Part shown: piece after piece, positions 1-64,000 of the stretch
Position numbering within the stretch: the first letter of the stretch is position 1
How the letters are laid out: each line of letters opens with the position of its first letter
NCBI RefSeq assembly: GCF_029266855.1
Contig: NZ_JAQSWB010000003.1
Location: forward strand, 124,001-188,000
DNA length: 64,000 nt
Source: Fluviicola sp.
GTDB lineage: Bacteria > Bacteroidota > Bacteroidia > Flavobacteriales_D > Crocinitomicaceae
Direction: 5' to 3'
Translations under genes and position numbers: made by a program
The notes under the pieces: generated by a model
What the model was told of the DNA's origin: nothing
Seen by the model: the letters and a program-made list of their open reading frames with translations, nothing else
The model's database searches: none

Positions 1-2
1 TG

Positions 3-3000
3 ACTGATTTAGATAATTGGCCCAGAGCGATCCAGATTGCCTGGCAATTACATGATGAGCTGGGGAATTTGGTCGAAGCAAAAGATTTCTTAATTCGCCC
101 GGATGGTTTCGATATCCCCTACGATGCCGAGCGGATTCACGGGATTTCTACAGAACTTGCCATGGAACAGGGCGAGGCTTTGGAAGATGTTATCGCAGAA
201 TTCAACGAAGCCTTACGAAAAGCAAACTTTGTTGTCGGACAAAACATCCGCTTTGACCTCAATATTATGGGGGCTGAGTTCTTGCGGACTCAGGTTGCAA
301 CGAATATGCATGATCTCCCCGTTTTGGACACCTGTACGGAAGTTACTGCGGAACTGTGTAAAATTCCCGGGGGTCGTGGTGGTAAATTCAAATTACCGAC
401 ACTAACGGAATTACACAATTACTTATTCAACGTTCCTTTCGGTGAAGCGCATAATGCAACTGCCGATGTGGAAGCGACTACGCGCTGTTTCTTTGAATTG
501 ATTCGACGGGAAGTTTTCACAAAAGAAGAACTGAAGGTTGAACTGGAATACTTCGATCGCTTCAAAATAGCGAATCCGGATTATATTCAGCCAATTGGGC
601 TTACCCATCTGAATTTAAAAGAGGAAAGTGCCAAACTCAAAAAACAAACAAGTGATGATTCTGTTTCGATTGACGTCTCGGAAGCAAGGGAACGCTTAAA
701 GGATGTTCCTTTTGTTCACTTGCACAATCATACACAGTTTACCATTCTTCAGTCTACAATGGATGTGAAAGGTTTGGTGAAACAAGCCATTAAGCACAAC
801 ATGCCGGCTGTCGCGTTGACGGATATCGGAAATATGATGGCTGCCTTTCATTTCGAAAAAGCAATTGCCGGAATAAATAAAGAAATTGAGGCTGAAAGAC
901 AGGAAGCTGAGGAAAACGGACAAACGTATAACAGGCAGCCGCTCTTACCGATTATCGGTTGTGAGATGTATGTTTGCCGCGATCGTTTGGATAAAAGCGT
1001 AAAGGACAACGGATCACTGGTTGTTTTTATTGCGAAGAACAAGAAGGGTTATCACAACCTCATCAAGCTGGCTTCGATTGCGCATACTGAAGGAATGTAT
1101 TATGTTCCGCGAATTGATAAATCGGCAATAGAACAATACCACGAAGACCTGATTGTCCTTACCGGGGGCTTAAATGGAGAAATCCCGAGCTTGCTCCTGA
1201 ATGTAGGGGAAAAACAAGCGGAAGAAGCATTGATTTGGTGGAAGAATTTATTCCGGGATGATTTGTACGTGGAGATTATGCGCCACGGGCAGGAAGACGA
1301 AAACCGCGTAAATGCATCCCTGATCAAACTGGCCGAAAAGCATGAAATAAAACTGGTTGCCACGAATAATACCTTTTACGCTACAAAAGAGGATGCAAAC
1401 ACACACGATATTCTTCTTTGTGTAAGAGACGGTGAACAGGTAACGACTCCGAAAGGGAAAGGAAGAAATTTCCGCTTCGGATTGGAGAACGATGAGTATT
1501 ACTTCAAATCATCCGATGAAATGAAGGAATTGTTCCTGGATTTACCGGAAGCAATTGAAAATGTAGCTGAAGTTTTAAATAAGATAGAACCTTATGCGCT
1601 TGCCCGGGAAGTTTTACTTCCGGCTTTCGAAATCCCTGACGAGTTTAAGTATCCGGAAGATGAGGTCGATGGCGGAAAACGGGGAGAAAATGCTTACCTG
1701 AGACATCTGACGTATGAAGGTGCGGCTAAACGTTATCCGGAAATCACGGAAGAGATCCGTGACCGTTTGGATTTCGAGCTGGCTACGATTGAAAAGACAG
1801 GATACCCCGGATATTTCCTTATTGTACAGGATTTTTGTCACGCGGCACGTGAAATGGACGTTTCGGTAGGTCCCGGACGTGGTTCTGCAGCTGGCTCGGC
1901 AGTAGCATATTGTACCGGGATTACCAATGTCGATCCGATTGCTTACGATTTGCTATTTGAGCGTTTCCTGAATCCGGATCGCGTTTCCATGCCCGATATC
2001 GATATCGATTTCGATGATGAAGGTCGTGGTCGCGTAATCGATTGGGTAATTCAAAAATACGGCTCAAACCAGGTTGCGCAGATTATTACTTACGGTACGA
2101 TGGCTGCGAAGTCTTCTATTCGCGATGCGGGCCGTGTTTTGGATTTACCCCTGATCGAAACTAACAGTTTGGCCAAATTGATCCCGGACAACTTTTCATT
2201 GGATGCCATTTTCAATTGGGAAGAGCCCAAATTGGCAGAGAAATTATCCAACAGTCCGCAGGATCTTGCAAATGTCCAGGAATTGCGCTTGATTGCAAAA
2301 GGAACAGATATGCGTGCGCAGGTTTTGAGACAGGCTCAGCGCATTGAAGGTTCTGTCCGGAATACGGGAATTCACGCTTGTGGTGTGATCATTACACCCG
2401 ATGATATCACCAATTTCGTTCCTGTCTCACTTGCAAAAGATACGGGAATGTGGTGTACCCAGTTCGATAACTCCGTTGCTGAAGAAGCCGGATTGTTGAA
2501 AATGGACTTCCTGGGACTGAAGACCTTGACTCTGATCAAGGATGCGGTAAAGAACGTAAAAAAACGACACGGTATTGATCTCGATCCCGATACTTTCCCG
2601 ATCGACGATGAAAAAACATACGAGCTATTCCAGCGAGGTGAAACGGTAGGGATTTTCCAGTACGAGAGTCCGGGGATGCAGAAATACATGCGTGAATTGC
2701 GTCCTTCCGTTTTTGCGGATTTGATCGCCATGAATGCCTTGTACCGTCCGGGTCCTTTGGAATATATTCCCGACTTTATTAAGAGAAAGAACGGAGAACA
2801 GGAAATTAAATACGATTTGGATGCTTGTGAAGAGTATCTGAAAGAAACATACGGAATTACAGTCTACCAGGAGCAGGTAATGCTTTTGTCCCAGAAATTG
2901 GCAGGTTTCTCTAAAGGTGATGCCGATGTCTTGCGTAAAGCAATGGGTAAAAAGCAGCGCTACATCTTGGATAAAATGAAACCCCAGTTTGTTGAGCAGG

Positions 3001-4328
3001 GAGCGCAACGGGGGCACGATCCGGTAGTACTGGAAAAGGTTTGGAAAGACTGGGAAGCATTCGCATCCTATGCCTTCAATAAATCGCATTCCACCTGTTA
3101 TGCCTGGATTGCTTACCAAACGGCCTATCTGAAAGCAAATTACCCTGCTGAATTTATGGCTGCGGTACTTTCCAATAACCTGAACGACATTACACAGGTG
3201 AGCTTCTTCATGGAAGAATGCCGCCGTATGGGAATTGAAGTACTTGGACCGGATGTGAACGAATCTTCGTATGAATTCACGGTAAACCAGGCCGGAGCTG
3301 TTCGCTTTGGTTTGGGTGGAATCAAGGGATTGGGAAGCGGACCGGTTGAAAATATCATCGAAGAACGTCAGAATGGGTTTTTCACCTCGATCTTTGATAT
3401 GACCAAGCGACTGAATTTGCGTTTGGTGAATAAGAAAGCATTGGAGAGCATGGCCTATGCCGGTTGTTTCGATTCCTTCAGGGGAGCACACAGAGCACAG
3501 TACTTTGCTTTGGATCCCGGAGGGAAAACCTTTATTGAGAATGCGCTGAAATACGGAAACAGCTTACAGGATAACGAAAATTCTGCCCAGGTTTCCATGT
3601 TTGGCGAAGCAGCTGATGTGAAAATGCCCGAACCGACTATTCCACAGTCGGAAGAATGGAGTTTGTTATACAAATTGAACCGGGAACGGGAAGTAGTAGG
3701 AATCTTTATCTCCGGTCACCCGCTGGATGATTTCCGGGTAGAGATTGAAGCCTTCTGCAACGGAAACGTGGAACTACTCTCCAATGTGAAAAACCATTTG
3801 GGCCGCGATTTCACTATTCCGGCAATTATCACCGATGCTCAGCATTTGACGACTAAAACCGGGAAACCGTTCGGATTGATCTTAATCGAAGATTATACGA
3901 ATTCACACAAGCAATACATTTTCGGAGATACTTATCTGAAATTCAAACACCTCTTGACCAAAGATTTGTTTGTTGCCATCAAGGGAAGAGTTCAGGAAGG
4001 GCCTTATCCGGACAAGATTACGAAAATGAAACCCATTGAGTTCAGCATTAACTCCATTGAGCAATTGCAGGATATGATGGGAACGAAAACAGCTACGATC
4101 AATATCACGGTTCCGATCAAACTCCTCGATCAGATGATGCTGAACAAGCTTGAATCCATGTTCAAGGAAAGCGAAGAAGGAAACTGTTCGGTTAAATTCA
4201 CGGTGATCGACCATTTGGACAACCTGACAGTAAGCATGCCTTCCAAACGCTTGCGCATCAATCCATCCGCTAAAATGATCTCGGAAATGAAAGAAATGCA
4301 GCTGGAAGTGGGATTTGATACTAATTAA
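3..4328 (+). CDS. dnaE: DNA polymerase III alpha subunit with fused N-terminal proofreading exonuclease (5' partial)
   Basis: Replicative polymerase. The frame is open to the left edge: codons before the TTG at 69 read T-D-L-D-N-W-P-R-A-I-Q-I-A-W-Q-L, which is exonuclease-domain sequence, so the true start and the ExoI motif lie outside the window. Numbering from 69, the exonuclease shows ExoII (GQNIRFDLN, near 58) and ExoIII (HNATADVEAT, near 128). A PHP domain starts near 215 (FVHLHNHTQF). The polymerase palm carries PGRGSAAGSA and the catalytic PDIDIDF at 642-648, followed by finger, HhH and OB-fold regions. The polymerase part has normal DnaE length and the extra ~200 residues are the DnaQ-like domain. 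Fusion of proofreading to DnaE (not the Gram-positive PolC layout) is known in Bacteroidota. No truncation other than the window edge. Confidence 0.95.
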   Translation, partial: TDLDNWPRAIQIAWQLHDELGNLVEAKDFLIRPDGFDIPYDAERIHGISTELAMEQGEALEDVIAEFNEALRKANFVVGQNIRFDLNIMGAEFLRTQVATNMHDLPVLDTCTEVTAELCKIPGGRGGKFKLPTLTELHNYLFNVPFGEAHNATADVEATTRCFFELIRREVFTKEELKVELEYFDRFKIANPDYIQPIGLTHLNLKEESAKLKKQTSDDSVSIDVSEARERLKDVPFVHLHNHTQFTILQSTMDVKGLVKQAIKHNMPAVALTDIGNMMAAFHFEKAIAGINKEIEAERQEAEENGQTYNRQPLLPIIGCEMYVCRDRLDKSVKDNGSLVVFIAKNKKGYHNLIKLASIAHTEGMYYVPRIDKSAIEQYHEDLIVLTGGLNGEIPSLLLNVGEKQAEEALIWWKNLFRDDLYVEIMRHGQEDENRVNASLIKLAEKHEIKLVATNNTFYATKEDANTHDILLCVRDGEQVTTPKGKGRNFRFGLENDEYYFKSSDEMKELFLDLPEAIENVAEVLNKIEPYALAREVLLPAFEIPDEFKYPEDEVDGGKRGENAYLRHLTYEGAAKRYPEITEEIRDRLDFELATIEKTGYPGYFLIVQDFCHAAREMDVSVGPGRGSAAGSAVAYCTGITNVDPIAYDLLFERFLNPDRVSMPDIDIDFDDEGRGRVIDWVIQKYGSNQVAQIITYGTMAAKSSIRDAGRVLDLPLIETNSLAKLIPDNFSLDAIFNWEEPKLAEKLSNSPQDLANVQELRLIAKGTDMRAQVLRQAQRIEGSVRNTGIHACGVIITPDDITNFVPVSLAKDTGMWCTQFDNSVAEEAGLLKMDFLGLKTLTLIKDAVKNVKKRHGIDLDPDTFPIDDEKTYELFQRGETVGIFQYESPGMQKYMRELRPSVFADLIAMNALYRPGPLEYIPDFIKRKNGEQEIKYDLDACEEYLKETYGITVYQEQVMLLSQKLAGFSKGDADVLRKAMGKKQRYILDKMKPQFVEQGAQRGHDPVVLEKVWKDWEAFASYAFNKSHSTCYAWIAYQTAYLKANYPAEFMAAVLSNNLNDITQVSFFMEECRRMGIEVLGPDVNESSYEFTVNQAGAVRFGLGGIKGLGSGPVENIIEERQNGFFTSIFDMTKRLNLRLVNKKALESMAYAGCFDSFRGAHRAQYFALDPGGKTFIENALKYGNSLQDNENSAQVSMFGEAADVKMPEPTIPQSEEWSLLYKLNREREVVGIFISGHPLDDFRVEIEAFCNGNVELLSNVKNHLGRDFTIPAIITDAQHLTTKTGKPFGLILIEDYTNSHKQYIFGDTYLKFKHLLTKDLFVAIKGRVQEGPYPDKITKMKPIEFSINSIEQLQDMMGTKTATINITVPIKLLDQMMLNKLESMFKESEEGNCSVKFTVIDHLDNLTVSMPSKRLRINPSAKMISEMKEMQLEVGFDTN

Positions 4329-4338
4329 GTTGTGGCTT

Positions 4339-4354
4339 CTCCCCTTGAGGGGAG
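4339..4354. repeat. CTCCCC-TTGA-GGGGAG hairpin after dnaE
   Basis: A perfect 6-bp GC-rich stem with a TTGA loop sits 11 bases after the dnaE stop and is followed by AGACTAAGAGGGGTGGG. There is no T-run, so it is not a standard intrinsic terminator. It may be an intergenic repeat of the kind scattered through Bacteroidota genomes; no other copy was noticed in this window. Confidence 0.4.
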
Positions 4355-4453
4355 ACTAAGAGGGGTGGGATTCCGTTATTTCTCCTGTCCACCATCGATT
4401 GTAATATACAAATTATTTCACCTTTCTATCATTAACATAAAAGCACTTTTGGA

Positions 4454-4642
4454 TCACTTCCTCTTAATCCGATACTGATTGATTGAAAACCAAACTGTCC
4501 CGGTAAGAATTAACAACAAGGGCAAAGCACCTGGTTCGTCTTCAACTGTAATCATAAAAATAAGCAGGACAATTCCCAAGATCAGAATTGCAAGCGACAG
4601 GATTCTGCTTGTCTTTTGTGTCTGAGTCATTTCATTTTTCAT
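4454..4642 (-). CDS. small two-helix membrane protein, unknown function
   Basis: A 62-residue protein not matched to a named family. It has a polar N-terminus (about 12 residues), a hydrophobic helix at about 13-32 (ILSLAILILGIVLLIFMITV), a short acidic turn (EDEPGA) and a second helix at about 38-52, ending in a basic tail (RIKRK). That is the form of a small inner-membrane hairpin protein with both ends in the cytoplasm. It stands alone on the minus strand between dnaE (convergent) and the Ada-type zinc protein. Coding status rests on the clean amphipathic layout and single start; function cannot be read from sequence. Confidence 0.6.
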   Translation of the reverse strand: MKNEMTQTQKTSRILSLAILILGIVLLIFMITVEDEPGALPLLLILTGTVWFSINQYRIKRK

Positions 4643-4730
4643 CTTGTAAAGATTAGAACATGTCCATTAAAGTACTTTGAAATACAAAGTTGATGATAAA
4701 AAAGAAATACAGCAAATTTTTGTTGGGATA

Positions 4731-4970
4731 TTAGTGTGTTTTCCATTTCATGTAAGCTTTTCCCATACAATGCCCACAAGGTCGGAAACAATGAATGCGG
4801 GATTCCTTTTCGGATGAAAAGAAAACCCTGTTTTCGCGTTTCATGCGTTTCCCTGATTTACAGTGAAGAGTTCCGTAAATCTTTAAACGGATATTCCCGG
4901 CAAAGACAATTTCGCCTTGTCTGATTTTTCTTCTCAGATCGCTGTTTGATAGGTCTGAATGCTTTATCAT
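4731..4970 (-). CDS. stand-alone Ada-type metal-binding domain protein
   Basis: A 79-residue protein resembling the N-terminal zinc domain of Ada. The core is LHCKSGKRMKRENRVFF (from Cys37) followed by CFRPCGHCM (Cys61, Cys65, Cys68). I chose the ATG at 4970, giving the start MIKHSDLSNSDLRRKI, over an upstream in-frame ATG at 5015 because it fits the usual N-terminus of this small family. In my alignment Cys37, Cys65 and Cys68 match three of the four Ada zinc cysteines, and the position of the methyl-acceptor cysteine is Gly33, so phosphotriester repair activity is doubtful. An AraC-alkyltransferase protein lacking this domain is encoded 1.1 kb upstream. Role unknown; a zinc or DNA-contact module is likely. 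Confidence 0.75.
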   Translation of the reverse strand: MIKHSDLSNSDLRRKIRQGEIVFAGNIRLKIYGTLHCKSGKRMKRENRVFFSSEKESRIHCFRPCGHCMGKAYMKWKTH

Positions 4971-5104
4971 ATTTAAAACCAGCTTGGTGAAAACGGCAGC
5001 GTTTGTAATCACCACCGTTTTTTAACTATTCATTTTTGTACCAGTGATTAATTCTGTCACCATTTTAAATTCTCTTGTGACGCTAAGGGGAGAACTTAAG
5101 AATT

Positions 5105-5189
5105 AAAATCTGCGTCAATCTATTAAATCTGCGAGCTATTTTGAATCCATTGGAATTTTCACACAGATTTCACGGATAACGCAGATTTT
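5105..5189. repeat. imperfect inverted repeat, AAAATCTGCGT type
   Basis: AAAATCTGCGT at 5105-5115 recurs inverted as ACGCAGATTTT at 5179-5189. The similarity continues inward for about 28 bases on each arm (AAATCTGCG against the reverse complement AAATCTGTG). The pair fills most of the gap between the Ada-type zinc gene and the SDR gene. It looks like a degraded mobile repeat or a long hairpin. Confidence 0.5.
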
Positions 5190-5256
5190 GAATCAACAAT
5201 GGCTTTTTATGGACTTCTCTTTTAATCTTACGATCTTAATTTCCATTCAATAAGTG

Positions 5257-6009
5257 TTATTTCGTATTGGACAATCCACCATCAACCGCAATTTCTGCTC
5301 CGTGGATATAGGAAGCGTCATCGGAGGCAAGGAAAAGAACTGTTTTGGCAATTTCAGAAGCTTCTCCGAAGCGCTTGAATGGAAGTGTCGGGATAATCCC
5401 CTGAACTGCTCCATCGATTTGCTCAGCTGTAAGTCCGGTATTATTGAAGATGTTGGTTTTAATATATCCTGGGCTCACCCCATTCACGCGGATGTTTTTC
5501 GCGGTACATTCCGTCGAGAAGGTTTTAATAAAGGATTGAACAGCTGATTTGGCTGCCGAGTAAATGGAGAAATTATCGAATCCGAACCCGGTTACAATGG
5601 AAGTGTTCAGGATAATGGAACCTCCTGCGTTCATTAGCGGTAACAGTTGCTGAACGGTGAAAAATGTTCCTTTTACCAACAGGTTGAAAAGTTCATCGTA
5701 ATGTGCTTCGTCTACTTGTTCGATGGAGGCGAATTTTCCATAGCCTGCGTTTACAAATAGAATGTCCAAATGGTTTGTGTGCAGCTTAACTTGATTTTGT
5801 AACTCGAAAAGGTCTTTCATTTTCCCTGAATCGGATACCAAACCAATCGCATTCGGACCTAGGGCTTTTACTGCTTTATCAACGGTTTCCCGGCTGCGTC
5901 CCGTTATAATTACTGTTGCTCCTTCTTGAATGAATTCCTGCGCTGTGGCAAAACCCATTCCGTTTGTTCCGCCTGTAATAAAGGCTACTTTGTTTTTGAA
6001 TTTTTGCAT
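5257..6009 (-). CDS. SDR family NAD(P)-dependent oxidoreductase
   Basis: A 250-residue classical short-chain dehydrogenase/reductase. The Rossmann nucleotide-binding motif TGGTNGMG is at 12-19, the structural NAG at 87-89, catalytic Ser137 (NTSIV) and the YSAAK motif with Tyr150 and Lys154. The PGYIKT turn follows near 185, and length and order are typical. It would oxidise or reduce an alcohol/carbonyl using NAD(P)(H) in the cytoplasm; the substrate cannot be told. Its start is 149 bp upstream of (on the minus strand, after) the end of the alkyltransferase gene, so co-transcription with it is possible but unproven. Confidence 0.92.
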   Translation of the reverse strand: MQKFKNKVAFITGGTNGMGFATAQEFIQEGATVIITGRSRETVDKAVKALGPNAIGLVSDSGKMKDLFELQNQVKLHTNHLDILFVNAGYGKFASIEQVDEAHYDELFNLLVKGTFFTVQQLLPLMNAGGSIILNTSIVTGFGFDNFSIYSAAKSAVQSFIKTFSTECTAKNIRVNGVSPGYIKTNIFNNTGLTAEQIDGAVQGIIPTLPFKRFGEASEIAKTVLFLASDDASYIHGAEIAVDGGLSNTK

Positions 6010-6074
6010 GGTGTTTGTTTTAAACTTGAATGCAAAGGTTCGGATAGTTGGGTGGCGATAAAACCCGGAACTTG

Positions 6075-6926
6075 CTAAAGAAGTTCAGGATGTGCTTTTG
6101 TTCCTTCCCAGCCAATAATTGCTTTTTTGCGCGTGCTTCCCCACATATAGCCGCCGATTATTCCGGTAGATTGAATTACACGGTGGCAGGGAATCAGGAA
6201 CGCAACCGGGTTACTACCGATTGCTGTACCTACTGCCCTTGAAGCTTTCGGGTGTTCAATTTGATTTGCAATGGTTCCGTAAGTTGTCAATTGCCCCATT
6301 GGAATTTTTAAAAGTGCCTGCCAAACTTTGAGCTGGAAGTCTGTTCCCTTCAGGTGCAGTTTGATCTCACTTAATTTGGTCCAGTCGTGGCTAAAGATGT
6401 GAATTGCATTTTGCTGAATGGGATCTGTCATTTGCCTGAAATGTGCATTGGGGAAATGCTGCTGCATGATTGAAAATGCAAGGGATTCATCTTCTGAAAA
6501 AGCCAGGTAGCAGATCCCTTTTTCGGTCGAAGCCACCAATATGTTTCCAAAAGGGCTTTCCGCAAAACTGTAATTGATAACCAGGTCTCTTCCTCCGTTT
6601 TTGTATTCGGCGGGTGTCATTCCTTCAATATTGATGAACAAATCATGCAAACGCCCCGTTCCCGAAAGCCCGGTTTCATATGCGGCTTCAAACAGCGTTG
6701 CCTGGTTTTCTTTTAAAAGGGCTTTGGCATATTCCACGGTGGTAAATTGCAGAAACTTCTTCGGACTGGTACCGGCCCATTCGCTGAAGAGCCGCTGAAA
6801 GTGAAAGGAACTGAGGTGAACTTTCTTTGCAACGTCTTCCAGTTTGGGCTGTTCTCTGAAATTTGCCTGAATATATTCAATTGCCTCTGCAATTCGCTGG
6901 TAATTGATTGTTTGCTGTTCGGTCAT
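6075..6926 (-). CDS. AraC-type regulator fused to methylated-DNA-protein-cysteine methyltransferase (Ada-like, no zinc domain)
   Basis: A 283-residue protein. Residues about 10-110 form an AraC-type double helix-turn-helix (LEDVAKKVHLSSFHFQRLF, then a second helix pair ending GMTPAEYK). Residues about 120-275 form the O6-alkylguanine-DNA alkyltransferase domain, with the active-site PCHRV at 246-250 (acceptor Cys247) and the upstream YGTIA/RAVGTAIGSNP helix. It repairs O6-methylguanine by suicide transfer. E. coli Ada also has an N-terminal zinc domain that senses methylphosphotriesters; here it is absent, so the usual switch to an activator is missing. Such AraC-Ogt fusions are common in Bacteroidota. 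Confidence 0.93.
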   Translation of the reverse strand: MTEQQTINYQRIAEAIEYIQANFREQPKLEDVAKKVHLSSFHFQRLFSEWAGTSPKKFLQFTTVEYAKALLKENQATLFEAAYETGLSGTGRLHDLFINIEGMTPAEYKNGGRDLVINYSFAESPFGNILVASTEKGICYLAFSEDESLAFSIMQQHFPNAHFRQMTDPIQQNAIHIFSHDWTKLSEIKLHLKGTDFQLKVWQALLKIPMGQLTTYGTIANQIEHPKASRAVGTAIGSNPVAFLIPCHRVIQSTGIIGGYMWGSTRKKAIIGWEGTKAHPELL

Positions 6927-7003
6927 TGTATTCCGTTTTTTACCACAAAGTTCGAAGTAAAATAAACTTCATAAAACCCGGAACTTGCTTTATTTCGCCC
7001 TGC

Positions 7004-7375
7004 TTACGTCGATTCATGATTGCCACGATATCCGGGAATAGGAGTGTAGCCTCGTTTTTTGATGTCTTCGAAATCATCATTTCGCGTGGTTTTGATCTCC
7101 CAGGTCATAATATAGTCAGGGTTTTTAATGATTTCACCGGTCATTTTCTCACGGTATTCTCCTTCTTTTGCTTTTTTGATCGTATCCTTGTCGTAAGGTA
7201 TTGTAAAAACACTCTTGTCTTCTCTGATTATCTTGAAAAACCCGTCCACGGTCAGTTTAGCAACAGTTCCATGTGTTTGGTACTGTTCAATTATTTCCCC
7301 TTCCTGGTCAGTAAAAGTAAGACCGACAAGAAATACTTTCCCTTTCAGATGATTTCGTAATTCGCTCCAATTCAT
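7004..7375 (-). CDS. hypothetical protein, 123 residues
   Basis: Not recognised. A soluble, charged protein without signal peptide or membrane segment, beginning MNWSELRNHLKGKVFLVGLTF. The first 90 residues look like a small beta-rich domain (GKVFLVGLTFTDQEG, HGTVAKLTVDGFFKIIR, SVFTIPYD) followed by MTWEI and a basic tail. The pattern of alternating hydrophobic residues and the codon use are those of a real gene. It lies between the Ada-like gene and the hemoglobin gene on the same strand, with gaps of 77 and 115 bp, so an operon is not implied. Confidence 0.7.
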   Translation of the reverse strand: MNWSELRNHLKGKVFLVGLTFTDQEGEIIEQYQTHGTVAKLTVDGFFKIIREDKSVFTIPYDKDTIKKAKEGEYREKMTGEIIKNPDYIMTWEIKTTRNDDFEDIKKRGYTPIPGYRGNHEST

Positions 7376-7490
7376 ACTGTCTCTTATTGATGTATTTTTT
7401 CAAGATACATATAATTTTATCGTCCGGAGGCAGATTAAATGCTATTATCTGTTAAGTTTTCTGATAATTTATAAAACGAAGAAAAGACAT

Positions 7491-7970
7491 TTAATGGGTG
7501 TCGGGAATGTATGGTCCGCCAGTTTCTCCCCAGCCCCATTTCGGCATAGGTTCGTTGGTGTCCATCGGATTCTCTGTCAACTGGGAATTGATCACTGCAA
7601 GCCGTGTTCCCCACTCGATATAACCTACGAAAGCTGAACGGAACTCCGGATCGCTTTTAAGCCCGACCTCATCTGCGGTCTGTAATAACAGATGTACCCA
7701 GCGCTGCCGTTTTTCCTCTGTGAGCATCTTACCGATATGTTTGCCGATCATTTTGGCGTGACTGCCGTTGTCGTGTGTGCTGTACAATTTTTCCCCGCCA
7801 AAAACTTCTGCTACAAAGTTGGAAACGTGTTTCACATGTTCCGGCGACATATCCTTAAAAACCTCGCCCAACAGATCGTCCTTCAATACTTTGTCGTAAA
7901 ACCGGGAGAATAAATTTTCAAAGGTTTGGATATCGCCTGCCCATTCGTATAAAGTGGGTATTTTTTTCAT
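7491..7970 (-). CDS. truncated hemoglobin, group II type
   Basis: A 159-residue globin of the two-over-two fold. Recognisable positions are YEW at the N-terminus, FYDKVL with B10-type Tyr25, MSPEHVKHVSNFVAEVFGG (about 41-59), a likely proximal histidine in MIGKHIGKM (His78) and Trp91 in the G8 position typical of group II. The C-terminal tail (PMPKWGWGETGGPYIPDTH) is longer than in minimal globins. It binds haem in the cytoplasm; group II proteins are linked to oxygen or NO chemistry and redox stress, but a precise role is not visible. It has its own spacing on both sides and is probably transcribed alone. Confidence 0.9.
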   Translation of the reverse strand: MKKIPTLYEWAGDIQTFENLFSRFYDKVLKDDLLGEVFKDMSPEHVKHVSNFVAEVFGGEKLYSTHDNGSHAKMIGKHIGKMLTEEKRQRWVHLLLQTADEVGLKSDPEFRSAFVGYIEWGTRLAVINSQLTENPMDTNEPMPKWGWGETGGPYIPDTH

Positions 7971-8055
7971 GTGTTGTTTATTGATCTTGATCAGGATCTA
8001 AAATACAAATTATTTGCCGCGATCGTTTGCCGGAATGCCCGGATCTGAGAGATTT

Positions 8056-9507
8056 TTAGTGCCGGATCATTTTTTTTGCAAATTCAAGCACCGTATCAAC
8101 GCTTTGGAAATATTCTTCTATGCTTTGTTCTACCGGATAATCGGGTTTTATTCCGTCTCCGTATTTTTGATCGCTTAATTTTTGTACATCCTGCTCCAGG
8201 TCGACAATTGAAAAAGTGAGTAGCAAACCGGTTTTTGGAAGCTTGTATGTTACCGGAATGTGTCCGGTATGACCATAATATCCACCCAGGGTTTCCTGGC
8301 CGATGACAATGGATTCATCATCACTTTTTACCAGACTGGCAAATAAGGAACCTGCAGAGGCAACAAACGGACTGACTAAAAGATAGATTTTGCCGGAATA
8401 CGCATTGGGTTTAGGAGTCCATACAGGGTTTGCTTTTTCATTCTGATAGTATTTTCTATTTCTCAAAACGGAATGCTCTTCTTGCAGGTCTTTTTCTAAG
8501 TCCCTGATCTCATTCTCTTCTTCTTCAAAATAATATTTCTTTAATGGCACTTTGTTGAAAAGCGTAAATGCGGAACGGTTTTCCCTGAAATTGCGTTTTG
8601 TCAGGTAAGAATAGAGTAGCAGATCGTTGGGATCATTTCCACCGCCGTTTTCCCGGATGTCCACAATCAGGTTCTGAATGTTCCTGGTCTTCAGGTCGGT
8701 AAAAACCGAATCAAGAAAGGCTGCATAATTTTTATGTCCTTCGCTTTTTGGTCCTCCCATACCAAAGGTGTTAACTGTCAGTAATGCGGCTTGGCTGCTG
8801 TCAATGTAATGAAAGGAATAATCGGCTGTTTTGTTTTTTTCGTACTCCGGAACAAATCGCTTTTTATAGTTTTCCCGGGCGTTTTTGTAGTCAAGGGATT
8901 TCAGAACTGTTTGTTGAATTCCCATGCTGTCTTTGTAACGAATGGTGAAAGCAGCTTGTTCTCCGTAAGCCAGGTAAATATGGAAAAAAAGGGCGCCAGT
9001 TTCAAGGAAAGCATATTTACCGCTCATGTTATGTCCGTCAGTGCTGGTGTATTTTGCAACTTCTGTCGCAAATTCGAAAGCATCTGCTCCATTGATCGAA
9101 AGGATTTCACTGCCTGCCGGAATGGTTTCGCAGGTGAGTGTTGAATACAGTTTGTTATTCAAAAACTTCAGAGGAATAGGGAAGAAGAGCTCTTGCTGAC
9201 GAAGCTCCTTTTTCAGGGAATCGGGATAAGTCAGATCGTTGTGGCAGCTTCCCGTAAAGTCGATGACATTCCAAACCAGCTTGTAAAACTCGCGGTAGGA
9301 AGTTTGCTTCTTAATCTGCTTTCGATTTGCGGAAAATACACTGTCAATTTCCAGTTTCGTGTGGTATTTGTAAAGGCCTGCATTTGCTTTTTCGTAAATG
9401 CTTTGAAAAACATCAAAATCGCTTAAAAGGTTTCGTTTGCTGAATTGCTGGGCTTTGCATTCAAGGATTAGGAATACGAATATTATTGCTGAAAATAAAT
9501 GCTTCAT
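8056..9507 (-). CDS. exported S41-family (C-terminal-processing type) peptidase
   Basis: A 483-residue protein with signal sequence MKHLFSAIIFVFLILECKA (a cysteine is present but the lipobox is weak). The S41 core shows LIVDIRENGGGNDPND (about 285-300) and SPFVASAGSLFASLV with the probable nucleophile Ser384, then GQETLGGYYG. It likely cuts peptides in the periplasm or at the outer membrane. A PDZ domain is not obvious; a region near 120-150 (EILSINGADAFEFA) resembles one. A downstream AraC regulator is on the same strand 44 bp upstream of the start, so the two may be linked. Confidence 0.88.
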   Translation of the reverse strand: MKHLFSAIIFVFLILECKAQQFSKRNLLSDFDVFQSIYEKANAGLYKYHTKLEIDSVFSANRKQIKKQTSYREFYKLVWNVIDFTGSCHNDLTYPDSLKKELRQQELFFPIPLKFLNNKLYSTLTCETIPAGSEILSINGADAFEFATEVAKYTSTDGHNMSGKYAFLETGALFFHIYLAYGEQAAFTIRYKDSMGIQQTVLKSLDYKNARENYKKRFVPEYEKNKTADYSFHYIDSSQAALLTVNTFGMGGPKSEGHKNYAAFLDSVFTDLKTRNIQNLIVDIRENGGGNDPNDLLLYSYLTKRNFRENRSAFTLFNKVPLKKYYFEEEENEIRDLEKDLQEEHSVLRNRKYYQNEKANPVWTPKPNAYSGKIYLLVSPFVASAGSLFASLVKSDDESIVIGQETLGGYYGHTGHIPVTYKLPKTGLLLTFSIVDLEQDVQKLSDQKYGDGIKPDYPVEQSIEEYFQSVDTVLEFAKKMIRH

Positions 9508-9551
9508 TTCACTTCTTACTGGAAGTCAAATTTAAACGAAGTAAACCGGCT

Positions 9552-10385
9552 TTACTTGTATAATATTGGCAATTTCAGGCTTAATTGATTTCTGTATTCT
9601 TTTGGTGAAATGCCTACATATCTTTTGAAGCTGTGGGAAAAGTGCGCGATATCTGTAAAATTGTAGGCGTATGCCAGGTCCGTAAGATCGCAATCCGGAC
9701 TGATTTTATTTTTCGCAGAAAACACTTTTTTCATCAAAACATAACTCATCGGGGTCATCCCGGTAAGTGTTTTAAACTTTTTGGAAAAACCGAATTTGTT
9801 CAGATGAATGATTTTTGCAAGTTCATCCAGGTAAAGTTTGTCCTCTAAATTTTGCTCGATATAAGTGATGAGTTCTGTCAGGTAATCGGATTGAAAAGAA
9901 GAATGTTTTTCACGTTCCGGGGTTTGTGAATGAGGATAAAGCTGGTAAATGAGGTTCTTTAAAACTAATCCTGATTGGGAATGATCACCGGATTTTAGTT
10001 GCTTTAAGAGTTGAATAAAAGTGCTGTTGATTTGAGGATCGCGAATCTGCCGGTTTTTGAATTCAAGGTCTTTTCCGTTTAACAAATGTGATAGGAAGTC
10101 GCCGGAAATATAGAGCGTATCAAAACTGACTTTAGCATCGCGGTCAACCACCGGATTGGCATGTACCTCATACGGATTGGTAATTGAAATGCAGTTTGCC
10201 TGGCTATATAGAAAACCATCTTCCAATTCAATTTTTTCTATTCCGTTCCTGATCAGAGAGATACAAAATGTCTCATGGAAATGTTTGGGAAAATCCTGGT
10301 TCTGATTTTCAATGGAAATAAAACTGATTTCGTTTGATATTGTCACTTTGTAAAAGATTACAGGCACTAACTTTCCGTAAACCAA
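9552..10385 (-). CDS. AraC family transcriptional regulator
   Basis: A 277-residue protein. The N-terminal about 130 residues form a cupin-like AraC sensor domain (FPKHFHETFCISLIRNGIE; ANCISITNPYEVHANPV). The C-terminal about 100 residues carry two helix-turn-helix motifs (LYLDELAKIIHLNKFGFSKKFK and LAYAYNFTDIAHFSHSFKRYVG) ending in the family signature GISPKEYR. It would bind a small ligand and control nearby transcription. It precedes the S41 peptidase gene on the same strand with a 44-bp gap. The N-terminal start is uncertain by a few codons. Confidence 0.9.
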   Translation of the reverse strand: MVYGKLVPVIFYKVTISNEISFISIENQNQDFPKHFHETFCISLIRNGIEKIELEDGFLYSQANCISITNPYEVHANPVVDRDAKVSFDTLYISGDFLSHLLNGKDLEFKNRQIRDPQINSTFIQLLKQLKSGDHSQSGLVLKNLIYQLYPHSQTPEREKHSSFQSDYLTELITYIEQNLEDKLYLDELAKIIHLNKFGFSKKFKTLTGMTPMSYVLMKKVFSAKNKISPDCDLTDLAYAYNFTDIAHFSHSFKRYVGISPKEYRNQLSLKLPILYK

Positions 10386-10416
10386 GATACAAATTCTTTT
10401 GTATGTTTATTTCCTT

Positions 10417-11238
10417 TTAATCTGCAAAAGCCTGACCGTAGAAAATGATAAATGTGTTGTTTCTCTTATCGTATTTTAGTGCTTCCCAGTTGTTGTAGAC
10501 ACTGCTTGTTGCAATACAAAGTGAGTTTGCAGTTTTCTTTTGGGAGATTTTTTTCGAAAAGCAACCCTCCTTTAAAATGAAATCGCCGTCTTTGGCAAGG
10601 TCTGTAATTCTCACCGGTGGATATTCCGTGTAGCTTTCAGGGTTTTTGATTAGTGATTCTTCTTGGTAAATGATCTCTCCGGCCAACTGGTAATCAATTG
10701 TTCCGAAAGAAGTGTAATTGCAATCTGCATGTTCAAGACCGTTCTCAACTTTCAGCTCCCGGAATAACTCGGAATAAGCGTTCTTTGCTTCCCGGTAAAC
10801 CAAAATGGAAACCCGCTGATTCTTTTGATCATAGACAATAAACCCGGAGTCGTTTTTGTTTTCCTGGAATAGGTTTCCGTTTGCAACTGCCAGGATTTCG
10901 TAATTGGATTTTGTTTTAAAGTACTCCTGGTGTTTTTTTGCCAGCTTTTGGATCAGCTTTGTATGAATGACAGCAAAAACGTTCTTGTCGGAGAGTTTTT
11001 TTAAATCTTCCTGATGCTTTTTCACTTCATCTGCAAATTCCGGATCATCGTAAGTGGAAGTTTGGTATTCCGCTAATGTTATTTCACCTTCACTTTTAAT
11101 TTCTTTCTTTCCGGAGTTTCCAGGAATCCTGTGTTCTTTTGGACTTTCCGATATTTCTAAAGAATTTGTTTTACTTGTTTCCTGAGAAGAACAAGCAATG
11201 AGAAAGGTTAAAATGAAAAACACAACAAATTGCTTCAT
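10417..11238 (-). CDS. hypothetical lipoprotein
   Basis: A 273-residue protein with a lipoprotein signal (MKQFVVFFILTFLIACSSQ; lipobox LIAC with Cys16), so it is probably anchored in an envelope membrane. After the cysteine comes a polar, charged linker (to about 60), then a mixed alpha/beta domain with no motif I recognise; it contains YDQKNQRVSILVYREAKNAY and a cysteine pair near DCNY and EGCF. Gap to the AraC gene is 31 bp, same strand. Function unknown. Confidence 0.75.
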   Translation of the reverse strand: MKQFVVFFILTFLIACSSQETSKTNSLEISESPKEHRIPGNSGKKEIKSEGEITLAEYQTSTYDDPEFADEVKKHQEDLKKLSDKNVFAVIHTKLIQKLAKKHQEYFKTKSNYEILAVANGNLFQENKNDSGFIVYDQKNQRVSILVYREAKNAYSELFRELKVENGLEHADCNYTSFGTIDYQLAGEIIYQEESLIKNPESYTEYPPVRITDLAKDGDFILKEGCFSKKISQKKTANSLCIATSSVYNNWEALKYDKRNNTFIIFYGQAFAD

Positions 11239-11286
11239 AATGAGCGGTTTAATGTTAGAGATTTAAGAGGTGTTTTGAATTTTGAA

Positions 11287-12162
11287 TTAATCCAGCAAAC
11301 TTCTCAGCTCAATCAATTCGTTCACTTTCTCCAGGTTACCTACCTGTTGGAAGGAAGAGACCAAGTTAGTAAGCATTCTGCGAAGAATATCAGAATTGGA
11401 ACACGGCTCGAAGTGACTTGCCTGCGGGGCAACCTGAATGCTGGATAAAAACTGAACAATATCGTCTTTCTGTAACATACTTCCTTTCGAAAAAGCATTG
11501 ATATAGAACAGGACACCATATTCGTTTCCATTGGAGATAAACTGGTTTACTCCGTTGTTATCCATGTATGCCAGAATAAAATGATTGGGAAGGTTCACTC
11601 CATAGATCGGGAGTTTCAGTTCCTGGGCAACAATGCTGTAAAGAATACTTAAGCTCAGTGGATTTCCCTTCTTCGTTTCAATGACTGTATTGATGAATGA
11701 ATTGAGCGGTGAGTTGTAGTTCTTTGAGTTTCCGGAGAACCCGTACTGACCGAAAAGTACTTTATTGATAATCCGGATGGATTCGAAAGCGGTCATATTC
11801 GGATTTAACTCCAGCCAGCAGTCCCTGCGAACGCGCTCAATGAACTCGTAAACATGTTTTTCATCCAGGCCTGGGTACTGGTATTTCGCAACGATTATAG
11901 CACCTTTCAAAAGGTCTTTGGTGGAACTGTGATACCAGGAAACAAGTTGTCGTTTACATTCTTCGAATTGAATTTCATGGATCAGCGTTTCAATGCGCGA
12001 TTGAAAAAGTAATCCGTAATCTTTCTCTTCCCAGGAAGATTCCAGGAGTTGAACAGCATCAGGTCCTATTTCCAGCAAACGATCTCTTACATGCGCATAA
12101 ACTTGCTCATCCGGGTCATCCATGAGTGCAATTAGGGCTTGTAAAGATTTGAGATCTTTCAT
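11287..12162 (-). CDS. SirB1-like transglutaminase-fold protein
   Basis: A 291-residue cytoplasmic protein. The N-terminal about 100 residues are helical and HEAT-like (LIALMDDPDEQVYAHVRDRLLEIGPDAVQLLES). The centre carries the SirB1/transglut_core2 signature: FGFSGNSKNYNSPLNSFINTVIETKKGNPLSLSILY, read here in overlapping pieces, and LPIYGVNLPNHFILAY. The GNPLSL and NHF segments sit where the transglutaminase-like catalytic residues would be, but the catalytic cysteine is replaced by serine in GNPLSLS, as is common in this family. Function in bacteria is not settled. Transcribed divergently from the lipoprotein gene at 12404. Confidence 0.85.
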   Translation of the reverse strand: MKDLKSLQALIALMDDPDEQVYAHVRDRLLEIGPDAVQLLESSWEEKDYGLLFQSRIETLIHEIQFEECKRQLVSWYHSSTKDLLKGAIIVAKYQYPGLDEKHVYEFIERVRRDCWLELNPNMTAFESIRIINKVLFGQYGFSGNSKNYNSPLNSFINTVIETKKGNPLSLSILYSIVAQELKLPIYGVNLPNHFILAYMDNNGVNQFISNGNEYGVLFYINAFSKGSMLQKDDIVQFLSSIQVAPQASHFEPCSNSDILRRMLTNLVSSFQQVGNLEKVNELIELRSLLD

Positions 12163-12403
12163 AATACAAAGATACGGGAAGCATTAGTGAGATATTTGTT
12201 CCTTCTCCCCAAACTATTAATACTGAAATGTGAACAACAAAATGAAGCATCCCCAATGAAGGGTTTTTGCTCACTAAATTTTAACAGAACGTGTAACTTT
12301 CCGCCAAATAATCGGTTAAAAGTGATAAATACTCATTTATCTGAAAAACGTTTGGTATGTTATTTGTTATCAACGATATTCGCAACACTTAAACTACAAC
12401 AAC

Positions 12404-13252
12404 ATGAAACGATTCTTAATTTTAAGCCTTTCTGTAGCAACTCTTGTACAGGTTGCATCTTGTAAAAAGAAATGGCAGTACGACGAAAGCAACGCCCCGA
12501 AAACAAACGCAATTGTAGAGAATGCTTTTGCTGAAATGGGAAACATGTCCGATCAGGCATATAAAGGTGGAGCCTTTGTATATGGAATTGACAAACCGAT
12601 TTACAAGTATCAGGATAGTCATACGGTTACTGAATCCGAAAAAGCAAATTGCAATGTGATCATTACAATTGACACGGTTGGTTCTCAGGATACCATTACT
12701 ATTGATTGGGGAACGAACAACTGTACTTGTCAGGATTACAAACAACGCCGTGGAAAGTTGATTATTTCTTACAACGGACCATATTACAATCAGGGAACAA
12801 TTATTCGATACACGCCGGTTAACTATTACGTGAATGATCACAAAGTAGAAGGCTTGATGACTATCGAAAATATGGGAGCAAACAGCCAGGGTCAACCATA
12901 TTACGATGTGGATATCGATGGGGTGGTTACTTTAAGCACTGGTGAAATTGCAACTTATGTTTCCGATCAGATCCGGACATTTACAACAGGATACAATACT
13001 GTTTTGAATATTTATGACGATGAATGGGATGTTACCGGAACAGCTACGGCACAGGTAGTGAATGGCGATGGTTACGTAGCTAATATTACGAACCCGCTGC
13101 ATGTGAAAGTCGGATGTGCATACATCACAAAAGGTACCTTGGAAATTACACCTACAGGAAAATCAACGCGTACGATTGATTATGGAACAGGTGCTTGTGA
13201 CGGAACGTTCACCATCGAGATCAACGGACATACATATACGATTGTCGTGTAA
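12404..13252 (+). CDS. hypothetical lipoprotein, beta-rich
   Basis: A 282-residue protein with a lipoprotein signal (lipobox VASC, mature N-terminus CKKKWQYDE). The rest is beta-rich, with many T/V/I/Y alternations (TITIDWGTNNCTCQDYKQRRGKLIISYNG written here in parts: VITIDTVG, TITIDWGTNNC, KLIISYNGPYY) and pairs of cysteines (NNCTC, VGCAYI, GACDG) in a layout like two related beta sheets. No known domain was recognised. It is likely an envelope or surface lipoprotein. It stands alone and ends at a strong two-way terminator. Confidence 0.75.
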   Translation: MKRFLILSLSVATLVQVASCKKKWQYDESNAPKTNAIVENAFAEMGNMSDQAYKGGAFVYGIDKPIYKYQDSHTVTESEKANCNVIITIDTVGSQDTITIDWGTNNCTCQDYKQRRGKLIISYNGPYYNQGTIIRYTPVNYYVNDHKVEGLMTIENMGANSQGQPYYDVDIDGVVTLSTGEIATYVSDQIRTFTTGYNTVLNIYDDEWDVTGTATAQVVNGDGYVANITNPLHVKVGCAYITKGTLEITPTGKSTRTIDYGTGACDGTFTIEINGHTYTIVV

Positions 13253-13270
13253 GAATATAAGTGATAAAAA

Positions 13271-13308
13271 AACAGAAAGGGACGCAATGCTTTGCGTCCC
13301 TTTCTGTT
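13271..13308. terminator. bidirectional intrinsic terminator
   Basis: A perfect 17-bp stem (AACAGAAAGGGACGCAA pairing with its complement, loop TGCT) lies between the convergent genes ending at 13252 and 13388. A-run before it and T-rich sequence after it serve both directions. Confidence 0.9.
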
Positions 13309-13387
13309 GATACTTGTTTTTATTAAAAACGTTGTTTACGACGGTACTGCCGCTTGTCTGTATCGAATCGTCAGCCTTGGCTGACTC

Positions 13388-14344
13388 TCATTTCATCAAT
13401 TCCGTAATGATGCGGTCATTTGAATATCCTTCTGCTTCTGCCCGGTAGTTCCGAACGATACGGTGTCTCAAAATTGGTAAAGCTACAGCCTTCACATCAT
13501 CAATATCCGGTGAAAACCTACCGTGCAATGCCGCATGACATTTTGCACCGACGATCAGGTATTGTGATGCTCTCGGTCCTGCTCCCCAGGAAACAAAGTC
13601 TTTTGTAAGTTGCGGAGCCATCGGATTGTCCTTGCGCGTTTTTGCAACCAATTTGACAGCGTATTCCAATACGTTATCGGCAACCGGAATACGGCGGATC
13701 AATTCTTGGTATTCGGCAATTTTTTCTCCCGAAACAATACGGTTTAAGGTGATTTTTGTATCTGAAGTAGTGCTTTTTACAATGGCCAGTTCTTCTACAA
13801 ACGTTGGATAGTCCACCCAAATATTAAACATAAAACGGTCTAACTGAGCTTCGGGTAAAGGATAAGTTCCTTCTTGTTCTATCGGGTTTTGAGTTGCAAG
13901 TACGAAGAATGGGTGAGGAAGGGTATAAGTTGTCCCTGCTGCAGTTACTCTTCTTTCCTGCATTGCTTCCAAAAGGGCAGACTGTGTTTTTGGAGGTGTA
14001 CGATTGATCTCATCCGCCAAAATGATATTGTTGAATAATGGCCCTTTAATAAATTTAAACTGACGGCTTTCATCCAGGATTTCAGAACCCACAATATCCG
14101 AAGGCATCAAATCGGGAGTAAACTGTACCCGGTTGAAAGATAAACCTAAGGTATCTGCGATGGTATTTACCAAGAGGGTTTTTGCCAACCCGGGAACACC
14201 TACCAGCAAACAATGGCCTCTTGAAAAAATAGAGATCAATACCTGGTCAACCACTTCTTCCTGACCAACAATTACCTGGTGAATTTCGTTTTTGAGAGCT
14301 TTATAGTCTTTTACTAGTTGTTCAATAGCAGCTACGTCTGACAT
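13388..14344 (-). CDS. MoxR family AAA+ ATPase
   Basis: A 318-residue ATPase from the ATG at 14344 (MSDVAAIEQL). An earlier in-frame ATG at 14383 would overlap the upstream PPIase gene, so the later one is preferred. Walker A is GVPGLAKT (49-56), Walker B is IILADEINRTPPKTQ, followed by sensor residues (LATQNPIEQEGTYPLPEAQLDRFM written in parts: ATQNPIEQEG, PEAQLDRFMF). MoxR proteins are chaperone-like and work with VWA-domain proteins; no such partner is in this window. The gene follows a SurA-like PPIase after 17 bp, suggesting co-transcription. Confidence 0.93.
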   Translation of the reverse strand: MSDVAAIEQLVKDYKALKNEIHQVIVGQEEVVDQVLISIFSRGHCLLVGVPGLAKTLLVNTIADTLGLSFNRVQFTPDLMPSDIVGSEILDESRQFKFIKGPLFNNIILADEINRTPPKTQSALLEAMQERRVTAAGTTYTLPHPFFVLATQNPIEQEGTYPLPEAQLDRFMFNIWVDYPTFVEELAIVKSTTSDTKITLNRIVSGEKIAEYQELIRRIPVADNVLEYAVKLVAKTRKDNPMAPQLTKDFVSWGAGPRASQYLIVGAKCHAALHGRFSPDIDDVKAVALPILRHRIVRNYRAEAEGYSNDRIITELMK

Positions 14345-14361
14345 AGTTTTATAGTTTTTCT

Positions 14362-15741
14362 TTAAGGTGCTTTGGGAATCCATTGATTTTCAAAATCGCA
14401 ATCTTTGAAAGAGTCATCGATGCGAATATAAGCGGTTGAAATCTTGGATTTTGTCCAGGCAGCAATCGCTTTTTGTCTTTTCTCTTCCAATGCCATCATG
14501 CGGAACAAATTGTAGTCGTCCGTTAAATTCCCGACGTGTGGTTTTGTTCTCTCTGCAACCCGGACAATCCGGATGGCTTCTTTTCGCTCATTGAAATCGT
14601 AATATAAGATCGGTGAAGTAATTTCATTCAATTCTAATCCATCTGTTAACTGGAACATCATCGGATCAACCTGGTTCACTTGTTCTACGCTCCATTTGAT
14701 CTCTCCGGTAATAGGATTGGTGATAAAACCTTTGTTTTCTTTCGTGTTTACATCATTCGAATAAATCTTAACCGCATCTTCCCAGGTCAGTTTATTCTCC
14801 TTTAATTCTTTGTAACACTTATCCATTCGCTTGCTGGAAGCATCTAAGCTGTCTAAACTGAATTTTGGGATAATAAGGATATGATTAACGATGTAATCGT
14901 CTCCTTTTCTCTCGACCAGTTGCATGAAGTGATAACCGAATTCGGTTTCAAACACCTCGCTGATCTCACCGACTTTTAAACTGTAAGCTGTAGCTTCGAA
15001 AGGACGAACCATCGCTCCACGTGTTGCTTCAATCCTTCCGCATGTTTTTGCACTTCCCGGATCTTCAGAATAAAATGAGGCAGCAGAACAAAAATTGGTT
15101 TTTCCCGAAACAATCTGCTTGCGTAAATCCGTGATCTGCTTAAAAGCAATTTCTTTGTCTGCTTTGGTGATCTTAGGGAAAATGGCTATCTGCTGGAAGG
15201 AAAGCTGGGAGTTAATGTAAGGTAAACTGTCTTTCGGGATAGTGTTATAGAAATTCTCTACATCCAGTGGTGAAACATCGATAGCTGATGTGATCCCGCG
15301 TTCAACTTCCTGACCCTGTAATCGCTTCTTAATAGTCGTCCGGAATTCTTCTTTGATCTGCAATTTTGTTTTCCCGTAGAAAGACTCGATAGTAATTGGA
15401 TTTCCTTTATCATCTTTCACATTCTTCATCTGGCCTTCAATCATTCGAAGCCTGTTCTCCATCTCAGCGTCAACCTGTTCGTCACTGATCTGGATAGAGT
15501 CTAATTCAGCCTGATTAACCAGCAGGAAATTATAGAGCATTTGCTCCAGAATTTGACAGTCATTGATCTCTTCCGTAACAACTCCATTTTGTTTCATGGA
15601 TTGTTTTTGCCCTTCGATCTCCGAATAAAGGACAATGTTATCACCTACTTGAGCAACTACTTTATCAATTATTTTAGGTTGGGCAAAGGTCTGGGTAAAT
15701 ACCAGGGTGAAGAGTAAACTAAGGAATATGCTGTATTTCAT
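14362..15741 (-). CDS. SurA-like periplasmic peptidyl-prolyl isomerase
   Basis: A 459-residue exported protein with signal peptide MKYSIFLSLLFTLVFTQTFA and mature start QPKIIDKVVAQVGDNIVLYSEIE, the usual SurA opening. An N-terminal helical chaperone region (to about 160) is followed by parvulin/rotamase domains: the first at about 170-275 (FCSAASFYSEDPGSAKTCG, GEISEVFETEFGYHFMQLVE) and a second, weaker one at about 285-390. SurA helps outer-membrane proteins fold. It lies between another PPIase gene and moxR on the same strand; the upstream terminator at 15852 suggests its own promoter. Confidence 0.9.
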   Translation of the reverse strand: MKYSIFLSLLFTLVFTQTFAQPKIIDKVVAQVGDNIVLYSEIEGQKQSMKQNGVVTEEINDCQILEQMLYNFLLVNQAELDSIQISDEQVDAEMENRLRMIEGQMKNVKDDKGNPITIESFYGKTKLQIKEEFRTTIKKRLQGQEVERGITSAIDVSPLDVENFYNTIPKDSLPYINSQLSFQQIAIFPKITKADKEIAFKQITDLRKQIVSGKTNFCSAASFYSEDPGSAKTCGRIEATRGAMVRPFEATAYSLKVGEISEVFETEFGYHFMQLVERKGDDYIVNHILIIPKFSLDSLDASSKRMDKCYKELKENKLTWEDAVKIYSNDVNTKENKGFITNPITGEIKWSVEQVNQVDPMMFQLTDGLELNEITSPILYYDFNERKEAIRIVRVAERTKPHVGNLTDDYNLFRMMALEEKRQKAIAAWTKSKISTAYIRIDDSFKDCDFENQWIPKAP

Positions 15742-15851
15742 GTTCTTTTTATCAAGCGAATGAACTGCTAATTTCGTGTTCTTTTTTGAGATTCAATCAA
15801 TAACGGTTAGCAAATTACATTATTTTAAGAATTAACTTTTTTTTAAAAAAG

Positions 15852-15875
15852 AAAAACCGGTCTAAACCGGCTTTT
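15852..15875 (-). terminator. intrinsic terminator after the 658-aa-class PPIase gene
   Basis: Stem GCCGGT/ACCGGT with a TTAG loop (read on the minus strand), extended by A-T pairs and followed on the minus transcript by TTTTTCTTTTTTT. It lies 8 bp beyond the stop codon at 15883. Confidence 0.8.
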
Positions 15876-15882
15876 CATTATT

Positions 15883-17838
15883 TTATTTTCCCAGACTGTA
15901 AAGGACTTGTTCGTGTATTACAATCGGATGCTTTTTTGAAATTTCTGCTAACCATTCTTTTTCCAGGTAATTCTGATAATCGGAAGTTGCAGCTCCTTTT
16001 GCTTCTGCCATCGTTTTGGCAGTCGGAGCCAAAATTTCATCAACTTTTACAATGTAGTATTTGCCGTCAAATTGGTAAACAGGGTTCACACCTTTTTTCA
16101 AATCATGACCTTTCAAATAAGGAGTGGATTCAACTTCAAATTTACCGGTTCTTACACGCAGGTTTAATTCGGAATCTTTATTGATCGCATTGATAACCGT
16201 GCGTGAAGAAATCGTATCGCTTTTCAGCATTGTGGCAACTTTCTTGGCGATATCCTCATTTAGGCATTCATATACATATGCGTTGTATCTTTTTCCCCAG
16301 GTATAATTGCTGTTGTGCCCTTCAAAGAAAGTTTTCAATCCGGAAGTGTCTTTGATAGCTTTGTTCCAAACTTTGTCGGACATGATTTCATAAAGCAAAA
16401 TTCCGTCGTGGTATTCCTGCATCAAAGCTTTGAAATCAGGATATTTATTATCTAATTTGCTTTCTTCGTAAGCAAGGATCTCACTGGTCTGCCACGCAGT
16501 GTATTGTTTCTGAACCAAGGTCTTTGCTTCCATGTTTTTGTAATTTCTGAAATTCTTTTGAAGGTAGGCAGCAAATTCTTTCTGTGTAAACCCTTTTTTA
16601 TCCAGGGTAAACATGGTCGTGTTTGTTTTCAAAGCATCAGCTGTCCAGGTTCCTTTGAAATAGTTTGTATCGATGTTTTGAACAAACCACTTGCTTGTTT
16701 TGCTGTAATTATCCTTGAAAGTGTATGATTTTTTCAGTTTTTCAATGAATGATTGCTGTGTTACTATCGAACGCTCATCTTTGTTCACTTTCCCCTGAAT
16801 TTCTTTTTTCAATTCGTCAAAAGTACGCAGTGGAGTCAGATCAAGTCGCTTAACAATATGATAACCATAGGCAGTTTGTACCGGTTTGGAAATTTCGCCG
16901 TTTGCTTTTAAAGCAAAGGCAGCTTCTTCAAATTCAGGTACCATACGTGTGGTGGTTCCTGTTCCGAAAAGTGGCAATTCACCTCCTTTTTCTGCTGTTT
17001 GCGCATCATCCGAAAATTCACTTGCCAATTTTTCAAACGATTCTCCTGCCTGTAATTTGGCATAAATTTCATCTACCTTCTTACGGGCCGCTTCAATCTC
17101 TTCAGGTTCTGCCTCTTTTCCGGTTGCAACCATGATATGTGCTGCTTTAATAGTACCTCTCGCTGGACGCAGATCGATTACTTTGATAATGTGGTATCCG
17201 AATTTTGTGCGAACAGGATTTGAGATTTTTCCTGCCGGAGTGTTATATGCCGCCTCTTCAAATTGATATACCATTTGGAAAGCAGTAAAATAACCTAAGT
17301 CTCCTCCGTTTCTTACGGCAGATGGATCATCGGATCCGTTTTTACCTTTGGCAACAGTAGCGAAATCCTCACCGTTTTCAATTCGTTTCTTGATTGCCAT
17401 AATTCTGTTGTAAGCAGCAAGAGTATCTTCCGGAGAAGCGTTCTCGGCAATTTTTACCAGGATATGTGCAGCATGAATTTCGTTTTTCATGCGTTCATAT
17501 GCCTGTTTCACCAAGGCGCTGTTTTTTGTGGAATCTATTAAATAGGGTTGTGAAAGTTGTTTCCTGTAACCGGCTAATTCCTTTTTCAATTTTGGAATGG
17601 TATCGTATCCAAGAGCTTCTGCTTCTGCAACCTTTAATTTGAATTTTTTAAACAATTCCATGTACTCGTCCAATGACTGTTTGTCGTACTTCGGATTGTT
17701 ATTGTTCTTCAAATAAATTTGTAAAAATTCGGATTTAGTAACTTTCTTTCCGTCAATCTCCATAACAACGTTATCCGTCTGTGCCATGGTATTTAGGGAA
17801 AATAGAATTCCTAAGGCTAATATTAGTCGTTTTTTCAT
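15883..17838 (-). CDS. multi-domain parvulin-type peptidyl-prolyl isomerase (SurA/PpiD class)
   Basis: A 651-residue exported protein, start MKKRLILALGILFSLNTMAQ at 17838 (a longer start at 17859 gives an implausible pre-signal extension). An N-terminal helical region (to about 120) precedes two clear rotamase domains: about 125-230 (AAHILVKIAENASPEDTL, GGDLGYFTAFQMVYQFEEA) and about 235-345 (AAHIMVATGKEAEPEEIE, KGGELPLFGTGTTTRMVPEF). The C-terminal ~300 residues are unassigned and helical, with another possible rotamase-like turn at the end. It is an envelope folding factor, one of two PPIases in tandem here. Confidence 0.9.
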   Translation of the reverse strand: MKKRLILALGILFSLNTMAQTDNVVMEIDGKKVTKSEFLQIYLKNNNNPKYDKQSLDEYMELFKKFKLKVAEAEALGYDTIPKLKKELAGYRKQLSQPYLIDSTKNSALVKQAYERMKNEIHAAHILVKIAENASPEDTLAAYNRIMAIKKRIENGEDFATVAKGKNGSDDPSAVRNGGDLGYFTAFQMVYQFEEAAYNTPAGKISNPVRTKFGYHIIKVIDLRPARGTIKAAHIMVATGKEAEPEEIEAARKKVDEIYAKLQAGESFEKLASEFSDDAQTAEKGGELPLFGTGTTTRMVPEFEEAAFALKANGEISKPVQTAYGYHIVKRLDLTPLRTFDELKKEIQGKVNKDERSIVTQQSFIEKLKKSYTFKDNYSKTSKWFVQNIDTNYFKGTWTADALKTNTTMFTLDKKGFTQKEFAAYLQKNFRNYKNMEAKTLVQKQYTAWQTSEILAYEESKLDNKYPDFKALMQEYHDGILLYEIMSDKVWNKAIKDTSGLKTFFEGHNSNYTWGKRYNAYVYECLNEDIAKKVATMLKSDTISSRTVINAINKDSELNLRVRTGKFEVESTPYLKGHDLKKGVNPVYQFDGKYYIVKVDEILAPTAKTMAEAKGAATSDYQNYLEKEWLAEISKKHPIVIHEQVLYSLGK

Positions 17839-18175
17839 GTATTGTAATACTTTGTTCAAACCAAGAACGCCAAAAATAACACATTGTTTTGGGTTTGAAA
17901 GTAAAATCGAATGATTTAAGAAAAAATTAAGGTTTGGTGTTCTAAAGACACGGACCCTGTCGGCTTTTGGAGGAACAGAATAGAAGATAGCATTAGTCAG
18001 CGGTGGTAGATGGAAAGCAGAGTGAGTTTGCTCGCTTCATATTTCGTATTCAAAGCATATTCATAGCATGAATAAAGCATAAATGAAGCATAGATATAGT
18101 TACGATTGTACCTGTATTTAACATGGAAGTAAAAATATACACAACTGTCATTTGGGTAACATTCGTGCTAAATAA
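17839..18175. other. intergenic region, no gene seen
   Basis: About 340 bases between the PPIase start and the guaB terminator. It holds the minus-strand promoter region of the PPIase gene, a G-rich/T-rich stretch (17940-18040) and the 11-bp phased AGCAT repeats at 18054-18097 (separate entry). No open frame longer than about 20 codons with a sensible start was seen. Confidence 0.6.
18054..18097. repeat. four 11-bp phased direct repeats, AGCAT core
   Basis: AGCAT begins at 18054, 18065, 18076 and 18087, exactly 11 bases apart. The units read AGCATATTCAT, AGCATGAATAA, AGCATAAATGA and AGCATAGATAT. A related four-unit set is at 59511-59554. The spacing is one DNA helical turn, so all cores face the same side of the helix. 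Confidence 0.75.
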
Positions 18176-18205
18176 AAACGGGTTAATCTGTAGACTAACC
18201 CGTTT
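18176..18205 (-). terminator. guaB intrinsic terminator
   Basis: On the minus strand AAACGGGTTA pairs with TAACCCGTTT around a 10-base loop (itself GTCT-ACAG-AT) and is followed by TTTTTATTT. It lies 7 bp past the guaB stop. Confidence 0.85.
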
Positions 18206-18212
18206 CTGAAAA

Positions 18213-19685
18213 TTATTTCAAGCTGTAATTCGGAGCTTCCCGCGTAATCGTTACATCGTGTGGGTGCGATTCACGCATTCCGGCTGAGGTGATGCGAACA
18301 AATTCCGCTCCTTTTAGTTTTTCGATAGAACCTGCTCCGCAGTAACCCATTCCGGCTCTCAAACCACCAACGATCTGGTAAACCACTTCGAATAAATTTC
18401 CTTTGTATGGAACTCGTCCTGAAATTCCTTCCGGAACCAATTTTTTGATATCATCTTCCGCATCCTGGAAATAACGGTCCTTAGATCCTTTTTGCATGGC
18501 TTCCAAAGATCCCATACCACGGTAAGATTTGAATTTTCTTCCTTCGTATATAATTGTTTCACCAGGAGATTCTTCAACTCCTGCAAACATGGATCCGATC
18601 ATCACCACATCAGCTCCTGCAGCGATTGCTTTTACGATATCTCCTGTGTAACGGATTCCCCCGTCTGCAATAACAGGAACTCCTGTTCCTTCAAGTGCCA
18701 GGGCAACGTCGTTTACTGCTGTTAACTGCGGAACTCCAACTCCTGCAATGATGCGGGTAGTGCAAATTGATCCGGGTCCGATTCCTACTTTAACTGCATC
18801 CGCACCGGCATCTACCAGGTATTTAGCTGCAGCAGCAGTTGCAATGTTTCCTACAATTACATCCAGTTTCGGGAACAGGGATTTTACTTCTTTTAATTTT
18901 ATAACGACGCCTTCGGTATGTCCGTGGGCAGTATCAATAACAATTGCATCGACACCTGCTTCTACCAAGGCTTGTACGCGCTCAATCGTATCGTGAGTAA
19001 CACCGACTGCGGCAGCAACACGCAATCTTCCGTATTGGTCTTTACAGGAGTTCGGATGTGTTTTCACTTTAATAATATCCCTATAAGTGATCAAACCAAT
19101 CAGGGTATTGTCTGAATCAACAACGGGTAATTTCTCTATTTTCTTTTCTTGTAATATTTCTTCGGCAGTTGAAAGACTTGTTCCGTCTTTTGTAGTGATC
19201 AGGTTTTCAGTCGTCATGATCTCTCTAACCGGACGCGAATGATCTTTCTCGAAACGCAAATCGCGATTCGTAATAATTCCTTTTAATTTTCTGTTTTCAT
19301 CGATTACCGGGATACCTCCGATTTTGAATTCCGACATTAAGGTAAGCGCGTCTTTTACAACTGCATGCTCGGAAAGTGTAACCGGATCCAGGATCATACC
19401 GCTTTCGGAACGTTTTACTTTTCTTACTTCCAGTGCCTGGTCAGCGATGGTCATGTTTTTGTGAATCACACCAATTCCTCCGTGTTGCGCCAGGGCAATT
19501 GCCAGGCTTGCTTCCGTAACAGTATCCATTGCTGCAGAAACGATTGGAGTGTTAACCTCAATGTTGCGCGTAATTTTACTTTTTAACTGAACGTCGCGAG
19601 GCAGAACTTGTGAAAATGCGGGGACTAAGAGTACATCGTCGTATGTGAGACCTTCTCTAACTGAATTAAGATTGGACAGTGCCAT
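18213..19685 (-). CDS. guaB: inosine-5'-monophosphate dehydrogenase
   Basis: A 490-residue IMPDH, start [12 protein letters not shown] at 19685; the longer frame to 19718 runs through the promoter. It oxidises IMP to XMP with NAD+, the committed step to GMP. TIM-barrel start [14 protein letters not shown] and AAMDTVTE, a CBS pair at about 95-205 ([41 protein letters not shown], in parts), catalytic loop GPGSICTTR with Cys308, and the substrate-binding MIGSMFAG and RGMGSLEAM. Length is standard. It has its own promoter and terminator, so it is monocistronic. Confidence 0.98.
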
Positions 19686-19715
19686 GTGTGAACCTATTTT
19701 TGAAATAAATTCTCG

Positions 19716-19745
19716 CAAAAGTAATTATTTTCAACCAGAAACAAA
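19716..19745 (-). promoter_or_regulatory. guaB promoter, Bacteroidota type
   Basis: On the minus strand TTTG (19745-19742), an 18-nt spacer, then TACTTTTG (19723-19716). This fits the -33 TTTG / -7 TAnnTTTG consensus. The -7 box ends 30 bases before the guaB ATG. Confidence 0.7.
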
Positions 19746-19851
19746 TCGGTTTAGTTAAAGTTTCTGTTAACTTTCTGACTTTTTCCTGATAATTAATGTT
19801 AAAGGACGTGAAAGGTTTTATTGATTATCGAAAAATCCGTAACCTTGTGAT

Positions 19852-20484
19852 ATGAATAATTGGTTGAAATACGGACTTATAGGAATGGTCTTTGCCATTT
19901 CTCTGAACGCAAATTCTCAAAAACAGGAGAAATTGGTTCAATTGTCGGGTGTGGTTGTTTCTTCAGATAGTTTGCAGGAAATGCCATATGCCGCTGTTTA
20001 TAATAAAACTGTTCACAGAGGAACAATTGCTGATATCTACGGATTCTTTTCCCTGGTAGTTCAGCCTGGAGATACCATTATATTCAGATATTACGGACAT
20101 AAGCCATCTTCCTATATTGTACCGGATACTTTGAGTGAGGACCGTTATTCAATTATTCACATGATGACCATTGACCCGATTCAGTTGAATGAAGTAGTCG
20201 TTTATCCATGGCCATCCAAGGAAGCATTCGCGCGTGCGTTTGTAGAGATGGATCCTTATGAGGACGCGATGCTAAGGGCACAAAGGCAATTATCCGGACA
20301 ATCTTTGGCACAAATTGCGTCACTTGTTCCGAATGATGCATCTCTTTCCTTCGGAAATGTGGTGAACCAAAATAACACGCGTTTGTATACCATGGGGCAA
20401 TCTCCTGTGAATAATCTCCTGAACCCGTTTGCATGGGCAACTTTCCTGCAGAAATGGCGATCAGGTGAGTTGAGGCGTCAGTAA
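19852..20484 (+). CDS. exported protein with carboxypeptidase-regulatory-like beta domain
   Basis: A 210-residue protein with signal peptide ending LNANSQ. Residues about 28-110 (LVQLSGVVVSSDSLQEMPYA, GTIADIYGFFSLVVQPGDTI, IIFRYYGHKPSSYIV) match the CarboxypepD_reg-like fold common at the N-terminus of TonB-dependent transporters and in Bacteroidota envelope proteins. The rest (110-210) is alpha-helical and unassigned. It is not a transporter: no TonB-plug or barrel follows. Role unknown, probably periplasmic or outer-membrane associated. Transcribed alone. Confidence 0.78.
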   Translation: MNNWLKYGLIGMVFAISLNANSQKQEKLVQLSGVVVSSDSLQEMPYAAVYNKTVHRGTIADIYGFFSLVVQPGDTIIFRYYGHKPSSYIVPDTLSEDRYSIIHMMTIDPIQLNEVVVYPWPSKEAFARAFVEMDPYEDAMLRAQRQLSGQSLAQIASLVPNDASLSFGNVVNQNNTRLYTMGQSPVNNLLNPFAWATFLQKWRSGELRRQ

Positions 20485-20541
20485 GAAGACAATTGGTCTT
20501 TTGGGATTTTTTTTCTAATTACTGGCTGCGAACAAAAAATC

Positions 20542-21846
20542 TTAAGTTTTTAATGCTTTTTTATAACGTTCCAAGACCCGTTCACGTGCCCATTTGTGTT
20601 CTACGATCGGATCAGGGTAAGACGAAGTGCCAAACTCAGGAACCCAGTTTTTGATATACACGAATTTCGGATCAAATTTTTCCTGCTGACTGGTTGGATT
20701 AAAGATTCGGAAGTAGGGAGCGGCATCCACGCCTGATCCTGCTGCCCATTGCCAGCCACCTGCGTTGCTGGCTAATTCGAAATCCAATAGTTTCTCCGCA
20801 AAATACCGTTCGCCCAAACGCCAGTCGTGGAGCAAATGTTTACACAGGAAACTGGCAACCACCATACGTACCCGATTATGCATATGTCCGGTTTCATTCA
20901 GTTCACGCATTCCGGCATCTACCAGCGGGTAACCTGTTAAACCATTACACCATGCCTGAAACTGAACTTCATCGAATTCCCATTCGATTCGATCGTATTC
21001 TGGTCTGAAAGCATGATCAACACTTTGCGGATACCAATACAAAATCATCTGATAAAAGTCTCTCCAAATCAATTCATTCAGGAATTTTTCATTGTTTAGG
21101 GTGATAACTTCTCTTATTAATTCCCGGATGGATAGTGTACCAAAGCGCAGGTGAATGCTCAAACGGGAAGTTCCCTCAATGGATGGGATGTCGCGCGTAT
21201 TGTGGTAGTTCTTAATGATTTCCCCCGGGATTTCAGCAGCAGTAAATTCCTGTGTTTGTTTTTCACTGAAACCCAATTCAGCGATGCCCGGAATAGGAAT
21301 CTCTATTCCTTTATTCAGATTGGAAACGTATTTTTCTACCGGATAAGAACTTAAATAAAAATCGCTTAAGTTTTCCTTCCAGCGTTTCATATAAGGGGTG
21401 AAAACATGGTATGGCTTTCCATCCGGTTTTACAACCTCATCTTTTTCAAAAATAACCTGGTCTTTCGATCCGGAAAAGCCGCAATTCAATTTTTGAAGTT
21501 CTTCGTAGATGATTTTATCCCGCTTGATGGCATTGGGTTCATAATCCCTGTTGCAGAATACCGTTTGAATAGCATGTTTCTTAACCAGGTCCGGAATAAG
21601 CATGATCGGATCTCCGTGGAAGACCCATAAACTGACTCCCAGTTTTTTATAGGAAGCATTTAGTTCTTTTATTGTCCGGTAAATGAACAGTACACGTTGG
21701 TCGTTTTTTGGAAGCTGATTTAAAATCCGGGTGTCAAAGATAAAGATAGGCTGAACTTTCCCTCCGTGTTTGAGTGCTTTGAAAAGACCGGCATTGTCGG
21801 AAATCCGTAAATCTCTCCGATGCCAGAATAATGCTAATTGTTCCAT
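20542..21846 (-). CDS. deoxyribodipyrimidine photolyase
   Basis: A 434-residue photolyase from the ATG at 21846 (MEQLALFWHRRDLRISDNAGL). The N-terminal alpha/beta antenna domain is followed by an FAD-binding helical domain with FASNAGGWQWAAGSGVDAAPYFRIFNP in pieces (SNAGGWQWAAGSGVDAAPYF; RIFNPTSQQEKFD) and WRDFYQMI. These are class I CPD photolyase signatures. It repairs UV dimers using blue light; FAD is essential and a pterin/folate antenna is possible. It is the last gene of the light-response run (40 bp after the membrane-protein gene). Confidence 0.93.
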   Translation of the reverse strand: MEQLALFWHRRDLRISDNAGLFKALKHGGKVQPIFIFDTRILNQLPKNDQRVLFIYRTIKELNASYKKLGVSLWVFHGDPIMLIPDLVKKHAIQTVFCNRDYEPNAIKRDKIIYEELQKLNCGFSGSKDQVIFEKDEVVKPDGKPYHVFTPYMKRWKENLSDFYLSSYPVEKYVSNLNKGIEIPIPGIAELGFSEKQTQEFTAAEIPGEIIKNYHNTRDIPSIEGTSRLSIHLRFGTLSIRELIREVITLNNEKFLNELIWRDFYQMILYWYPQSVDHAFRPEYDRIEWEFDEVQFQAWCNGLTGYPLVDAGMRELNETGHMHNRVRMVVASFLCKHLLHDWRLGERYFAEKLLDFELASNAGGWQWAAGSGVDAAPYFRIFNPTSQQEKFDPKFVYIKNWVPEFGTSSYPDPIVEHKWARERVLERYKKALKT

Positions 21847-21886
21847 GATTGAATTCAATAATTGTTAAACAATTAGCAATTCGTGT

Positions 21887-22207
21887 TTAGTACCAGGAAT
21901 GAATAATTCCCATGACCGCAGCCAGTAAGCCAAAGATGGTGCCCATTAAGGTCATCCGGGTTCTTTTTCTTAGGTAAACAAGTGAGCAGAATAGAACGGA
22001 GAAAACGCCAACAATAATACTGATCGTACTGATGAATAAAAGTTGTGTTTCATATTTTTGCCTCAATGCTGCCGTAAATTCATTGTCGAGGATTTCGTTG
22101 CTTCCGTTGAGGTCAGTTAAAAACGGAATGACAGCAAACTGGTTATAGCAAACCAAAAGCAAACCGATGATACTGATAACGAAACCTACTGCTGAAAGAG
22201 CTCTCAT
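21887..22207 (-). CDS. small membrane protein in the crt/photolyase run, unknown function
   Basis: A 106-residue membrane protein with three hydrophobic helices: about 4-26 (AVGFVISIIGLLLVCYNQF), 52-78 (LLFISTISIIVGVFSVLFC) and 86-104 (TLMGTIFGLLAAVMGIIHSW). A polar loop (about 30-50) lies between the first two and a basic RKRTRM cluster before the third, predicting an N-out/C-in or similar topology. No family recognised. It sits 39 bp after the PTPS-like gene and 40 bp before the photolyase, on the same strand, so it is likely co-expressed with both. Confidence 0.7.
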   Translation of the reverse strand: MRALSAVGFVISIIGLLLVCYNQFAVIPFLTDLNGSNEILDNEFTAALRQKYETQLLFISTISIIVGVFSVLFCSLVYLRKRTRMTLMGTIFGLLAAVMGIIHSWY

Positions 22208-22246
22208 GATTATATGTTTTTAAATATATTTACTTCCGTTTAAACT

Positions 22247-22651
22247 TTAGTTTCCATCGTATTCAACTCCATTTTTCGGAGTTTCCCATAAGCGGACTTT
22301 TAATTTTAATTCCGCCGGTAATTTGTCGCGGAGAATATTCCAGCAAACGAATGCAATGTTTTCCGCCGAAGGGATCAGATCTTTGAATTCAGGACAGTCG
22401 AGGTTCAGGTTCCGGTGATCAAAACGTTCCAGGATCTCCAGTTTCATGATGTCGGAAAGTTTTTTCATGTCCAATACATAACCCGTTTCCGGATTAATGG
22501 GGCCATCTAATTCTACTTCCAGTTTGTAATTGTGTCCATGGAAATTGGGATTGTTACACTTTCCGAAAACACGGTCATTGGTTTCATCATCCCACTTAGG
22601 ATTGAATAAACGATGTGCTGCGTTAAATTGTTCGACACGAAAGATTTTCAT
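22247..22651 (-). CDS. 6-carboxytetrahydropterin synthase / PTPS family (QueD-like)
   Basis: A 134-residue enzyme of the T-fold PTPS family. It has zinc-binding histidines in FNAAHRL and HGHNYKLEVEL, a cysteine in GKCNNPNFHGHNY that matches the catalytic position, and C-terminal LWETPKNGVEY with the pterin-binding glutamate region. Members act in queuosine synthesis (QueD) or tetrahydropterin metabolism. Its start overlaps the idi stop by 4 bp (ATGA), so it is translationally coupled to a carotenoid gene, and a photolyase is downstream. That context favours a pterin role in light response over queuosine; this is inference. queA lies elsewhere in the window (33117). Confidence 0.88.
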   Translation of the reverse strand: MKIFRVEQFNAAHRLFNPKWDDETNDRVFGKCNNPNFHGHNYKLEVELDGPINPETGYVLDMKKLSDIMKLEILERFDHRNLNLDCPEFKDLIPSAENIAFVCWNILRDKLPAELKLKVRLWETPKNGVEYDGN

Positions 22652-23169
22652 GAGAAAAGTATTTTTTCTATGGTTTGTTTGTGATCAGCCACCAATATTT
22701 GAAGCCAGGCGGTATAACGTCCCGGATTATGTGTAATGTCTTCGGTGAATTCAAACCAATCCATCCATTTATAATCCATTACTTCATCCGGATTCGGATG
22801 GATTTCCCCCTCGTATGTGCCAAATAGAACGTGATCCAGTTCATGCTCAATTAAACCATTGTCAAGCTGAGCTTTATATATAAAATGAAAGTGCGGCTTG
22901 ACGCTGCAATCGATTCCCATTTCTTCTTTTAATCGACGGCTTCCTGCATTGGCCAGTGATTCATCCATTCGCGGGTGCGAACAACAGGTATTGGTCCATA
23001 ATCCGCTTGAATGGTATTTATTTAGACTCCTTTGCTGAAGGAGTATTTTACCTTTTTGATGAATGAGAACAGAAAAGGCGCGATGTAATAAACCTTTTTG
23101 GTGTGCTTCCATTTTTTCCATGGAACCGATCACCTCGTCCTGCTCATTAACCAATACAACTGTTTCCAA
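22648..23169 (-). CDS. idi: isopentenyl-diphosphate delta-isomerase (type I)
   Basis: A 173-residue Nudix-fold enzyme that interconverts IPP and DMAPP. The signature TNTCCSHP with catalytic cysteine, RRLKEEMGI Nudix-like helix and EHELDHVLFG with catalytic glutamate region are present, followed by the KWMDWFEF tail. It feeds precursors to GGPP and carotenoids. It overlaps the PTPS gene by 4 bp and follows crtB by 2 bp, so it belongs to the crtI-crtB-idi transcript. Confidence 0.95.
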   Translation of the reverse strand: METVVLVNEQDEVIGSMEKMEAHQKGLLHRAFSVLIHQKGKILLQQRSLNKYHSSGLWTNTCCSHPRMDESLANAGSRRLKEEMGIDCSVKPHFHFIYKAQLDNGLIEHELDHVLFGTYEGEIHPNPDEVMDYKWMDWFEFTEDITHNPGRYTAWLQILVADHKQTIEKILFS

Positions 23170-23171
23170 TG

Positions 23172-24008
23172 CTACAATAAATTCAAGTTATGGCGAAGAT
23201 AAGAAGTAAAAAGCAAACGAACCTTTTTATTGTCCCGAATCCGGATGCGTTTTCCTAAAATTATCTCCGCATCAGTTTTCTGAATCTTATGAAATAATTT
23301 GATGTAATAGCGATAAGCCATATAAACTCCAAAACGTGCGTCTTTCGGAAGTAGTTTGATTCCCTCGTATCCTGCTTTAAAATCCAGTTCGATTTCCTGT
23401 TCGATCTTAGTTTTCATTGCCCGGTCAAAGAGCTCAAAGTTCATTTCAGGAAAATATGTCCGTCCCAATTGGTAGTAGTCGGCATTCAGGTCGCGCAGGA
23501 AGTTGATTTTTTGAAAAGCAGATCCTAATTTCATTGCCGAATCTTTCAGGCTTAGATAATGGTCTTCGTTTCCTCTTACAAAGACCTTTAAACACATTAA
23601 TCCGACGACTTCTGCTGAGCCGAGTATGTATTGTTCATATACTTTTTGTTCGTAGTGTGTTGTTTCTAGATCCATTTCCATTGATTGGAGAAAGATTTCA
23701 ATTAGTTCGGGGTCGATCTGGTATTTATTTACGGCCCATTGAAAACTGTTTAAAATAGGGTTCAGAGAAATTCCGCGTTCAAGTGCCTTGTATGTTTCCG
23801 CTTTGAATTCCTGGAGTAATTCTTTTTTTTCATATGCGTGAAAACTATCGACAATTTCATCTGCAAAGCGCACAAACCCATAAATCGCATGAATAGGGGC
23901 TTGTAAATCCTTATTCAGGAAATGGATTCCAAGTGAAAACGAAGTGCTGTACTTTTTGGTGGTTAGTGCACTCATGTCGTGAGAAAGCGTGTCGAATAAT
24001 TGTTTCAT
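23172..24008 (-). CDS. crtB: phytoene synthase
   Basis: A 278-residue squalene/phytoene synthase family protein. The first Asp-rich site is VRFADEIVDSFHAY and the second is NFLRDLNADYYQLGRTYFP; RYYIKLFHKIQ follows. It condenses two GGPP molecules to phytoene. It begins 9 bp after crtI and ends 2 bp before idi. The placement next to crtI separates it from squalene synthases. Confidence 0.95.
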   Translation of the reverse strand: MKQLFDTLSHDMSALTTKKYSTSFSLGIHFLNKDLQAPIHAIYGFVRFADEIVDSFHAYEKKELLQEFKAETYKALERGISLNPILNSFQWAVNKYQIDPELIEIFLQSMEMDLETTHYEQKVYEQYILGSAEVVGLMCLKVFVRGNEDHYLSLKDSAMKLGSAFQKINFLRDLNADYYQLGRTYFPEMNFELFDRAMKTKIEQEIELDFKAGYEGIKLLPKDARFGVYMAYRYYIKLFHKIQKTDAEIILGKRIRIRDNKKVRLLFTSYLRHNLNLL

Positions 24009-24017
24009 AGTAGAGTC

Positions 24018-25499
24018 TTAATGCAGTTTTTCAATCCGTTTGATCACATGTTTTGCGACAACCTCTCCCGAAATAATTGATGGTGGGACTCCGGGACCCG
24101 GAACCGTCAATTGCCCTGTATAAAACAGGTTTGATAAATGCTTGTTTTTAATACGGGGTTTAAGCAAAGCAGTTTGTTTTAATGTATTTGCCAATCCATA
24201 AGCGTTTCCTTTAAACGCATTATAATCACTTACAAAATCGGAGATGCAATAACTACGTTTATAGACGATATGCGGATTGATATCAAAACCAATTTTTTCA
24301 AGTAAACGGTCTCTCAGGATTTCAAAGTATTGCTGCCGCTTTTCTTCCGTGTCTTTTAAATCCGGCGCGATCGGAATTAACAGGAATAAGTTTTCACCGG
24401 TTTCAGGTGCTACGGAAGGGTCTGTTTTTGAAGGACAGCTTACATAGAAAAGTGGTTTGCTAGGCCATTTCGGATTTTTATAAATTTCAGAAGCATGCGT
24501 ATCAAAATCTTCGTCGAAAAATAAATTGTGGTGCTTTAAATTGGGGACTTTACAATCGAGACCTACGTAAAACAACAGGCAGGAGGGAGCCATAGTTCTT
24601 TTCTCCCAATAGGTGGAATTATAATTTGCCTTATTCTCCAGTAATTGTTCTGTATGCTGATAATCGGCTCCTGAAATAACGTAATCACATTCCATTTCCC
24701 CTTTTGAAGTGTTGATGGATTTGATCTTTCCGTTTGAAGAGTTAAATCCGAGAACACGGTTGTTAAGAGAGAAGCTGACTCCTTGTTCCAGTGCAATTTT
24801 TTCGAAGGCCCTCACAAATTCAAACATTCCTCCCATCGGATACCAGGTTCCTAATTGGATATCCGCATAATTCATTAAGGAATAAAGAGCCGGAGTGTCT
24901 TTTGGTGTTGCTCCGAGAAATAAAATAGGAAACTCCAGCAAGGAGATGATTTTCGGATTGGTGAAATATTTTCGGATGAAGGATGCAAATGAAGTGAACA
25001 GGTGCATTTTGAATAAACCGGCCAAAATCCTGGTGTCTGCAAATTCGCTTAATCTCAGGCTGGGTTTGTAAACCAGGTCCTTCATTCCAATTTGATACTT
25101 TTTTTCTGCATCGGCTAAAAACTGTCTCAATTTGATACTGCTTCCTATTTCCAGCTTTTCGAAATATTCTTCCAGTTCTGCTATGGAAGCAGGGATTGGA
25201 TCAATATCATTGTTTTTCCAAATCACTTGGTAAGATGGGTCCAGGCGAATGAGTTCGTAGAAATCCGAAGTGGTGTAGCCGAATTGTTGGTAGAAATTTT
25301 CAAAGATATCGGGCATCCAATACCAGCTTGGCCCCATGTCGAATGTGAATCCGTTGTCTGTTTTAAACTGTCGTGCCCTTCCTCCAATACTATCGTTTTG
25401 TTCCAGAATAACAACTTCATGCCCTTCTTTTGCAAGAAATGATGCGCAAGACAAACTTGAGATCCCCGAACCGATAATTGCTATTTTTTTTACTGACAT
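24018..25499 (-). CDS. crtI: phytoene desaturase
   Basis: A 493-residue FAD-dependent CrtI-type enzyme. The N-terminal dinucleotide fold is IIGSGISSLSCASFLAKEGH with the following E-x8-GGRARQF; the C-terminal signature is LFYTGQLTVPGPGVPPSIIS with GEVVAKHV. CrtI enzymes turn phytoene into lycopene in several desaturations. It is the first gene of the crtI-crtB-idi-PTPS group and starts 139 bp from the MerR-type regulator; both are on the minus strand. Confidence 0.95.
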   Translation of the reverse strand: MSVKKIAIIGSGISSLSCASFLAKEGHEVVILEQNDSIGGRARQFKTDNGFTFDMGPSWYWMPDIFENFYQQFGYTTSDFYELIRLDPSYQVIWKNNDIDPIPASIAELEEYFEKLEIGSSIKLRQFLADAEKKYQIGMKDLVYKPSLRLSEFADTRILAGLFKMHLFTSFASFIRKYFTNPKIISLLEFPILFLGATPKDTPALYSLMNYADIQLGTWYPMGGMFEFVRAFEKIALEQGVSFSLNNRVLGFNSSNGKIKSINTSKGEMECDYVISGADYQHTEQLLENKANYNSTYWEKRTMAPSCLLFYVGLDCKVPNLKHHNLFFDEDFDTHASEIYKNPKWPSKPLFYVSCPSKTDPSVAPETGENLFLLIPIAPDLKDTEEKRQQYFEILRDRLLEKIGFDINPHIVYKRSYCISDFVSDYNAFKGNAYGLANTLKQTALLKPRIKNKHLSNLFYTGQLTVPGPGVPPSIISGEVVAKHVIKRIEKLH

Positions 25500-25569
25500 C
25501 TCGCAGTTTGTGTTGGTTTTTAGGCAAATAATGACCGGAATCTTACCTGCATTGAAATATACAATTTAA

Positions 25570-25610
25570 ATTGATTCAACAGAATGCCTCTTTATTGTTT
25601 AACAAATATA
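25570..25610 (-). promoter_or_regulatory. crtI promoter/operator candidates
   Basis: In the 139-bp gap before crtI: the palindrome TTGTT-T-AACAA at 25595-25605 overlaps a minus-strand -7 box TATATTTG (25610-25603), and the half-site ATTGATTCAA (25570-25579) matches part of the dyad upstream of the regulator gene. A further TTAAACAA follows near 25619. Consistent with repression by the adjacent MerR-type protein; not proven. Confidence 0.45.
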
Positions 25611-25638
25611 TAAAAAGATTAAACAAAAATGAATTGAG

Positions 25639-26505
25639 TTAAAGAGGATTTTCCAAATCCGAAAGTTTTTGGATTCGTTTAATTGTTTTTGGAAGCAAGG
25701 ATTCCAGTTGGTCTATTTGATAACCGCCCGCCATAATAGTTAACGAACTGAGGTCTTTTTGAATTTGTTTAAAATAATCCAGGATACTTTGGGGTTCGAT
25801 GGCGGTTAGCCAGCTGGATATTATTAATTGCGGTTTCAGGATTGTTACTGTTTGAAGCAAAGAATCATAAGGCAGAGCCTGTCCGAGATAAATACTGTTC
25901 TGACCATTAGCCCGGAGGTGATAATGATAAATCAGGAGACTTATTTCATGCCATTCGTGTTCAGGCAGATAGAGAATGATTTTGGGTTGTTTTGAATCGG
26001 GAACAGGCAATGCATCAATAGCTGCAATGATTTTTTGCCGGATTAAATTCGAAATGAAATGTTCTTGCGCCGGATTAATTGTTCCTACCAGCCACATAAT
26101 TCCGATTCGCTGAAGAAAAGGAATGATATGTTCTGAGAAAACAATGGACAAACTGGTTTTTTGAGTTAATTCGTGGAAGGTTCGCTGGAAAAGCCGCTCG
26201 TCAAGTTGCAGGACACAAAGAATAAATTGATCTATGGCTGTGTCTGTGTCTCCCTGGTCCTGCAGTGATTTAGAGGCATCAAAGATTTGTTCCGGATTCA
26301 TTCCGGCAATTCGTGAAATTTTATATCCTTTTTTATTTAAAAGTGAGACATTTAAAAGGAGTAAAAGTTCTTTGTCGGAATAAGTTCTTATTTGTGTATC
26401 TGTCCTTTGAGGTGTCAGCAGTCCATATCTTTTTTCCCACATCCTTATTGTATGTGCTTTGATTCCAGTCAGAATTTCTAAATCCCGGATTTTATATCCT
26501 GCCAT
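25639..26505 (-). CDS. MerR-family regulator with cobalamin-binding-like domain (CarH/LitR type)
   Basis: A 288-residue protein. Residues 1-70 are a MerR helix-turn-helix (YKIRDLEILTGIKAHTIRMW, then RRYG-like EKRYGLL). Residues about 85-165 form the helical bundle with W-x9-EH (Trp138 to Glu148-His149), the motif that caps adenosylcobalamin in CarH. Residues 175-285 look like a B12 Rossmann domain: E184-W-H186-E-I-S189 in place of DxHxxG, then SWL and AGG. CarH/LitR proteins repress carotenoid genes in the dark and release them in light. It lies directly upstream of crtI on the same strand, the expected target. Confidence 0.88.
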   Translation of the reverse strand: MAGYKIRDLEILTGIKAHTIRMWEKRYGLLTPQRTDTQIRTYSDKELLLLLNVSLLNKKGYKISRIAGMNPEQIFDASKSLQDQGDTDTAIDQFILCVLQLDERLFQRTFHELTQKTSLSIVFSEHIIPFLQRIGIMWLVGTINPAQEHFISNLIRQKIIAAIDALPVPDSKQPKIILYLPEHEWHEISLLIYHYHLRANGQNSIYLGQALPYDSLLQTVTILKPQLIISSWLTAIEPQSILDYFKQIQKDLSSLTIMAGGYQIDQLESLLPKTIKRIQKLSDLENPL

Positions 26506-26530
26506 ATGAATTACTTAACAATCTAAACGA

Positions 26531-26546
26531 ATTGATTCGATTCAAT
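26531..26546. promoter_or_regulatory. ATTGA-T-TCGA-T-TCAAT dyad upstream of the MerR gene
   Basis: A 16-base dyad with two central mismatched positions, ending 26 bases before the regulator ATG (26505) on the minus strand. Its left half recurs upstream of crtI (25570-25579). A TTAACAA half-site is at 26515-26521. Candidate autoregulatory operator. Confidence 0.4.
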
Positions 26547-26604
26547 AATGATAAACTAACATTAAATGGAACCGTCAATTTTAATCCAAAATTGATAAAA
26601 AAAC

Positions 26605-26612
26605 TATATTTG
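26605..26612 (+). promoter_or_regulatory. -7 box TATATTTG for the lipoprotein gene at 26666
   Basis: TATATTTG fits TAnnTTTG and lies 54 bases before the ATG. A convincing -33 TTG is not present at the usual distance, so this is tentative. Confidence 0.4.
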
Positions 26613-26665
26613 TCCTAATTACTTCTCCATTTGGAGTCTATATACATGGATTATTAAAAATAGGT

Positions 26666-27247
26666 ATGAAAAAAATTTCAATCTTTTTATTGCTTTTAGC
26701 GGTGTCCTTGGTTGCGGTTCGCTGTGGTGATTCAGAGGAAAGTAAAGAATTGACAGACGAAGAATTGTATGAATTCCAGGGGTTTTCCATGAAGCCATAT
26801 GATATTCCGATTATGATCATGCTTCCGGATGAAACCGCGAATATCGGTGCATCGACACAGCCTGAAATAGTGCATGTGGAAGATGATTTCAAGTGGGAGT
26901 TAATGGTTGGTCCAAACTTTCATATGATTATTGATGATTGGGGTTCTGATCGCGAGATGGTTTCTTCGGAGAAAAAACGTTTGGCGGGTTTGAATTTCTA
27001 TAAGATCAAATATATAGTGGATGAGCCCGATTTCATCCTATACGAACGCGAGTTAAAAGTAGATGGAAAAAAGGGAGCTTCCCGTTCAGTAGGAGTTGAA
27101 CATAAGACCTATCATGTTTACGGACAGAAAGTAATTGATGGAATCACTTATGTTTTCAGAAGCAGGGATGATGGCTTTGAAAAGATAATAATCGATTTAA
27201 TGGCGAAATCAATCAAATCGGTCAAATCATTAAAAGGAAATTCATAA
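26666..27247 (+). CDS. hypothetical lipoprotein
   Basis: A 193-residue protein with lipoprotein signal (MKKISIFLLLLAVSLVAVRC; mature Cys20 followed by GDSEES). The mature part is acidic with a mixed alpha/beta domain (FKWELMVGPNFHMIIDDWG; GLNFYKIKYIVDEPDFILY; YHVYGQKVIDGITYVFRSRD). No family recognised. It is probably in an envelope membrane facing the periplasm. It is divergent from the MerR gene and ends at a shared two-way terminator. Confidence 0.75.
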   Translation: MKKISIFLLLLAVSLVAVRCGDSEESKELTDEELYEFQGFSMKPYDIPIMIMLPDETANIGASTQPEIVHVEDDFKWELMVGPNFHMIIDDWGSDREMVSSEKKRLAGLNFYKIKYIVDEPDFILYERELKVDGKKGASRSVGVEHKTYHVYGQKVIDGITYVFRSRDDGFEKIIIDLMAKSIKSVKSLKGNS

Positions 27248-27264
27248 AATAAATGTCATAAAAC

Positions 27265-27294
27265 AGTAGGCACGCCATTAATCGCGTGCCTATT
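27265..27294. terminator. bidirectional intrinsic terminator
   Basis: Stem AGTAGGCACGC / GCGTGCCTATT with loop CATTAATC; T-run TTGTTTTTT on the plus side. It serves the lipoprotein gene and, by overlapping the stop codon at 27290-27292, the OmpA-family gene from the other side. Confidence 0.85.
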
Positions 27295-28063
27295 GTTTTT
27301 TATAGAATGTGGCTTCCACTCTTCTGTTTGCCTGTCTATGTTCTTCGGAGTCTTCAACAAACAAAGGCTTCTTATTGCCGAATCCAATTGCAGTGATCCT
27401 GCTTCCGGAAATATTTCCTTCCATTACCAGAATTTGTTTGATTCGTTCTGCACGTTTCCCGGAAAGGTTTTGACCGTCTGTTCCGCAACAAACATGACCG
27501 GCGAGTGTTACGTTTAAGGACTTGTCAGCCTGGAGTGTTTCCATGAGAAATTGAATATCACCATACGAACTTTTGAGAACCTCATCGCGTCCGTAGACAA
27601 ACTGAATCTCTAACTGGATCGGGACTCCCAATTCGAAACTTCGGGTCTTGCTGTTACTGGGAGTTGTTTGAGAACTTGAGACCAGGATGTCAACCCGTCT
27701 TTTATCTGCGTCTGATTTCGAAGAAAGGTCTTCACCAAGTGCAATTTCTGTACGTATGGAAAATTGTCCAGGGAAGTTCTCCTTCAGCCATTTATTGGTG
27801 GACGACAAACGTGTTTCTGCCAGTTTAAGGTTGTATTCTTTTGAACCTGTTGAATCTGTGTACGCCCGTAAAACAAGGAATTGATTCCTGAGTTTTGAAA
27901 GTTTGGTCTTCGTTTCTGTGTTGCGTTTGTTTTGAAGGCTGATCTCGTGACTATTGAATTCAAAGTAGAAAGACATTGAATCTGTGCTTGTTTTCGCTTG
28001 AGAGAACGAAAGAATAGGTACGAGGATGAAAAGTGAATGTAAAAGTCCTTTCATAAGTTTCAA
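27290..28063 (-). CDS. OmpA-family protein
   Basis: A 257-residue exported protein (signal MKLMKGLLHSLFILVPILSFSQ). Two OmpA/MotB-like segments can be seen: about 30-130 (FYFEFNSHEISLQNKRN, VLRAYTDSTGSKEYNLKLAETR) and about 150-255 (VTLAGHVCCGTDGQNLSGKRAERIKQILV, in parts; RITAIGFGNKKPLFVEDSEEHRQANRRVE in parts). The second is the better match, ending NRRVEATF. Such domains bind peptidoglycan, so it probably links envelope and cell wall. It converges on the lipoprotein gene. Confidence 0.85.
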   Translation of the reverse strand: MKLMKGLLHSLFILVPILSFSQAKTSTDSMSFYFEFNSHEISLQNKRNTETKTKLSKLRNQFLVLRAYTDSTGSKEYNLKLAETRLSSTNKWLKENFPGQFSIRTEIALGEDLSSKSDADKRRVDILVSSSQTTPSNSKTRSFELGVPIQLEIQFVYGRDEVLKSSYGDIQFLMETLQADKSLNVTLAGHVCCGTDGQNLSGKRAERIKQILVMEGNISGSRITAIGFGNKKPLFVEDSEEHRQANRRVEATFYKKQ

Positions 28064-28099
28064 AGTTAATAATGGAGCCTGTTTTGATTGGTTACAAAA

Positions 28100-28126
28100 A
28101 ATCCCTTCTGCGCTGCGGAAGGGATT
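28100..28126 (-). terminator. intrinsic terminator after aspartate kinase
   Basis: Stem AATCCCTTC / GAAGGGATT (9 bp), followed on the minus strand by TTTTTGT. It lies just past the stop codon at 28133. Confidence 0.85.
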
Positions 28127-28132
28127 GGGAAA

Positions 28133-29404
28133 TTATTTGTTTTTCATAACCATTCGAATGGTTTGCCGTGTTCTTTGTTCCAGGAGAATTTCTTTGGAGA
28201 TTGTAACCCTATCGATTGTTGCCTGATCGTAATGCCGGATGGTAACCAATTCTAATCCTTCATTGTAGCGGATGGAGTATTGGTCTTTGAATTTCTCTAC
28301 CAGTTTCATCGGGTCCGTTTTTGAGCGGTCAAATAAAATGGAAAAACTTAAGGCAGAATTTTGCATCAAATTGATTTTTACACCGAAAAATGCCAGCTGC
28401 TGGAATATGTCGCCTAAGTTTTCCTCTACAATAAATGAGAAATCTTTCGGGGTGAATGACATCAATACCTGGTCCATTTTGAAAATGAAAGAAGGTACCA
28501 GGTGATCGTAATCGGTTGATTCCTGGATTACGGTTCCTTCAGCATTCGGCTCAATAAAAGATTTTACATATAAGGGAATCCCTTTATTTTGAAGTGGTTT
28601 GATTGTTTTTGGATGAATCACACTTGCTCCATAGTAAGAAAGCTCAATAGCTTCTTTAAAAGAAATCTTTTCAAGTTTGATGGTGTCATCGAACCATTTC
28701 GGATCTGCGTTCAACATTCCCGGAACATCTTTCCAGATAGTCACTCCATTTGCATTTGTGCAATATGCCAGAATTCCGGCTGTAAAGTCAGAGCCTTCTC
28801 TTCCAAGTGTTGTGGTGAATCCTTCAGAAGTGTGACCGATAAAACCCTGTGTGACAGCAATCCGTTTTTCTTTGAATAGAGGCAACAAACGTTCATTCAC
28901 AAGAGCTTCTGTTTTTGCCCAATCAACTTCAGCTTCTCTGTATTCGTGATTCGTGCGAATGATCTTTCTGCAATCAACCCAGACTGTTGCGTGTCCTTCT
29001 TCCTTCATAAAAGCTTCCACGATCATCGTTGAAAGCACCTCACCTAAGGATACAATCTGGTCGTATTCAAAATTGTAATTATCTGAAATCGGAAGATGGT
29101 AACGTTTTTTCAGCGATTCAAACAATTCTTCCATTTGCTGATAAATGAAATAATGCTTTTCATGAAATAATTCCGCAACGATCAATTGATGGAATTGATA
29201 GCGGTCTTCAATCAGTTCCATGTAACGTTTTTCATTTCTGCTCCACAAAGAATCCACAATTTCTTCCATTGCGTTGGTTGTCTTACCCATTGCGGATACT
29301 ACAACAATCAGTTGGTCTTTAGGGAAAAGGGAAAGAATGTGAGATACATTCCTTACTGCATTGGCGTCTTTCACGGAAGCTCCACCAAATTTGAAAACGT
29401 TCAT
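28133..29404 (-). CDS. lysC: aspartate kinase
   Basis: A 423-residue monofunctional aspartokinase, start MNVFKFGGASVKDA at 29404; the frame to 29437 runs through the promoter. It phosphorylates aspartate at the head of lysine, threonine and methionine synthesis. The KFGGASVKDA N-terminus, TLGREGSDFTAGILA (substrate site), IWKDVPGMLNADPKW and the C-terminal ACT-type regulatory region are all visible. No homoserine-dehydrogenase fusion. Monocistronic, with its own terminator. Confidence 0.93.
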   Translation of the reverse strand: MNVFKFGGASVKDANAVRNVSHILSLFPKDQLIVVVSAMGKTTNAMEEIVDSLWSRNEKRYMELIEDRYQFHQLIVAELFHEKHYFIYQQMEELFESLKKRYHLPISDNYNFEYDQIVSLGEVLSTMIVEAFMKEEGHATVWVDCRKIIRTNHEYREAEVDWAKTEALVNERLLPLFKEKRIAVTQGFIGHTSEGFTTTLGREGSDFTAGILAYCTNANGVTIWKDVPGMLNADPKWFDDTIKLEKISFKEAIELSYYGASVIHPKTIKPLQNKGIPLYVKSFIEPNAEGTVIQESTDYDHLVPSFIFKMDQVLMSFTPKDFSFIVEENLGDIFQQLAFFGVKINLMQNSALSFSILFDRSKTDPMKLVEKFKDQYSIRYNEGLELVTIRHYDQATIDRVTISKEILLEQRTRQTIRMVMKNK

Positions 29405-29423
29405 CTGAGAATTAATTTGTTGG

Positions 29424-29431
29424 CAAAAATA
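29424..29431 (-). promoter_or_regulatory. -7 box TATTTTTG for lysC
   Basis: Minus strand TATTTTTG, 20 bases before the lysC ATG at 29404. No clear -33 element at the standard distance. Confidence 0.4.
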
Positions 29432-29561
29432 ACTCAAAAATCATTCTATCGATCTGCTGTAATTAAATAATCACAATTTTTTAAATAAAAAACCGAATGT
29501 GTGAAAAATGCGCGCTATTTCTTATAGTTGTTAAGGATTGGCTTATATAAAGAAACAAAAA

Positions 29562-29585
29562 AGGCTTCCTTTAATTTGGAAGCCT
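29562..29585 (-). terminator. intrinsic terminator after the YceI gene
   Basis: Stem AGGCTTCC / GGAAGCCT with loop TTTAATTT; minus-strand T-run TTTTTTGTTTC. Lies 21 bp past the stop at 29606. Confidence 0.85.
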
Positions 29586-29605
29586 CTCATTAAGTTTAAA
29601 TAAGC

Positions 29606-30229
29606 TTATTCTCTTGTTTTTTCGGCTTTCATAACTAAGTTCAGATCAAAATCTACCCCTGGTTTGATGTATTGATTCTCTTTGCCTTTCTCTTTACCGG
29701 GCTGGAAGCCTTCTGCATTCATTGCAGAAAAATCAATAATGAATTTTCCTTTTGCAGTAAGTTTTTTATCCGTTCTTTTAACTTTCACAGGCATCTTTGC
29801 AGGAACTTCTTTACCGCCAACCTTCAGCGTAGCATTGATTTCCGTATCGGAAATACTGTTTACAATTACTTCCACGTTTGGAAATTGTGCAGTGTTGAAC
29901 AATCCAGGACCGCTAATGGATTCCTTTAAATCATTCGCGCCTGTTTCCGGGGTCAATTCGCTTTCAATTGTTTTCATATCTACTATAAAGCTTCCGGATT
30001 CGAACGTATCACCTTTATAGCTTATAGATCCTTCCGAAATTTTTACAGTTCCGTTGTGAGAGTGTCCGTCCCCTGCATAAGTACCTTTCCACTTTAAAGT
30101 CGTTGCTTCTTCGTTTAACAGGTAAGTTACTGCCGTGTCTTCAGCGGTGTCTTCTGTTGAAGCTCCGCATGCAGTCATTCCGAAACCAATAAATGCAAGC
30201 GATGCTGCGTAAAAAAATGTTCTTTTCAT
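29606..30229 (-). CDS. YceI-family lipoprotein
   Basis: A 207-residue protein with a lipoprotein signal (lipobox MTAC; mature CGASTEDTA). The YceI fold shows LKWKGTYAGDGHSHNGTVKI, GDTFESGSFIVDMKTIES, GLFNTAQFPNVEVIVNSI and FIIDFSAMNAEGFQPG (each part of a continuous domain). YceI proteins hold isoprenoid or other lipids in a beta-barrel pocket in the periplasm. The isoprenoid link to the nearby carotenoid locus is possible but not shown. Confidence 0.88.
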   Translation of the reverse strand: MKRTFFYAASLAFIGFGMTACGASTEDTAEDTAVTYLLNEEATTLKWKGTYAGDGHSHNGTVKISEGSISYKGDTFESGSFIVDMKTIESELTPETGANDLKESISGPGLFNTAQFPNVEVIVNSISDTEINATLKVGGKEVPAKMPVKVKRTDKKLTAKGKFIIDFSAMNAEGFQPGKEKGKENQYIKPGVDFDLNLVMKAEKTRE

Positions 30230-30367
30230 GTGAATCTTAATTAAAGTTGAGTTAAATATACACTAATTCGCTTACCGTGGTAGTGAATTGATAAATCGAC
30301 GAAACATTTGTTCATTTCTTCGTTAATAGCTTCTCAAATTAATAAAAAAGGATGTAACTAAAAAGTG

Positions 30368-30375
30368 TAATTTCG
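30368..30375 (+). promoter_or_regulatory. -7-like box TAATTTCG directly before ftsX
   Basis: One mismatch from TAnnTTTG and only 6 bases from the ftsX ATG at 30381, so a start site here would yield a nearly leaderless transcript. No -33 box was identified. Low certainty. Confidence 0.3.
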
Positions 30376-30380
30376 CATAG

Positions 30381-31271
30381 ATGAGTAAAGGAATCGAAAA
30401 GACAGGAAAGAAGGGGCTACGAACTAGTTACATTTCAACCGTGATTGGAATTTCGTTGGTTCTGTTTATGATAGGTTTGGTTTTGGCAGGTGTAATCGGA
30501 TTGGATTCACTGCAGAAACAAGCCCGGGAAAATCTGCACGGTGATTTGTTCTTTAAATCCGAATACAATACCGAAGATATTAAACAGGTAGAACAAGAAT
30601 TGAAATCGTGGGATTGTTTCAAAGAAGTGGTTTTTGTTTCTCCTGAACGGGCAATTGAAGAATTTAAAGGTGCAGATCAGAATTCAGATGAGATACTTGC
30701 AATTTTTGAAGGTGAAAACCCACTTCCTCCAACCATTAATTTCAGACCGGTTAGTTCTTATGTGACGAAAAAAGGAATGAAAGAAATTGAAGAACGCCTC
30801 ACTACTAAATACGGGGATATGCTAGCTGAAGTTAATTACGACAAAGTAGCATTGGAAGAAGTAAACCTTGGTTTTAAGCAGTTTGTTTTCCTGATCTTGC
30901 TGGTTGCGTCTTTGCTGATTATTATAGCGGTTGCAATGATTAACAATACGATTCGTTTGGCACTTTATTCGAAAAGATTCACGATCAAAACGATGCAGTT
31001 GGTTGGTGCTACTAGCGGATTCATCAGAAGACCCTTCCTGAAACAGGCGATTTATCAGGGTTTGGTTTCCGGAATTATTGGAATGGCATTCTTAATGACT
31101 GTTTTTTTTGCTCTGAATAATGTTCTGGATGTAGTTGAAATTGATTTGAAATTAATTGATATTCTGTTGCTTTTTGCTTCACTGCTTGTGATTGGTTGTG
31201 TTTTAACAATTGTTTCGACCTGGTTTGCACTGAACAAATATTTACGTGCGAAATTGGATGATTTATATTAA
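30381..31271 (+). CDS. ftsX: cell division protein FtsX
   Basis: A 296-residue permease-like protein. TM1 at about 22-44 (VIGISLVLFMIGLVLAGVIG), a periplasmic domain at about 50-175, then three TM segments near the C-terminus (FLILLVASLLIIIAVAMI; GLVSGIIGMAFLMTVFFAL; ILLLFASLLVIGCVLTIVST). FtsX works with FtsE at the septum to control cell-wall hydrolases; ftsE is not in the window. It heads a row of tightly spaced plus-strand genes (DUF3098, uppP, truB) that share cell-envelope roles. Confidence 0.95.
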   Translation: MSKGIEKTGKKGLRTSYISTVIGISLVLFMIGLVLAGVIGLDSLQKQARENLHGDLFFKSEYNTEDIKQVEQELKSWDCFKEVVFVSPERAIEEFKGADQNSDEILAIFEGENPLPPTINFRPVSSYVTKKGMKEIEERLTTKYGDMLAEVNYDKVALEEVNLGFKQFVFLILLVASLLIIIAVAMINNTIRLALYSKRFTIKTMQLVGATSGFIRRPFLKQAIYQGLVSGIIGMAFLMTVFFALNNVLDVVEIDLKLIDILLLFASLLVIGCVLTIVSTWFALNKYLRAKLDDLY

Positions 31272-31295
31272 TTTAGCCCCACATTCATTTATATC

Positions 31296-31544
31296 ATGAA
31301 CAATAAATTCGACTTTCCAATTAAAAAAGAAAACCTACGAATCATTTTCATTGGTTTGGCAATTAATATTATTGGCTATATCTTGATGATTGGCGGTGGT
31401 GCAGATAATCCGACAGAGTTTCATGAAAAAGAATTGTTTTCTACAGTTCGCATTACAGTTGCTCCGATATTAATTGTAGCAGGTTTCGTAGTAATGATCT
31501 ACGGAATCATGAAAAAAGCAAAAGATTCCAACTCTCAAGAATAA
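31296..31544 (+). CDS. DUF3098 membrane protein
   Basis: An 82-residue protein with two TM helices: about 15-32 (LRIIFIGLAINIIGYILMIG) and 52-73 (VAPILIVAGFVVMIYGIMKK). The opening FDFPIKKENLRII and central NPTEFHEKELFSTVRIT are family hallmarks in Bacteroidota. Function unknown. It lies 24 bp after ftsX and 3 bp before uppP, a gene order seen in this phylum. Confidence 0.85.
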   Translation: MNNKFDFPIKKENLRIIFIGLAINIIGYILMIGGGADNPTEFHEKELFSTVRITVAPILIVAGFVVMIYGIMKKAKDSNSQE

Positions 31545-31547
31545 TCC

Positions 31548-32360
31548 ATGAATTGGTTTGAAGCAATTATATTGGCTCTCATTGAGGGCCTAACTGAGTT
31601 TTTACCTGTTTCATCGACAGGGCACATGATCTTTGCAAGCTCTATCGCAGAGATTCAGGACAGTGCATTTATTAAAATGTTCCAGGTATCGATTCAATTT
31701 GGAGCAATTCTGGCGGTTGTTGTTTTATACTGGAAAAAATTCTTTAAAGAAACCTCTTTTCAGTTTTACCTGAAATTGGGATTCGCAGTTATTCCGGCTC
31801 TGGTTTTAGGTTTATTCTTTGATGATTTAATCGAAAGTGTTTTAGAGAAACCTATTCCAATTGCAATCACCTTGATCCTTGGTGGGATCGTTTTGATATT
31901 TATTGACAGGTTCTTTCAAAACCCGAAGATTTTGCGGGAAGAAGACATTTCATTTCGCAAAGCAATTACAATCGGTTTTTGGCAATGTTTGGCAATGATG
32001 CCCGGAACAAGCAGATCAGCAGCTTCAATTATAGGAGGAATGCAGCAAGGCTTATCCCGGAAAACTGCGGCGGAATTTAGTTTCTTTTTGGCAGTTCCGA
32101 CGATGTTTGCCGTAACGTGCTATTCTGTTTTCCTAAAAGATTGGGAAGTCACTCCTGTACTTGAACAGAAAGGATATGAAATGATCTTTGCTTCAAGTGA
32201 GTCGTTATGGTTTTTCATTATTGGGAACATTGTTGCTTTTGTCGTAGCAATGTTAGCCATTAAGTTCTTTGTCGGAATCCTGAATAAATATGGTTTTAAA
32301 GTCTGGGGCTGGTACCGTATCGTAGCCGGAAGTTTATTGTTGCTTTATTTCTTATTATAA
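31548..32360 (+). CDS. uppP: undecaprenyl-diphosphate phosphatase
   Basis: A 270-residue BacA/UppP-type membrane enzyme that makes undecaprenyl phosphate for cell-wall lipid carriers. The two signature regions are LIEGLTEFLPVSSTGHMI near the start and QCLAMMPGTSRSAASIIGG (PGTSRSA) in the middle, with several TM helices. It is 3 bp after DUF3098 and 1 bp before truB. Confidence 0.97.
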   Translation: MNWFEAIILALIEGLTEFLPVSSTGHMIFASSIAEIQDSAFIKMFQVSIQFGAILAVVVLYWKKFFKETSFQFYLKLGFAVIPALVLGLFFDDLIESVLEKPIPIAITLILGGIVLIFIDRFFQNPKILREEDISFRKAITIGFWQCLAMMPGTSRSAASIIGGMQQGLSRKTAAEFSFFLAVPTMFAVTCYSVFLKDWEVTPVLEQKGYEMIFASSESLWFFIIGNIVAFVVAMLAIKFFVGILNKYGFKVWGWYRIVAGSLLLLYFLL

Positions 32361-32361
32361 G

Positions 32362-33057
32362 ATGATTACCGAATTTGCTCAAGGAAGTACCATATTGGTG
32401 GACAAACCTTTGAAATGGACTTCTTTTGATGCTGTTAACAAATTGCGTTGGCATTTGCGTCAACGACTCGGGGTTAAAAAACTAAAAGTTGGACATGCGG
32501 GAACGTTGGATCCGCTGGCTACAGGTCTATTGGTTATTTGCATTGGAAAACATACCAAACTGATTGAGGGTCTTACTTCGGATTCAAAAACCTATACGGG
32601 AACTTTCTTGTTGGGAAAAACAACACCGTCTTATGATTTGGAAACCGAATTCAATTCTGAAAAAGATACGCATGGAATAACAACAGAACAGATGGAAGAG
32701 ATTCGCATGACTTTTTTAGGAGTTCAACAACAAGTTCCTCCTTTGTTTTCCGCAAAGCAAATTGACGGCAAACGCGCTTACGATTATGCCAGGGCAGGTA
32801 TTGAGAAAGAATTGAAAGCGAATACAATTGAAATCATGGATTTTGTCGTGGATAGCAGTAGATTTCCTGAAATTGATTTCGAGATTTCTTGTTCAAAAGG
32901 AACATATATTCGCTCCATTGCACACGATTTTGGGCAAAAATTAGGATGCGGTGCAACCCTGATTGCATTAAGAAGAACCAAATCGGGAATTTACGATATT
33001 AAAGATTCCAGGACCGTAGAAGAATGGATATCATTCATTGAAGAACAACCTTTGTAA
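32362..33057 (+). CDS. truB: tRNA pseudouridine-55 synthase
   Basis: A 231-residue pseudouridine synthase. The active-site aspartate is in GHAGTLDPLATGLLVICIG; further motifs are SKTYTGTFLLG, QVPPLFSAKQIDGKRAYDYAR and CSKGTYIRSIAHDFG. It modifies U55 of the T-loop. The PUA domain of E. coli TruB is short or missing, usual in Bacteroidota. It follows uppP by 1 bp. Confidence 0.96.
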   Translation: MITEFAQGSTILVDKPLKWTSFDAVNKLRWHLRQRLGVKKLKVGHAGTLDPLATGLLVICIGKHTKLIEGLTSDSKTYTGTFLLGKTTPSYDLETEFNSEKDTHGITTEQMEEIRMTFLGVQQQVPPLFSAKQIDGKRAYDYARAGIEKELKANTIEIMDFVVDSSRFPEIDFEISCSKGTYIRSIAHDFGQKLGCGATLIALRRTKSGIYDIKDSRTVEEWISFIEEQPL

Positions 33058-33081
33058 ATCCCCTGATTTTTTATACTTTTG
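33051..33081 (+). promoter_or_regulatory. queA promoter, Bacteroidota type
   Basis: TTTG (33051-33054), a 19-nt spacer, then TACTTTTG (33074-33081): a full match to the -33/-7 consensus. The -33 box overlaps the truB stop. The -7 box ends 35 bases before the queA ATG. Confidence 0.72.
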
Positions 33082-33100
33082 CGCTTTTGATTTAAAGCGC
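33081..33100 (+). promoter_or_regulatory. hairpin in the queA 5' leader
   Basis: GCGCTTT pairs with AAAGCGC (loop TGATTT). It begins at the last base of the -7 box, so it is in the leader or at the start site. No T-run follows, so it is not a terminator for truB. It lacks preQ1 riboswitch features. Confidence 0.45.
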
Positions 33101-33116
33101 TAAAAATACAGCTTGT

Positions 33117-34175
33117 ATGAATAAAATGAAGCTTTCTGAATTCAGTTTTGACCTTCCGGACGAACTGATTGCTGAGTACCCAAGTGAGAACCGTGATGAA
33201 GCACGTTTGATGGTGGTCCACCGCGACACCGGAAAAATTGAGCATCGCTTGTTTAAGGACATTATTAATTACTTTGGAGAAGGTGATGTAATGATCATGA
33301 ACAACACACGTGTATTCCCTGCTCGTATGTACGGAAACAAAGAAAAAACCGGTGCTAAAATAGAGGTATTCTTATTAAGAGAATTGAACCGTGAAAGTCT
33401 TTTGTGGGATGTGTTAGTTGATCCTGCCCGTAAAATCAGAATTGGAAATAAATTGTATTTCGGTGACGATGACTCTTTGGTAGCTGAAGTAATTGACAAT
33501 ACAACATCTCGCGGAAGAACATTGCGTTTTTTGTTTGATGGTCCATACGAAGAGTTTAAGGCAAAGATTACTGAACTTGGAGAAACTCCACTTCCTAAAT
33601 ATATTAAGCGTGATGTGGAGGAAGCAGATGAAGAAAGATACCAAACGATTTATGCAAAAGAAGAAGGAGCTGTAGCTGCACCTACTGCTGGTTTACATTT
33701 CTCTCGTGAGTTATTAAAACGTTTGGAGTTAAAAGGAGTAAACTTTGCTGAAGTTACACTTCATGTTGGGTTGGGTACTTTCCGTTCTGTTGAAGTCGAG
33801 GATTTGACAAAGCATAAGATGGATTCCGAACAAGTTATCATTACCGAAAAAGCAGCGAATATTGTTAACGAAGCTAAGAAAAACAAGAAACGTGTTTGTG
33901 CAATCGGAACAACTTCTATGCGTGCGGTTGAAACATCGGTTTCTACAGATAATATGTTGAAGGCGTTTGACGGGTGGACAAATAAATTCATTTTCCCTCC
34001 CTACGACTTCAGTATTGCAGATAGTTTGGTTACAAACTTTCATACACCGCTTTCCACCTTGTTGATGATGATTTCTGCTTTCTGCGGTCATGACCTTATG
34101 ATGGAAGCATACCATGAAGCTATTAAAGAAAAATATAAGTTCTATTCGTACGGCGATGCGATGTTAATTTTGTGA
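33117..34175 (+). CDS. queA: S-adenosylmethionine:tRNA ribosyltransferase-isomerase
   Basis: A 352-residue enzyme making epoxyqueuosine in tRNA from preQ1-tRNA and SAM. Typical blocks: [51 protein letters not shown] (in parts), [22 protein letters not shown] and [13 protein letters not shown]. Start could be 33117 or 33126 (MKLSEF). Its own promoter and a terminator mark it as a single-gene unit. Confidence 0.97.
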
Positions 34176-34179
34176 AAAA

Positions 34180-34209
34180 ATTCCTCGAAGTGATTCGGGG
34201 ATTTTTTTT
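34180..34209 (+). terminator. queA intrinsic terminator
   Basis: Stem TCCTCGAA / TTCGGGGA (one G-T pair) with loop GTGA, followed by TTTTTTTT. Confidence 0.85.
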
Positions 34210-34225
34210 AACCCGAAAAATTGAC

Positions 34226-34233
34226 TAAATTTG
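34226..34233 (+). promoter_or_regulatory. -7 box TAAATTTG for the Fic gene
   Basis: Exact TAnnTTTG, 12 bases before the ATG at 34246. The spacing gives a very short leader; a -33 TTG at the normal distance is not seen because the terminator of queA is there. Confidence 0.4.
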
Positions 34234-34245
34234 TCTATTTAATAG

Positions 34246-35328
34246 ATGTCAATAATGAAAAATTTAGGGGATTTACTGAAAGAAGCTCGTACAAACTTCA
34301 ATTTAACATTGAAGGAATTGTCGTATCAGTCAACTATAGATGCTGCGTTATTGAATAAATATGAGAAAGGGGATAGACAACCTTCTGAAAAACACTTAGC
34401 ACTTTTAATAGAGCATCTTAATTTGGATGAAGATACCGTTCGGTCAATATGGTTAGGTGAACGCATTTATGCTTTATTTGAAGAGGACAATCATTTGTTT
34501 GACCAGGCAATGAGTTTTGCTGAGAAGCGAGTAAAATATAATACACTCTCTAAGAAAAAGCAGGAAAGCTTTATTAGTTCCGAATTATCTGAATTATTGC
34601 AAGAGTGTTCGCGTTTACAGGGGATTTGGGCATCCAAAAAGCCTTTAAACCAGCTTCAGTTGCGTAAAATGGAAGAATATTTCAACCTGAATTATACTTA
34701 TGAAAGTAATCGCATTGAAGGGAACACCTTGACCTTGCAAGAAACGTTTTTAGTGGTGAATGATGGAATTACCGTTGGCGGGAAATCTGTTCGGGAACAT
34801 TTGGAGGTCATCAATCATACAGAAGCTATTCATTATTTGAGTGAGCTCATTCAGAAGAAGACCCTATTTTCAGAACGTGTTCTGAAAGAAATTCACCATT
34901 TAATTTTAAAAGGAATAGATCGTGAAAATGCAGGAGTTTACCGATCAATCGGAGTTCGTATTTCCGGGAGTTCTTATTTGCCTCCAGAGCCTTATATGTT
35001 ACTTCCGCTTATGGAAGAGGTATTTGTGTTTTACAAACAGAATAAGCCAGTGCTTCATCCCGTAATTCTTGCAGCTGAAATGCATGAACGTATTGTTAGA
35101 ATCCATCCATTTATTGATGGTAATGGTAGAACCTGCAGATTGATCATGAATTTTATTCTGATGCAAAATGGATATCCAATTGCAAATATTAAAGGAGAAT
35201 TGGAAAACCGTTTACGCTATTATAATGCTTTGGAGACTGCTCCAAATGACCAAAAAAATGTATTTCATTGTCTAATTGCAGAAACTGTTATCTCTGCTTT
35301 AAAGGAGCATATTTCCCTTTGTGCTTAA
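34246..35328 (+). CDS. Fic-domain protein with N-terminal HTH
   Basis: A 360-residue protein. Residues 1-60 form an XRE-type helix-turn-helix (LLKEARTNFNLTLKELSYQS, IDAALLNKYEKGDRQPSEKH). The inhibitory motif S/T-x-x-x-E-G/N is ESNRIEGNTLT near 153, and the Fic motif is HPFIDGNGRTCRLIMN near 285. Fic proteins transfer AMP (or another nucleotide part) to a protein hydroxyl; the N-terminal inhibitory helix marks class II, in which Fic is held off by its own glutamate. The HTH suggests self-regulation or a toxin-like role. It stands alone; no antitoxin partner is adjacent. Confidence 0.9.
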   Translation: MSIMKNLGDLLKEARTNFNLTLKELSYQSTIDAALLNKYEKGDRQPSEKHLALLIEHLNLDEDTVRSIWLGERIYALFEEDNHLFDQAMSFAEKRVKYNTLSKKKQESFISSELSELLQECSRLQGIWASKKPLNQLQLRKMEEYFNLNYTYESNRIEGNTLTLQETFLVVNDGITVGGKSVREHLEVINHTEAIHYLSELIQKKTLFSERVLKEIHHLILKGIDRENAGVYRSIGVRISGSSYLPPEPYMLLPLMEEVFVFYKQNKPVLHPVILAAEMHERIVRIHPFIDGNGRTCRLIMNFILMQNGYPIANIKGELENRLRYYNALETAPNDQKNVFHCLIAETVISALKEHISLCA

Positions 35329-35348
35329 GAACGTTGAATATTCAAAAA

Positions 35349-35373
35349 AAACCTTGCTTCAATTAAGCAAGGT
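35349..35373. terminator. bidirectional intrinsic terminator
   Basis: Stem AACCTTGCTT / AAGCAAGGTT, loop CAATT, with a T-run after it and an A-run before it; it lies between convergent genes. Confidence 0.85.
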
Positions 35374-35382
35374 TTTCTATAA

Positions 35383-35742
35383 TTAATATGTACCTATTGA
35401 TAACATCACGAGCGTGCATCCGATTTCAGGATGTATTTTAGCGGCTCTCAATTTTTCAATAAATCGCGGATTCTCAGTTCCGGGATTGAAGATCACCCGA
35501 TTGGGTTTCAAGTCCAAAATCTTGTCAATATATGCTTCCTGGTTTTGTGGATTCAGATATAAGGTAACTGTTTCGATATTCCAATTAGGATCCCATTCTG
35601 TTTCGATCTCTACGTCTTCTACTGTTCCTGCTTTTTGCCCGAAGGCAACGACCGGATATTTGCGACTTCTTAATGCGCGAATGGCTCTGTTTGCGTATCG
35701 ATCTTCTTTTGTTGTTGCTCCTATGACCAATGTTTGTTCCAT
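35383..35742 (-). CDS. CoA-binding domain protein
   Basis: A 119-residue Rossmann-like protein of the YccU/CoA-binding family. It opens TLVIGATTKEDRYANRAIRAL with the Gly-rich turn, continues KYPVVAFGQKAGTVEDVEI and VTLYLNPQNQEAYIDKILDL, and ends in the family motif RVIFNPGTENPRFIEKLRAA then EIGCTLVMLSIGTY with a conserved cysteine. It probably binds CoA or another nucleotide in the cytoplasm. Biological role unknown. Confidence 0.85.
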   Translation of the reverse strand: MEQTLVIGATTKEDRYANRAIRALRSRKYPVVAFGQKAGTVEDVEIETEWDPNWNIETVTLYLNPQNQEAYIDKILDLKPNRVIFNPGTENPRFIEKLRAAKIHPEIGCTLVMLSIGTY

Positions 35743-35851
35743 GACCTGTGTTTTAAGACATTAAAATACTAAGATTTTAGGACATTAAAGACTCCTAAGT
35801 GCTAACTAATCTTAATATTCTAAAGTCTATAAAGGTCTTGAAAATTAGAAT

Positions 35852-36817
35852 CTATTTTCCGTCTAAGATTTGATAAAGCTCATTTAAGTTAGGGGAAATA
35901 ATTACCTCAATGCGTCTGTTTTTAGCTTTGTCTTTCACATCCACCGGGTGATATTCTCCTCTCCCGGCAGCCATCAATTGCATTGGATTCATTTTACTGT
36001 TCCCAATCATTATTTCCACAACGGAGGTAGATCGAAGTACACTTAGCTCCCAGTTGTTTTTTGGATGTGAGGCACTTGCTAATTTGTCTGTGTCAGTATG
36101 TCCTTCAACAATGATTTCTAAGTCTTTTTCGTTTTCCAATACCTTGGCCAGATCTACCAAGGCTTTTTTTCCATCTGGTTCTACAACTGTACTGCCGGAT
36201 GCGAAAAGTAATTTAGCCTCCAATGAGACATAAATTTTCCCGTTTTTTTCAACTACAGTTAAACCTTTATTTTCAAATCCTTTTAGGGCGGTGGAGACGC
36301 GTGTCTTTAATTGTTTCATCGCGTCATCTTTGCGCTTAATCATTTCTTCCAGCTCGGTTACACGCTCTTCACGTTCGATGAGGAGCTTTTCTTTCGCTAT
36401 CAATTCACTTTCCAAAGTCTTCAGCGCATCTTCCTTTCGTTGAAGTTCTAAATTCTTCGCATCAATATCAGCCTGGTAGTTGGCAGATTCTTTAGCTCCT
36501 TTCATTCGCATTTGATCGAGCTTTTGCTCATAAACCTCGTTCTGTGAAACCATCAGGTCGTATTGCGTCTGAAGAAAACGCAGATTGGAACCCAGTTCAA
36601 GAGTATCTTTCTTTAATGAGATTATGTCTTTACGAAATTGATCAGCCATTACCTGTAAATCCTTCGCTTTTCCTTCATTTTCGATACTTGAAGTTTTGTA
36701 CTTATTCAATTCTTCGCTGCAAATCTTTTCTTTTTCGAGAAGCTCATTGTATTTTTTTGCAGGTACACATGCTGCGAGTGCACAGGTAAGTGCGATTATG
36801 GAAAGTTGTTTTTTCAT
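35852..36817 (-). CDS. OmpA-family lipoprotein with coiled coil
   Basis: A 321-residue protein starting MKKQLSIIALTCALAACVPAKKY (lipobox LAAC) at 36817. A longer frame to 36988 adds an implausible 57-residue leader. After the cysteine is a long charged coiled coil (about 30-195; repeats of KEDALKTLESELIAKEKLL type), then an OmpA/MotB peptidoglycan-binding domain (about 215-315; EGHTDTDK, NRRIEVIISPNL). It is probably an outer-membrane tether to the cell wall. It follows PorP/SprF on the same strand. Confidence 0.9.
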   Translation of the reverse strand: MKKQLSIIALTCALAACVPAKKYNELLEKEKICSEELNKYKTSSIENEGKAKDLQVMADQFRKDIISLKKDTLELGSNLRFLQTQYDLMVSQNEVYEQKLDQMRMKGAKESANYQADIDAKNLELQRKEDALKTLESELIAKEKLLIEREERVTELEEMIKRKDDAMKQLKTRVSTALKGFENKGLTVVEKNGKIYVSLEAKLLFASGSTVVEPDGKKALVDLAKVLENEKDLEIIVEGHTDTDKLASASHPKNNWELSVLRSTSVVEIMIGNSKMNPMQLMAAGRGEYHPVDVKDKAKNRRIEVIISPNLNELYQILDGK

Positions 36818-36914
36818 TAAAAAATGCTTTATCCTCAAATTTCGAAAGAAAAAAGCCGGGATGGATAAGAGAAAGAGATACTTATAAACAGTGAAATCTG
36901 AATAGCTGAAAGAG

Positions 36915-37841
36915 TCAGTCGAAATCGGCACAACCTGAAGTGCTCTCCACGCGTTGTTTGCATGGAGAAAAAGAAAGGGTGATTTCATGAGAATGGAAGG
37001 TGTTCGGTCTTAGTTTGGAAAGAATGAAATCATAGGAATAGCACAGTTTCCATTTTTCTTTGAATCGAAATCCAACCATTGCGATTAGGGCATCCGTATT
37101 CCTCAAACCCAAACCGAGATTAAACTTTCGTTGGAACTCGATTATTCCATGAACTTGTAATTCTATCGGTGTATTCTTGGTATAAGCCACGTAAATTCCA
37201 GGGTATACATCTACCTTCGGGTTAATGTTGAATTTATATCCGCCGGTAACCATTGCGTGCATTTGTGACCCAGCGTTCATTCCAATAACATTCCACTTTT
37301 GAGGAATTAATTCATATAAAGTGAATCCTGCAAAATAATTTTTTCCATTCCACCAGGCACCAAATGTTGCAGTTGGAAGAATTTGTGAAGCACTTCCGTT
37401 GATTGTCGGATCCGGAGTTAAGGGTTTTGCTTCATTTAAGTCAAAAGAAAGTTGCCTTGCACCAACGGCTAAACCAAGAGATAAGCGATTTGTTAATGAG
37501 AAATTGAAATGTCCTGCATACGATAGTTGTACACGGATATCCTGAAACGGTCCGATATTATCTAAATAGACCATTCCTCCCAAGCCGTGTCTTCCGCTCA
37601 GGAATTTTCGTCTTTTTGCCTGTAAGGGAGCATGAACACTTACCCAACCAGTATATGGCGCACCATTAACTTTTACCCACTGGCCCCTGAAGGTTGATTG
37701 TGCTTCCAGACAGGTCTTGATTCCCGTATAGGCCGGATTAATAGCATACTGGTGGTGCATCCATTGTGACATATGACTCACTTGCTGTCCGTAGGAACTG
37801 GCAGCTACCAAAACAAGTATGCAGAAAATCGTATTTTTCAT
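36915..37841 (-). CDS. PorP/SprF family type IX secretion system membrane protein
   Basis: A 308-residue outer-membrane protein. Signal peptide MKNTIFCILVLVAASSYGQ, then the family hallmark QWMHHQYAINPAYTGIK and FRGQWVKVNGAPYTGW, followed by many amphipathic strands (HFNFSLTNRLSLGLAVGARQL, GNYK-type loops) ending in an outer-membrane C-terminus. SprF/PorP proteins anchor or export specific T9SS type B cargo. Its ATG shares a base with the TGA of the cargo-like gene upstream, so the two are translationally coupled. Confidence 0.92.
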   Translation of the reverse strand: MKNTIFCILVLVAASSYGQQVSHMSQWMHHQYAINPAYTGIKTCLEAQSTFRGQWVKVNGAPYTGWVSVHAPLQAKRRKFLSGRHGLGGMVYLDNIGPFQDIRVQLSYAGHFNFSLTNRLSLGLAVGARQLSFDLNEAKPLTPDPTINGSASQILPTATFGAWWNGKNYFAGFTLYELIPQKWNVIGMNAGSQMHAMVTGGYKFNINPKVDVYPGIYVAYTKNTPIELQVHGIIEFQRKFNLGLGLRNTDALIAMVGFRFKEKWKLCYSYDFILSKLRPNTFHSHEITLSFSPCKQRVESTSGCADFD

Positions 37842-39130
37842 CAGTGGATTACGGTAATACTTCCTTTTAATGGTTTGGTGTCATTGTTTTGTCGAAGATC
37901 CAGGGAATAAAAATAAACACCGTCTGAAACCGGTTTCCCTTTATTTGTTCCATCCCAGGCTTTGATCAGGCTATACCCGGCGATTTCTGCGATTTTTTGT
38001 CCCCAGCGATCATAAATAACTACTTGTGCGTCAGGATAAAAACCAATTCCATCAATGATCCATTTGTCATTATGACCATCTCCATTTGGCGAAAAACTTC
38101 CCGGAATAGTTAGATTATTAGAAACAAAAACAGTCATTTCATCGGAAAGCGAACAATTGGTATTTAATGCAGTCAGTGTATAAGTAGTTGTTTCTTCGGG
38201 TGTTGCATATGTTGTTATTGAAAATGGAGTATTTAGCGTTTGAACGGGACTCCATGAGAAATCAGTGCCATTCGAGGTGCCGACAAGCTGTGCACTACTT
38301 CCTGCCTGAATCGTCAAATCGGGGCCAGCATCAACCGTCAAGGGGTCAACCGTAACAGCCGGATAGGAATAATTAAGTGTATCCGGGCAGATATCAAAGC
38401 AGCTGCAGACTACAGAAACCACATCTCCGTTTTGTAAGTTGCTTGTTATCCACAAAGAGGTAGAAGTAACTGCTGTTATTACACCATTTACAGACCAATA
38501 GAAATCGCTGGTATCGGTGCAATTGCTTAAATAAGCTGTGAAAGAGGTAGGTGACTCAGGGCAAACTGTGATTGTTGGTCCTCCAATTGACAAGCCTGGA
38601 GCTGGTCTGTCAAATCCTGTTCCTGACCCTATTAAATCAAATGTTGCTTCGGCCGGTAAAGTTGCTCCACCATTTGTTGCACCATTAATTACCATGTAGT
38701 AAGTCGTATTTGCCGGAAGTCCAAAAGCAGTAAGAGTAAACCCACCTGCAGCTCCGGCTTCACAATTGCTCACCATGGTGTAAGTTGCTGCGTCACATTG
38801 AACAAGGGCCTGAACAATAGTTGCTTGCAATTGCGTTCCGCGGGTTGGCTGTATGTTGAATGCTAAGTTGCTGAAATTAAAAGTAACATCACCTCCGGTT
38901 ACATTGGTGTTAAATTGATACCAAACACTATTGGTTCCCGAAAAACAAAACGTAAAATCGTCCTCGCAGCCAGGGCATACAGTTGCGGTGGCTCCAATGT
39001 TAGAACCTGAAACACTAACATTCGGACATAAAGGAATAGCCGTCGCACAAGCATCATTTGTCAACTGGGAAAACCCGGAAGTAATACTTAAAAACGAGAT
39101 TAACAATACTTTAACAGCTTTGAGATTCAT
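37841..39130 (-). CDS. T9SS type B sorted protein (gliding-motility-associated C-terminal domain)
   Basis: A 429-residue exported protein, start MNLKAVKVLLISFLSITSGFSQ at 39130; the frame to 39268 has an unlikely leader. The body is beta-rich with cysteine pairs (CPGCEDDFTFCFSG; CSCFDICPD) and PKD/Ig-like stretches. The C-terminal type B sorting domain is about 340-429: TIPGSFSPNGDGHNDKW, FYPDAQVVIYDRWGQKI, AWDGTNKGKPVSDGVYFYSL. Such proteins go to the cell surface through T9SS. It overlaps the PorP/SprF gene by one base and runs divergently from the 1599-residue barrel-repeat gene. Confidence 0.92.
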   Translation of the reverse strand: MNLKAVKVLLISFLSITSGFSQLTNDACATAIPLCPNVSVSGSNIGATATVCPGCEDDFTFCFSGTNSVWYQFNTNVTGGDVTFNFSNLAFNIQPTRGTQLQATIVQALVQCDAATYTMVSNCEAGAAGGFTLTAFGLPANTTYYMVINGATNGGATLPAEATFDLIGSGTGFDRPAPGLSIGGPTITVCPESPTSFTAYLSNCTDTSDFYWSVNGVITAVTSTSLWITSNLQNGDVVSVVCSCFDICPDTLNYSYPAVTVDPLTVDAGPDLTIQAGSSAQLVGTSNGTDFSWSPVQTLNTPFSITTYATPEETTTYTLTALNTNCSLSDEMTVFVSNNLTIPGSFSPNGDGHNDKWIIDGIGFYPDAQVVIYDRWGQKIAEIAGYSLIKAWDGTNKGKPVSDGVYFYSLDLRQNNDTKPLKGSITVIH

Positions 39131-39288
39131 GTGCAAAAGATGCGTATATGATTGTAAAACTAATACATTCAGGGATATTTTGATCGTTTTTTCGTAGTTT
39201 CGCGCCGTCAATTTTGTTAAATGGAATTCTTTTTGTGCTTTTTTGGCACAATGATGGTTAGGGCACAAAATAGATTAAACTTGAGACT

Positions 39289-42200
39289 ATGAAATATTTT
39301 TACACACTAATTGTAAGTCTGCTATTATCCACGACCTTATTTTCCCAGAAAGTGAATTACGACAATGATAGTCGTTGGTTTTGGGGTTTAAATATCGGCG
39401 CTACCTGGACTAAAACAGATATTCCCCATAAACTGGATTTAGGATACGGTTTGATGTTGGGACATCAATTCAATTACAACTACGGAAAACCGATCAGTTT
39501 TGATGTGCGTTTGCGTTATTTGACCGGACTTTGGAAAGGATATAATTCCGATTCAACGAATGTTTCTTCAAATCCTGTTTATAATGATTACAACTCATCG
39601 AACCAGCCTGTAGTACTGAATTTCGGTACAAGGTTGCATGAGTTAAGTTTAGAATTGGCAATCCATTTCAATAAACTGCGTGAGCGGACAGGTTGGGACC
39701 CTTATATTTTCGGAGGTGTTGGTTACACATGGTACCAAGCCAAAGGAGATTTGTATGGATCTGATGGATTTGGATATGCTTACGATTCAACGAAATTAGC
39801 TTCAGGTTCATATTCTCAAAATGAGATTTATTCATTGACGGATAAGAAATTCGAAACAAACCTGAATTCACCTGCAAGTATGGGAAGATTTATGCCGAGT
39901 GTGGGTATTGGTCTTGGATACCAGGTCGGAAAAGGAGTTTCTTTAGGAATCGAACACAAAACTACCTTTACAATGACTGATAATTTTGATGGTCATGTGC
40001 AAGCGAAAGGAAAATATGCGAATGATTGGTATCATTATACGAGCTTCTATTTGAAGTTTCACATACGCAGTCATTACGATCACACAACTTACCAGGATAC
40101 AGTTCGTCAGCCGGTAGTTACGAATCCTCAGTATACACAAGCAACAAATACTCCCCCGGTTGTTGATTTTATAAATCCGAGTGTGAGCGGAACAACTGTT
40201 AATTCAAGTAACTATGTGATCAGGGGAAAGATTCAGCATGTTAAATCGAGTTCAAATGTCGTTTTCAGACAAAACGGGAATTATGTTACAAACTTTACTT
40301 TCAACCCTTCTACACAAGAGTTCCAGAGTATCGTCACCTTGGTTCCCGGACAAAATACTTTTGAATTAACAGGAACAAATGATGCCGGTTCGGATATGGA
40401 TCAAACGGTTATTAATTATATAAGAGAAACCCCAACTCCACCGGTAGTGACCTATTCAAATCCGGGTTCAAATCCAACAACTGTTCAAGCCCCGGTTTAT
40501 AACCTTATTGGGACTGTGTTGAATGTTACAGGAAAGGATAAGATCACGATGACTTTAAATGGAAATCCGGTAGTCTTTACTTACGATCCTTCCACCAGGG
40601 GAATTAACTCAACTTTGAATTTAATTACAGGTTCAAATATTGTGACAACCACAGGTACAAATCAATATGGATCTGACAGCGAAACAGCAACGATCATTTA
40701 TCAGCCGCAGCAAACGATCCAACCTCCGGTTGTTTATTTTGTGAATCCGAACATCAACCCGTATACGGTCAATCAAAACACTTTTGCTTTGACTGCTGAT
40801 GTATTGAATGTACAAGATGCGCAGCACGTGAGTTTCAAACAAAATGGAACCATTAATAATAACTTTGCTTACAATGCCCAAACGGATAAATTCACAAGCA
40901 ATGTGATTTTAAACGCGGGTCAAAACGTGTTTGAAGTTATCGGGACAAATGCTGCAGGTTCTGCTTCAGCAACAACGATTATTATCTACAACCGCATTGC
41001 TCCAAAACCTCCGATTGTTACAATTACAAATCCGGGGACGAACCCGTATGAAACATCCAGTAATGTGTTTAATTTGAATGCAACGGTGTTGAATGTAACT
41101 CAAAAGAGCCAGGTAAAAGTGAGCTTGAATGGAGTGAACTTACCTAATTTCACATACAATGCTGCTTCTAATGGAGTAACCGAGCCATTGAATTTAGTTA
41201 CCGGAGCAAACGTGGTAAAAGTTACCGGAACGAATGCAGACGGAACAGATTTCAAACAAACAACGATCATTTACAAGCCGGCTGCAACTGTTCAGCCACC
41301 ACTTGTTCAGTTCACGAATCCGAATGTTGATCCGTATACTACCTCTACCGGAACACACAATGTTGTAGCATCTGTGCTTCATGTGACTAATCAGAGTGGG
41401 GTGAATGTAAATGTAAACGGAACAAATGTTACCAACTTCACCTTTTCAAATAGTGCAGCATCTTTTCCTGTAACATTGATTGAAGGAGCGAATATTATCA
41501 CGGTAACGGGAACAAATACTGCCGGAACAGCAAGTGAAACACAAACGATCATTTACAGAAAACCTGTTGCGGTTCAACCTCCAATAGTTTCATATATCGA
41601 CCCGAGTTTGAACCCTGCGACTTCATTGAATGCATCTTATGCAGTAAAAGCACGTGTTCGCTTTGTAACTGCGGGTAATCAGATTGTATTGAAGATCAAC
41701 GGACAAATCTCAACAAACTTCTCATACCTTGCTTCAAGTGAACTGATGGAATTCACCACTGGTTTGGTTAATGGTGCAAATGTGATTGAAATTACAGCAA
41801 CAAATGCTGCAGGTTCGGATGTTGAAACAACGGTGATTAACTATCGGGCACCGAATCCTACACTGCCTCCGGTTGTTACAATTACTTATCCTGCCCTCAA
41901 TCCTCAAACGGTGAACGTGGCAAGCAGCAATGTCAATGCAACAGTTTTGAATGTGGATAATCAACAGCAAATTCAGGTGTTGGTAAATGGAGCTCCATAT
42001 TCGGGGTTCACTTATTCTACTGCTACAAAGGTGCTGACGATGAATTTGTCTTTGAATATAGGAGCAAACAATGTGATGATCACCGCAAGTAACAGTGCAG
42101 GAACAGCATCTGATGCAACGCAAATTATCTTTAAACGTGATGAGGTAATCAAACCTCCGTTTGTTACATTCATCAATCCGGCAGTCCCGGGTCAGGTAGT

Positions 42201-44088
42201 TTCTTCTTCTGCATTTGTTATGAAGGGTCATGTGACAAATGTGACTAACCAGTCTCAGATTGTGGTGAAAGAAGATGGTTTAATTGTTAATCCGAGTTTC
42301 TGGACATTTGATCCGGCAACTTTGGAAGTAACATTTAATCACACTTTAAATGCAGGTAATAATATTTTTGAAATTACAGGAACAAATGCAGGAGGAAGTC
42401 ATACAGCATCTACTTCAGTTATCTATAAGAAAATTGAAGTTCCGTGTAATAAACCTGTCATTACATTCATTAATCCTACAACTCAAAATGCAAGTGTAGA
42501 AAACGCTGTATTCACTTTGAAGGCAAATGTAACGAACATCACTTCTGTGAACCAGGTTGAAGTATATCTGAATGGAAGCTTACAATCTGTTGGAACTTTG
42601 AATACAAATTCATTTGAATTTGAGAAAGCAGTAACTTTAATTGAAGGGGCAAATTCGATTGAGATCAAAGCAAGCAATTCATGTGGTGTAACAACCAATA
42701 TGGTGGTTGTGATTATGAAACCAAAAGTGATTCCTTGTGTTGCTCCGGAGATTGTTCGCTTAAAACCTGCAGCAGAGGAAATGATTACGGAAAGTGAGTC
42801 TGTTTCAGTTACTGCAGCAGTAAGTAATATTGCACAAGCATCTCAAATCCAGGTCAAAATTGATGGAAATATTGTTCCGTTCACTTATGATGAGGGTTCG
42901 CATACAGTGGTTGCAACAGTAACTTTAAGTGAAGGAGAACATACCATTACTCTTTCAGTGAGAAATGAATGTGGGTCCAAACAATTGAGTTGGAAAATAA
43001 CGCGTACGGTTTGCAGACCTCCTGTTGTGATTATTACAGGCAGCTCTGCTCCAAATAACTCGGTTGTTACTTCAGATGGGTTTAACTTATCCGGAACGGT
43101 ATCAAATGTAGTAAGTCAGTCAGATATTTCTGTTACTCAAAACGGGCAAGTGATCGGATTTGTTTATAATCAGCAAACCGGAGTAATTACAATTGACCGA
43201 AACCTGGTGTTAGGGGCAAATGCATTTGTGATCCATGCGAAAAACAAATGTGGTGAGAACAGCAAAACAATCAATGTTTTAAGAAATGAGCTTGTAACCG
43301 TTGCTCCTCCGACCATTCAAATCACAACTCCATCTATAAGCCCGTTGGAAACAGACCAGTCTGCACAAACGGTTCAAATAATGACCACCGGAGTTACTTC
43401 TGCATCACAAGTTTCTGTTACGCTGAATGGTGTTGCTACAAACTTCGAGTATAAAGCTTCGGGAGGAGTTCGTTTCAATGCTTCGTATGTAAGCGGAGAA
43501 AATGTGATCGTAGCAACTGCAGTTACACCCGGAGGGACGGCCAGTGATACAAAAACGGTTATTTACAACGCTCCCGAAGTGATTCCTGCACCGGTTATTT
43601 TACTGACCAATCCTGGTCGTTGTCCTGCAACATTCCAGCCTGGAAATGTGACTGTTTCCGGCACGGTTCAACATGTTTCAAATGCCAGCCAGGTAAGTAT
43701 TTTGTATAACGGAACAAATGTGGAATTTACTTCAAGTATAGAAAGTAATGTTTTGACATTCTCCTTCGTTGTAAATGTTACTTTATCAACCGTTTCGGTT
43801 CCTTTAGTTATTACAGCAACGAATCCAAGCGGTTCTGATACCAAATCTTGTCTGATCAATGTAGCCAGACCTAATGGGAATAACGGGCATGGCAACAATA
43901 CAGACGGAAACGACGAATCGAACCCGGGAAATGGTTCCGGAGGTCCAAATGGTGAAGAAGGTGGCTCAACAGATGATGAAAATGGAAATGGAAAACCAAA
44001 AACCACTACAACACCTGTTAAACCAGGTACGGGTGTAAAACCAACAACACCAACAACAACTCCCGGTAGACCGGTTGTAAGACCATAA
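39289..44088 (+). CDS. outer-membrane barrel protein with 13 tandem Ig-like repeats and Thr/Pro-rich tail
   Basis: A 1599-residue protein. Residues 1-19 are a signal peptide. Residues about 25-265 look like an outer-membrane beta barrel, with alternating aromatic strands (WFWGLNIGATWTKTDI, DVRLRYLTGLW, YIFGGVGYTWYQAKG, GIGLGYQVGKGVSLGIEHKT, YTSFYLKFHIR). A short linker leads to 13 Ig-like repeats of about 95 residues (289-1528), each starting PPxVxxxxP and ending in a GTNAAGSxxxxTxIIY-type strand. The last ~70 residues are Gly/Asn/Asp-rich, then a TTTPVKPG-type tail. No type A or B sorting domain is present. The order (barrel first, Ig array after) resembles invasin/intimin. Function inferred: adhesion or surface filament. 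Confidence 0.85.
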   Translation: MKYFYTLIVSLLLSTTLFSQKVNYDNDSRWFWGLNIGATWTKTDIPHKLDLGYGLMLGHQFNYNYGKPISFDVRLRYLTGLWKGYNSDSTNVSSNPVYNDYNSSNQPVVLNFGTRLHELSLELAIHFNKLRERTGWDPYIFGGVGYTWYQAKGDLYGSDGFGYAYDSTKLASGSYSQNEIYSLTDKKFETNLNSPASMGRFMPSVGIGLGYQVGKGVSLGIEHKTTFTMTDNFDGHVQAKGKYANDWYHYTSFYLKFHIRSHYDHTTYQDTVRQPVVTNPQYTQATNTPPVVDFINPSVSGTTVNSSNYVIRGKIQHVKSSSNVVFRQNGNYVTNFTFNPSTQEFQSIVTLVPGQNTFELTGTNDAGSDMDQTVINYIRETPTPPVVTYSNPGSNPTTVQAPVYNLIGTVLNVTGKDKITMTLNGNPVVFTYDPSTRGINSTLNLITGSNIVTTTGTNQYGSDSETATIIYQPQQTIQPPVVYFVNPNINPYTVNQNTFALTADVLNVQDAQHVSFKQNGTINNNFAYNAQTDKFTSNVILNAGQNVFEVIGTNAAGSASATTIIIYNRIAPKPPIVTITNPGTNPYETSSNVFNLNATVLNVTQKSQVKVSLNGVNLPNFTYNAASNGVTEPLNLVTGANVVKVTGTNADGTDFKQTTIIYKPAATVQPPLVQFTNPNVDPYTTSTGTHNVVASVLHVTNQSGVNVNVNGTNVTNFTFSNSAASFPVTLIEGANIITVTGTNTAGTASETQTIIYRKPVAVQPPIVSYIDPSLNPATSLNASYAVKARVRFVTAGNQIVLKINGQISTNFSYLASSELMEFTTGLVNGANVIEITATNAAGSDVETTVINYRAPNPTLPPVVTITYPALNPQTVNVASSNVNATVLNVDNQQQIQVLVNGAPYSGFTYSTATKVLTMNLSLNIGANNVMITASNSAGTASDATQIIFKRDEVIKPPFVTFINPAVPGQVVSSSAFVMKGHVTNVTNQSQIVVKEDGLIVNPSFWTFDPATLEVTFNHTLNAGNNIFEITGTNAGGSHTASTSVIYKKIEVPCNKPVITFINPTTQNASVENAVFTLKANVTNITSVNQVEVYLNGSLQSVGTLNTNSFEFEKAVTLIEGANSIEIKASNSCGVTTNMVVVIMKPKVIPCVAPEIVRLKPAAEEMITESESVSVTAAVSNIAQASQIQVKIDGNIVPFTYDEGSHTVVATVTLSEGEHTITLSVRNECGSKQLSWKITRTVCRPPVVIITGSSAPNNSVVTSDGFNLSGTVSNVVSQSDISVTQNGQVIGFVYNQQTGVITIDRNLVLGANAFVIHAKNKCGENSKTINVLRNELVTVAPPTIQITTPSISPLETDQSAQTVQIMTTGVTSASQVSVTLNGVATNFEYKASGGVRFNASYVSGENVIVATAVTPGGTASDTKTVIYNAPEVIPAPVILLTNPGRCPATFQPGNVTVSGTVQHVSNASQVSILYNGTNVEFTSSIESNVLTFSFVVNVTLSTVSVPLVITATNPSGSDTKSCLINVARPNGNNGHGNNTDGNDESNPGNGSGGPNGEEGGSTDDENGNGKPKTTTTPVKPGTGVKPTTPTTTPGRPVVRP
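40153..43872 (+). repeat. 13 tandem Ig-like repeats within the 1599-residue protein
   Basis: Consensus: PPVVxFxNPxxxPxxVxxxxxxLxAxVLNVxxxxxVxVxxNGxxxxxFTYxxxxxxxxxxxxLxxGxNxxxxTGTNAAGSxxxxxxxIY, stated here as positions: P-P at 1-2, N-P at 8-9, N-G near 45, F-T-Y near 52, G-x-N near 70, G-T-N near 78. Repeat 1 starts at 40153 and repeat 13 ends at 43872. Repeats 9, 10, 11 and 13 carry a cysteine pair; the others have none. Confidence 0.85.
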
Positions 44089-44105
44089 GCTGATAAATAA
44101 TTTAA

Positions 44106-44144
44106 AAAAGTCCTCCGATATGAATTGTCGGGGGACTTTTTTTT
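44106..44144 (+). terminator. strong intrinsic terminator after the barrel-repeat gene
   Basis: Thirteen-pair stem AAAAGTCCTCCGA / TCGGGGGACTTTT (one G-T pair), loop TATGAATTG, then a T-run. Confidence 0.92.
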
Positions 44145-44175
44145 GCTTTTAAGAGGAGTTCCGGGAACGAATGGC

Positions 44176-44183
44176 TATTTTTG
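44176..44183 (+). promoter_or_regulatory. -7 box TATTTTTG for mrp
   Basis: Exact TAnnTTTG ending 18 bases before the ATG at 44202. It overlaps the TTG at 44181 that would otherwise be read as an upstream start. -33 not clear. Confidence 0.45.
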
Positions 44184-44201
44184 CACTGTAAATTAATTAC
44201 A

Positions 44202-45296
44202 ATGACCAAGGAAGCAGTTTTGGAAGTATTGGGAACCATTTTGGAGCCCGATTTAAAGAAAGATATCGTAACGCTCAATTTTGTAGAAGACCTGCAAGTT
44301 GAAGATTCGAAAATTACACTTACGATTTATGTTTCTAATCCGGCCTTGCATGCGAGAAAGCGGATGCAGGAAGCTGTAGAGTTTAACTTGAAGCGTGTAT
44401 TCGGAGAGAATCTCGAAATCACATGTATGGTTAAAGGCTTGCCTTCTGAGGCGCGTGAAACACATCGTAAAATTCTTCCTGAGGTTAAAAATATTATTGC
44501 CATTGCTTCCGGAAAAGGAGGAGTGGGAAAATCTACTGTCACGGCCAACTTAGCAGGAGGGCTTGCGAAAGCAGGATTCCGGGTTGGAATTGTTGATGCA
44601 GATATTTACGGTCCAAGTATCCCGACTATGTTCGATGTAGTAGGGGAACGACCGACAATGATCGATGTGGAAGGAAAACCAATGATCAATCCGGTAATGA
44701 GTTACGGGATTAAGATCTTATCTATGGGTTTCTTTTCTCAAAACGACGAAGCAATTGTTTGGAGAGGACCAATGGCGGCAAAGGCAATGACTCAATTGTT
44801 TACAGATGCTTATTGGGGAGAACTGGATTATTTATTAATTGACCTTCCTCCGGGAACAGGTGACATCCATCTGTCTTTAGTACAGACTGTTCCACTGGAT
44901 GGTGTTGTGATCGTAAGTACACCGCAGGAAGTGGCGCTTGCCGATGCACGTAAGGGAGTAAACATGTTCAAATTGGACACGATCAATGTACCGATCGTCG
45001 GATTGGTAGAGAACATGTCCTGGTTCACACCGGCTGAGTTGCCGGATAACAAATACTACATTTTCGGAAGAGATGGAGTGAAGAACCTGGCTGCAGGAAT
45101 GAATGAAACTTTCTTAGGACATATTCCATTGGTTCAGGGCGTACGCGAATCAGGTGACGTTGGCAGACCTGCTGTATTTCAGGAAAATACACCAACAGCA
45201 TTAGCATTTGAAGAATTAGTGCGTATCTTTGTAGAAGAGGTGAACGTGCTCAAAGCACGTAAAGCATTAAAAACACAAAAAGATGGTGTTAAATAA
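44202..45296 (+). CDS. Mrp/ApbC-family iron-sulfur cluster carrier ATPase
   Basis: A 364-residue protein from the ATG at 44202 (MTKEAVLEVLGTILEPDL). A DUF59/MIP18 domain (about 1-80) is followed by a P-loop ATPase: deviant Walker A SGKGGVGKSTVTAN, YGPSIPTMFD, WRGPMAAKAMTQL, IDLPPGTGDIHLS. The family moves Fe-S clusters to target proteins. Residues after the ATPase have ENMSWFTP in place of the usual CxxC, so cluster binding by the two-cysteine motif is uncertain. It overlaps the NifU-like gene by 14 bases. Confidence 0.92.
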   Translation: MTKEAVLEVLGTILEPDLKKDIVTLNFVEDLQVEDSKITLTIYVSNPALHARKRMQEAVEFNLKRVFGENLEITCMVKGLPSEARETHRKILPEVKNIIAIASGKGGVGKSTVTANLAGGLAKAGFRVGIVDADIYGPSIPTMFDVVGERPTMIDVEGKPMINPVMSYGIKILSMGFFSQNDEAIVWRGPMAAKAMTQLFTDAYWGELDYLLIDLPPGTGDIHLSLVQTVPLDGVVIVSTPQEVALADARKGVNMFKLDTINVPIVGLVENMSWFTPAELPDNKYYIFGRDGVKNLAAGMNETFLGHIPLVQGVRESGDVGRPAVFQENTPTALAFEELVRIFVEEVNVLKARKALKTQKDGVK

Positions 45297-45528
45297 AGCC
45301 GAATTAACTGATAAAATAAATCTTTCATTGAGTGAATTAAGACCTCACTTAAATGCAGATGGGGGAGATATGGAATTGGTTGATATTACGGATGAAGGTG
45401 TCGTACAAGTGAGATTACTCGGAGCTTGCAGCGACTGTTCAATGAGTGTGATGACAATTAAAGCAGGGTTGGAAGAAGCAGTGAAAAGAGTTGCTCCTGA
45501 AATCACCGCTGTTGAAGCAGTAAATTAG
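45283..45528 (+). CDS. NifU C-terminal domain protein
   Basis: An 81-residue protein with HLNADGGDMELVDITDEGVV and LLGACSDCSMSVMTIKAGLEE; the CxxC (Cys-Ser-Asp-Cys) is the Fe-S scaffold motif. It overlaps the mrp gene by 14 bases and starts in a different frame, so coupled translation and a shared Fe-S role are likely. Confidence 0.92.
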   Translation: MVLNKAELTDKINLSLSELRPHLNADGGDMELVDITDEGVVQVRLLGACSDCSMSVMTIKAGLEEAVKRVAPEITAVEAVN

Positions 45529-45612
45529 TTTTTTAGTTGTTGAAAAAATAGCTGTGCAACTTTTTTAGAACGAGTGGCGTCTAAGTCATGTCTAAAGAAA
45601 ATGACCCGCGCT

Positions 45613-47253
45613 ATGAAACAATTGAAAACTTTTTTTGCATTTACTCTCTTCCTCACTTATTCCAATTTTTCTAATTCCCAATTAATTTATTCCCCGGTCT
45701 CTGATCTGGAAGTTTTGGTCACTAATATTTTTGGTGTCCAATGCCAGGGAATCACTAATGTGGGAATCCAGGGTGCCCAGCCACAAATTGCCCGTTTTGA
45801 GAACGGACTTGCATTAGGTGTAAACAGTGGTTTGGTCCTGTCGACAGGATTTCCGAATATGTCAAATGCTCCGTCGGCCACATTCTCAAGCTACAATTTG
45901 AATATGCCCGGAGATTACGACATCATTCAATATGGTAACTTGACCGGACAAGGTGCATCGAGCTACGATGCAATCGCGGTTCATTTTGATTTTACACCGA
46001 TCATTACAGATACGATTCGATTCAATTACATTTTTGCGTCGGAAGAATATCCTGAGTATTCAAATACTCCGTATAACGATCGTTTCTTATTTCTTGTTTC
46101 TGAAAACGGGGGTATTCCTGTGAATATTGCGAATGTTCCGGGAACCGCTATTCCGGTAGAGATCAATTCGATCAACCAATTTGTAAACTCACAATATTAT
46201 ATCGATAATATGAGCGGTCCAAACTCTGCAAATTTTGTCTTTGATGCTTACACTGTTCCTTTACAGGCAAAATTCTTCGCACAAGTTGGAAATACTTACC
46301 ATATCAAACTGGTGATCTCCGATGTTTCGGATGGAATCTACGATTCTGCAATCTTCCTTGATGAACAGGAATCTAATAATGATATTTCCGGAAACCTGAC
46401 AGTAAATGGTCAGCCGGCCGAAGGAGTATTGGAAGTGTTCAATTTTGTCCAGGATACATTAGTTGCAACTCCGGTTGAAACAGTGAATGTAACGAATGGA
46501 ACATATGTTGCCGATAGTTTGCCTACGGGACTTTACCACGTTCGTTTTACACCGGATCCGGTTTTATTCCCTGGTGCAGTTCCGCTTTATTTTGCTACGA
46601 GCTCTACTTGGACAAGCGCAGATGCAATCGGATTGCCATGTTATTTAAACAATGCCAATATCAATGCAGATACCCTGGATGTATTGGACGCTACCGGAAG
46701 TGTTTCGGGAACAGTTGTCGTAGATACATCGTATTTGAAATCATTGAATGTACCATTTGAAAGAGCTTTAATGCTTTTAAAGAACGCACAGACACACGAA
46801 ACAAGAGGTTTTGCATATACAGCTTCAGATGGAACTTATACAATTGATCATGTGGAAGCGGGATCGTATTATTTATTGGTGGATGTTCCTTATATTCCTC
46901 ATACGGACAGTTTGTTTTTCGATGTTCCGCTTGATGGCGAATTATTGGGAGCAGATTACGCCATCCTTCCCGAGGGAATCACCGGAAATGGAACTCCTTA
47001 TTTGGGATTGGATGAATACAAAGAAGTTCAATGGAGTATTTCTCCGAATCCGGCGAGTAAGGTCATAGAAGTTGCTTCCGATCAGGAATTGAAAGTAATT
47101 CAGGTAATTGCTATCGATGGGGCAGTAGTAATGGAAATCAATCCGTCAGTTAGCGGATTAAAAACAAGCTTCGATATCAGTCAATTGAAACAAGGTGTTT
47201 ACCTGGTTCGCTTGAATCAGTCAGCACCGAAACGATTGGTTGTAACGAAGTAA
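45613..47253 (+). CDS. T9SS type A sorted protein with choice-of-anchor L domain
   Basis: A 546-residue exported protein from the ATG at 45613 (MKQLKTFFAFTLFLTYSN; a GTG at 45574 or an ATG at 45601 would add a short leader). Choice-of-anchor L features: GLALGVNSGLVLSTGFPN, FNYIFASEEYPEYSNTPYND, ISDVSDGIYDSAIFLDE. A middle region (about 290-460) has carboxypeptidase-regulatory-like beta repeats. The C-terminal type A sorting domain is WSISPNPASKVIEV ... GVYLVRLNQSAPKRLVV. It is a surface or released protein. A strong terminator follows. Confidence 0.9.
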   Translation: MKQLKTFFAFTLFLTYSNFSNSQLIYSPVSDLEVLVTNIFGVQCQGITNVGIQGAQPQIARFENGLALGVNSGLVLSTGFPNMSNAPSATFSSYNLNMPGDYDIIQYGNLTGQGASSYDAIAVHFDFTPIITDTIRFNYIFASEEYPEYSNTPYNDRFLFLVSENGGIPVNIANVPGTAIPVEINSINQFVNSQYYIDNMSGPNSANFVFDAYTVPLQAKFFAQVGNTYHIKLVISDVSDGIYDSAIFLDEQESNNDISGNLTVNGQPAEGVLEVFNFVQDTLVATPVETVNVTNGTYVADSLPTGLYHVRFTPDPVLFPGAVPLYFATSSTWTSADAIGLPCYLNNANINADTLDVLDATGSVSGTVVVDTSYLKSLNVPFERALMLLKNAQTHETRGFAYTASDGTYTIDHVEAGSYYLLVDVPYIPHTDSLFFDVPLDGELLGADYAILPEGITGNGTPYLGLDEYKEVQWSISPNPASKVIEVASDQELKVIQVIAIDGAVVMEINPSVSGLKTSFDISQLKQGVYLVRLNQSAPKRLVVTK

Positions 47254-47285
47254 TAACTTAGTTATAGTTTATTTACGTTCAACAA

Positions 47286-47321
47286 AAATCCCCGATTTCG
47301 TATTTACGGAATCGGGGATTT
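47286..47321. terminator. bidirectional intrinsic terminator
   Basis: Twelve-pair stem AAATCCCCGATT / AATCGGGGATTT with loop TCGTATTTACGG; T-run on the plus side and A-run on the minus side, between convergent genes. Confidence 0.9.
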
Positions 47322-47342
47322 TTCTATAATTTGATTTACGAA

Positions 47343-47942
47343 TTACTTCGCCGCGTTGTATTTTTTAGCAACCGCATCCCAGTTAATCACATTAAAGAAT
47401 GCATTGATATAATCCGGACGACGGTTTTGGTAGTTCAGGTAATAAGCATGTTCCCAAACGTCCATAGCAAGAATTGGTGTTCCTTTGCAACCTTCTCCCA
47501 TTAATGGATTGTCTTGATTTGCCGTTGAACAAACTACCAGTTTTCCTCCCTCAACGCATAACCATGCCCATCCAGAACCAAAACGTGTTGTTCCTGCTTT
47601 TGCAAACTCATCTTTGAAATGCTCGAAAGTTCCGAAAGCGTCATTAATAGCCTGTGCTAATTCACCTGTTGGAGTTCCTCCGGCATTTGGTGCCATGATT
47701 TCCCAAAACAAGTTGTGATTCCAGAATCCGCCACCGTTGTTGCGAACAGCCGGTTTGTCTTTACAATTTTTCAAAATCTCCTCAATAGATTTGCCTTCTA
47801 AATCCGTTCCTGCGATTGCATTGTTTAAGTTTGTTGCGTATGCCTGGTGATGTTTTGAATAGTGGATCTCCATTGTACGAGCATCGATATGCGGCTCAAG
47901 CGCGTCGTATGCATATGCTAATTTTGGTAATTCAAATGCCAT
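47343..47942 (-). CDS. superoxide dismutase, Fe/Mn type
   Basis: A 199-residue SOD from the ATG at 47942 ([20 protein letters not shown]). Metal ligands: His in HYSKHHQAY and FWNHNLFWE, Asp in [17 protein letters not shown] with the following His. Length is standard. It removes superoxide in the cytoplasm. Single-gene unit with a promoter upstream (47967-47974). Confidence 0.96.
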
Positions 47943-47966
47943 GATATTATATTTTATGTTCTCAAA

Positions 47967-47974
47967 CAAAAATA
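47967..47974 (-). promoter_or_regulatory. -7 box TATTTTTG for sod
   Basis: Minus strand TATTTTTG, 25 bases before the ATG at 47942. -33 not identified. Confidence 0.4.
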
Positions 47975-48036
47975 GGAAACAAAATTGATAAAGCCCGTTG
48001 AATCCAAAAGAAGCTTTTGTTAGGAAAGGTTAAAAC

Positions 48037-48056
48037 AAATTCAAAATGATGAATTC
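48037..48056 (+). repeat. left arm of a 20-bp perfect inverted repeat around the SUKH-3-like gene
   Basis: AAATTCAAAATGATGAATTC; its reverse complement is found at 48535-48554. The copy continues with a partial GAATTCAAAA extension on both sides. It lies 31 bases after the gene's stop codon. Confidence 0.7.
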
Positions 48057-48087
48057 TGAATTCAAAAAAGGAATTAGGATCAAATGG

Positions 48088-48531
48088 TTAATTGGGACCT
48101 CCAATCTTTATTAGTGGTTTCTGTAAAAAAACAGTTTCACAAACGTTTAGAAAATCGTCTCCCAGATGATAAATTCCGTCATCACCCAATAAGTAAAATT
48201 TACCTTTGAAAGAAACTAATAATCCTAAATGATCTGAATGAATACTTCCAATTGGAAGTAGATTATCAGCGACTATTTTTTCTAAAACTGCTAAATATTC
48301 ACTATCAATAAATTGGAAACCGGCATCCGGATTAATTCGAATATCAGAATAAGATTCATTATCATTTCTGAATTCTATTCTCAAATTTCCATATTCCATC
48401 AAAAAGCTTTGAATGAAATTATTTGGAATTCTGAAACCAAGTTGTTCGTATTCACTTATCATACAGGAAATATCGATATTCCTATTTTCGTACCAACCTG
48501 CTTGCTCCAAATAAAGTCTTACGTTTTGCAT
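48088..48531 (-). CDS. SUKH-3-like immunity-type protein (orphan)
   Basis: A 147-residue protein. It shows SUKH-3-type features: GWYENR near the start, FRIPNNFIQSFLMEYGNL, then LLPIGSIHSDHLGLLVSFKGKFYLLGDDG. SUKH proteins are often immunity proteins against contact-dependent toxins; no toxin gene is next to it, so it may be an orphan or have another role. It looks more AT-rich than its neighbours. A perfect 20-bp inverted repeat flanks it, one arm right before the start and one after the stop. Confidence 0.72.
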   Translation of the reverse strand: MQNVRLYLEQAGWYENRNIDISCMISEYEQLGFRIPNNFIQSFLMEYGNLRIEFRNDNESYSDIRINPDAGFQFIDSEYLAVLEKIVADNLLPIGSIHSDHLGLLVSFKGKFYLLGDDGIYHLGDDFLNVCETVFLQKPLIKIGGPN

Positions 48532-48534
48532 TTT

Positions 48535-48554
48535 GAATTCATCATTTTGAATTT
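48535..48554 (-). repeat. right arm of the inverted repeat around the SUKH-3-like gene
   Basis: GAATTCATCATTTTGAATTT on the plus strand, the reverse complement of the arm at 48037-48056. It lies 3 bases upstream of the gene's start codon. Confidence 0.7.
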
Positions 48555-48558
48555 AAAC

Positions 48559-49839
48559 CTACTTCCCGTATTTCGCCTTATACTTCTGATACAGCTCCGT
48601 TTGAAAGTTGCTGGTAGGTACAAATTCCCCATTAATGAGGATCACAGAAGCCTGGTTTCCTTTCATTTCCAGCGCAGAGCCAAACGAACCGAATAAGGTT
48701 GCTCTTTTTCCGATCTCAATACTTCCGTAATTTTTGGAAATTCCCATGATCTCGCAAGCACTTAGGGTAATGGAGCGAACGGCTTCTTCTTCTGTTAAAC
48801 CGTAAGACATAGCGGTTCCGGCAAGAAAAGGAAGGTTGCGTGCATTCATTGCCTCCATATCACCTTCATTCTGAAGACAAAATTGAACTCCTGCCTGCTG
48901 TAACAGGAAGGGAAGTTTATATGGCAGATCGTATGGGTCATCCTCGTGTTGTGGCAGTGAATGCAAACGGCCGATCATAACGGGTACTTTTTTGATCTTT
49001 AATCGCTCGGCTACCAGGTAGCTTTCATAACCACCGACAATGACAGGGAATTTAATTTCCAACTCCGAGATCAGGTCCAGGATATCATTGATTTGTTGTA
49101 CTTCATTGGCGTGAAAGTAAAAACGTTTTTCTCCTGTAAAACATTCGCTCAAAGCAGTATATTGAAGCGGTGTATTCTTGTCCTTGGCATTCGTACTTGC
49201 TTTAGCGTTAGTTAAGTAAGCGATCAATTCACGTTTTTGTTCTTCATACGTTTCATTGGGTTTTGTGATAGGATCTCCCCAGGAACGGCTATAGGCAGAA
49301 GGCCATTCAATGTGGATTCCATCATCCGGTTTTACCGTTCCGTCCTCCCAGTTCCAGCAAGAAGTCGTCATCAGGCTTGACTGACCGGAGATTCTTCCGC
49401 CACGAGGAGTGGTTTGGACCATTAAAACACCATTTGTACGGACTGTTTCAATTACATCCGACTCACAATTGTATGCGATCTGTGCGCGGACATGCGGATT
49501 GAATGTTCCCATTTCGTGAAAATCCCTGGAAGCTCTTACCGCGTCAATTTCCGTTAAGCCCAAAGTAGAGTTCGGGGCAACGAATCCCGGGTAAATATGC
49601 TGTCCGCTTAAATTGATGATCGTGTCCCAATCGGATTTGTTGTAGGTATATGCCAATGAATTTCGGACGATGGTAATAATTCCGTTCTCAATTCCAATCG
49701 CTCCGGTGCTGATCACTTGTCCGTTCCCGATATGCAATGTGGCACTTTCAAGGAGGATTCTATTGTATTTCTTTTGTCCGTAGCTATTTATACTTGCAAG
49801 CAGGATCAAAAAAGTAGATATGAATGTTTTCATGTTCAA
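48559..49839 (-). CDS. amidohydrolase-family protein, metal site apparently lost
   Basis: A 426-residue exported protein (signal ending SINSYGQ). The amidohydrolase fold shows through GAIGIENGIITIVRN, LSGQHIYPGFVAPNSTLGLTEIDA and, near the end, LPFLAGTAMSYGLTEEEAVRSITLSACEIMGISKNYGSI (in parts) with GKRATLF. At the place where active enzymes have HxH (PGF-V-A-P-N-S-T), there is no histidine, so hydrolysis is doubtful. It ends 12 bp from the larger amidohydrolase gene, same strand, so both are likely co-transcribed. Possible pseudoenzyme or binding protein. Confidence 0.85.
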   Translation of the reverse strand: MNMKTFISTFLILLASINSYGQKKYNRILLESATLHIGNGQVISTGAIGIENGIITIVRNSLAYTYNKSDWDTIINLSGQHIYPGFVAPNSTLGLTEIDAVRASRDFHEMGTFNPHVRAQIAYNCESDVIETVRTNGVLMVQTTPRGGRISGQSSLMTTSCWNWEDGTVKPDDGIHIEWPSAYSRSWGDPITKPNETYEEQKRELIAYLTNAKASTNAKDKNTPLQYTALSECFTGEKRFYFHANEVQQINDILDLISELEIKFPVIVGGYESYLVAERLKIKKVPVMIGRLHSLPQHEDDPYDLPYKLPFLLQQAGVQFCLQNEGDMEAMNARNLPFLAGTAMSYGLTEEEAVRSITLSACEIMGISKNYGSIEIGKRATLFGSFGSALEMKGNQASVILINGEFVPTSNFQTELYQKYKAKYGK

Positions 49840-49851
49840 TGTTTTGGGTGC

Positions 49852-52800
49852 TTAGTGTTCGTTTGCTTCGAATGATTCTTCTTCACCAAGCGTGTTGCAA
49901 TGGAAATGGCCTCTGCGTTTGCGGTTGAATGGTTTTGTAGGTTCACCTTTCTTTCCTTCTTCCGTCATTTTTGCAATAATTCGTGCTCTCTCTGCTGCAA
50001 TTTCCTGCTGTATCAGAAAGTCTTTTTGTGCATCGAACAAAATTTCTCCGTCTACGACTGTATATAGTGGTTTTGCAGTAATACTCAACGGATTATTTGT
50101 CCATAGAACGAGATCTGCATCTTTTCCAACCTGTACTGTTCCCATGCGGTCATCCAAATGCAACAATTTAGCAGGGTTCAGTGTGACCATTTTCCATGCC
50201 TGATCTTCTGTTGCACCACCATACTTAATGGTTTTTGCGGCTTCCTGGTTCAGGCGGCGGCCCATTTCTGCATCATCCGAGTTAATAGCAACGATCAAAC
50301 CCATATTCGTCATCAGGGAAGCATTCTGAGGAATTGCATCCATTACTTCGAATTTGTATGCCCACCAATCGGAAAAGGTGGAGGCTCCTACGCCGTGTTC
50401 TTTCATTTTATCGGCTACTTTGTAACCTTCCAATATGTGTGTGAAAGTATTTACTTTAAACCCGAATGAATCAGCTACGTGCATCAGCATATTGATCTCG
50501 GATTGTACATAACTGTGGCACGTGATTCTACGTTCACCGGAAACAATTTCGTATAAAGCTTCCAGTTCCAGATCAACAGCCGGCGGAACAGTATTTTTGT
50601 CCTTGTGTTTTCCTGAGGCATCGCTTTTTGCCTGGTGATAAGCCAGAGCTCTTGAAAAAGCATCAATGTAAACCTGTTCAACTCCCATTCGGGTTTGCGG
50701 GAAGCGATTGCTCACACCCCAGTTACTTTGTTTTACATTTTCTCCAAGTGCAAATTTTACAAACTTCGGTGCATTTTTAATAATGTATTCATGCGGGTAA
50801 TGTCCCCATTTCAATTTTATCAATGCAGATTGACCACCAATTGGATTGGCTGATCCGTGCAACAGTTGTGCAGCAGTGACTCCACCTGCTAATTGATGGT
50901 ATACATCAATGTCTTCCGCATTAATGGCATCTTCCATGCGTACTTCACATGCTACGGCTTGTCCGCCTTCATTTACTCCTCTTGTCAGGGCAATGTGGGA
51001 ATGTTCGTCAATGATCCCGGTTGTAAGAATTTTCCCACGGGCATTAATAACGACTGCATCGTTCGGTTTCATGTAGGTTCCCGAACCTTTGTGAATAGCT
51101 TTGATCTTTCCGTTTTCAACAATCACGGTTCCCTCCTGAATAATTCCTTCATCTGTATTCGTCCAGATTGTTGCCTGCTCGAAAATAATAACCGATTGTT
51201 TCGGTGATGAGGTAAAACCAAAAGCACTGTTAGGAAACCGGGCCCCAGGAATGGTTAATGTATCTGCTGTCCAGGCCTGTTTGTTTTCATCCTTTGCTTC
51301 AAACTTTTTGTTTCGCAAAGCACTCCATTTGATCCATTTCCCTTTGTCGTTGGTTCCTTCTCCTTCGAAAATGTAAACCCGAGGATTGATATCGCCTTTT
51401 AAACTGAAACTTTGTTTTTCGCCATCCAATTGCTGGATGAAGTGAATAGAGATATCGTTGTTGACAAGCGAAATTTTAGCGTTTGAAGTTAATGTGTCGG
51501 ATTTATTTGCCAGTGTCAGTGAATCCTGGATCGTTCGAACCAATTTTACCTTTCCTTCCGGTTGGTTAGCTGTTCCGCTTATTTCCAGCCAGTATTTTGC
51601 ACCATCAATATTCAAGCTATACGTTCCGCGAATATCTGAAACGGGAGTATTCTGATAAACTTTTCGTTCTCCTTTCGAAAAAACTTCAAGCACTTTTGCC
51701 TGGTGTAAGAAGGGGTTTTGATCATACAGGGTGAAATTTGCCCATTTATCCGTTTCAATTGTTCCCAATTCTTTTTGAACTCCAAGTAAGGTGGCCGGGG
51801 CAACGGTCAATGAACGGAGCACGTCGTTTACAGACCAGCCCATTGCCAAAGCCTGGTGAATGTGTTTCCAGAAATCGCCTGCAGAATTATGACCGGCTGC
51901 GGAAGTAATAAACGGAACTTTGTGTTTGAACAAAAACGCAGGATTTCTTGGAGCCATTTCCCAAATTTTCAATTCGCTGTAAGGAATTTCATGTGCTAGA
52001 TAAGGGTCTTTCAAATCAAATGCTTCAGGGAAGTTGATTGGGATTACGAGTTGAACTTTCAATGTGTCCCATGCATTTCCTAAAAATTGTTCCTGTCCCG
52101 TTCCGATAACTGTAAAATCACGTTTGAATTCGCGCATAAAAGACTTTACCCGAAATACATCTGCTTTATCGTCCAGAACAAAAAATGCCGGTTTCTTTAA
52201 CTGCATTGTTAGAGCATCCAAACTGTAATTGGCATCCTTTCCATATTCGGAATGCCATTGTGCATCATAAAAGGACTGTCTGAGCAAGGCAATAGAACCA
52301 ACTAGGGAACTTGGGTAATCCTGTTGAGAAGTTCCTTTTCTGAATGAATAAAAGGAAGCAGCCTGGCTCAGGAAGGGTTGATTGTTTGTGCTGCTCGTCC
52401 CCAATTGCATTAGGGCACCATAACCCTGTGCCAAACCATCATTCCGGTGAATCAGAACCGAGCCGAAACCCATTTTCTGATATTCTGAAATCATTTTCTC
52501 ATCTGACTTGTACCAGTCAATAGCGTCAAATTCCGAGCGAATAGCGTGGTTCCAGTAATAAGGACCGGTTTTGTTTTCCGCTTTTTGATCCGAAGGAATT
52601 CCCATTGTGGAGTTGACTTCAATAAATGAAGGAACAACCACCGCATGATTTCCATCGATGACCATCAAATCTTTCGGAGTTGTTAGAAGAATCTTGTCCA
52701 CAGCTGTGATCTTTCCATCTCTCACTGTGATCGTACCATTTTCAATGGTCTTGTCAGGAGAAATAAAAATAGTCACATTCGTAAGTACAAATGAGTTCTG

Positions 52801-52887
52801 ATTGGGAGCTTTAACCCCATTTTGAGGCCTTTCAGCTTGTGAAAAAACGCTCAGTGGAAATAAGAGAGCAAGTATATAGCGAATCAT
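49852..52887 (-). CDS. large exported protein with two amidohydrolase-like domains
   Basis: A 1011-residue protein with signal MIRYILALLFPLSVFSQ. The N-terminal amidohydrolase-like domain (about 25-420) has VVVPSFIEVNSTMGIP without the HxH pair. A middle beta-rich linker (about 420-560) precedes a second domain (about 560-985), which keeps the motif GIIDEHSHIALTRG (His-Ser-His) and the C-terminal NPAKLLHLDDRMGTVQVGKDADLVLW. The second domain is the probable active one; imidazolonepropionase-like enzymes are the nearest relatives. It is likely periplasmic. The C-terminal HFHCNTLGEEE tail is odd. Confidence 0.88.
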   Translation of the reverse strand: MIRYILALLFPLSVFSQAERPQNGVKAPNQNSFVLTNVTIFISPDKTIENGTITVRDGKITAVDKILLTTPKDLMVIDGNHAVVVPSFIEVNSTMGIPSDQKAENKTGPYYWNHAIRSEFDAIDWYKSDEKMISEYQKMGFGSVLIHRNDGLAQGYGALMQLGTSSTNNQPFLSQAASFYSFRKGTSQQDYPSSLVGSIALLRQSFYDAQWHSEYGKDANYSLDALTMQLKKPAFFVLDDKADVFRVKSFMREFKRDFTVIGTGQEQFLGNAWDTLKVQLVIPINFPEAFDLKDPYLAHEIPYSELKIWEMAPRNPAFLFKHKVPFITSAAGHNSAGDFWKHIHQALAMGWSVNDVLRSLTVAPATLLGVQKELGTIETDKWANFTLYDQNPFLHQAKVLEVFSKGERKVYQNTPVSDIRGTYSLNIDGAKYWLEISGTANQPEGKVKLVRTIQDSLTLANKSDTLTSNAKISLVNNDISIHFIQQLDGEKQSFSLKGDINPRVYIFEGEGTNDKGKWIKWSALRNKKFEAKDENKQAWTADTLTIPGARFPNSAFGFTSSPKQSVIIFEQATIWTNTDEGIIQEGTVIVENGKIKAIHKGSGTYMKPNDAVVINARGKILTTGIIDEHSHIALTRGVNEGGQAVACEVRMEDAINAEDIDVYHQLAGGVTAAQLLHGSANPIGGQSALIKLKWGHYPHEYIIKNAPKFVKFALGENVKQSNWGVSNRFPQTRMGVEQVYIDAFSRALAYHQAKSDASGKHKDKNTVPPAVDLELEALYEIVSGERRITCHSYVQSEINMLMHVADSFGFKVNTFTHILEGYKVADKMKEHGVGASTFSDWWAYKFEVMDAIPQNASLMTNMGLIVAINSDDAEMGRRLNQEAAKTIKYGGATEDQAWKMVTLNPAKLLHLDDRMGTVQVGKDADLVLWTNNPLSITAKPLYTVVDGEILFDAQKDFLIQQEIAAERARIIAKMTEEGKKGEPTKPFNRKRRGHFHCNTLGEEESFEANEH

Positions 52888-53002
52888 TTTTTTAACGACT
52901 TCTTGTTTAAGGGCTGAAAAATAGTGATTCTATGTGGAAATAAGTGATTCACTTAGACCAATGAGGTCATTTTTTCGGTAATTTTGCCAAAACTTACTTA
53001 TT

Positions 53003-53440
53003 ATGGGTGCATTAATACACGGACATTCGGGATTACGTTGGGTAGCTTTAGCTTTATTGGTTTTTGCAATTGTGAATGCCATATTGAAACTGAAGAGTGG
53101 AAAATACGAAAAAGGCGATAAGATGCTGAACTTGTTCGCAATGGTTATGTTACATATCCAGATTACTTTGGGAATCATTGTGTCTTTTGTTTCGGGGAAA
53201 ATTTCCTATGCAGAAGGCTGGATGAAAAACCCGCAGTATCGTTTCTTCGGGCTGGAGCATATTTTACTGATGGTAATCGCGGTGACATTGGCAACGATCG
53301 GAAGAAAGAAAGCAGAGAAAGCATTGGATCCGGCCAAAAAACATAAAACCATTCTTATTTGGTATACTATCGTGCTGATTATCATTTTTGCAGCTATTCC
53401 TTGGCCATTCAGAACAGCATTGGGAGGATCATGGTTTTAA
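53003..53440 (+). CDS. cytochrome b-like membrane protein
   Basis: A 145-residue protein with four TM helices (about 8-26, 42-63, 82-99, 118-136). HGHSGLRW near the N-terminus (His7, His9) and a histidine in VMLHIQITLG are candidate haem ligands. Similar proteins are annotated cytochrome b in Bacteroidota; this is by resemblance. The gene overlaps the following cytochrome c gene by 10 bases. Confidence 0.7.
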   Translation: MGALIHGHSGLRWVALALLVFAIVNAILKLKSGKYEKGDKMLNLFAMVMLHIQITLGIIVSFVSGKISYAEGWMKNPQYRFFGLEHILLMVIAVTLATIGRKKAEKALDPAKKHKTILIWYTIVLIIIFAAIPWPFRTALGGSWF

Positions 53441-53775
53441 AGAAGAGCATACCGTTTTTTCTATCGGTTTGTTTACTTGCGGCTTGCGGAGAAGAAGCAA
53501 AACCTGTTGAAAACACCAAACCGGTTTCAAATGAGCCTATCTCGCTTGAAGATGCAAGAGCAGTTTACACATTGAATTGTGCTTCTTGTCACGGACCTGA
53601 CGGAACATTGAAAGCTTCCAATGCAAAGGATTTGTCGATCAGTAAAATGAATGAAAGCGAAATAGAGCAGATGATCCGCAAAGGAAATGACAAAGGAATG
53701 ATGCCTTACGAAGAGATGCTGAGTACAGCTGAAATAAAAGGATTAGTAAAATTCGTTCAAAATTTACGAAAATAA
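53431..53775 (+). CDS. cytochrome c lipoprotein
   Basis: A 114-residue protein from the ATG at 53431 (MVLKKSIPFFLSVCLLAACGEE; lipobox LAAC). The haem motif is LNCASCHGPDG (CxxCH) and the distal methionine region is KGMMPYEEML. It is a membrane-anchored electron carrier in the envelope. It overlaps the cytochrome b-like gene by 10 bases and is followed by hflX after 3 bp. Confidence 0.9.
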   Translation: MVLKKSIPFFLSVCLLAACGEEAKPVENTKPVSNEPISLEDARAVYTLNCASCHGPDGTLKASNAKDLSISKMNESEIEQMIRKGNDKGMMPYEEMLSTAEIKGLVKFVQNLRK

Positions 53776-53778
53776 CAC

Positions 53779-54960
53779 ATGAGTGAAGGTCACGTTTTAG
53801 TCGATGCAGTTGAAGAAACTTGCGTACTTGTTGGGATAATTACATCTACCGTGACGGACGAACAAGCTCACGAGTACCTGGACGAACTGGAGTTCCTTGC
53901 GGAAACTGCCGGTGCTACTACAGTCAAACGATTTACGCAGAAACTTCCAATGGCAAATCCGAGAACTTTCGTGGGAACAGGAAAGTTGCAGGAGATCAAA
54001 GAATATGTGAAGGAACATGGAGTTGAGCTGGTCATTTTCGATGATGAGCTTTCACCTTCCCAATTGCGAAACATTGAGCGTGAACTGGAGTGTAAGATCC
54101 TGGACCGGAACATCCTGATTTTGGATATCTTCGCTTCCAGGGCCCGGACTTCTCATGCAAAAACGCAGGTCGAACTTGCCCAGATGCAATACATGCTTCC
54201 CCGCCTGAAACGACTTTGGACTCACCTTGAACGGCAGAAAGGGGGAATTGGACTGCGTGGTCCGGGGGAATCCCAGATCGAAACAGATAGACGGATCATT
54301 CAAACACGAATTGCCCTTCTGAAGGAAAAACTGAAAGAGATCGATAAGCAAATGTCGGTTCAGCGAGGTAACCGTGGACAATTAGTGCGGGTTGCTTTGG
54401 TCGGATATACAAACGTGGGTAAAAGCACCCTGATGAACTTATTGAGTAAATCGGATGTTTTTGCAGAGAATAAATTATTCGCGACTTTGGACACGACCGT
54501 TCGAAAAGTAGTGATCGAGAATTTACCCTTCTTACTTACAGATACCGTTGGATTCATTCGAAAGTTACCTCATCAGCTGGTGGAATCGTTTAAATCGACC
54601 CTGGATGAAGTACGCGAAGCAGATTTGTTAATTCATGTAGTCGATATTTCTCATCCGAATTTTGAAGATCAGCTCCATATTGTAAACGAAACATTGGCTG
54701 AATTGGATAATAAAGACAAACCGATGATTCTCGTCTTTAATAAGATCGATGCATATCAGTATAATCCTGATGATGAGGATGGTGCAAACATGACTCTTGA
54801 AGAATTAAAGAAAACCTGGATGAGTCGTATGCCTGCTACCAAATGTGTATTCATATCTGCCACGGATAAAGAGAATGTAGAAGAGTTGAAGGAAACGATG
54901 TATTCTGAGATCAAACGTATTTTCGCAATCCGTTATCCCCGGAATAATTTCCTTTACTAG
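53779..54960 (+). CDS. hflX: ribosome-associated GTPase HflX
   Basis: A 393-residue GTPase. The N-terminal domain (about 1-190) has NPRTFVGTGKLQEIKEY and RTSHAKTQVELAQMQYMLPRLKRLW (in parts). The G domain is GYTNVGKSTLMN, DTVGFIRKLP, FNKID and SATDKENVEEL. HflX helps rescue stalled ribosomes under stress. It lies 3 bp after the cytochrome c gene. Confidence 0.97.
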   Translation: MSEGHVLVDAVEETCVLVGIITSTVTDEQAHEYLDELEFLAETAGATTVKRFTQKLPMANPRTFVGTGKLQEIKEYVKEHGVELVIFDDELSPSQLRNIERELECKILDRNILILDIFASRARTSHAKTQVELAQMQYMLPRLKRLWTHLERQKGGIGLRGPGESQIETDRRIIQTRIALLKEKLKEIDKQMSVQRGNRGQLVRVALVGYTNVGKSTLMNLLSKSDVFAENKLFATLDTTVRKVVIENLPFLLTDTVGFIRKLPHQLVESFKSTLDEVREADLLIHVVDISHPNFEDQLHIVNETLAELDNKDKPMILVFNKIDAYQYNPDDEDGANMTLEELKKTWMSRMPATKCVFISATDKENVEELKETMYSEIKRIFAIRYPRNNFLY

Positions 54961-55164
54961 TGCTTAAGTATTATGCGTTTTGATTCCGATAAAAACAGGA
55001 ATTAATCACAAGTCATACTCAGATTTTAATTTTCTACCACAAATCGCGAAGTGTCGGGACCTGAAAATTCAGGTGATTTTTCCATCTGAATCCCATTCAG
55101 ACAAAGGGCTGTTTGTCCGCCGCGGCGGACGAACATGCAACTTCAGAAGCGATTAAAGCAACTT
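54961..55164. other. intergenic region with several hairpins
   Basis: Contains hairpins ACCTGAA/TTCAGGT (55059-55074), TCTGAA/TTCAGA (55085-55101) and the GC-rich palindrome at 55111-55134 (separate entry). No intrinsic terminator of hflX was seen. Small candidate ORF starts just beyond this stretch on the minus strand. Confidence 0.5.
55111..55134. repeat. GC-rich palindrome (GTCCGCCGCGGCGGAC core)
   Basis: A 16-base perfect palindrome within GTTTGTCCGCCGCGGC...GGACGAAC, so 24 bases with one G-T pair. Its GC content is unlike the surrounding DNA. Confidence 0.65.
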
Positions 55165-55338
55165 CTAACGTTCAAAAAACGATAATCTGTAATCACTTGG
55201 TTTAAGTATATAATTTCCACCGGTAAGCGCCTCTAACATTTGTGCATTTGTGGGACATATAACGCGATGGTATTTTAAAAAGTGGTTTGGGTGCGAATAA
55301 TACATGTGCCCATAGAAATCGTACTCATTTGAATTCAT
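55165..55338 (-). CDS. candidate small protein, 57 residues
   Basis: An ATG-to-TAG frame (start MNSNEYDFYGHMYYSH, end PSDYRLSFFER), read by hand; shorter than usual gene-calling cutoffs. It is rich in Tyr, His and Phe and has a plausible alpha/beta pattern (QMLEALTGGNYILKPSDYR). No family recognised; it might be a gene remnant. Coding status unproven. Confidence 0.35.
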   Translation of the reverse strand: MNSNEYDFYGHMYYSHPNHFLKYHRVICPTNAQMLEALTGGNYILKPSDYRLSFFER

Positions 55339-55415
55339 ATGAACCTTTCGGTTGATTATTCCGGTACATTTTCTGAATTTTTCCGTTTGAATTTTGAATT
55401 TCAGTATCTTCGACC

Positions 55416-57617
55416 ATGCGAAGTTGGCTTTTGGTAATTACTCTGTTTACATGCTCTTTGGCGAATGGCCAAACGACATACCTGGACAGCTTAAAAAGCT
55501 CGCTTCAAAAACCCGTTTCTTCGGATACTATGCGGGTATTTCAATACAACGAAATTGCATGGACTTACCTCGATTATTCGCTGGATTCAACCTATCTCTA
55601 TCTTCAAAAAGGACTTGCTTTAGCTAAAAAAAAGAATTATTCGAACGGGATAATGGATGCCAAAAATGTTCTGGGGATTTATTACCGTTTGACCTCACGT
55701 TATCCGGAAGCAATTCATATTTATGAAGAATTGATCCGTTTGCGTAAAAAATATCACCAGGAAGATAAACTGATTGGTGCTTACTCGAATTTAGGATCGG
55801 TTTATTACGAAAAGAAAGAGTTTGCCAAGGCATTGAAAAATTACCAGAAGTCCTTGGAGCAAGCTCAAAAATTAAAGGATGATGAGCGGGCATTGGTTCT
55901 TTACACTAACCTGGGAGTTACCTACAAAGCGATTGGTTTATATGATCAGGCAATTGTTGCGTTCGAGGATGGTCTGAAACTGAATAAAAAAGTCAAAGGA
56001 GATGAAGGTTCTCTATATCTCAATTTGGGAACAGTTTATCATGACCGCCAAATGTATCATCAATCCATTAAGTATTTCCTGATAGCAAAGAAGGCAGTGG
56101 AAAAAGCGGGAAACTACCGTTTGCTGGAAACGATCCTGTATAATTTGAGTTTGGATTACCGGCATACCAAGCAATATGCTTTGGCAAAAAGAATGCTCGG
56201 AGAATTGAAAGAAGTTGCTCAGCGTTTGGATGAAGATGCTGTTTGGTTTACTTATTATCGTAGTGAAGCAAATTATTTGTCGGATATCAAGAAGTATCCT
56301 GAAGCACTTAAATCTGCAGAACAGGCAGAGCTTATGTCGAATAAGGAAGCTGATCTGTTGAATTATGCGGAAATCCAATTGACCAAAGCAACGATTTACC
56401 AGGAAATGGGGCAGTCCAAATTAGCGATTCAGCATGCTGAGACAGCGCTGGAGGCGTTTAACGATAGCGAAGATGTCAATGCCCGGATAAGAACTTATAA
56501 TTCACTCTCAGAGATCTTAAAAAAGGCGGGGGATCACAAGAAGGCCTTGGAATATTTCGAAAAAGCCAATTCTCTAAAGGAAAAAATGGACCTGGAGGCA
56601 GTGACGAATCAAATAGCGACTTTAAATTCCCTGAATGAATTGGAACGAAAGGAACAGGATCTGGCAATTTCCGAACAAACGAACCAATTGATCAGAGCGG
56701 AAAACAACCGGAAAAGCAACCTGATATTGGGTTTATTCCTGATCGGAGGACTGATTGTGATTTCCCTAGGAATCAGTTTTAAATCCAACCGGCAAAAAAA
56801 GAAGGCGAATACTTTGTTGAATGCGCAAAACGAGGAGATCGAAAACCAGAAATCGCTGATAGAAGAAAAACAGACCGAGATCCTGGATTCGATCCGTTAT
56901 GCAAAACGTATCCAGGAATCATTATTGGTTCAGCAAAAATTGTTACACGAATCACTTCCGGAGTCCTTCATTTTCTTTCAGCCGAAAGATATCGTTTCGG
57001 GAGATTTTTACTGGGCAACAAAACGGGACGGTAAGTTTTACCTCGCGATTTGTGATAGTACCGGACATGGCGTGCCGGGGGCATTCATGAGTGCATTGAA
57101 TATTACTTTTCTAAGTGAAGCCATCAATCAACTGGGAATTAGCGAACCGGGAAGGATCTTTAATCATGTGAGAAATCGCCTGGTAGAATCTATTTCCCAC
57201 GACGGGGCAAAGGATGGAATGGATGGCGTTTTATTCTGCTTTGATGAAACGAGTCGAAAATTGACTTATACAGCTGCTTATAATTATCCGGTTATTATTC
57301 GGGGAGGTGAACTGATTAAATTCGCGGCGGATAAAATGCCTGTGGGGAAAAGCGATATCATGAATGATTTTCAAACTTATGTGATTGATATCGAACCTGG
57401 AGATGAATTGTTTGCATATACAGATGGTTATGCAGACCAATTTGGCGGAGAAAGCGGGAAAAAATTAAAACTGGCAAATCTGCATGCGTATTTACTGCGT
57501 ATCTCTGATAAAACAATGACTGAACAACATGCTTTGTTGAAAGAATATTTCCATTCCTGGAGGGGTGACCTGGATCAGGTAGACGATGTATGCTTGTTTG
57601 GAGTTAAATTAATCTGA
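55416..57617 (+). CDS. TPR-membrane-SpoIIE-type serine phosphatase
   Basis: A 733-residue protein with signal peptide (ending LANGQ). TPR-like helices span about 45-410 (AIHIYEELIRLRKKY, ALKNYQKSLEQAQK, AIVAFEDGLKL). A TM helix is at about 433-452 (LILGLFLIGGLIVISLGISF), then a coiled coil (about 460-495) and a SpoIIE/PP2C-type phosphatase (about 500-733: QPKDIVSGDFYW, LAICDSTGHGVPGAFMSALN, FAYTDGYADQFGG). It would sense something in the envelope and dephosphorylate a cytosolic protein, as in RsbU-like partner-switch pathways. The first carotenoid gene follows after 3 bp. Confidence 0.9.
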   Translation: MRSWLLVITLFTCSLANGQTTYLDSLKSSLQKPVSSDTMRVFQYNEIAWTYLDYSLDSTYLYLQKGLALAKKKNYSNGIMDAKNVLGIYYRLTSRYPEAIHIYEELIRLRKKYHQEDKLIGAYSNLGSVYYEKKEFAKALKNYQKSLEQAQKLKDDERALVLYTNLGVTYKAIGLYDQAIVAFEDGLKLNKKVKGDEGSLYLNLGTVYHDRQMYHQSIKYFLIAKKAVEKAGNYRLLETILYNLSLDYRHTKQYALAKRMLGELKEVAQRLDEDAVWFTYYRSEANYLSDIKKYPEALKSAEQAELMSNKEADLLNYAEIQLTKATIYQEMGQSKLAIQHAETALEAFNDSEDVNARIRTYNSLSEILKKAGDHKKALEYFEKANSLKEKMDLEAVTNQIATLNSLNELERKEQDLAISEQTNQLIRAENNRKSNLILGLFLIGGLIVISLGISFKSNRQKKKANTLLNAQNEEIENQKSLIEEKQTEILDSIRYAKRIQESLLVQQKLLHESLPESFIFFQPKDIVSGDFYWATKRDGKFYLAICDSTGHGVPGAFMSALNITFLSEAINQLGISEPGRIFNHVRNRLVESISHDGAKDGMDGVLFCFDETSRKLTYTAAYNYPVIIRGGELIKFAADKMPVGKSDIMNDFQTYVIDIEPGDELFAYTDGYADQFGGESGKKLKLANLHAYLLRISDKTMTEQHALLKEYFHSWRGDLDQVDDVCLFGVKLI

Positions 57618-57620
57618 TCA

Positions 57621-58247
57621 ATGAATCCTTCAAAAAAACAAAACCTTCTCTTAGTCGTTTTAATTATTTTCTACACGGTTGGACTGATAGGTCTTCATAC
57701 AAGTTCACGCCTGAGTTTTTTGGCACTGACACCATTTAACTTAATATTATCCTTTGCTTGTCTTTATTTGTCATACAAGGATTACTCCTTAAGAAAGCAT
57801 ATCGATATACTTCTGATTGCAGTTGCAGGATTTACAATCGAATGGATCGGTGTTCACACCTCGCTGCTTTTCGGTCATTACCAGTACGGAACATTTTTAG
57901 GTTACAAAGTAGGTGGAATCCCGTTAACAATTGCCCTGAATTGGGTATTACTTACATTTACTTCCACAGCAATTGTCAATAAATGGCAAATCCCGCTGAT
58001 TTTGAAAGCATTGATTGCAGGAGCATTAATGACCGGTCTGGATTGGTTCATTGAACCCGTTGCCATTCGTTCCGGATTTTGGTCCTGGCAAAATAACATC
58101 ATCCCAATTTACAATTATATTTGCTGGATGGCATTCTCATCGGTGTTTTGTTATTGGGTTTTAAGCAGAAAAACAGTAGAAACCAATAAAGTTAGTGTCG
58201 GATTATACCTGATACTGGTAATATTTTTTGCAATTTTAAACCGATGA
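57621..58247 (+). CDS. carotenoid biosynthesis membrane protein, CruF-like (DUF422)
   Basis: A 208-residue protein with six or seven TM helices. DUF422/CruF hallmarks: FTIEWIGVHTSLLFGHYQYG, GGIPLTIALNWVLLTFTS, GLDWFIEPVAIRSGFWSW. CruF hydrates the 1',2' double bond of some carotenoids; the exact substrate here is not certain. It follows the SpoIIE-type gene by 3 bp and overlaps crtZ by 4 bp (ATGA). Confidence 0.85.
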   Translation: MNPSKKQNLLLVVLIIFYTVGLIGLHTSSRLSFLALTPFNLILSFACLYLSYKDYSLRKHIDILLIAVAGFTIEWIGVHTSLLFGHYQYGTFLGYKVGGIPLTIALNWVLLTFTSTAIVNKWQIPLILKALIAGALMTGLDWFIEPVAIRSGFWSWQNNIIPIYNYICWMAFSSVFCYWVLSRKTVETNKVSVGLYLILVIFFAILNR

Positions 58248-58729
58248 TTCCAACTTGGACCGGCATATTGATTTTTATCGGAACTTTTTTCCTTACCGAA
58301 TTTGCAGCGTGGTCTGCCCATAAATTCGCAATGCATGGATTTATGTGGTATTTCCACAAGGACCATCACCAGGGAGAACAAGGTTTTTTTGAACGCAACG
58401 ACGTCTTTTTCCTGATTTTTGCTATTCCCAGTTGGTTGGGGATTATGCTTGGCCTGATGTATAAACAATATGGTTTTGTTTGGATGGGATTTGGGATCAT
58501 GGCGTATGGATTCACCTATTTCCTCATCCATGATGTCTTTATCCATCGGCGGTTTAAATGGATTCGTGAAATCAATACTCCTTACTTTTTAGCGATCAGA
58601 CGTGCTCATAAAATGCATCATAAACATCTGAACAAAGAAGATGGCGAATGTTTTGGTTTGTTAATTGTCCCTTTCAAATATTATCTTGAAGCAAGACGTT
58701 CGTACAAACAAAATCAAGCTTCCAAATGA
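58244..58729 (+). CDS. crtZ: beta-carotene hydroxylase
   Basis: A 161-residue di-iron membrane hydroxylase. His clusters: HKFAMHG, HKDHHQGE, HDVFIHRRF, HKMHHKH. It adds 3-hydroxyl groups to beta-carotene, giving zeaxanthin. It overlaps the CruF-like and the lycopene cyclase genes by 4 bp each. Confidence 0.92.
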   Translation: MIPTWTGILIFIGTFFLTEFAAWSAHKFAMHGFMWYFHKDHHQGEQGFFERNDVFFLIFAIPSWLGIMLGLMYKQYGFVWMGFGIMAYGFTYFLIHDVFIHRRFKWIREINTPYFLAIRRAHKMHHKHLNKEDGECFGLLIVPFKYYLEARRSYKQNQASK

Positions 58730-59424
58730 GTTTGTATTTTTGGATCATCCTGGGAACAATCTGTTTTCCTTTTTTGCTGAGCTTTGACAAGAAAATTCAT
58801 TTTCATACACACTGGCGCACGATTTTTCCGGCAATTTTATTGGTTGGCTTGTTTTTCCTAATCTGGGATAATTATTTTACGGATCATGAGATTTGGGGGT
58901 TCAATCCAAAATATGTTCAGGGTATTTACCTGTTCCGTTTGCCCTTGGAGGAAGTATTGTTCTTTTTGGTAGTCCCATATGCCTGCCTTTTTGTTTACGA
59001 GGTCATTAAAGGTTATTTCCCGGATTTGAAACTTGCGCTTTTAGGCCGTGCTTTTGCTTTTTCGATGGTGCTTTCCGGTTTGTTGCTGACTACCTTTTAT
59101 ATTCGGAATTGGTATACCTTAACCGCTTGTTCACTATCTACTTTACTGATTATTGGAATCCATTTCAGGGCCAAAGCACCCTGGTTCAATTCATTTGCAC
59201 TTGCTTTCCTTGTTTGCCTGATTCCTTTTTTGATTGTGAATGGCGCTCTGACGGGTTTATTTACAGATGAACCGGTTGTTTGGTATTCAGAAAATCACAT
59301 CATCGGAATTCGAATAGGAACGATTCCTTTGGAAGATCTGTATTACAACCTGAGCATGTTGTTGCCAATTGTTTTGATTCACGAAGTCCTGAAACAGGCT
59401 AAAATGAAGAAATCCGAAACGTAA
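58726..59424 (+). CDS. lycopene cyclase (CrtYcd-like membrane type)
   Basis: A 232-residue, six- or seven-helix protein. PxE(E/D) motif FRLPLEEVLFFLVVPY near 78 and a second GTIPLEDLYYNLSM near 195, as in the fused CrtYc/CrtYd cyclase of Bacteroidota. It cyclises lycopene to beta-carotene. It overlaps crtZ by 4 bp (ATGA). It is the last gene of the SpoIIE-crt group. Confidence 0.92.
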   Translation: MSLYFWIILGTICFPFLLSFDKKIHFHTHWRTIFPAILLVGLFFLIWDNYFTDHEIWGFNPKYVQGIYLFRLPLEEVLFFLVVPYACLFVYEVIKGYFPDLKLALLGRAFAFSMVLSGLLLTTFYIRNWYTLTACSLSTLLIIGIHFRAKAPWFNSFALAFLVCLIPFLIVNGALTGLFTDEPVVWYSENHIIGIRIGTIPLEDLYYNLSMLLPIVLIHEVLKQAKMKKSET

Positions 59425-59510
59425 CAGTTGATGTATTTTAAAAAACGAAACGTTAGAGATAAAATTTAGTGCAGTATCTTGTTTTTCCGAGCATTTAATC
59501 ATGTAGACCA

Positions 59511-59554
59511 AGTATTGGTATAGCATGGATTAAGTATAGATAGAGCATAGATAC
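59511..59554. repeat. four 11-bp phased direct repeats, AGYAT core
   Basis: AGTAT or AGCAT begins at 59511, 59522, 59533 and 59544. The units are AGTATTGGTAT, AGCATGGATTA, AGTATAGATAG and AGCATAGATAC. The last differs by one base from the last unit at 18087. A further AGCAT is at 59490, 21 bases before the first. Confidence 0.7.
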
Positions 59555-59565
59555 CCCACATTTTA

Positions 59566-59847
59566 CACTGCGAAACTTCAGTGCTGAAAGTCCTGACCAA
59601 AGCGTCAGTGGAAGCAGTGTTTACGTTCAACCTGCGAAGCTCGAAAGAGCGAAGTAGGGAATAACCTGCGAAGTCGACGACAAAGTAGGTTTCATACTAC
59701 GAAGTTCGCAAGAACGCTGAAAGCCTTGACCGAAGCGTCAATGGAAGTAGGTTTCACATTCGAAACTCAAAAGAGTGCTGAAAGTCCTGACCGTAGCGTC
59801 AATGGAAGTAGTATTTTGCACTACGAAACTCGAAGAGTGAAGGTGTA
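59566..59847 (+). repeat. structured intergenic repeat array, six hairpin units
   Basis: Units begin near 59566, 59631, 59663, 59696, 59758 and 59819. Long units (about 60 bases) have an outer stem, hairpin A and hairpin B; short units (about 30 bases) lack B. Hairpin A: GCTC-GAAA-GAGC, GTTC-GCAA-GAAC, ACTC-AAAA-GAGT, ACTC-GAA-GAGT, GTC-GAC-GAC. Hairpin B: CTGAC-CAAAGC-GTCAG and TTGAC-CGAAGC-GTCAA. Outer stems: CACTGC/GCAGTG, CCTGC/GTAGG, AACCTGC/GTAGGTT. The paired bases change together, so the fold itself seems kept. Read on the plus strand the loops are GNRA type. Confidence 0.8.
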
Positions 59848-59909
59848 CTTTTTAATTTTCAAAGTTTGTAAGAGCAAAGGCGTGCCTCTAAATTAACTCC
59901 CAACTAATT

Positions 59910-60878
59910 TTAAAGTTTTCTTGTAAGCAGGAATTTTGCCAGTTCGCGAAGTGTATCTGTTCTCAGTCCCTTTTGTTCCAGTTGCTGTAAGTTTTCCATC
60001 GCCTGGTCATAATATGCATTCATTGTTTGCTGACTCGCGTTTTTAGCACCAATTTCTTCAAACAAGGTCTTTGCAAATTCAATTTTATCATTTGCAGGCT
60101 GCATTTGTACCAGTTTGTCAAATCTTGAATCATTTGTTGACAGCGCAATCTCCTTGGCTTTTAGAAAAAGCAGTGTTTTTTTATTCGAAAGGATATCTCC
60201 GCCAACTTGTTTACCGAATAATTCCGGATCTCCGTATAGGTCCAAAATATCATCCTGGATCTGAAAAGCTATTCCCAATGAAACACCAAATCCGTATAAG
60301 TTCCTTCTTGCTTCTTCGTCCTGATTTCCCAAAATGGCTCCGAGTTCCAGGGCACAACCTAACAAAACGGAAGTTTTCAGACGGATCATTTCAATGTATT
60401 CTGATTCCGAAACATCGGGGAGGCTTTCGAAATCCATGTCGAATTGCTGTCCCTGGCAAACTTCAATGGCAGTTTCATTGAAACGCTTCAGTAAAAGCGG
60501 AAATCGGTGGTCCGGATATTTTGCAAGTTGCTTAAAGGCTTCAACAAAAAGAACATCTCCGCAGAGAATAGCAGTTTTAGAATCCCATTTGATATGCACC
60601 GTCGGTTTTCCTCTTCGAACAGGAGCTTCATCCATGATATCATCGTGGATCAGGGAGAAGTTATGAAACAGTTCAATGCAGAGTGCGGCGTGGATGCTTT
60701 CTTCCTTGGGAATATTAAAAATCTCTCCGCTTATTAATGTTAAGATTGGGCGCATCCGTTTTCCTCCCAATGAAAGGAAATAACGCGGGGGATCGAACAA
60801 ATTACGGGGCTCATCGTCGAGCTTTAGGTTCTTAATTTGATTTTCAAGGTATGCGGCGTATTGAGAAAGATCGTTCAT
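59910..60878 (-). CDS. polyprenyl diphosphate synthase (probable geranylgeranyl-diphosphate synthase)
   Basis: A 322-residue trans-prenyltransferase. First Asp-rich motif FSLIHDDIMDEAPVRRGKPT, second FQIQDDILDLYGDPELFGK, with GGKRMRP and KTSVLLGCALELGA. Product length (C15-C20) cannot be read reliably; the crt context suggests GGPP. It overlaps rfbA by one base (TAATG). Confidence 0.9.
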   Translation of the reverse strand: MNDLSQYAAYLENQIKNLKLDDEPRNLFDPPRYFLSLGGKRMRPILTLISGEIFNIPKEESIHAALCIELFHNFSLIHDDIMDEAPVRRGKPTVHIKWDSKTAILCGDVLFVEAFKQLAKYPDHRFPLLLKRFNETAIEVCQGQQFDMDFESLPDVSESEYIEMIRLKTSVLLGCALELGAILGNQDEEARRNLYGFGVSLGIAFQIQDDILDLYGDPELFGKQVGGDILSNKKTLLFLKAKEIALSTNDSRFDKLVQMQPANDKIEFAKTLFEEIGAKNASQQTMNAYYDQAMENLQQLEQKGLRTDTLRELAKFLLTRKL

Positions 60879-61741
60879 TATTTTTTCAATAATTGCATCA
60901 AATATGCTCCGTACCCGCTTTTTAAAAGGGGCGTGGCAATTTCTTCAAGCTGACTCGCTGAAATAAACCCGTTGCGATACGCAATTTCTTCAATGCAACC
61001 CACTTTTAAACCTTGTCGTTCCTCAATAACCTGAACAAATTGTCCGGCTTGCATCAATGAAGGAAAAGTTCCCGTATCCAGCCATGCTGTTCCTCTGCTC
61101 AAAATTGCAACTTTCAATTTCCCCATCTTTAAATACGCAGCATTCACATCTGTGATTTCGTATTCTCCGCGTGCGGAAGGTTTCAGGTTCTTTGCAATTT
61201 CGATTACATCGTTATCGTAAAAATACAAGCCCGGAACTGCGTAATTGGATTTGGGGTTTGCCGGCTTTTCTTCAATTGAAAGCACATTCATTACCTCATC
61301 AAATTCAACAACTCCGTAACGTTCCGGATCACTAACATGATAAGCATAAACAACTCCGCCGTCTGGTGATGCGTTCTCTTTTAATAATTCATCCATCCCA
61401 ACTCCATAGAAGATATTATCTCCTAATATAAGTGCTACCGAATCAGTTCCGATGAAGGATTCCCCAATGACAAAAGCCTGTGCCAGTCCGTTTGGTTCTG
61501 CCTGTTCCGCATAAGAAAACGTACAGCCCAGTTTACTTCCGTCGCCTAATAATTTTTTGAACTGAGGTAAATCGTGAGGAGTTGAAATGATCAATATTTC
61601 ACGAATACCGGCCGTCATCAAAATAGATAAGGGATAATAAATCATTGGTTTATCGTAAATCGGCATTAATTGTTTGCTGATTGCCAATGTCAATGGGTGG
61701 AGTCTTGTTCCAGAACCTCCGGCAAGAATGATACCTTTCAT
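60878..61741 (-). CDS. rfbA: glucose-1-phosphate thymidylyltransferase
   Basis: A 287-residue nucleotidyltransferase making dTDP-glucose. Signature [14 protein letters not shown], then [24 protein letters not shown] and [14 protein letters not shown]. Such enzymes start dTDP-rhamnose synthesis, but rfbB-D are not near, so the pathway end is unknown. It overlaps GGPP synthase by one base and ends 6 bp from the RND gene, all on the minus strand. Confidence 0.95.
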
Positions 61742-61747
61742 TACCTC

Positions 61748-64000
61748 TTATTCTTTTGTTTCGTTGGATTTATCTTCTTCATCTGAAGTTCGTTTTTCCT
61801 GGTCCGAATCTTCTAATTTTTCAATTTCGAGCAAGTCCCAGTTAATATCAGAGTCTTCATCGTAAATTTCAAATAATGGCTCTTCAAATGATTTTGTTGT
61901 CAGTCTGCGTTCGTAACTTAAAAGCAAACAAGGAAGTAAGATCAGGTTTGTGAAAAGTGCCACGAAATAAGTAATGGCAGATAAATAACCTAAGGCCTGG
62001 GTTCCCCCGAAATCTGAAAATACGAATACAATAAATCCAAAGAAAAGAATCACGGAAGTGTAAATGATACTTAAACCGGTTTCACGGATAGAGATCGCGA
62101 TACATTCTTTGAGATCCCATTTTTTCATTTTCAGTTCATTCCGGTAATGGGCCAGGAAGTGAATGGTATTATCGACCGTAATCCCCAGTGCGATAGAGAA
62201 AATCAATAAGGTAGAAGGTTTTAACGGAATTCCGAAGATTCCCATAATTCCGGCAGTTACCGCCATTGGAATCAGGTTCGGAATCATGGATACAACTACC
62301 ATTCTGAATGAATAGAATAACAAGCACATCAATGCCGCAATGGAAATAGTTGCGAAGACAATACTGGAGGTTAAATTACTTACGAGATACTTTGTTCCCT
62401 CAGATGCGACAACTGAAGTTCCCGTGAGTGTTACATCGTAATATTCCTTATCGATTGCTTCACGAAGTGTATGCTTGAACTTTGGTTTGCCGAAATAGCT
62501 TCTTACCAATTCCGGATTAGAGTCAAAGGCATATTGTTTCTTGTCGTTTCCATTTGAAAGCAGGGCAGTGACATTGTTGTATACGCCACTTGATAATTCA
62601 AAAATGGAATCAATGTATTCTTTCTTCCCTTTTTTGAATTGGGCATAATAGGTCTCCAGTAAAGGTTTGTCAGGATTCATGATGCTGTCAATGCGGTGTT
62701 CAATTAAATGAACCTGATCTTCTACTTCATAAGATCCCAGATCTTTCATGGAAGTTCTGATTCGGAGAATATGATTGGTCGTATCAACCAGCTCTTTGAT
62801 GGAAAAAGTAGCGTTGTTTGTTGTCGTGGACAGATTCTTTAAATAAGAATTCAGTCGCAGTTTGTCTTTTGTTGCAAAAATCTTGTATTGCTCCGGATTG
62901 TTGTTGTAATAAGCCATGTTAACGACTTTGACGAAATCAACAATGGAAAGACTTTTAGCAAACAGGGTGTCTTTTGAAAGCATTTCCTGAACCTGTTCTA
63001 CACTTTGCATGGTGTTTTTCCCGAAGAGGCGTCCTTTTTCTTTGTAGTTGATCAAAACTTCAAAAGGAACAGCTCCGCCAAAATTGGCTTCCATGAATTG
63101 GATGTCTTTCAGAATAGGATCCTTCGCAGGTAAATCTCCTGTAATATTTCCGGTAACTTTCATGAAGAAAATACCTATTCCCGTACCAACTGTTAAAGCA
63201 ATGGTAATGATATAAACTGTACGACGATTGTTTGTTGTAATGCTTACTAATTTTTCCAGGAACCTTACTGCAGCTTTTCTGTCCAGGTGTTTTAAATGAC
63301 GCAGTTTCGGTTTTTTGGAGAACGAAGCGAAAATCGGAATCAAACACAATGAAACAACATAACAAAGCATGATGTTTAAAGATGAGATAACTCCAAATTC
63401 AAAGAATTTGGTCGAGTTTGTAAACAGGAAGGTCATGAAACCAATTGCTGTAGTAACGTTCGTTAGCCACATTGCGGTTCCCGTTTTGCGGATTACCTGT
63501 GTCAGTGCTTTGATCTTGTTTCCGTGCTGCCTGAATTCAAAATGGTATTTGTTAAAGAGATAAATACAGTTCGGAATCCCGATAACGATCATCAGCGGAG
63601 GAATCAGTGCCATCATGATGGAAATATTATAGCCCATCAAACCAATGGTTCCCATCGCCCAGATTACTGTGATCATTACCACTAAAACACTGATTAGTGT
63701 TACCCGGATGGACCGGAAGAAGAAATACATGATCCCGAAAGAAACCAATAATGAAAGTATCACAAAAATGTACATTTCGCTCATTACACGTTTCCCGATT
63801 AAGACCCGCATGTGCGGTAAACCAGCAAAATGGACCTTATTGAAATGCTTTTCATAAGTTTTAGCCAGCTCTTCAATTTCGACAACTACTTTCTGCTTTT
63901 CTTTATCAACCAGGAAGTTTTCGTCCAGGGTGACCATCATTAAACTTACGTTTGCAGAATCGTTATACAAAACTCCATTATAAATCGGGTTTCTCCTGAT
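61748..64000 (-). CDS. RND/MMPL-family transporter (5' partial)
   Basis: Reading continues to the right edge: the codons before the TTG at 63970 give I-R-R-N-P-I-Y-N-G-V-L, so the start is outside the window. The visible ~750 residues have a first SSD/MMPL-like TM block (ILSLLVSFGIMYFFFRSIRV, MALIPPLMIVIGIPNCIYLF), a large periplasmic loop (about 275-500) and a second TM block with GITVDNTIHFLAHYRNELK. The tail is acidic and Lys/Glu-rich. Members move lipids or export small molecules; the cargo is unknown. It is immediately upstream of rfbA on the same strand. Confidence 0.88.
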   Translation of the reverse strand: MRRNPIYNGVLYNDSANVSLMMVTLDENFLVDKEKQKVVVEIEELAKTYEKHFNKVHFAGLPHMRVLIGKRVMSEMYIFVILSLLVSFGIMYFFFRSIRVTLISVLVVMITVIWAMGTIGLMGYNISIMMALIPPLMIVIGIPNCIYLFNKYHFEFRQHGNKIKALTQVIRKTGTAMWLTNVTTAIGFMTFLFTNSTKFFEFGVISSLNIMLCYVVSLCLIPIFASFSKKPKLRHLKHLDRKAAVRFLEKLVSITTNNRRTVYIITIALTVGTGIGIFFMKVTGNITGDLPAKDPILKDIQFMEANFGGAVPFEVLINYKEKGRLFGKNTMQSVEQVQEMLSKDTLFAKSLSIVDFVKVVNMAYYNNNPEQYKIFATKDKLRLNSYLKNLSTTTNNATFSIKELVDTTNHILRIRTSMKDLGSYEVEDQVHLIEHRIDSIMNPDKPLLETYYAQFKKGKKEYIDSIFELSSGVYNNVTALLSNGNDKKQYAFDSNPELVRSYFGKPKFKHTLREAIDKEYYDVTLTGTSVVASEGTKYLVSNLTSSIVFATISIAALMCLLFYSFRMVVVSMIPNLIPMAVTAGIMGIFGIPLKPSTLLIFSIALGITVDNTIHFLAHYRNELKMKKWDLKECIAISIRETGLSIIYTSVILFFGFIVFVFSDFGGTQALGYLSAITYFVALFTNLILLPCLLLSYERRLTTKSFEEPLFEIYDEDSDINWDLLEIEKLEDSDQEKRTSDEEDKSNETKE

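Follow-up and report, generated by a model that had tools for sequence, protein, structure and literature searches.

Among the dispersed intergenic repeats of bacteria, BOX elements are described in the relevant passages of PMC3049150 as boxA-(boxB)n-boxC, that is, a fixed 5′ module followed by tandem middle modules, with predicted RNA stem-loops. According to the same passages, they have proliferated in one species and are rarer in its relatives. For REP elements, the sections on insertion in PMC3733652 already put on record dimers inserted within palindromes, and atypical hairpins beside subclass 2.6 genes, mostly from Bacteroidetes, are mentioned in part of PMC6006769. We analysed an array of hairpins located in a 64,000-nucleotide stretch of the genome of a Fluviicola species, hereafter the window. 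A search of the open-access literature returned no description of this repeat, and the sequence strings of a REP-like hairpin that carries one of its modules matched no paper.

Read off the window letters, the array (59565-59848) consists of six hairpin units in direct order. On its 5′ side lies a lycopene-cyclase-type gene (crtY, 58726-59424, + strand, PF18916) and on its 3′ side, convergent to the first, a polyprenyl synthase gene (GGPPS, 59910-60878, − strand, PF00348). The earlier note's description of six units filling the gap between these two genes was therefore borne out. Coordinates of the leader that precedes the units, of the units and of the nested modules are reported in Table 1.

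Table 1. Parts of the array in the window, in window coordinates.
Feature	Position	Strand	Description
Leader	59510..59563	+	11-nt iterons AAGYATRGATN, some degenerate; ends with GATACCCCAC + ATTT; TRF 59510-59552; recurs elsewhere in the genome
Unit 1	59565..59620	+	ACACTGC/GCAGTGT outer stem, GAA, ACT-TC-AGT inner; contains hairpin B
Hairpin B module in unit 1	59584..59611	+	28 nt, nested 3′ of AGTG
Unit 2	59631..59658	+	CCTGC-GAA-GCTC-GAAA-GAGC-GAA-GTAGG; without hairpin B; RNA fold z −4.6
Unit 3	59663..59691	+	AACCTGC-GAA-GTC-GAC-GAC-AAA-GTAGGTT; without hairpin B
Unit 4	59697..59750	+	CTAC-GAA-GTTC-GCAA-GAAC-G[B]AA-GTAG; RNA minimum-energy fold is a three-way junction
Hairpin B module in unit 4	59717..59744	+	nested
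Unit 5	59757..59812	+	CATTC-GAA-ACTC-AAAA-GAGT-G[B]AA-GTAG; without outer stem
Hairpin B module in unit 5	59778..59805	+	nested
Unit 6	59818..59848	+	GCACTAC-GAA-ACTC-GAA-GAGT-GAA-GGTGTAC; outer stem imperfect; without hairpin B; read directly from the letters

The units follow a common plan, namely an outer stem with C-G closing, GAA, inner stem, short loop, inner stem, GAA (AAA in unit 3) and outer stem, which we call the double-GAA hairpin. The paired changes of the inner stem listed in the earlier note (GCTC/GAGC, GTTC/GAAC, ACTC/GAGT, GTC/GAC) were all found in the window, ACTC/GAGT being present twice, and unit 1 adds ACT/AGT. Outer stems are ACACTGC/GCAGTGT, CCTGC/GTAGG (twice), CTAC/GTAG and an imperfect GCACTAC/GGTGTAC. 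A second hairpin, hairpin B, is present in units 1, 4 and 5, between the 3′ arm of the inner stem plus one G and the final AA. The two pairings previously given for its stem, CTGAC/GTCAG and TTGAC/GTCAA, both occur, but the third copy is CTGAC/GTCAA, with a C-A mismatch. That the short units (2, 3 and 6) lack hairpin B, and that one B-bearing unit (unit 5) has lost its outer stem, was confirmed. The loops GAAA and GCAA are indeed of GNRA type, but they concern two of the six units alone, the other loops being TC, GAC, AAAA and GAA. Double-GAA hairpins numbered 22 in 399,653 bases of the same genome, compared to 0-1 in five block-wise mononucleotide shuffles; these bases are stretches picked for carrying repeats, so that 22 is not a genome-wide rate, and two of the 22 (L017, L034) are not array units.

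When the array was queried by BLAST against its own genome (G000, 4.30 Mb), 66 matches were obtained. A pattern for the leader end gave 26 matches in this genome, against 0+1 for the reversed control pattern, and the family was found at about thirty places between genes. Arrays open with a leader in which 11-nt iterons (AAGYATRGATN) run up to a terminal CCCCACC, behind which come optional hairpins with the plan outer stem-GAA-inner stem-GAA-outer stem. All modules of one copy are on one strand, behind the leader. Their order 3′ of the leader (long hairpin GAGACGTAGCGACTGTAAAGTCTGCTACTGTCTC, unit 1, unit 2, unit 3, further units) is loosely constant, with free omission and a few exchanges: units 1 and 2 are swapped in L016 and L022, and the long hairpin comes last in L024. 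Two leaders (L146, L147) are without any unit, and the number and identity of units vary freely among copies. Gene context was scored for 31 leaders (L009 being left out), relative to the nearest ORFs of at least 90 codons. Eleven leaders were in convergent gaps, 7 had both neighbours in sense and 7 both in antisense orientation, and 6 were divergent; 20 of the 31 are thus not in convergent gaps, and some array copies are upstream of genes. No transcriptional context is common to the 31 leaders.

Two variants of the leader were seen. In L012, L015, L025, L027, L144 and L145, it is split by a module of about 59 nt, AGAAAGTGCGATAGCACTTGAAGACGAAGG...CTGAGG, placed between GCATAGA (GTATAGA in L025) and TACCCC. 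A second leader type was found in L148, L149 and L150, and also in relatives (L047, L084 and L085); its iterons are followed by TAGTATGA or a similar sequence and by no hairpin units; in L148-L150 it carries a TGTTA..GGATTTAACA palindrome. This second type is possibly the older form in the genus.

The modules recur at about thirty places, and their building block resembles a stop-signal hairpin present behind some genes of tRNA type, here and in related bacteria (see below), which makes spreading repeat DNA likelier than an RNA special to the carotenoid genes. We propose, with a probability of about 0.78, that the window array is a single copy of a modular repeat dispersed between genes and amplified in this species; the repeat would be BOX-like in character and made from a terminator-type hairpin and a nesting mini-hairpin. 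Copies would have spread as DNA, and their length would change by gain, loss and recombination of units. Carriage by a phage, a plasmid or a virus was rejected: the plasmid and phage collections searched contained nothing that matched the repeat, and viral contigs nothing that matched its patterns exactly.

Hairpin B was then considered at the scale of the genome. A pattern allowing up to 3 mismatches found it at 51 places (control, 0), and in all 51 near-complete copies the 5′ joint lies inside another hairpin, one base 3′ of the 3′ arm of a stem, within AGYG^RA or a close variant. Host classes, which were set by hand-fitted patterns (six of them for diverged REP-like hosts), comprised 23 REP-like hairpins, with the joint GACTGAGCG^GAGTCGAAGTC, 11 copies of unit 1, 11 units of the 2/4 type, and 6 copies of B itself. 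Fifty copies have a regular 3′ side, the exception being L029, whose 3′ side shows a fusion with the long hairpin module. Two truncated remnants outside the 51 (L028, L145) are joined to other modules and are not within a complete hairpin. The variable pair of the B stem is T-A in 32 copies, C-G in 10, T-G in 3 and C-A in 6. Each of the six double copies has, in its first copy, a G in the CAGTG end, and none of the 38 copies with A at this position carries a second B. Over the 119 genomes searched, hairpin B was present in 5, the own genome and four others of its genus.

Since B copies differ by host context, 51 copies do not amount to 51 independent insertions, and the sober reading is that of few insertion events followed by amplification: B would have inserted a few times, with at least one event per host context (REP-like hairpin, unit 1, unit 2/4, B), and the composites would then have been amplified. 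A bolder possibility is that hairpin B is a minimal mobile module of 27-28 nt, with folded hairpins as its targets and AGYG^RA as its insertion point, its 3′ end (CAGTG^G) restoring the target and thereby permitting self-nesting. This would account for the nesting of all 51 copies, for the four host contexts and for the six double copies behind a first copy with G, and we hold it as a tentative proposal, rather doubtful at this stage. If it were true, nesting of B would represent a hairpin-in-hairpin growth yielding multi-branched repeats, and if nesting were active and guided by structure, B would be among the smallest mobile DNA units. Nesting is also relevant to the outer stem enclosing two hairpins, or three-way junction, that had been attributed to the long units. 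At minimum energy, 59696-59750 is predicted to take this shape, whereas 59566-59618 is not. The best explanation of the junction is that hairpin B, a separate module of 28 nt, has come to nest in a hairpin that was already there.

Other nested arrangements were seen. At L155 (G000:C6:201467), a REP-like hairpin with B is apparently placed inside another REP-like hairpin, making three levels. At L034, L040 and L185, a second insert module (ATGCTTNCGCTNAAGCTNNAGCA...) is found in REP-like hairpins, near the position that B has in others, so that nesting may not be unique to B.

Dispersed copies of TGAGCGNAGTCGAAGT, the REP-like hairpin that hosts B, occur in 29 of 99 genomes (20 of 47 genera). 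Inverted pairs of it are also seen, their starts separated by about 40-65 bases. Inspection of the units revealed no unpaired GTAG or CGTC foot, GTAG falling inside the 3′ arm. A single Y1 gene (REP-associated tyrosine transposase-like) is present in the genome (L046:1327-1905, G000:C13). It scores 45.9 bits against NF047646, below the cut-off of 80, and has orthologues 71-85% identical in six genomes of the genus (G002, G005, G006, G007, G008, G013). The repeats could be REP-type elements moved by this one Y1 protein, with hairpin B inserted into single-stranded hairpins. The gene itself, which has close orthologues in relatives rich in REP and is 83-85% identical to those of G006, G007 and G008, is in keeping with this scenario, as are the lack of any target duplication seen and the 5′ joint of B, always one base 3′ of a stem's 3′ arm. 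However, a regular-expression scan of the flanking stretches found the REP-like hairpin beside none of the 23 Y1 loci of the genus, and a REP transposase (RAYT) beside the repeats was rejected on this ground. Moreover, REP counts and Y1 counts do not track each other across the genus.

The strand of the elements relative to replication bears on the same question. It was tested at 32 leader places and 22 places with a REP-like hairpin and B, the double place at C1:227 kb being counted once and C1:753869 being judged via a neighbouring stretch. Strand agreed with third-position GC skew at 20 of 32 leader places (p 0.22) and 16 of 22 REP-like+B places (p 0.05), with plain GC skew at 18 of 32 and 15 of 22, and with gene orientation at 19 of 32 and 10 of 22, respectively. 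This is a weak sign that element strand is tied to replication direction, too weak a bias to help the Y1 scenario, which from these sequence comparisons we regard as unlikely; none of them revealed a link between the spread of the arrays and the genome's single REP-type transposase gene. One Y1 locus, L172, has two iteron-like 10-mers in its stretch.

To return to the dispersed repeat, conservation of its stems was analysed in relatives. A covariance model, R1, was built from 19 units (alignment A1, in which two rows, from L140 and L098, had wrong outer-stem letters); it matches at least 21 of the 119 genomes, the own genome included. Covariation was recounted on two alignments that are letter-exact, with rows chosen for having the architecture, a choice that inflates pairing: in A2 (19 rows, taken from the loci), 43 cells were changed on both sides, compared to 13.1 in shuffles and 3-7 in slid controls, and in A3 (13 rows, several genera), 31 cells, compared to 8.8 in shuffles. 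Pairs with changes on both sides numbered 9 in A2 and 8 in A3, and 17 of 500 shuffles reached this in each; in neither recount did further pair types outnumber those of shuffles. With relatives included, covariation of the stems clearly exceeds that of the controls, which means that pairing has been kept. This is a point against our reading, as a purely neutral, decaying repeat would not predict pairing kept for long. In a spreading repeat, stems may have been kept either through a need for the fold during spreading or through the youth of the copies.

Alternatively, selection on RNA could lie behind the covariation: the arrays would form a dispersed family whose members each yield, from the leader that they carry, a structured RNA with a function in cis or in trans. 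Apart from the strong covariation in A2 and A3, two observations would fit: the modules of a copy are all on one strand behind the leader, and the short unit at 59628-59660 is predicted to fold exceptionally well as plus-strand RNA (z −4.6), far better than the minus strand (z −1.2). The other folding results do not go in this direction. B-bearing units were predicted to fold no better than shuffles (z −0.8, −0.7 and −1.4), the minus strand was slightly more stable in the two of them tested on both strands (−14.5 vs −12.9 and −11.9 vs −10.7 kcal/mol), and for the entire array no strand difference in folding energy was found (z −1.78 and −1.77). A promoter scan, which does not cover Bacteroidota promoters, remained at background, with 4 found vs 4.1 expected, and the free variation of unit number and identity between copies is not what such a family would lead one to expect. 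Finally, a known Rfam family was ruled out, since covariance models of Rfam 15 gave no match at gathering threshold in the window and none with E up to 1 in 59400-59900. A functional RNA family would therefore seem improbable.

The double-GAA hairpin was also found next to stable RNA genes. It starts 3 nt 3′ of tmRNA in five genomes (G005, G009, G011, G045, G073). In G031 it starts 3-4 nt 3′ of two tRNA-Ala genes. The own genome has it 3 nt 3′ of one tRNA-Ala gene, and there seven T follow it. For the tmRNA-linked hairpin of G005, G009, G011 and G045 and for the tRNA-Ala-linked hairpin of the own genome, 6-8 of the next 8 bases are T. Most other R1 matches shown have no tRNA gene nearby, and among the tmRNA 3′ ends of the genus, 3 of the 12 parsed have the hairpin and 9 do not, the own genome being one of the latter; G010 (not parsed) and G003 (without full match) were left out of this count. 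Behind tmRNA and tRNA-Ala, the double-GAA hairpin is probably a terminator, on the same strand as in arrays. This position and T-rich run lend indirect support to the earlier suggestion of an RNA read on the plus strand, for which the folding of the whole array, devoid of strand preference, gave none.

Two side observations were made at such loci. At L237:1494-1526 and downstream (G000:C10), a double-GAA hairpin with T7 is placed 3′ of tRNA-Ala and precedes a hairpin TGGACTCGGTCCA. The block is repeated once; in its second copy another module, CTTACGCTGAAGCTTCAGCACAAGCG, is apparently nested. At the tmRNA loci of the genus (L241-L252), the hairpin directly 3′ of tmRNA is not the same from one sister species to the next, as though one terminator had taken the place of another.

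Could the arrays then be working transcription terminators in tandem, as in SPRITE elements? The same hairpin, with its 6-8 T in 8 behind tmRNA and the own tRNA-Ala, speaks for it. However, units of arrays have largely lost the T-run, with a mean of 3.4 T in 8 bases (35 hairpins, of which 2 are accidental and outside arrays), a terminator scan called no terminator-like site inside the window array, and most copies, as reported above, are outside convergent gaps, some of them upstream of genes. Tandem terminators are for these reasons quite improbable. We rather favour, within the dispersed-repeat reading, that the double-GAA hairpin derives from, or has ancestry in common with, the intrinsic-terminator hairpin of some tmRNA and tRNA-Ala genes in this order. 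The connection would rest on a short common architecture and a similar 5′ context (CCACCTT), and could be a convergence.

Turnover of the arrays was estimated by comparing 23 places with the site of a relative, 22 of them in G007, the nearest species, and one in G001. Flank pieces in G007 were 77-91% identical. A search with 26 joined flank pieces, blind to the leader, gave 18 matching sites in G007. Eleven of these align on both sides, and what lies in between in G007 includes no leader end and no iteron run. The G007 pair of L021 (L181) keeps a leader ending in ACTCCACC and one double-GAA-like unit, and that of L147 (L188) keeps iterons without the leader end. At the remaining five (L018, L019, L022, L026, L027), only one flank was aligned; for L026, a leader is present in the relative at a distance of about 0.8 kb. 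Three more sites, located via repeat matches, have their leader in common with G007, with no units there (L081, L102) or two (L092), and L011, also located in this way, is without leader in G001. Overall, five sites have a leader, whole or part, in common with G007. At the empty sites, no sharp insertion boundary or target duplication was readable, which leaves a separate insertion at each site unproven, and absence at any single site may be due to loss in the relative. Taken together, the empty sites and the leaders with differing units indicate that sister species differ in whole arrays, and also in the units that follow a leader which has stayed in place.

At the window site, too, both flanks align in G007, without leader or array. 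More generally, the loci of 12 relatives were displayed for the crtY-GGPPS gap, and in none of the 7 readable ones was the array present; the gap contains a small gene in G004, G005, G007, G011 and G013, and is short in G006 and G012. The small gene of these five relatives is lipoprotein-like (..CGKYPDGPNFS.. in G007), and the window has leader and array instead, in 59425-59909. That the array would serve the crt operon as a 3′ UTR or small RNA, as put forward in the earlier note, is accordingly very improbable: the window leader does begin 86 bases 3′ of crtY, with the strand in common, but about thirty other copies exist in mixed orientation (11/7/7/6), none of the 7 relatives has the array at this gap, and T-runs are missing.

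A first consequence is one of caution, as a covarying intergenic hairpin array at one locus can be a copy of a dispersed repeat. If our reading is correct, the family would also offer a compact case for the assembly of small bacterial repeats, in which an array has arisen from a terminator-type hairpin, the leader can persist while units turn over, and a 28-nt module is nested in other hairpins.

How does this repeat compare with described systems? With REP elements and REPINs, as presented in the parts of PMC3733652 and PMC6006769 that concern them, it shares a dispersed host hairpin forming inverted pairs, but the unpaired GTAG/CGTC foot is missing here and no RAYT gene was found beside the repeats. 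With the intrinsic terminators of tRNA and tmRNA genes, array units have hairpin architecture and strand in common, but they are in tandem, in any gene context and without T-runs. SPRITE elements offer a parallel of a terminator-like hairpin turned dispersed repeat; however, the account given of them in PMC3049150 includes a uridine-rich tract, whereas array units are largely without T-run. The comparison with BOX, for which that same account served, is one of plan and not of sequence. The arrays differ from BOX by their iteron leader, placed first, their double-GAA units, their nested mini-hairpin and the absence of any fixed 3′ module found, and they resemble BOX in that a fixed end module is combined with variable middle modules, in many copies over the genome.
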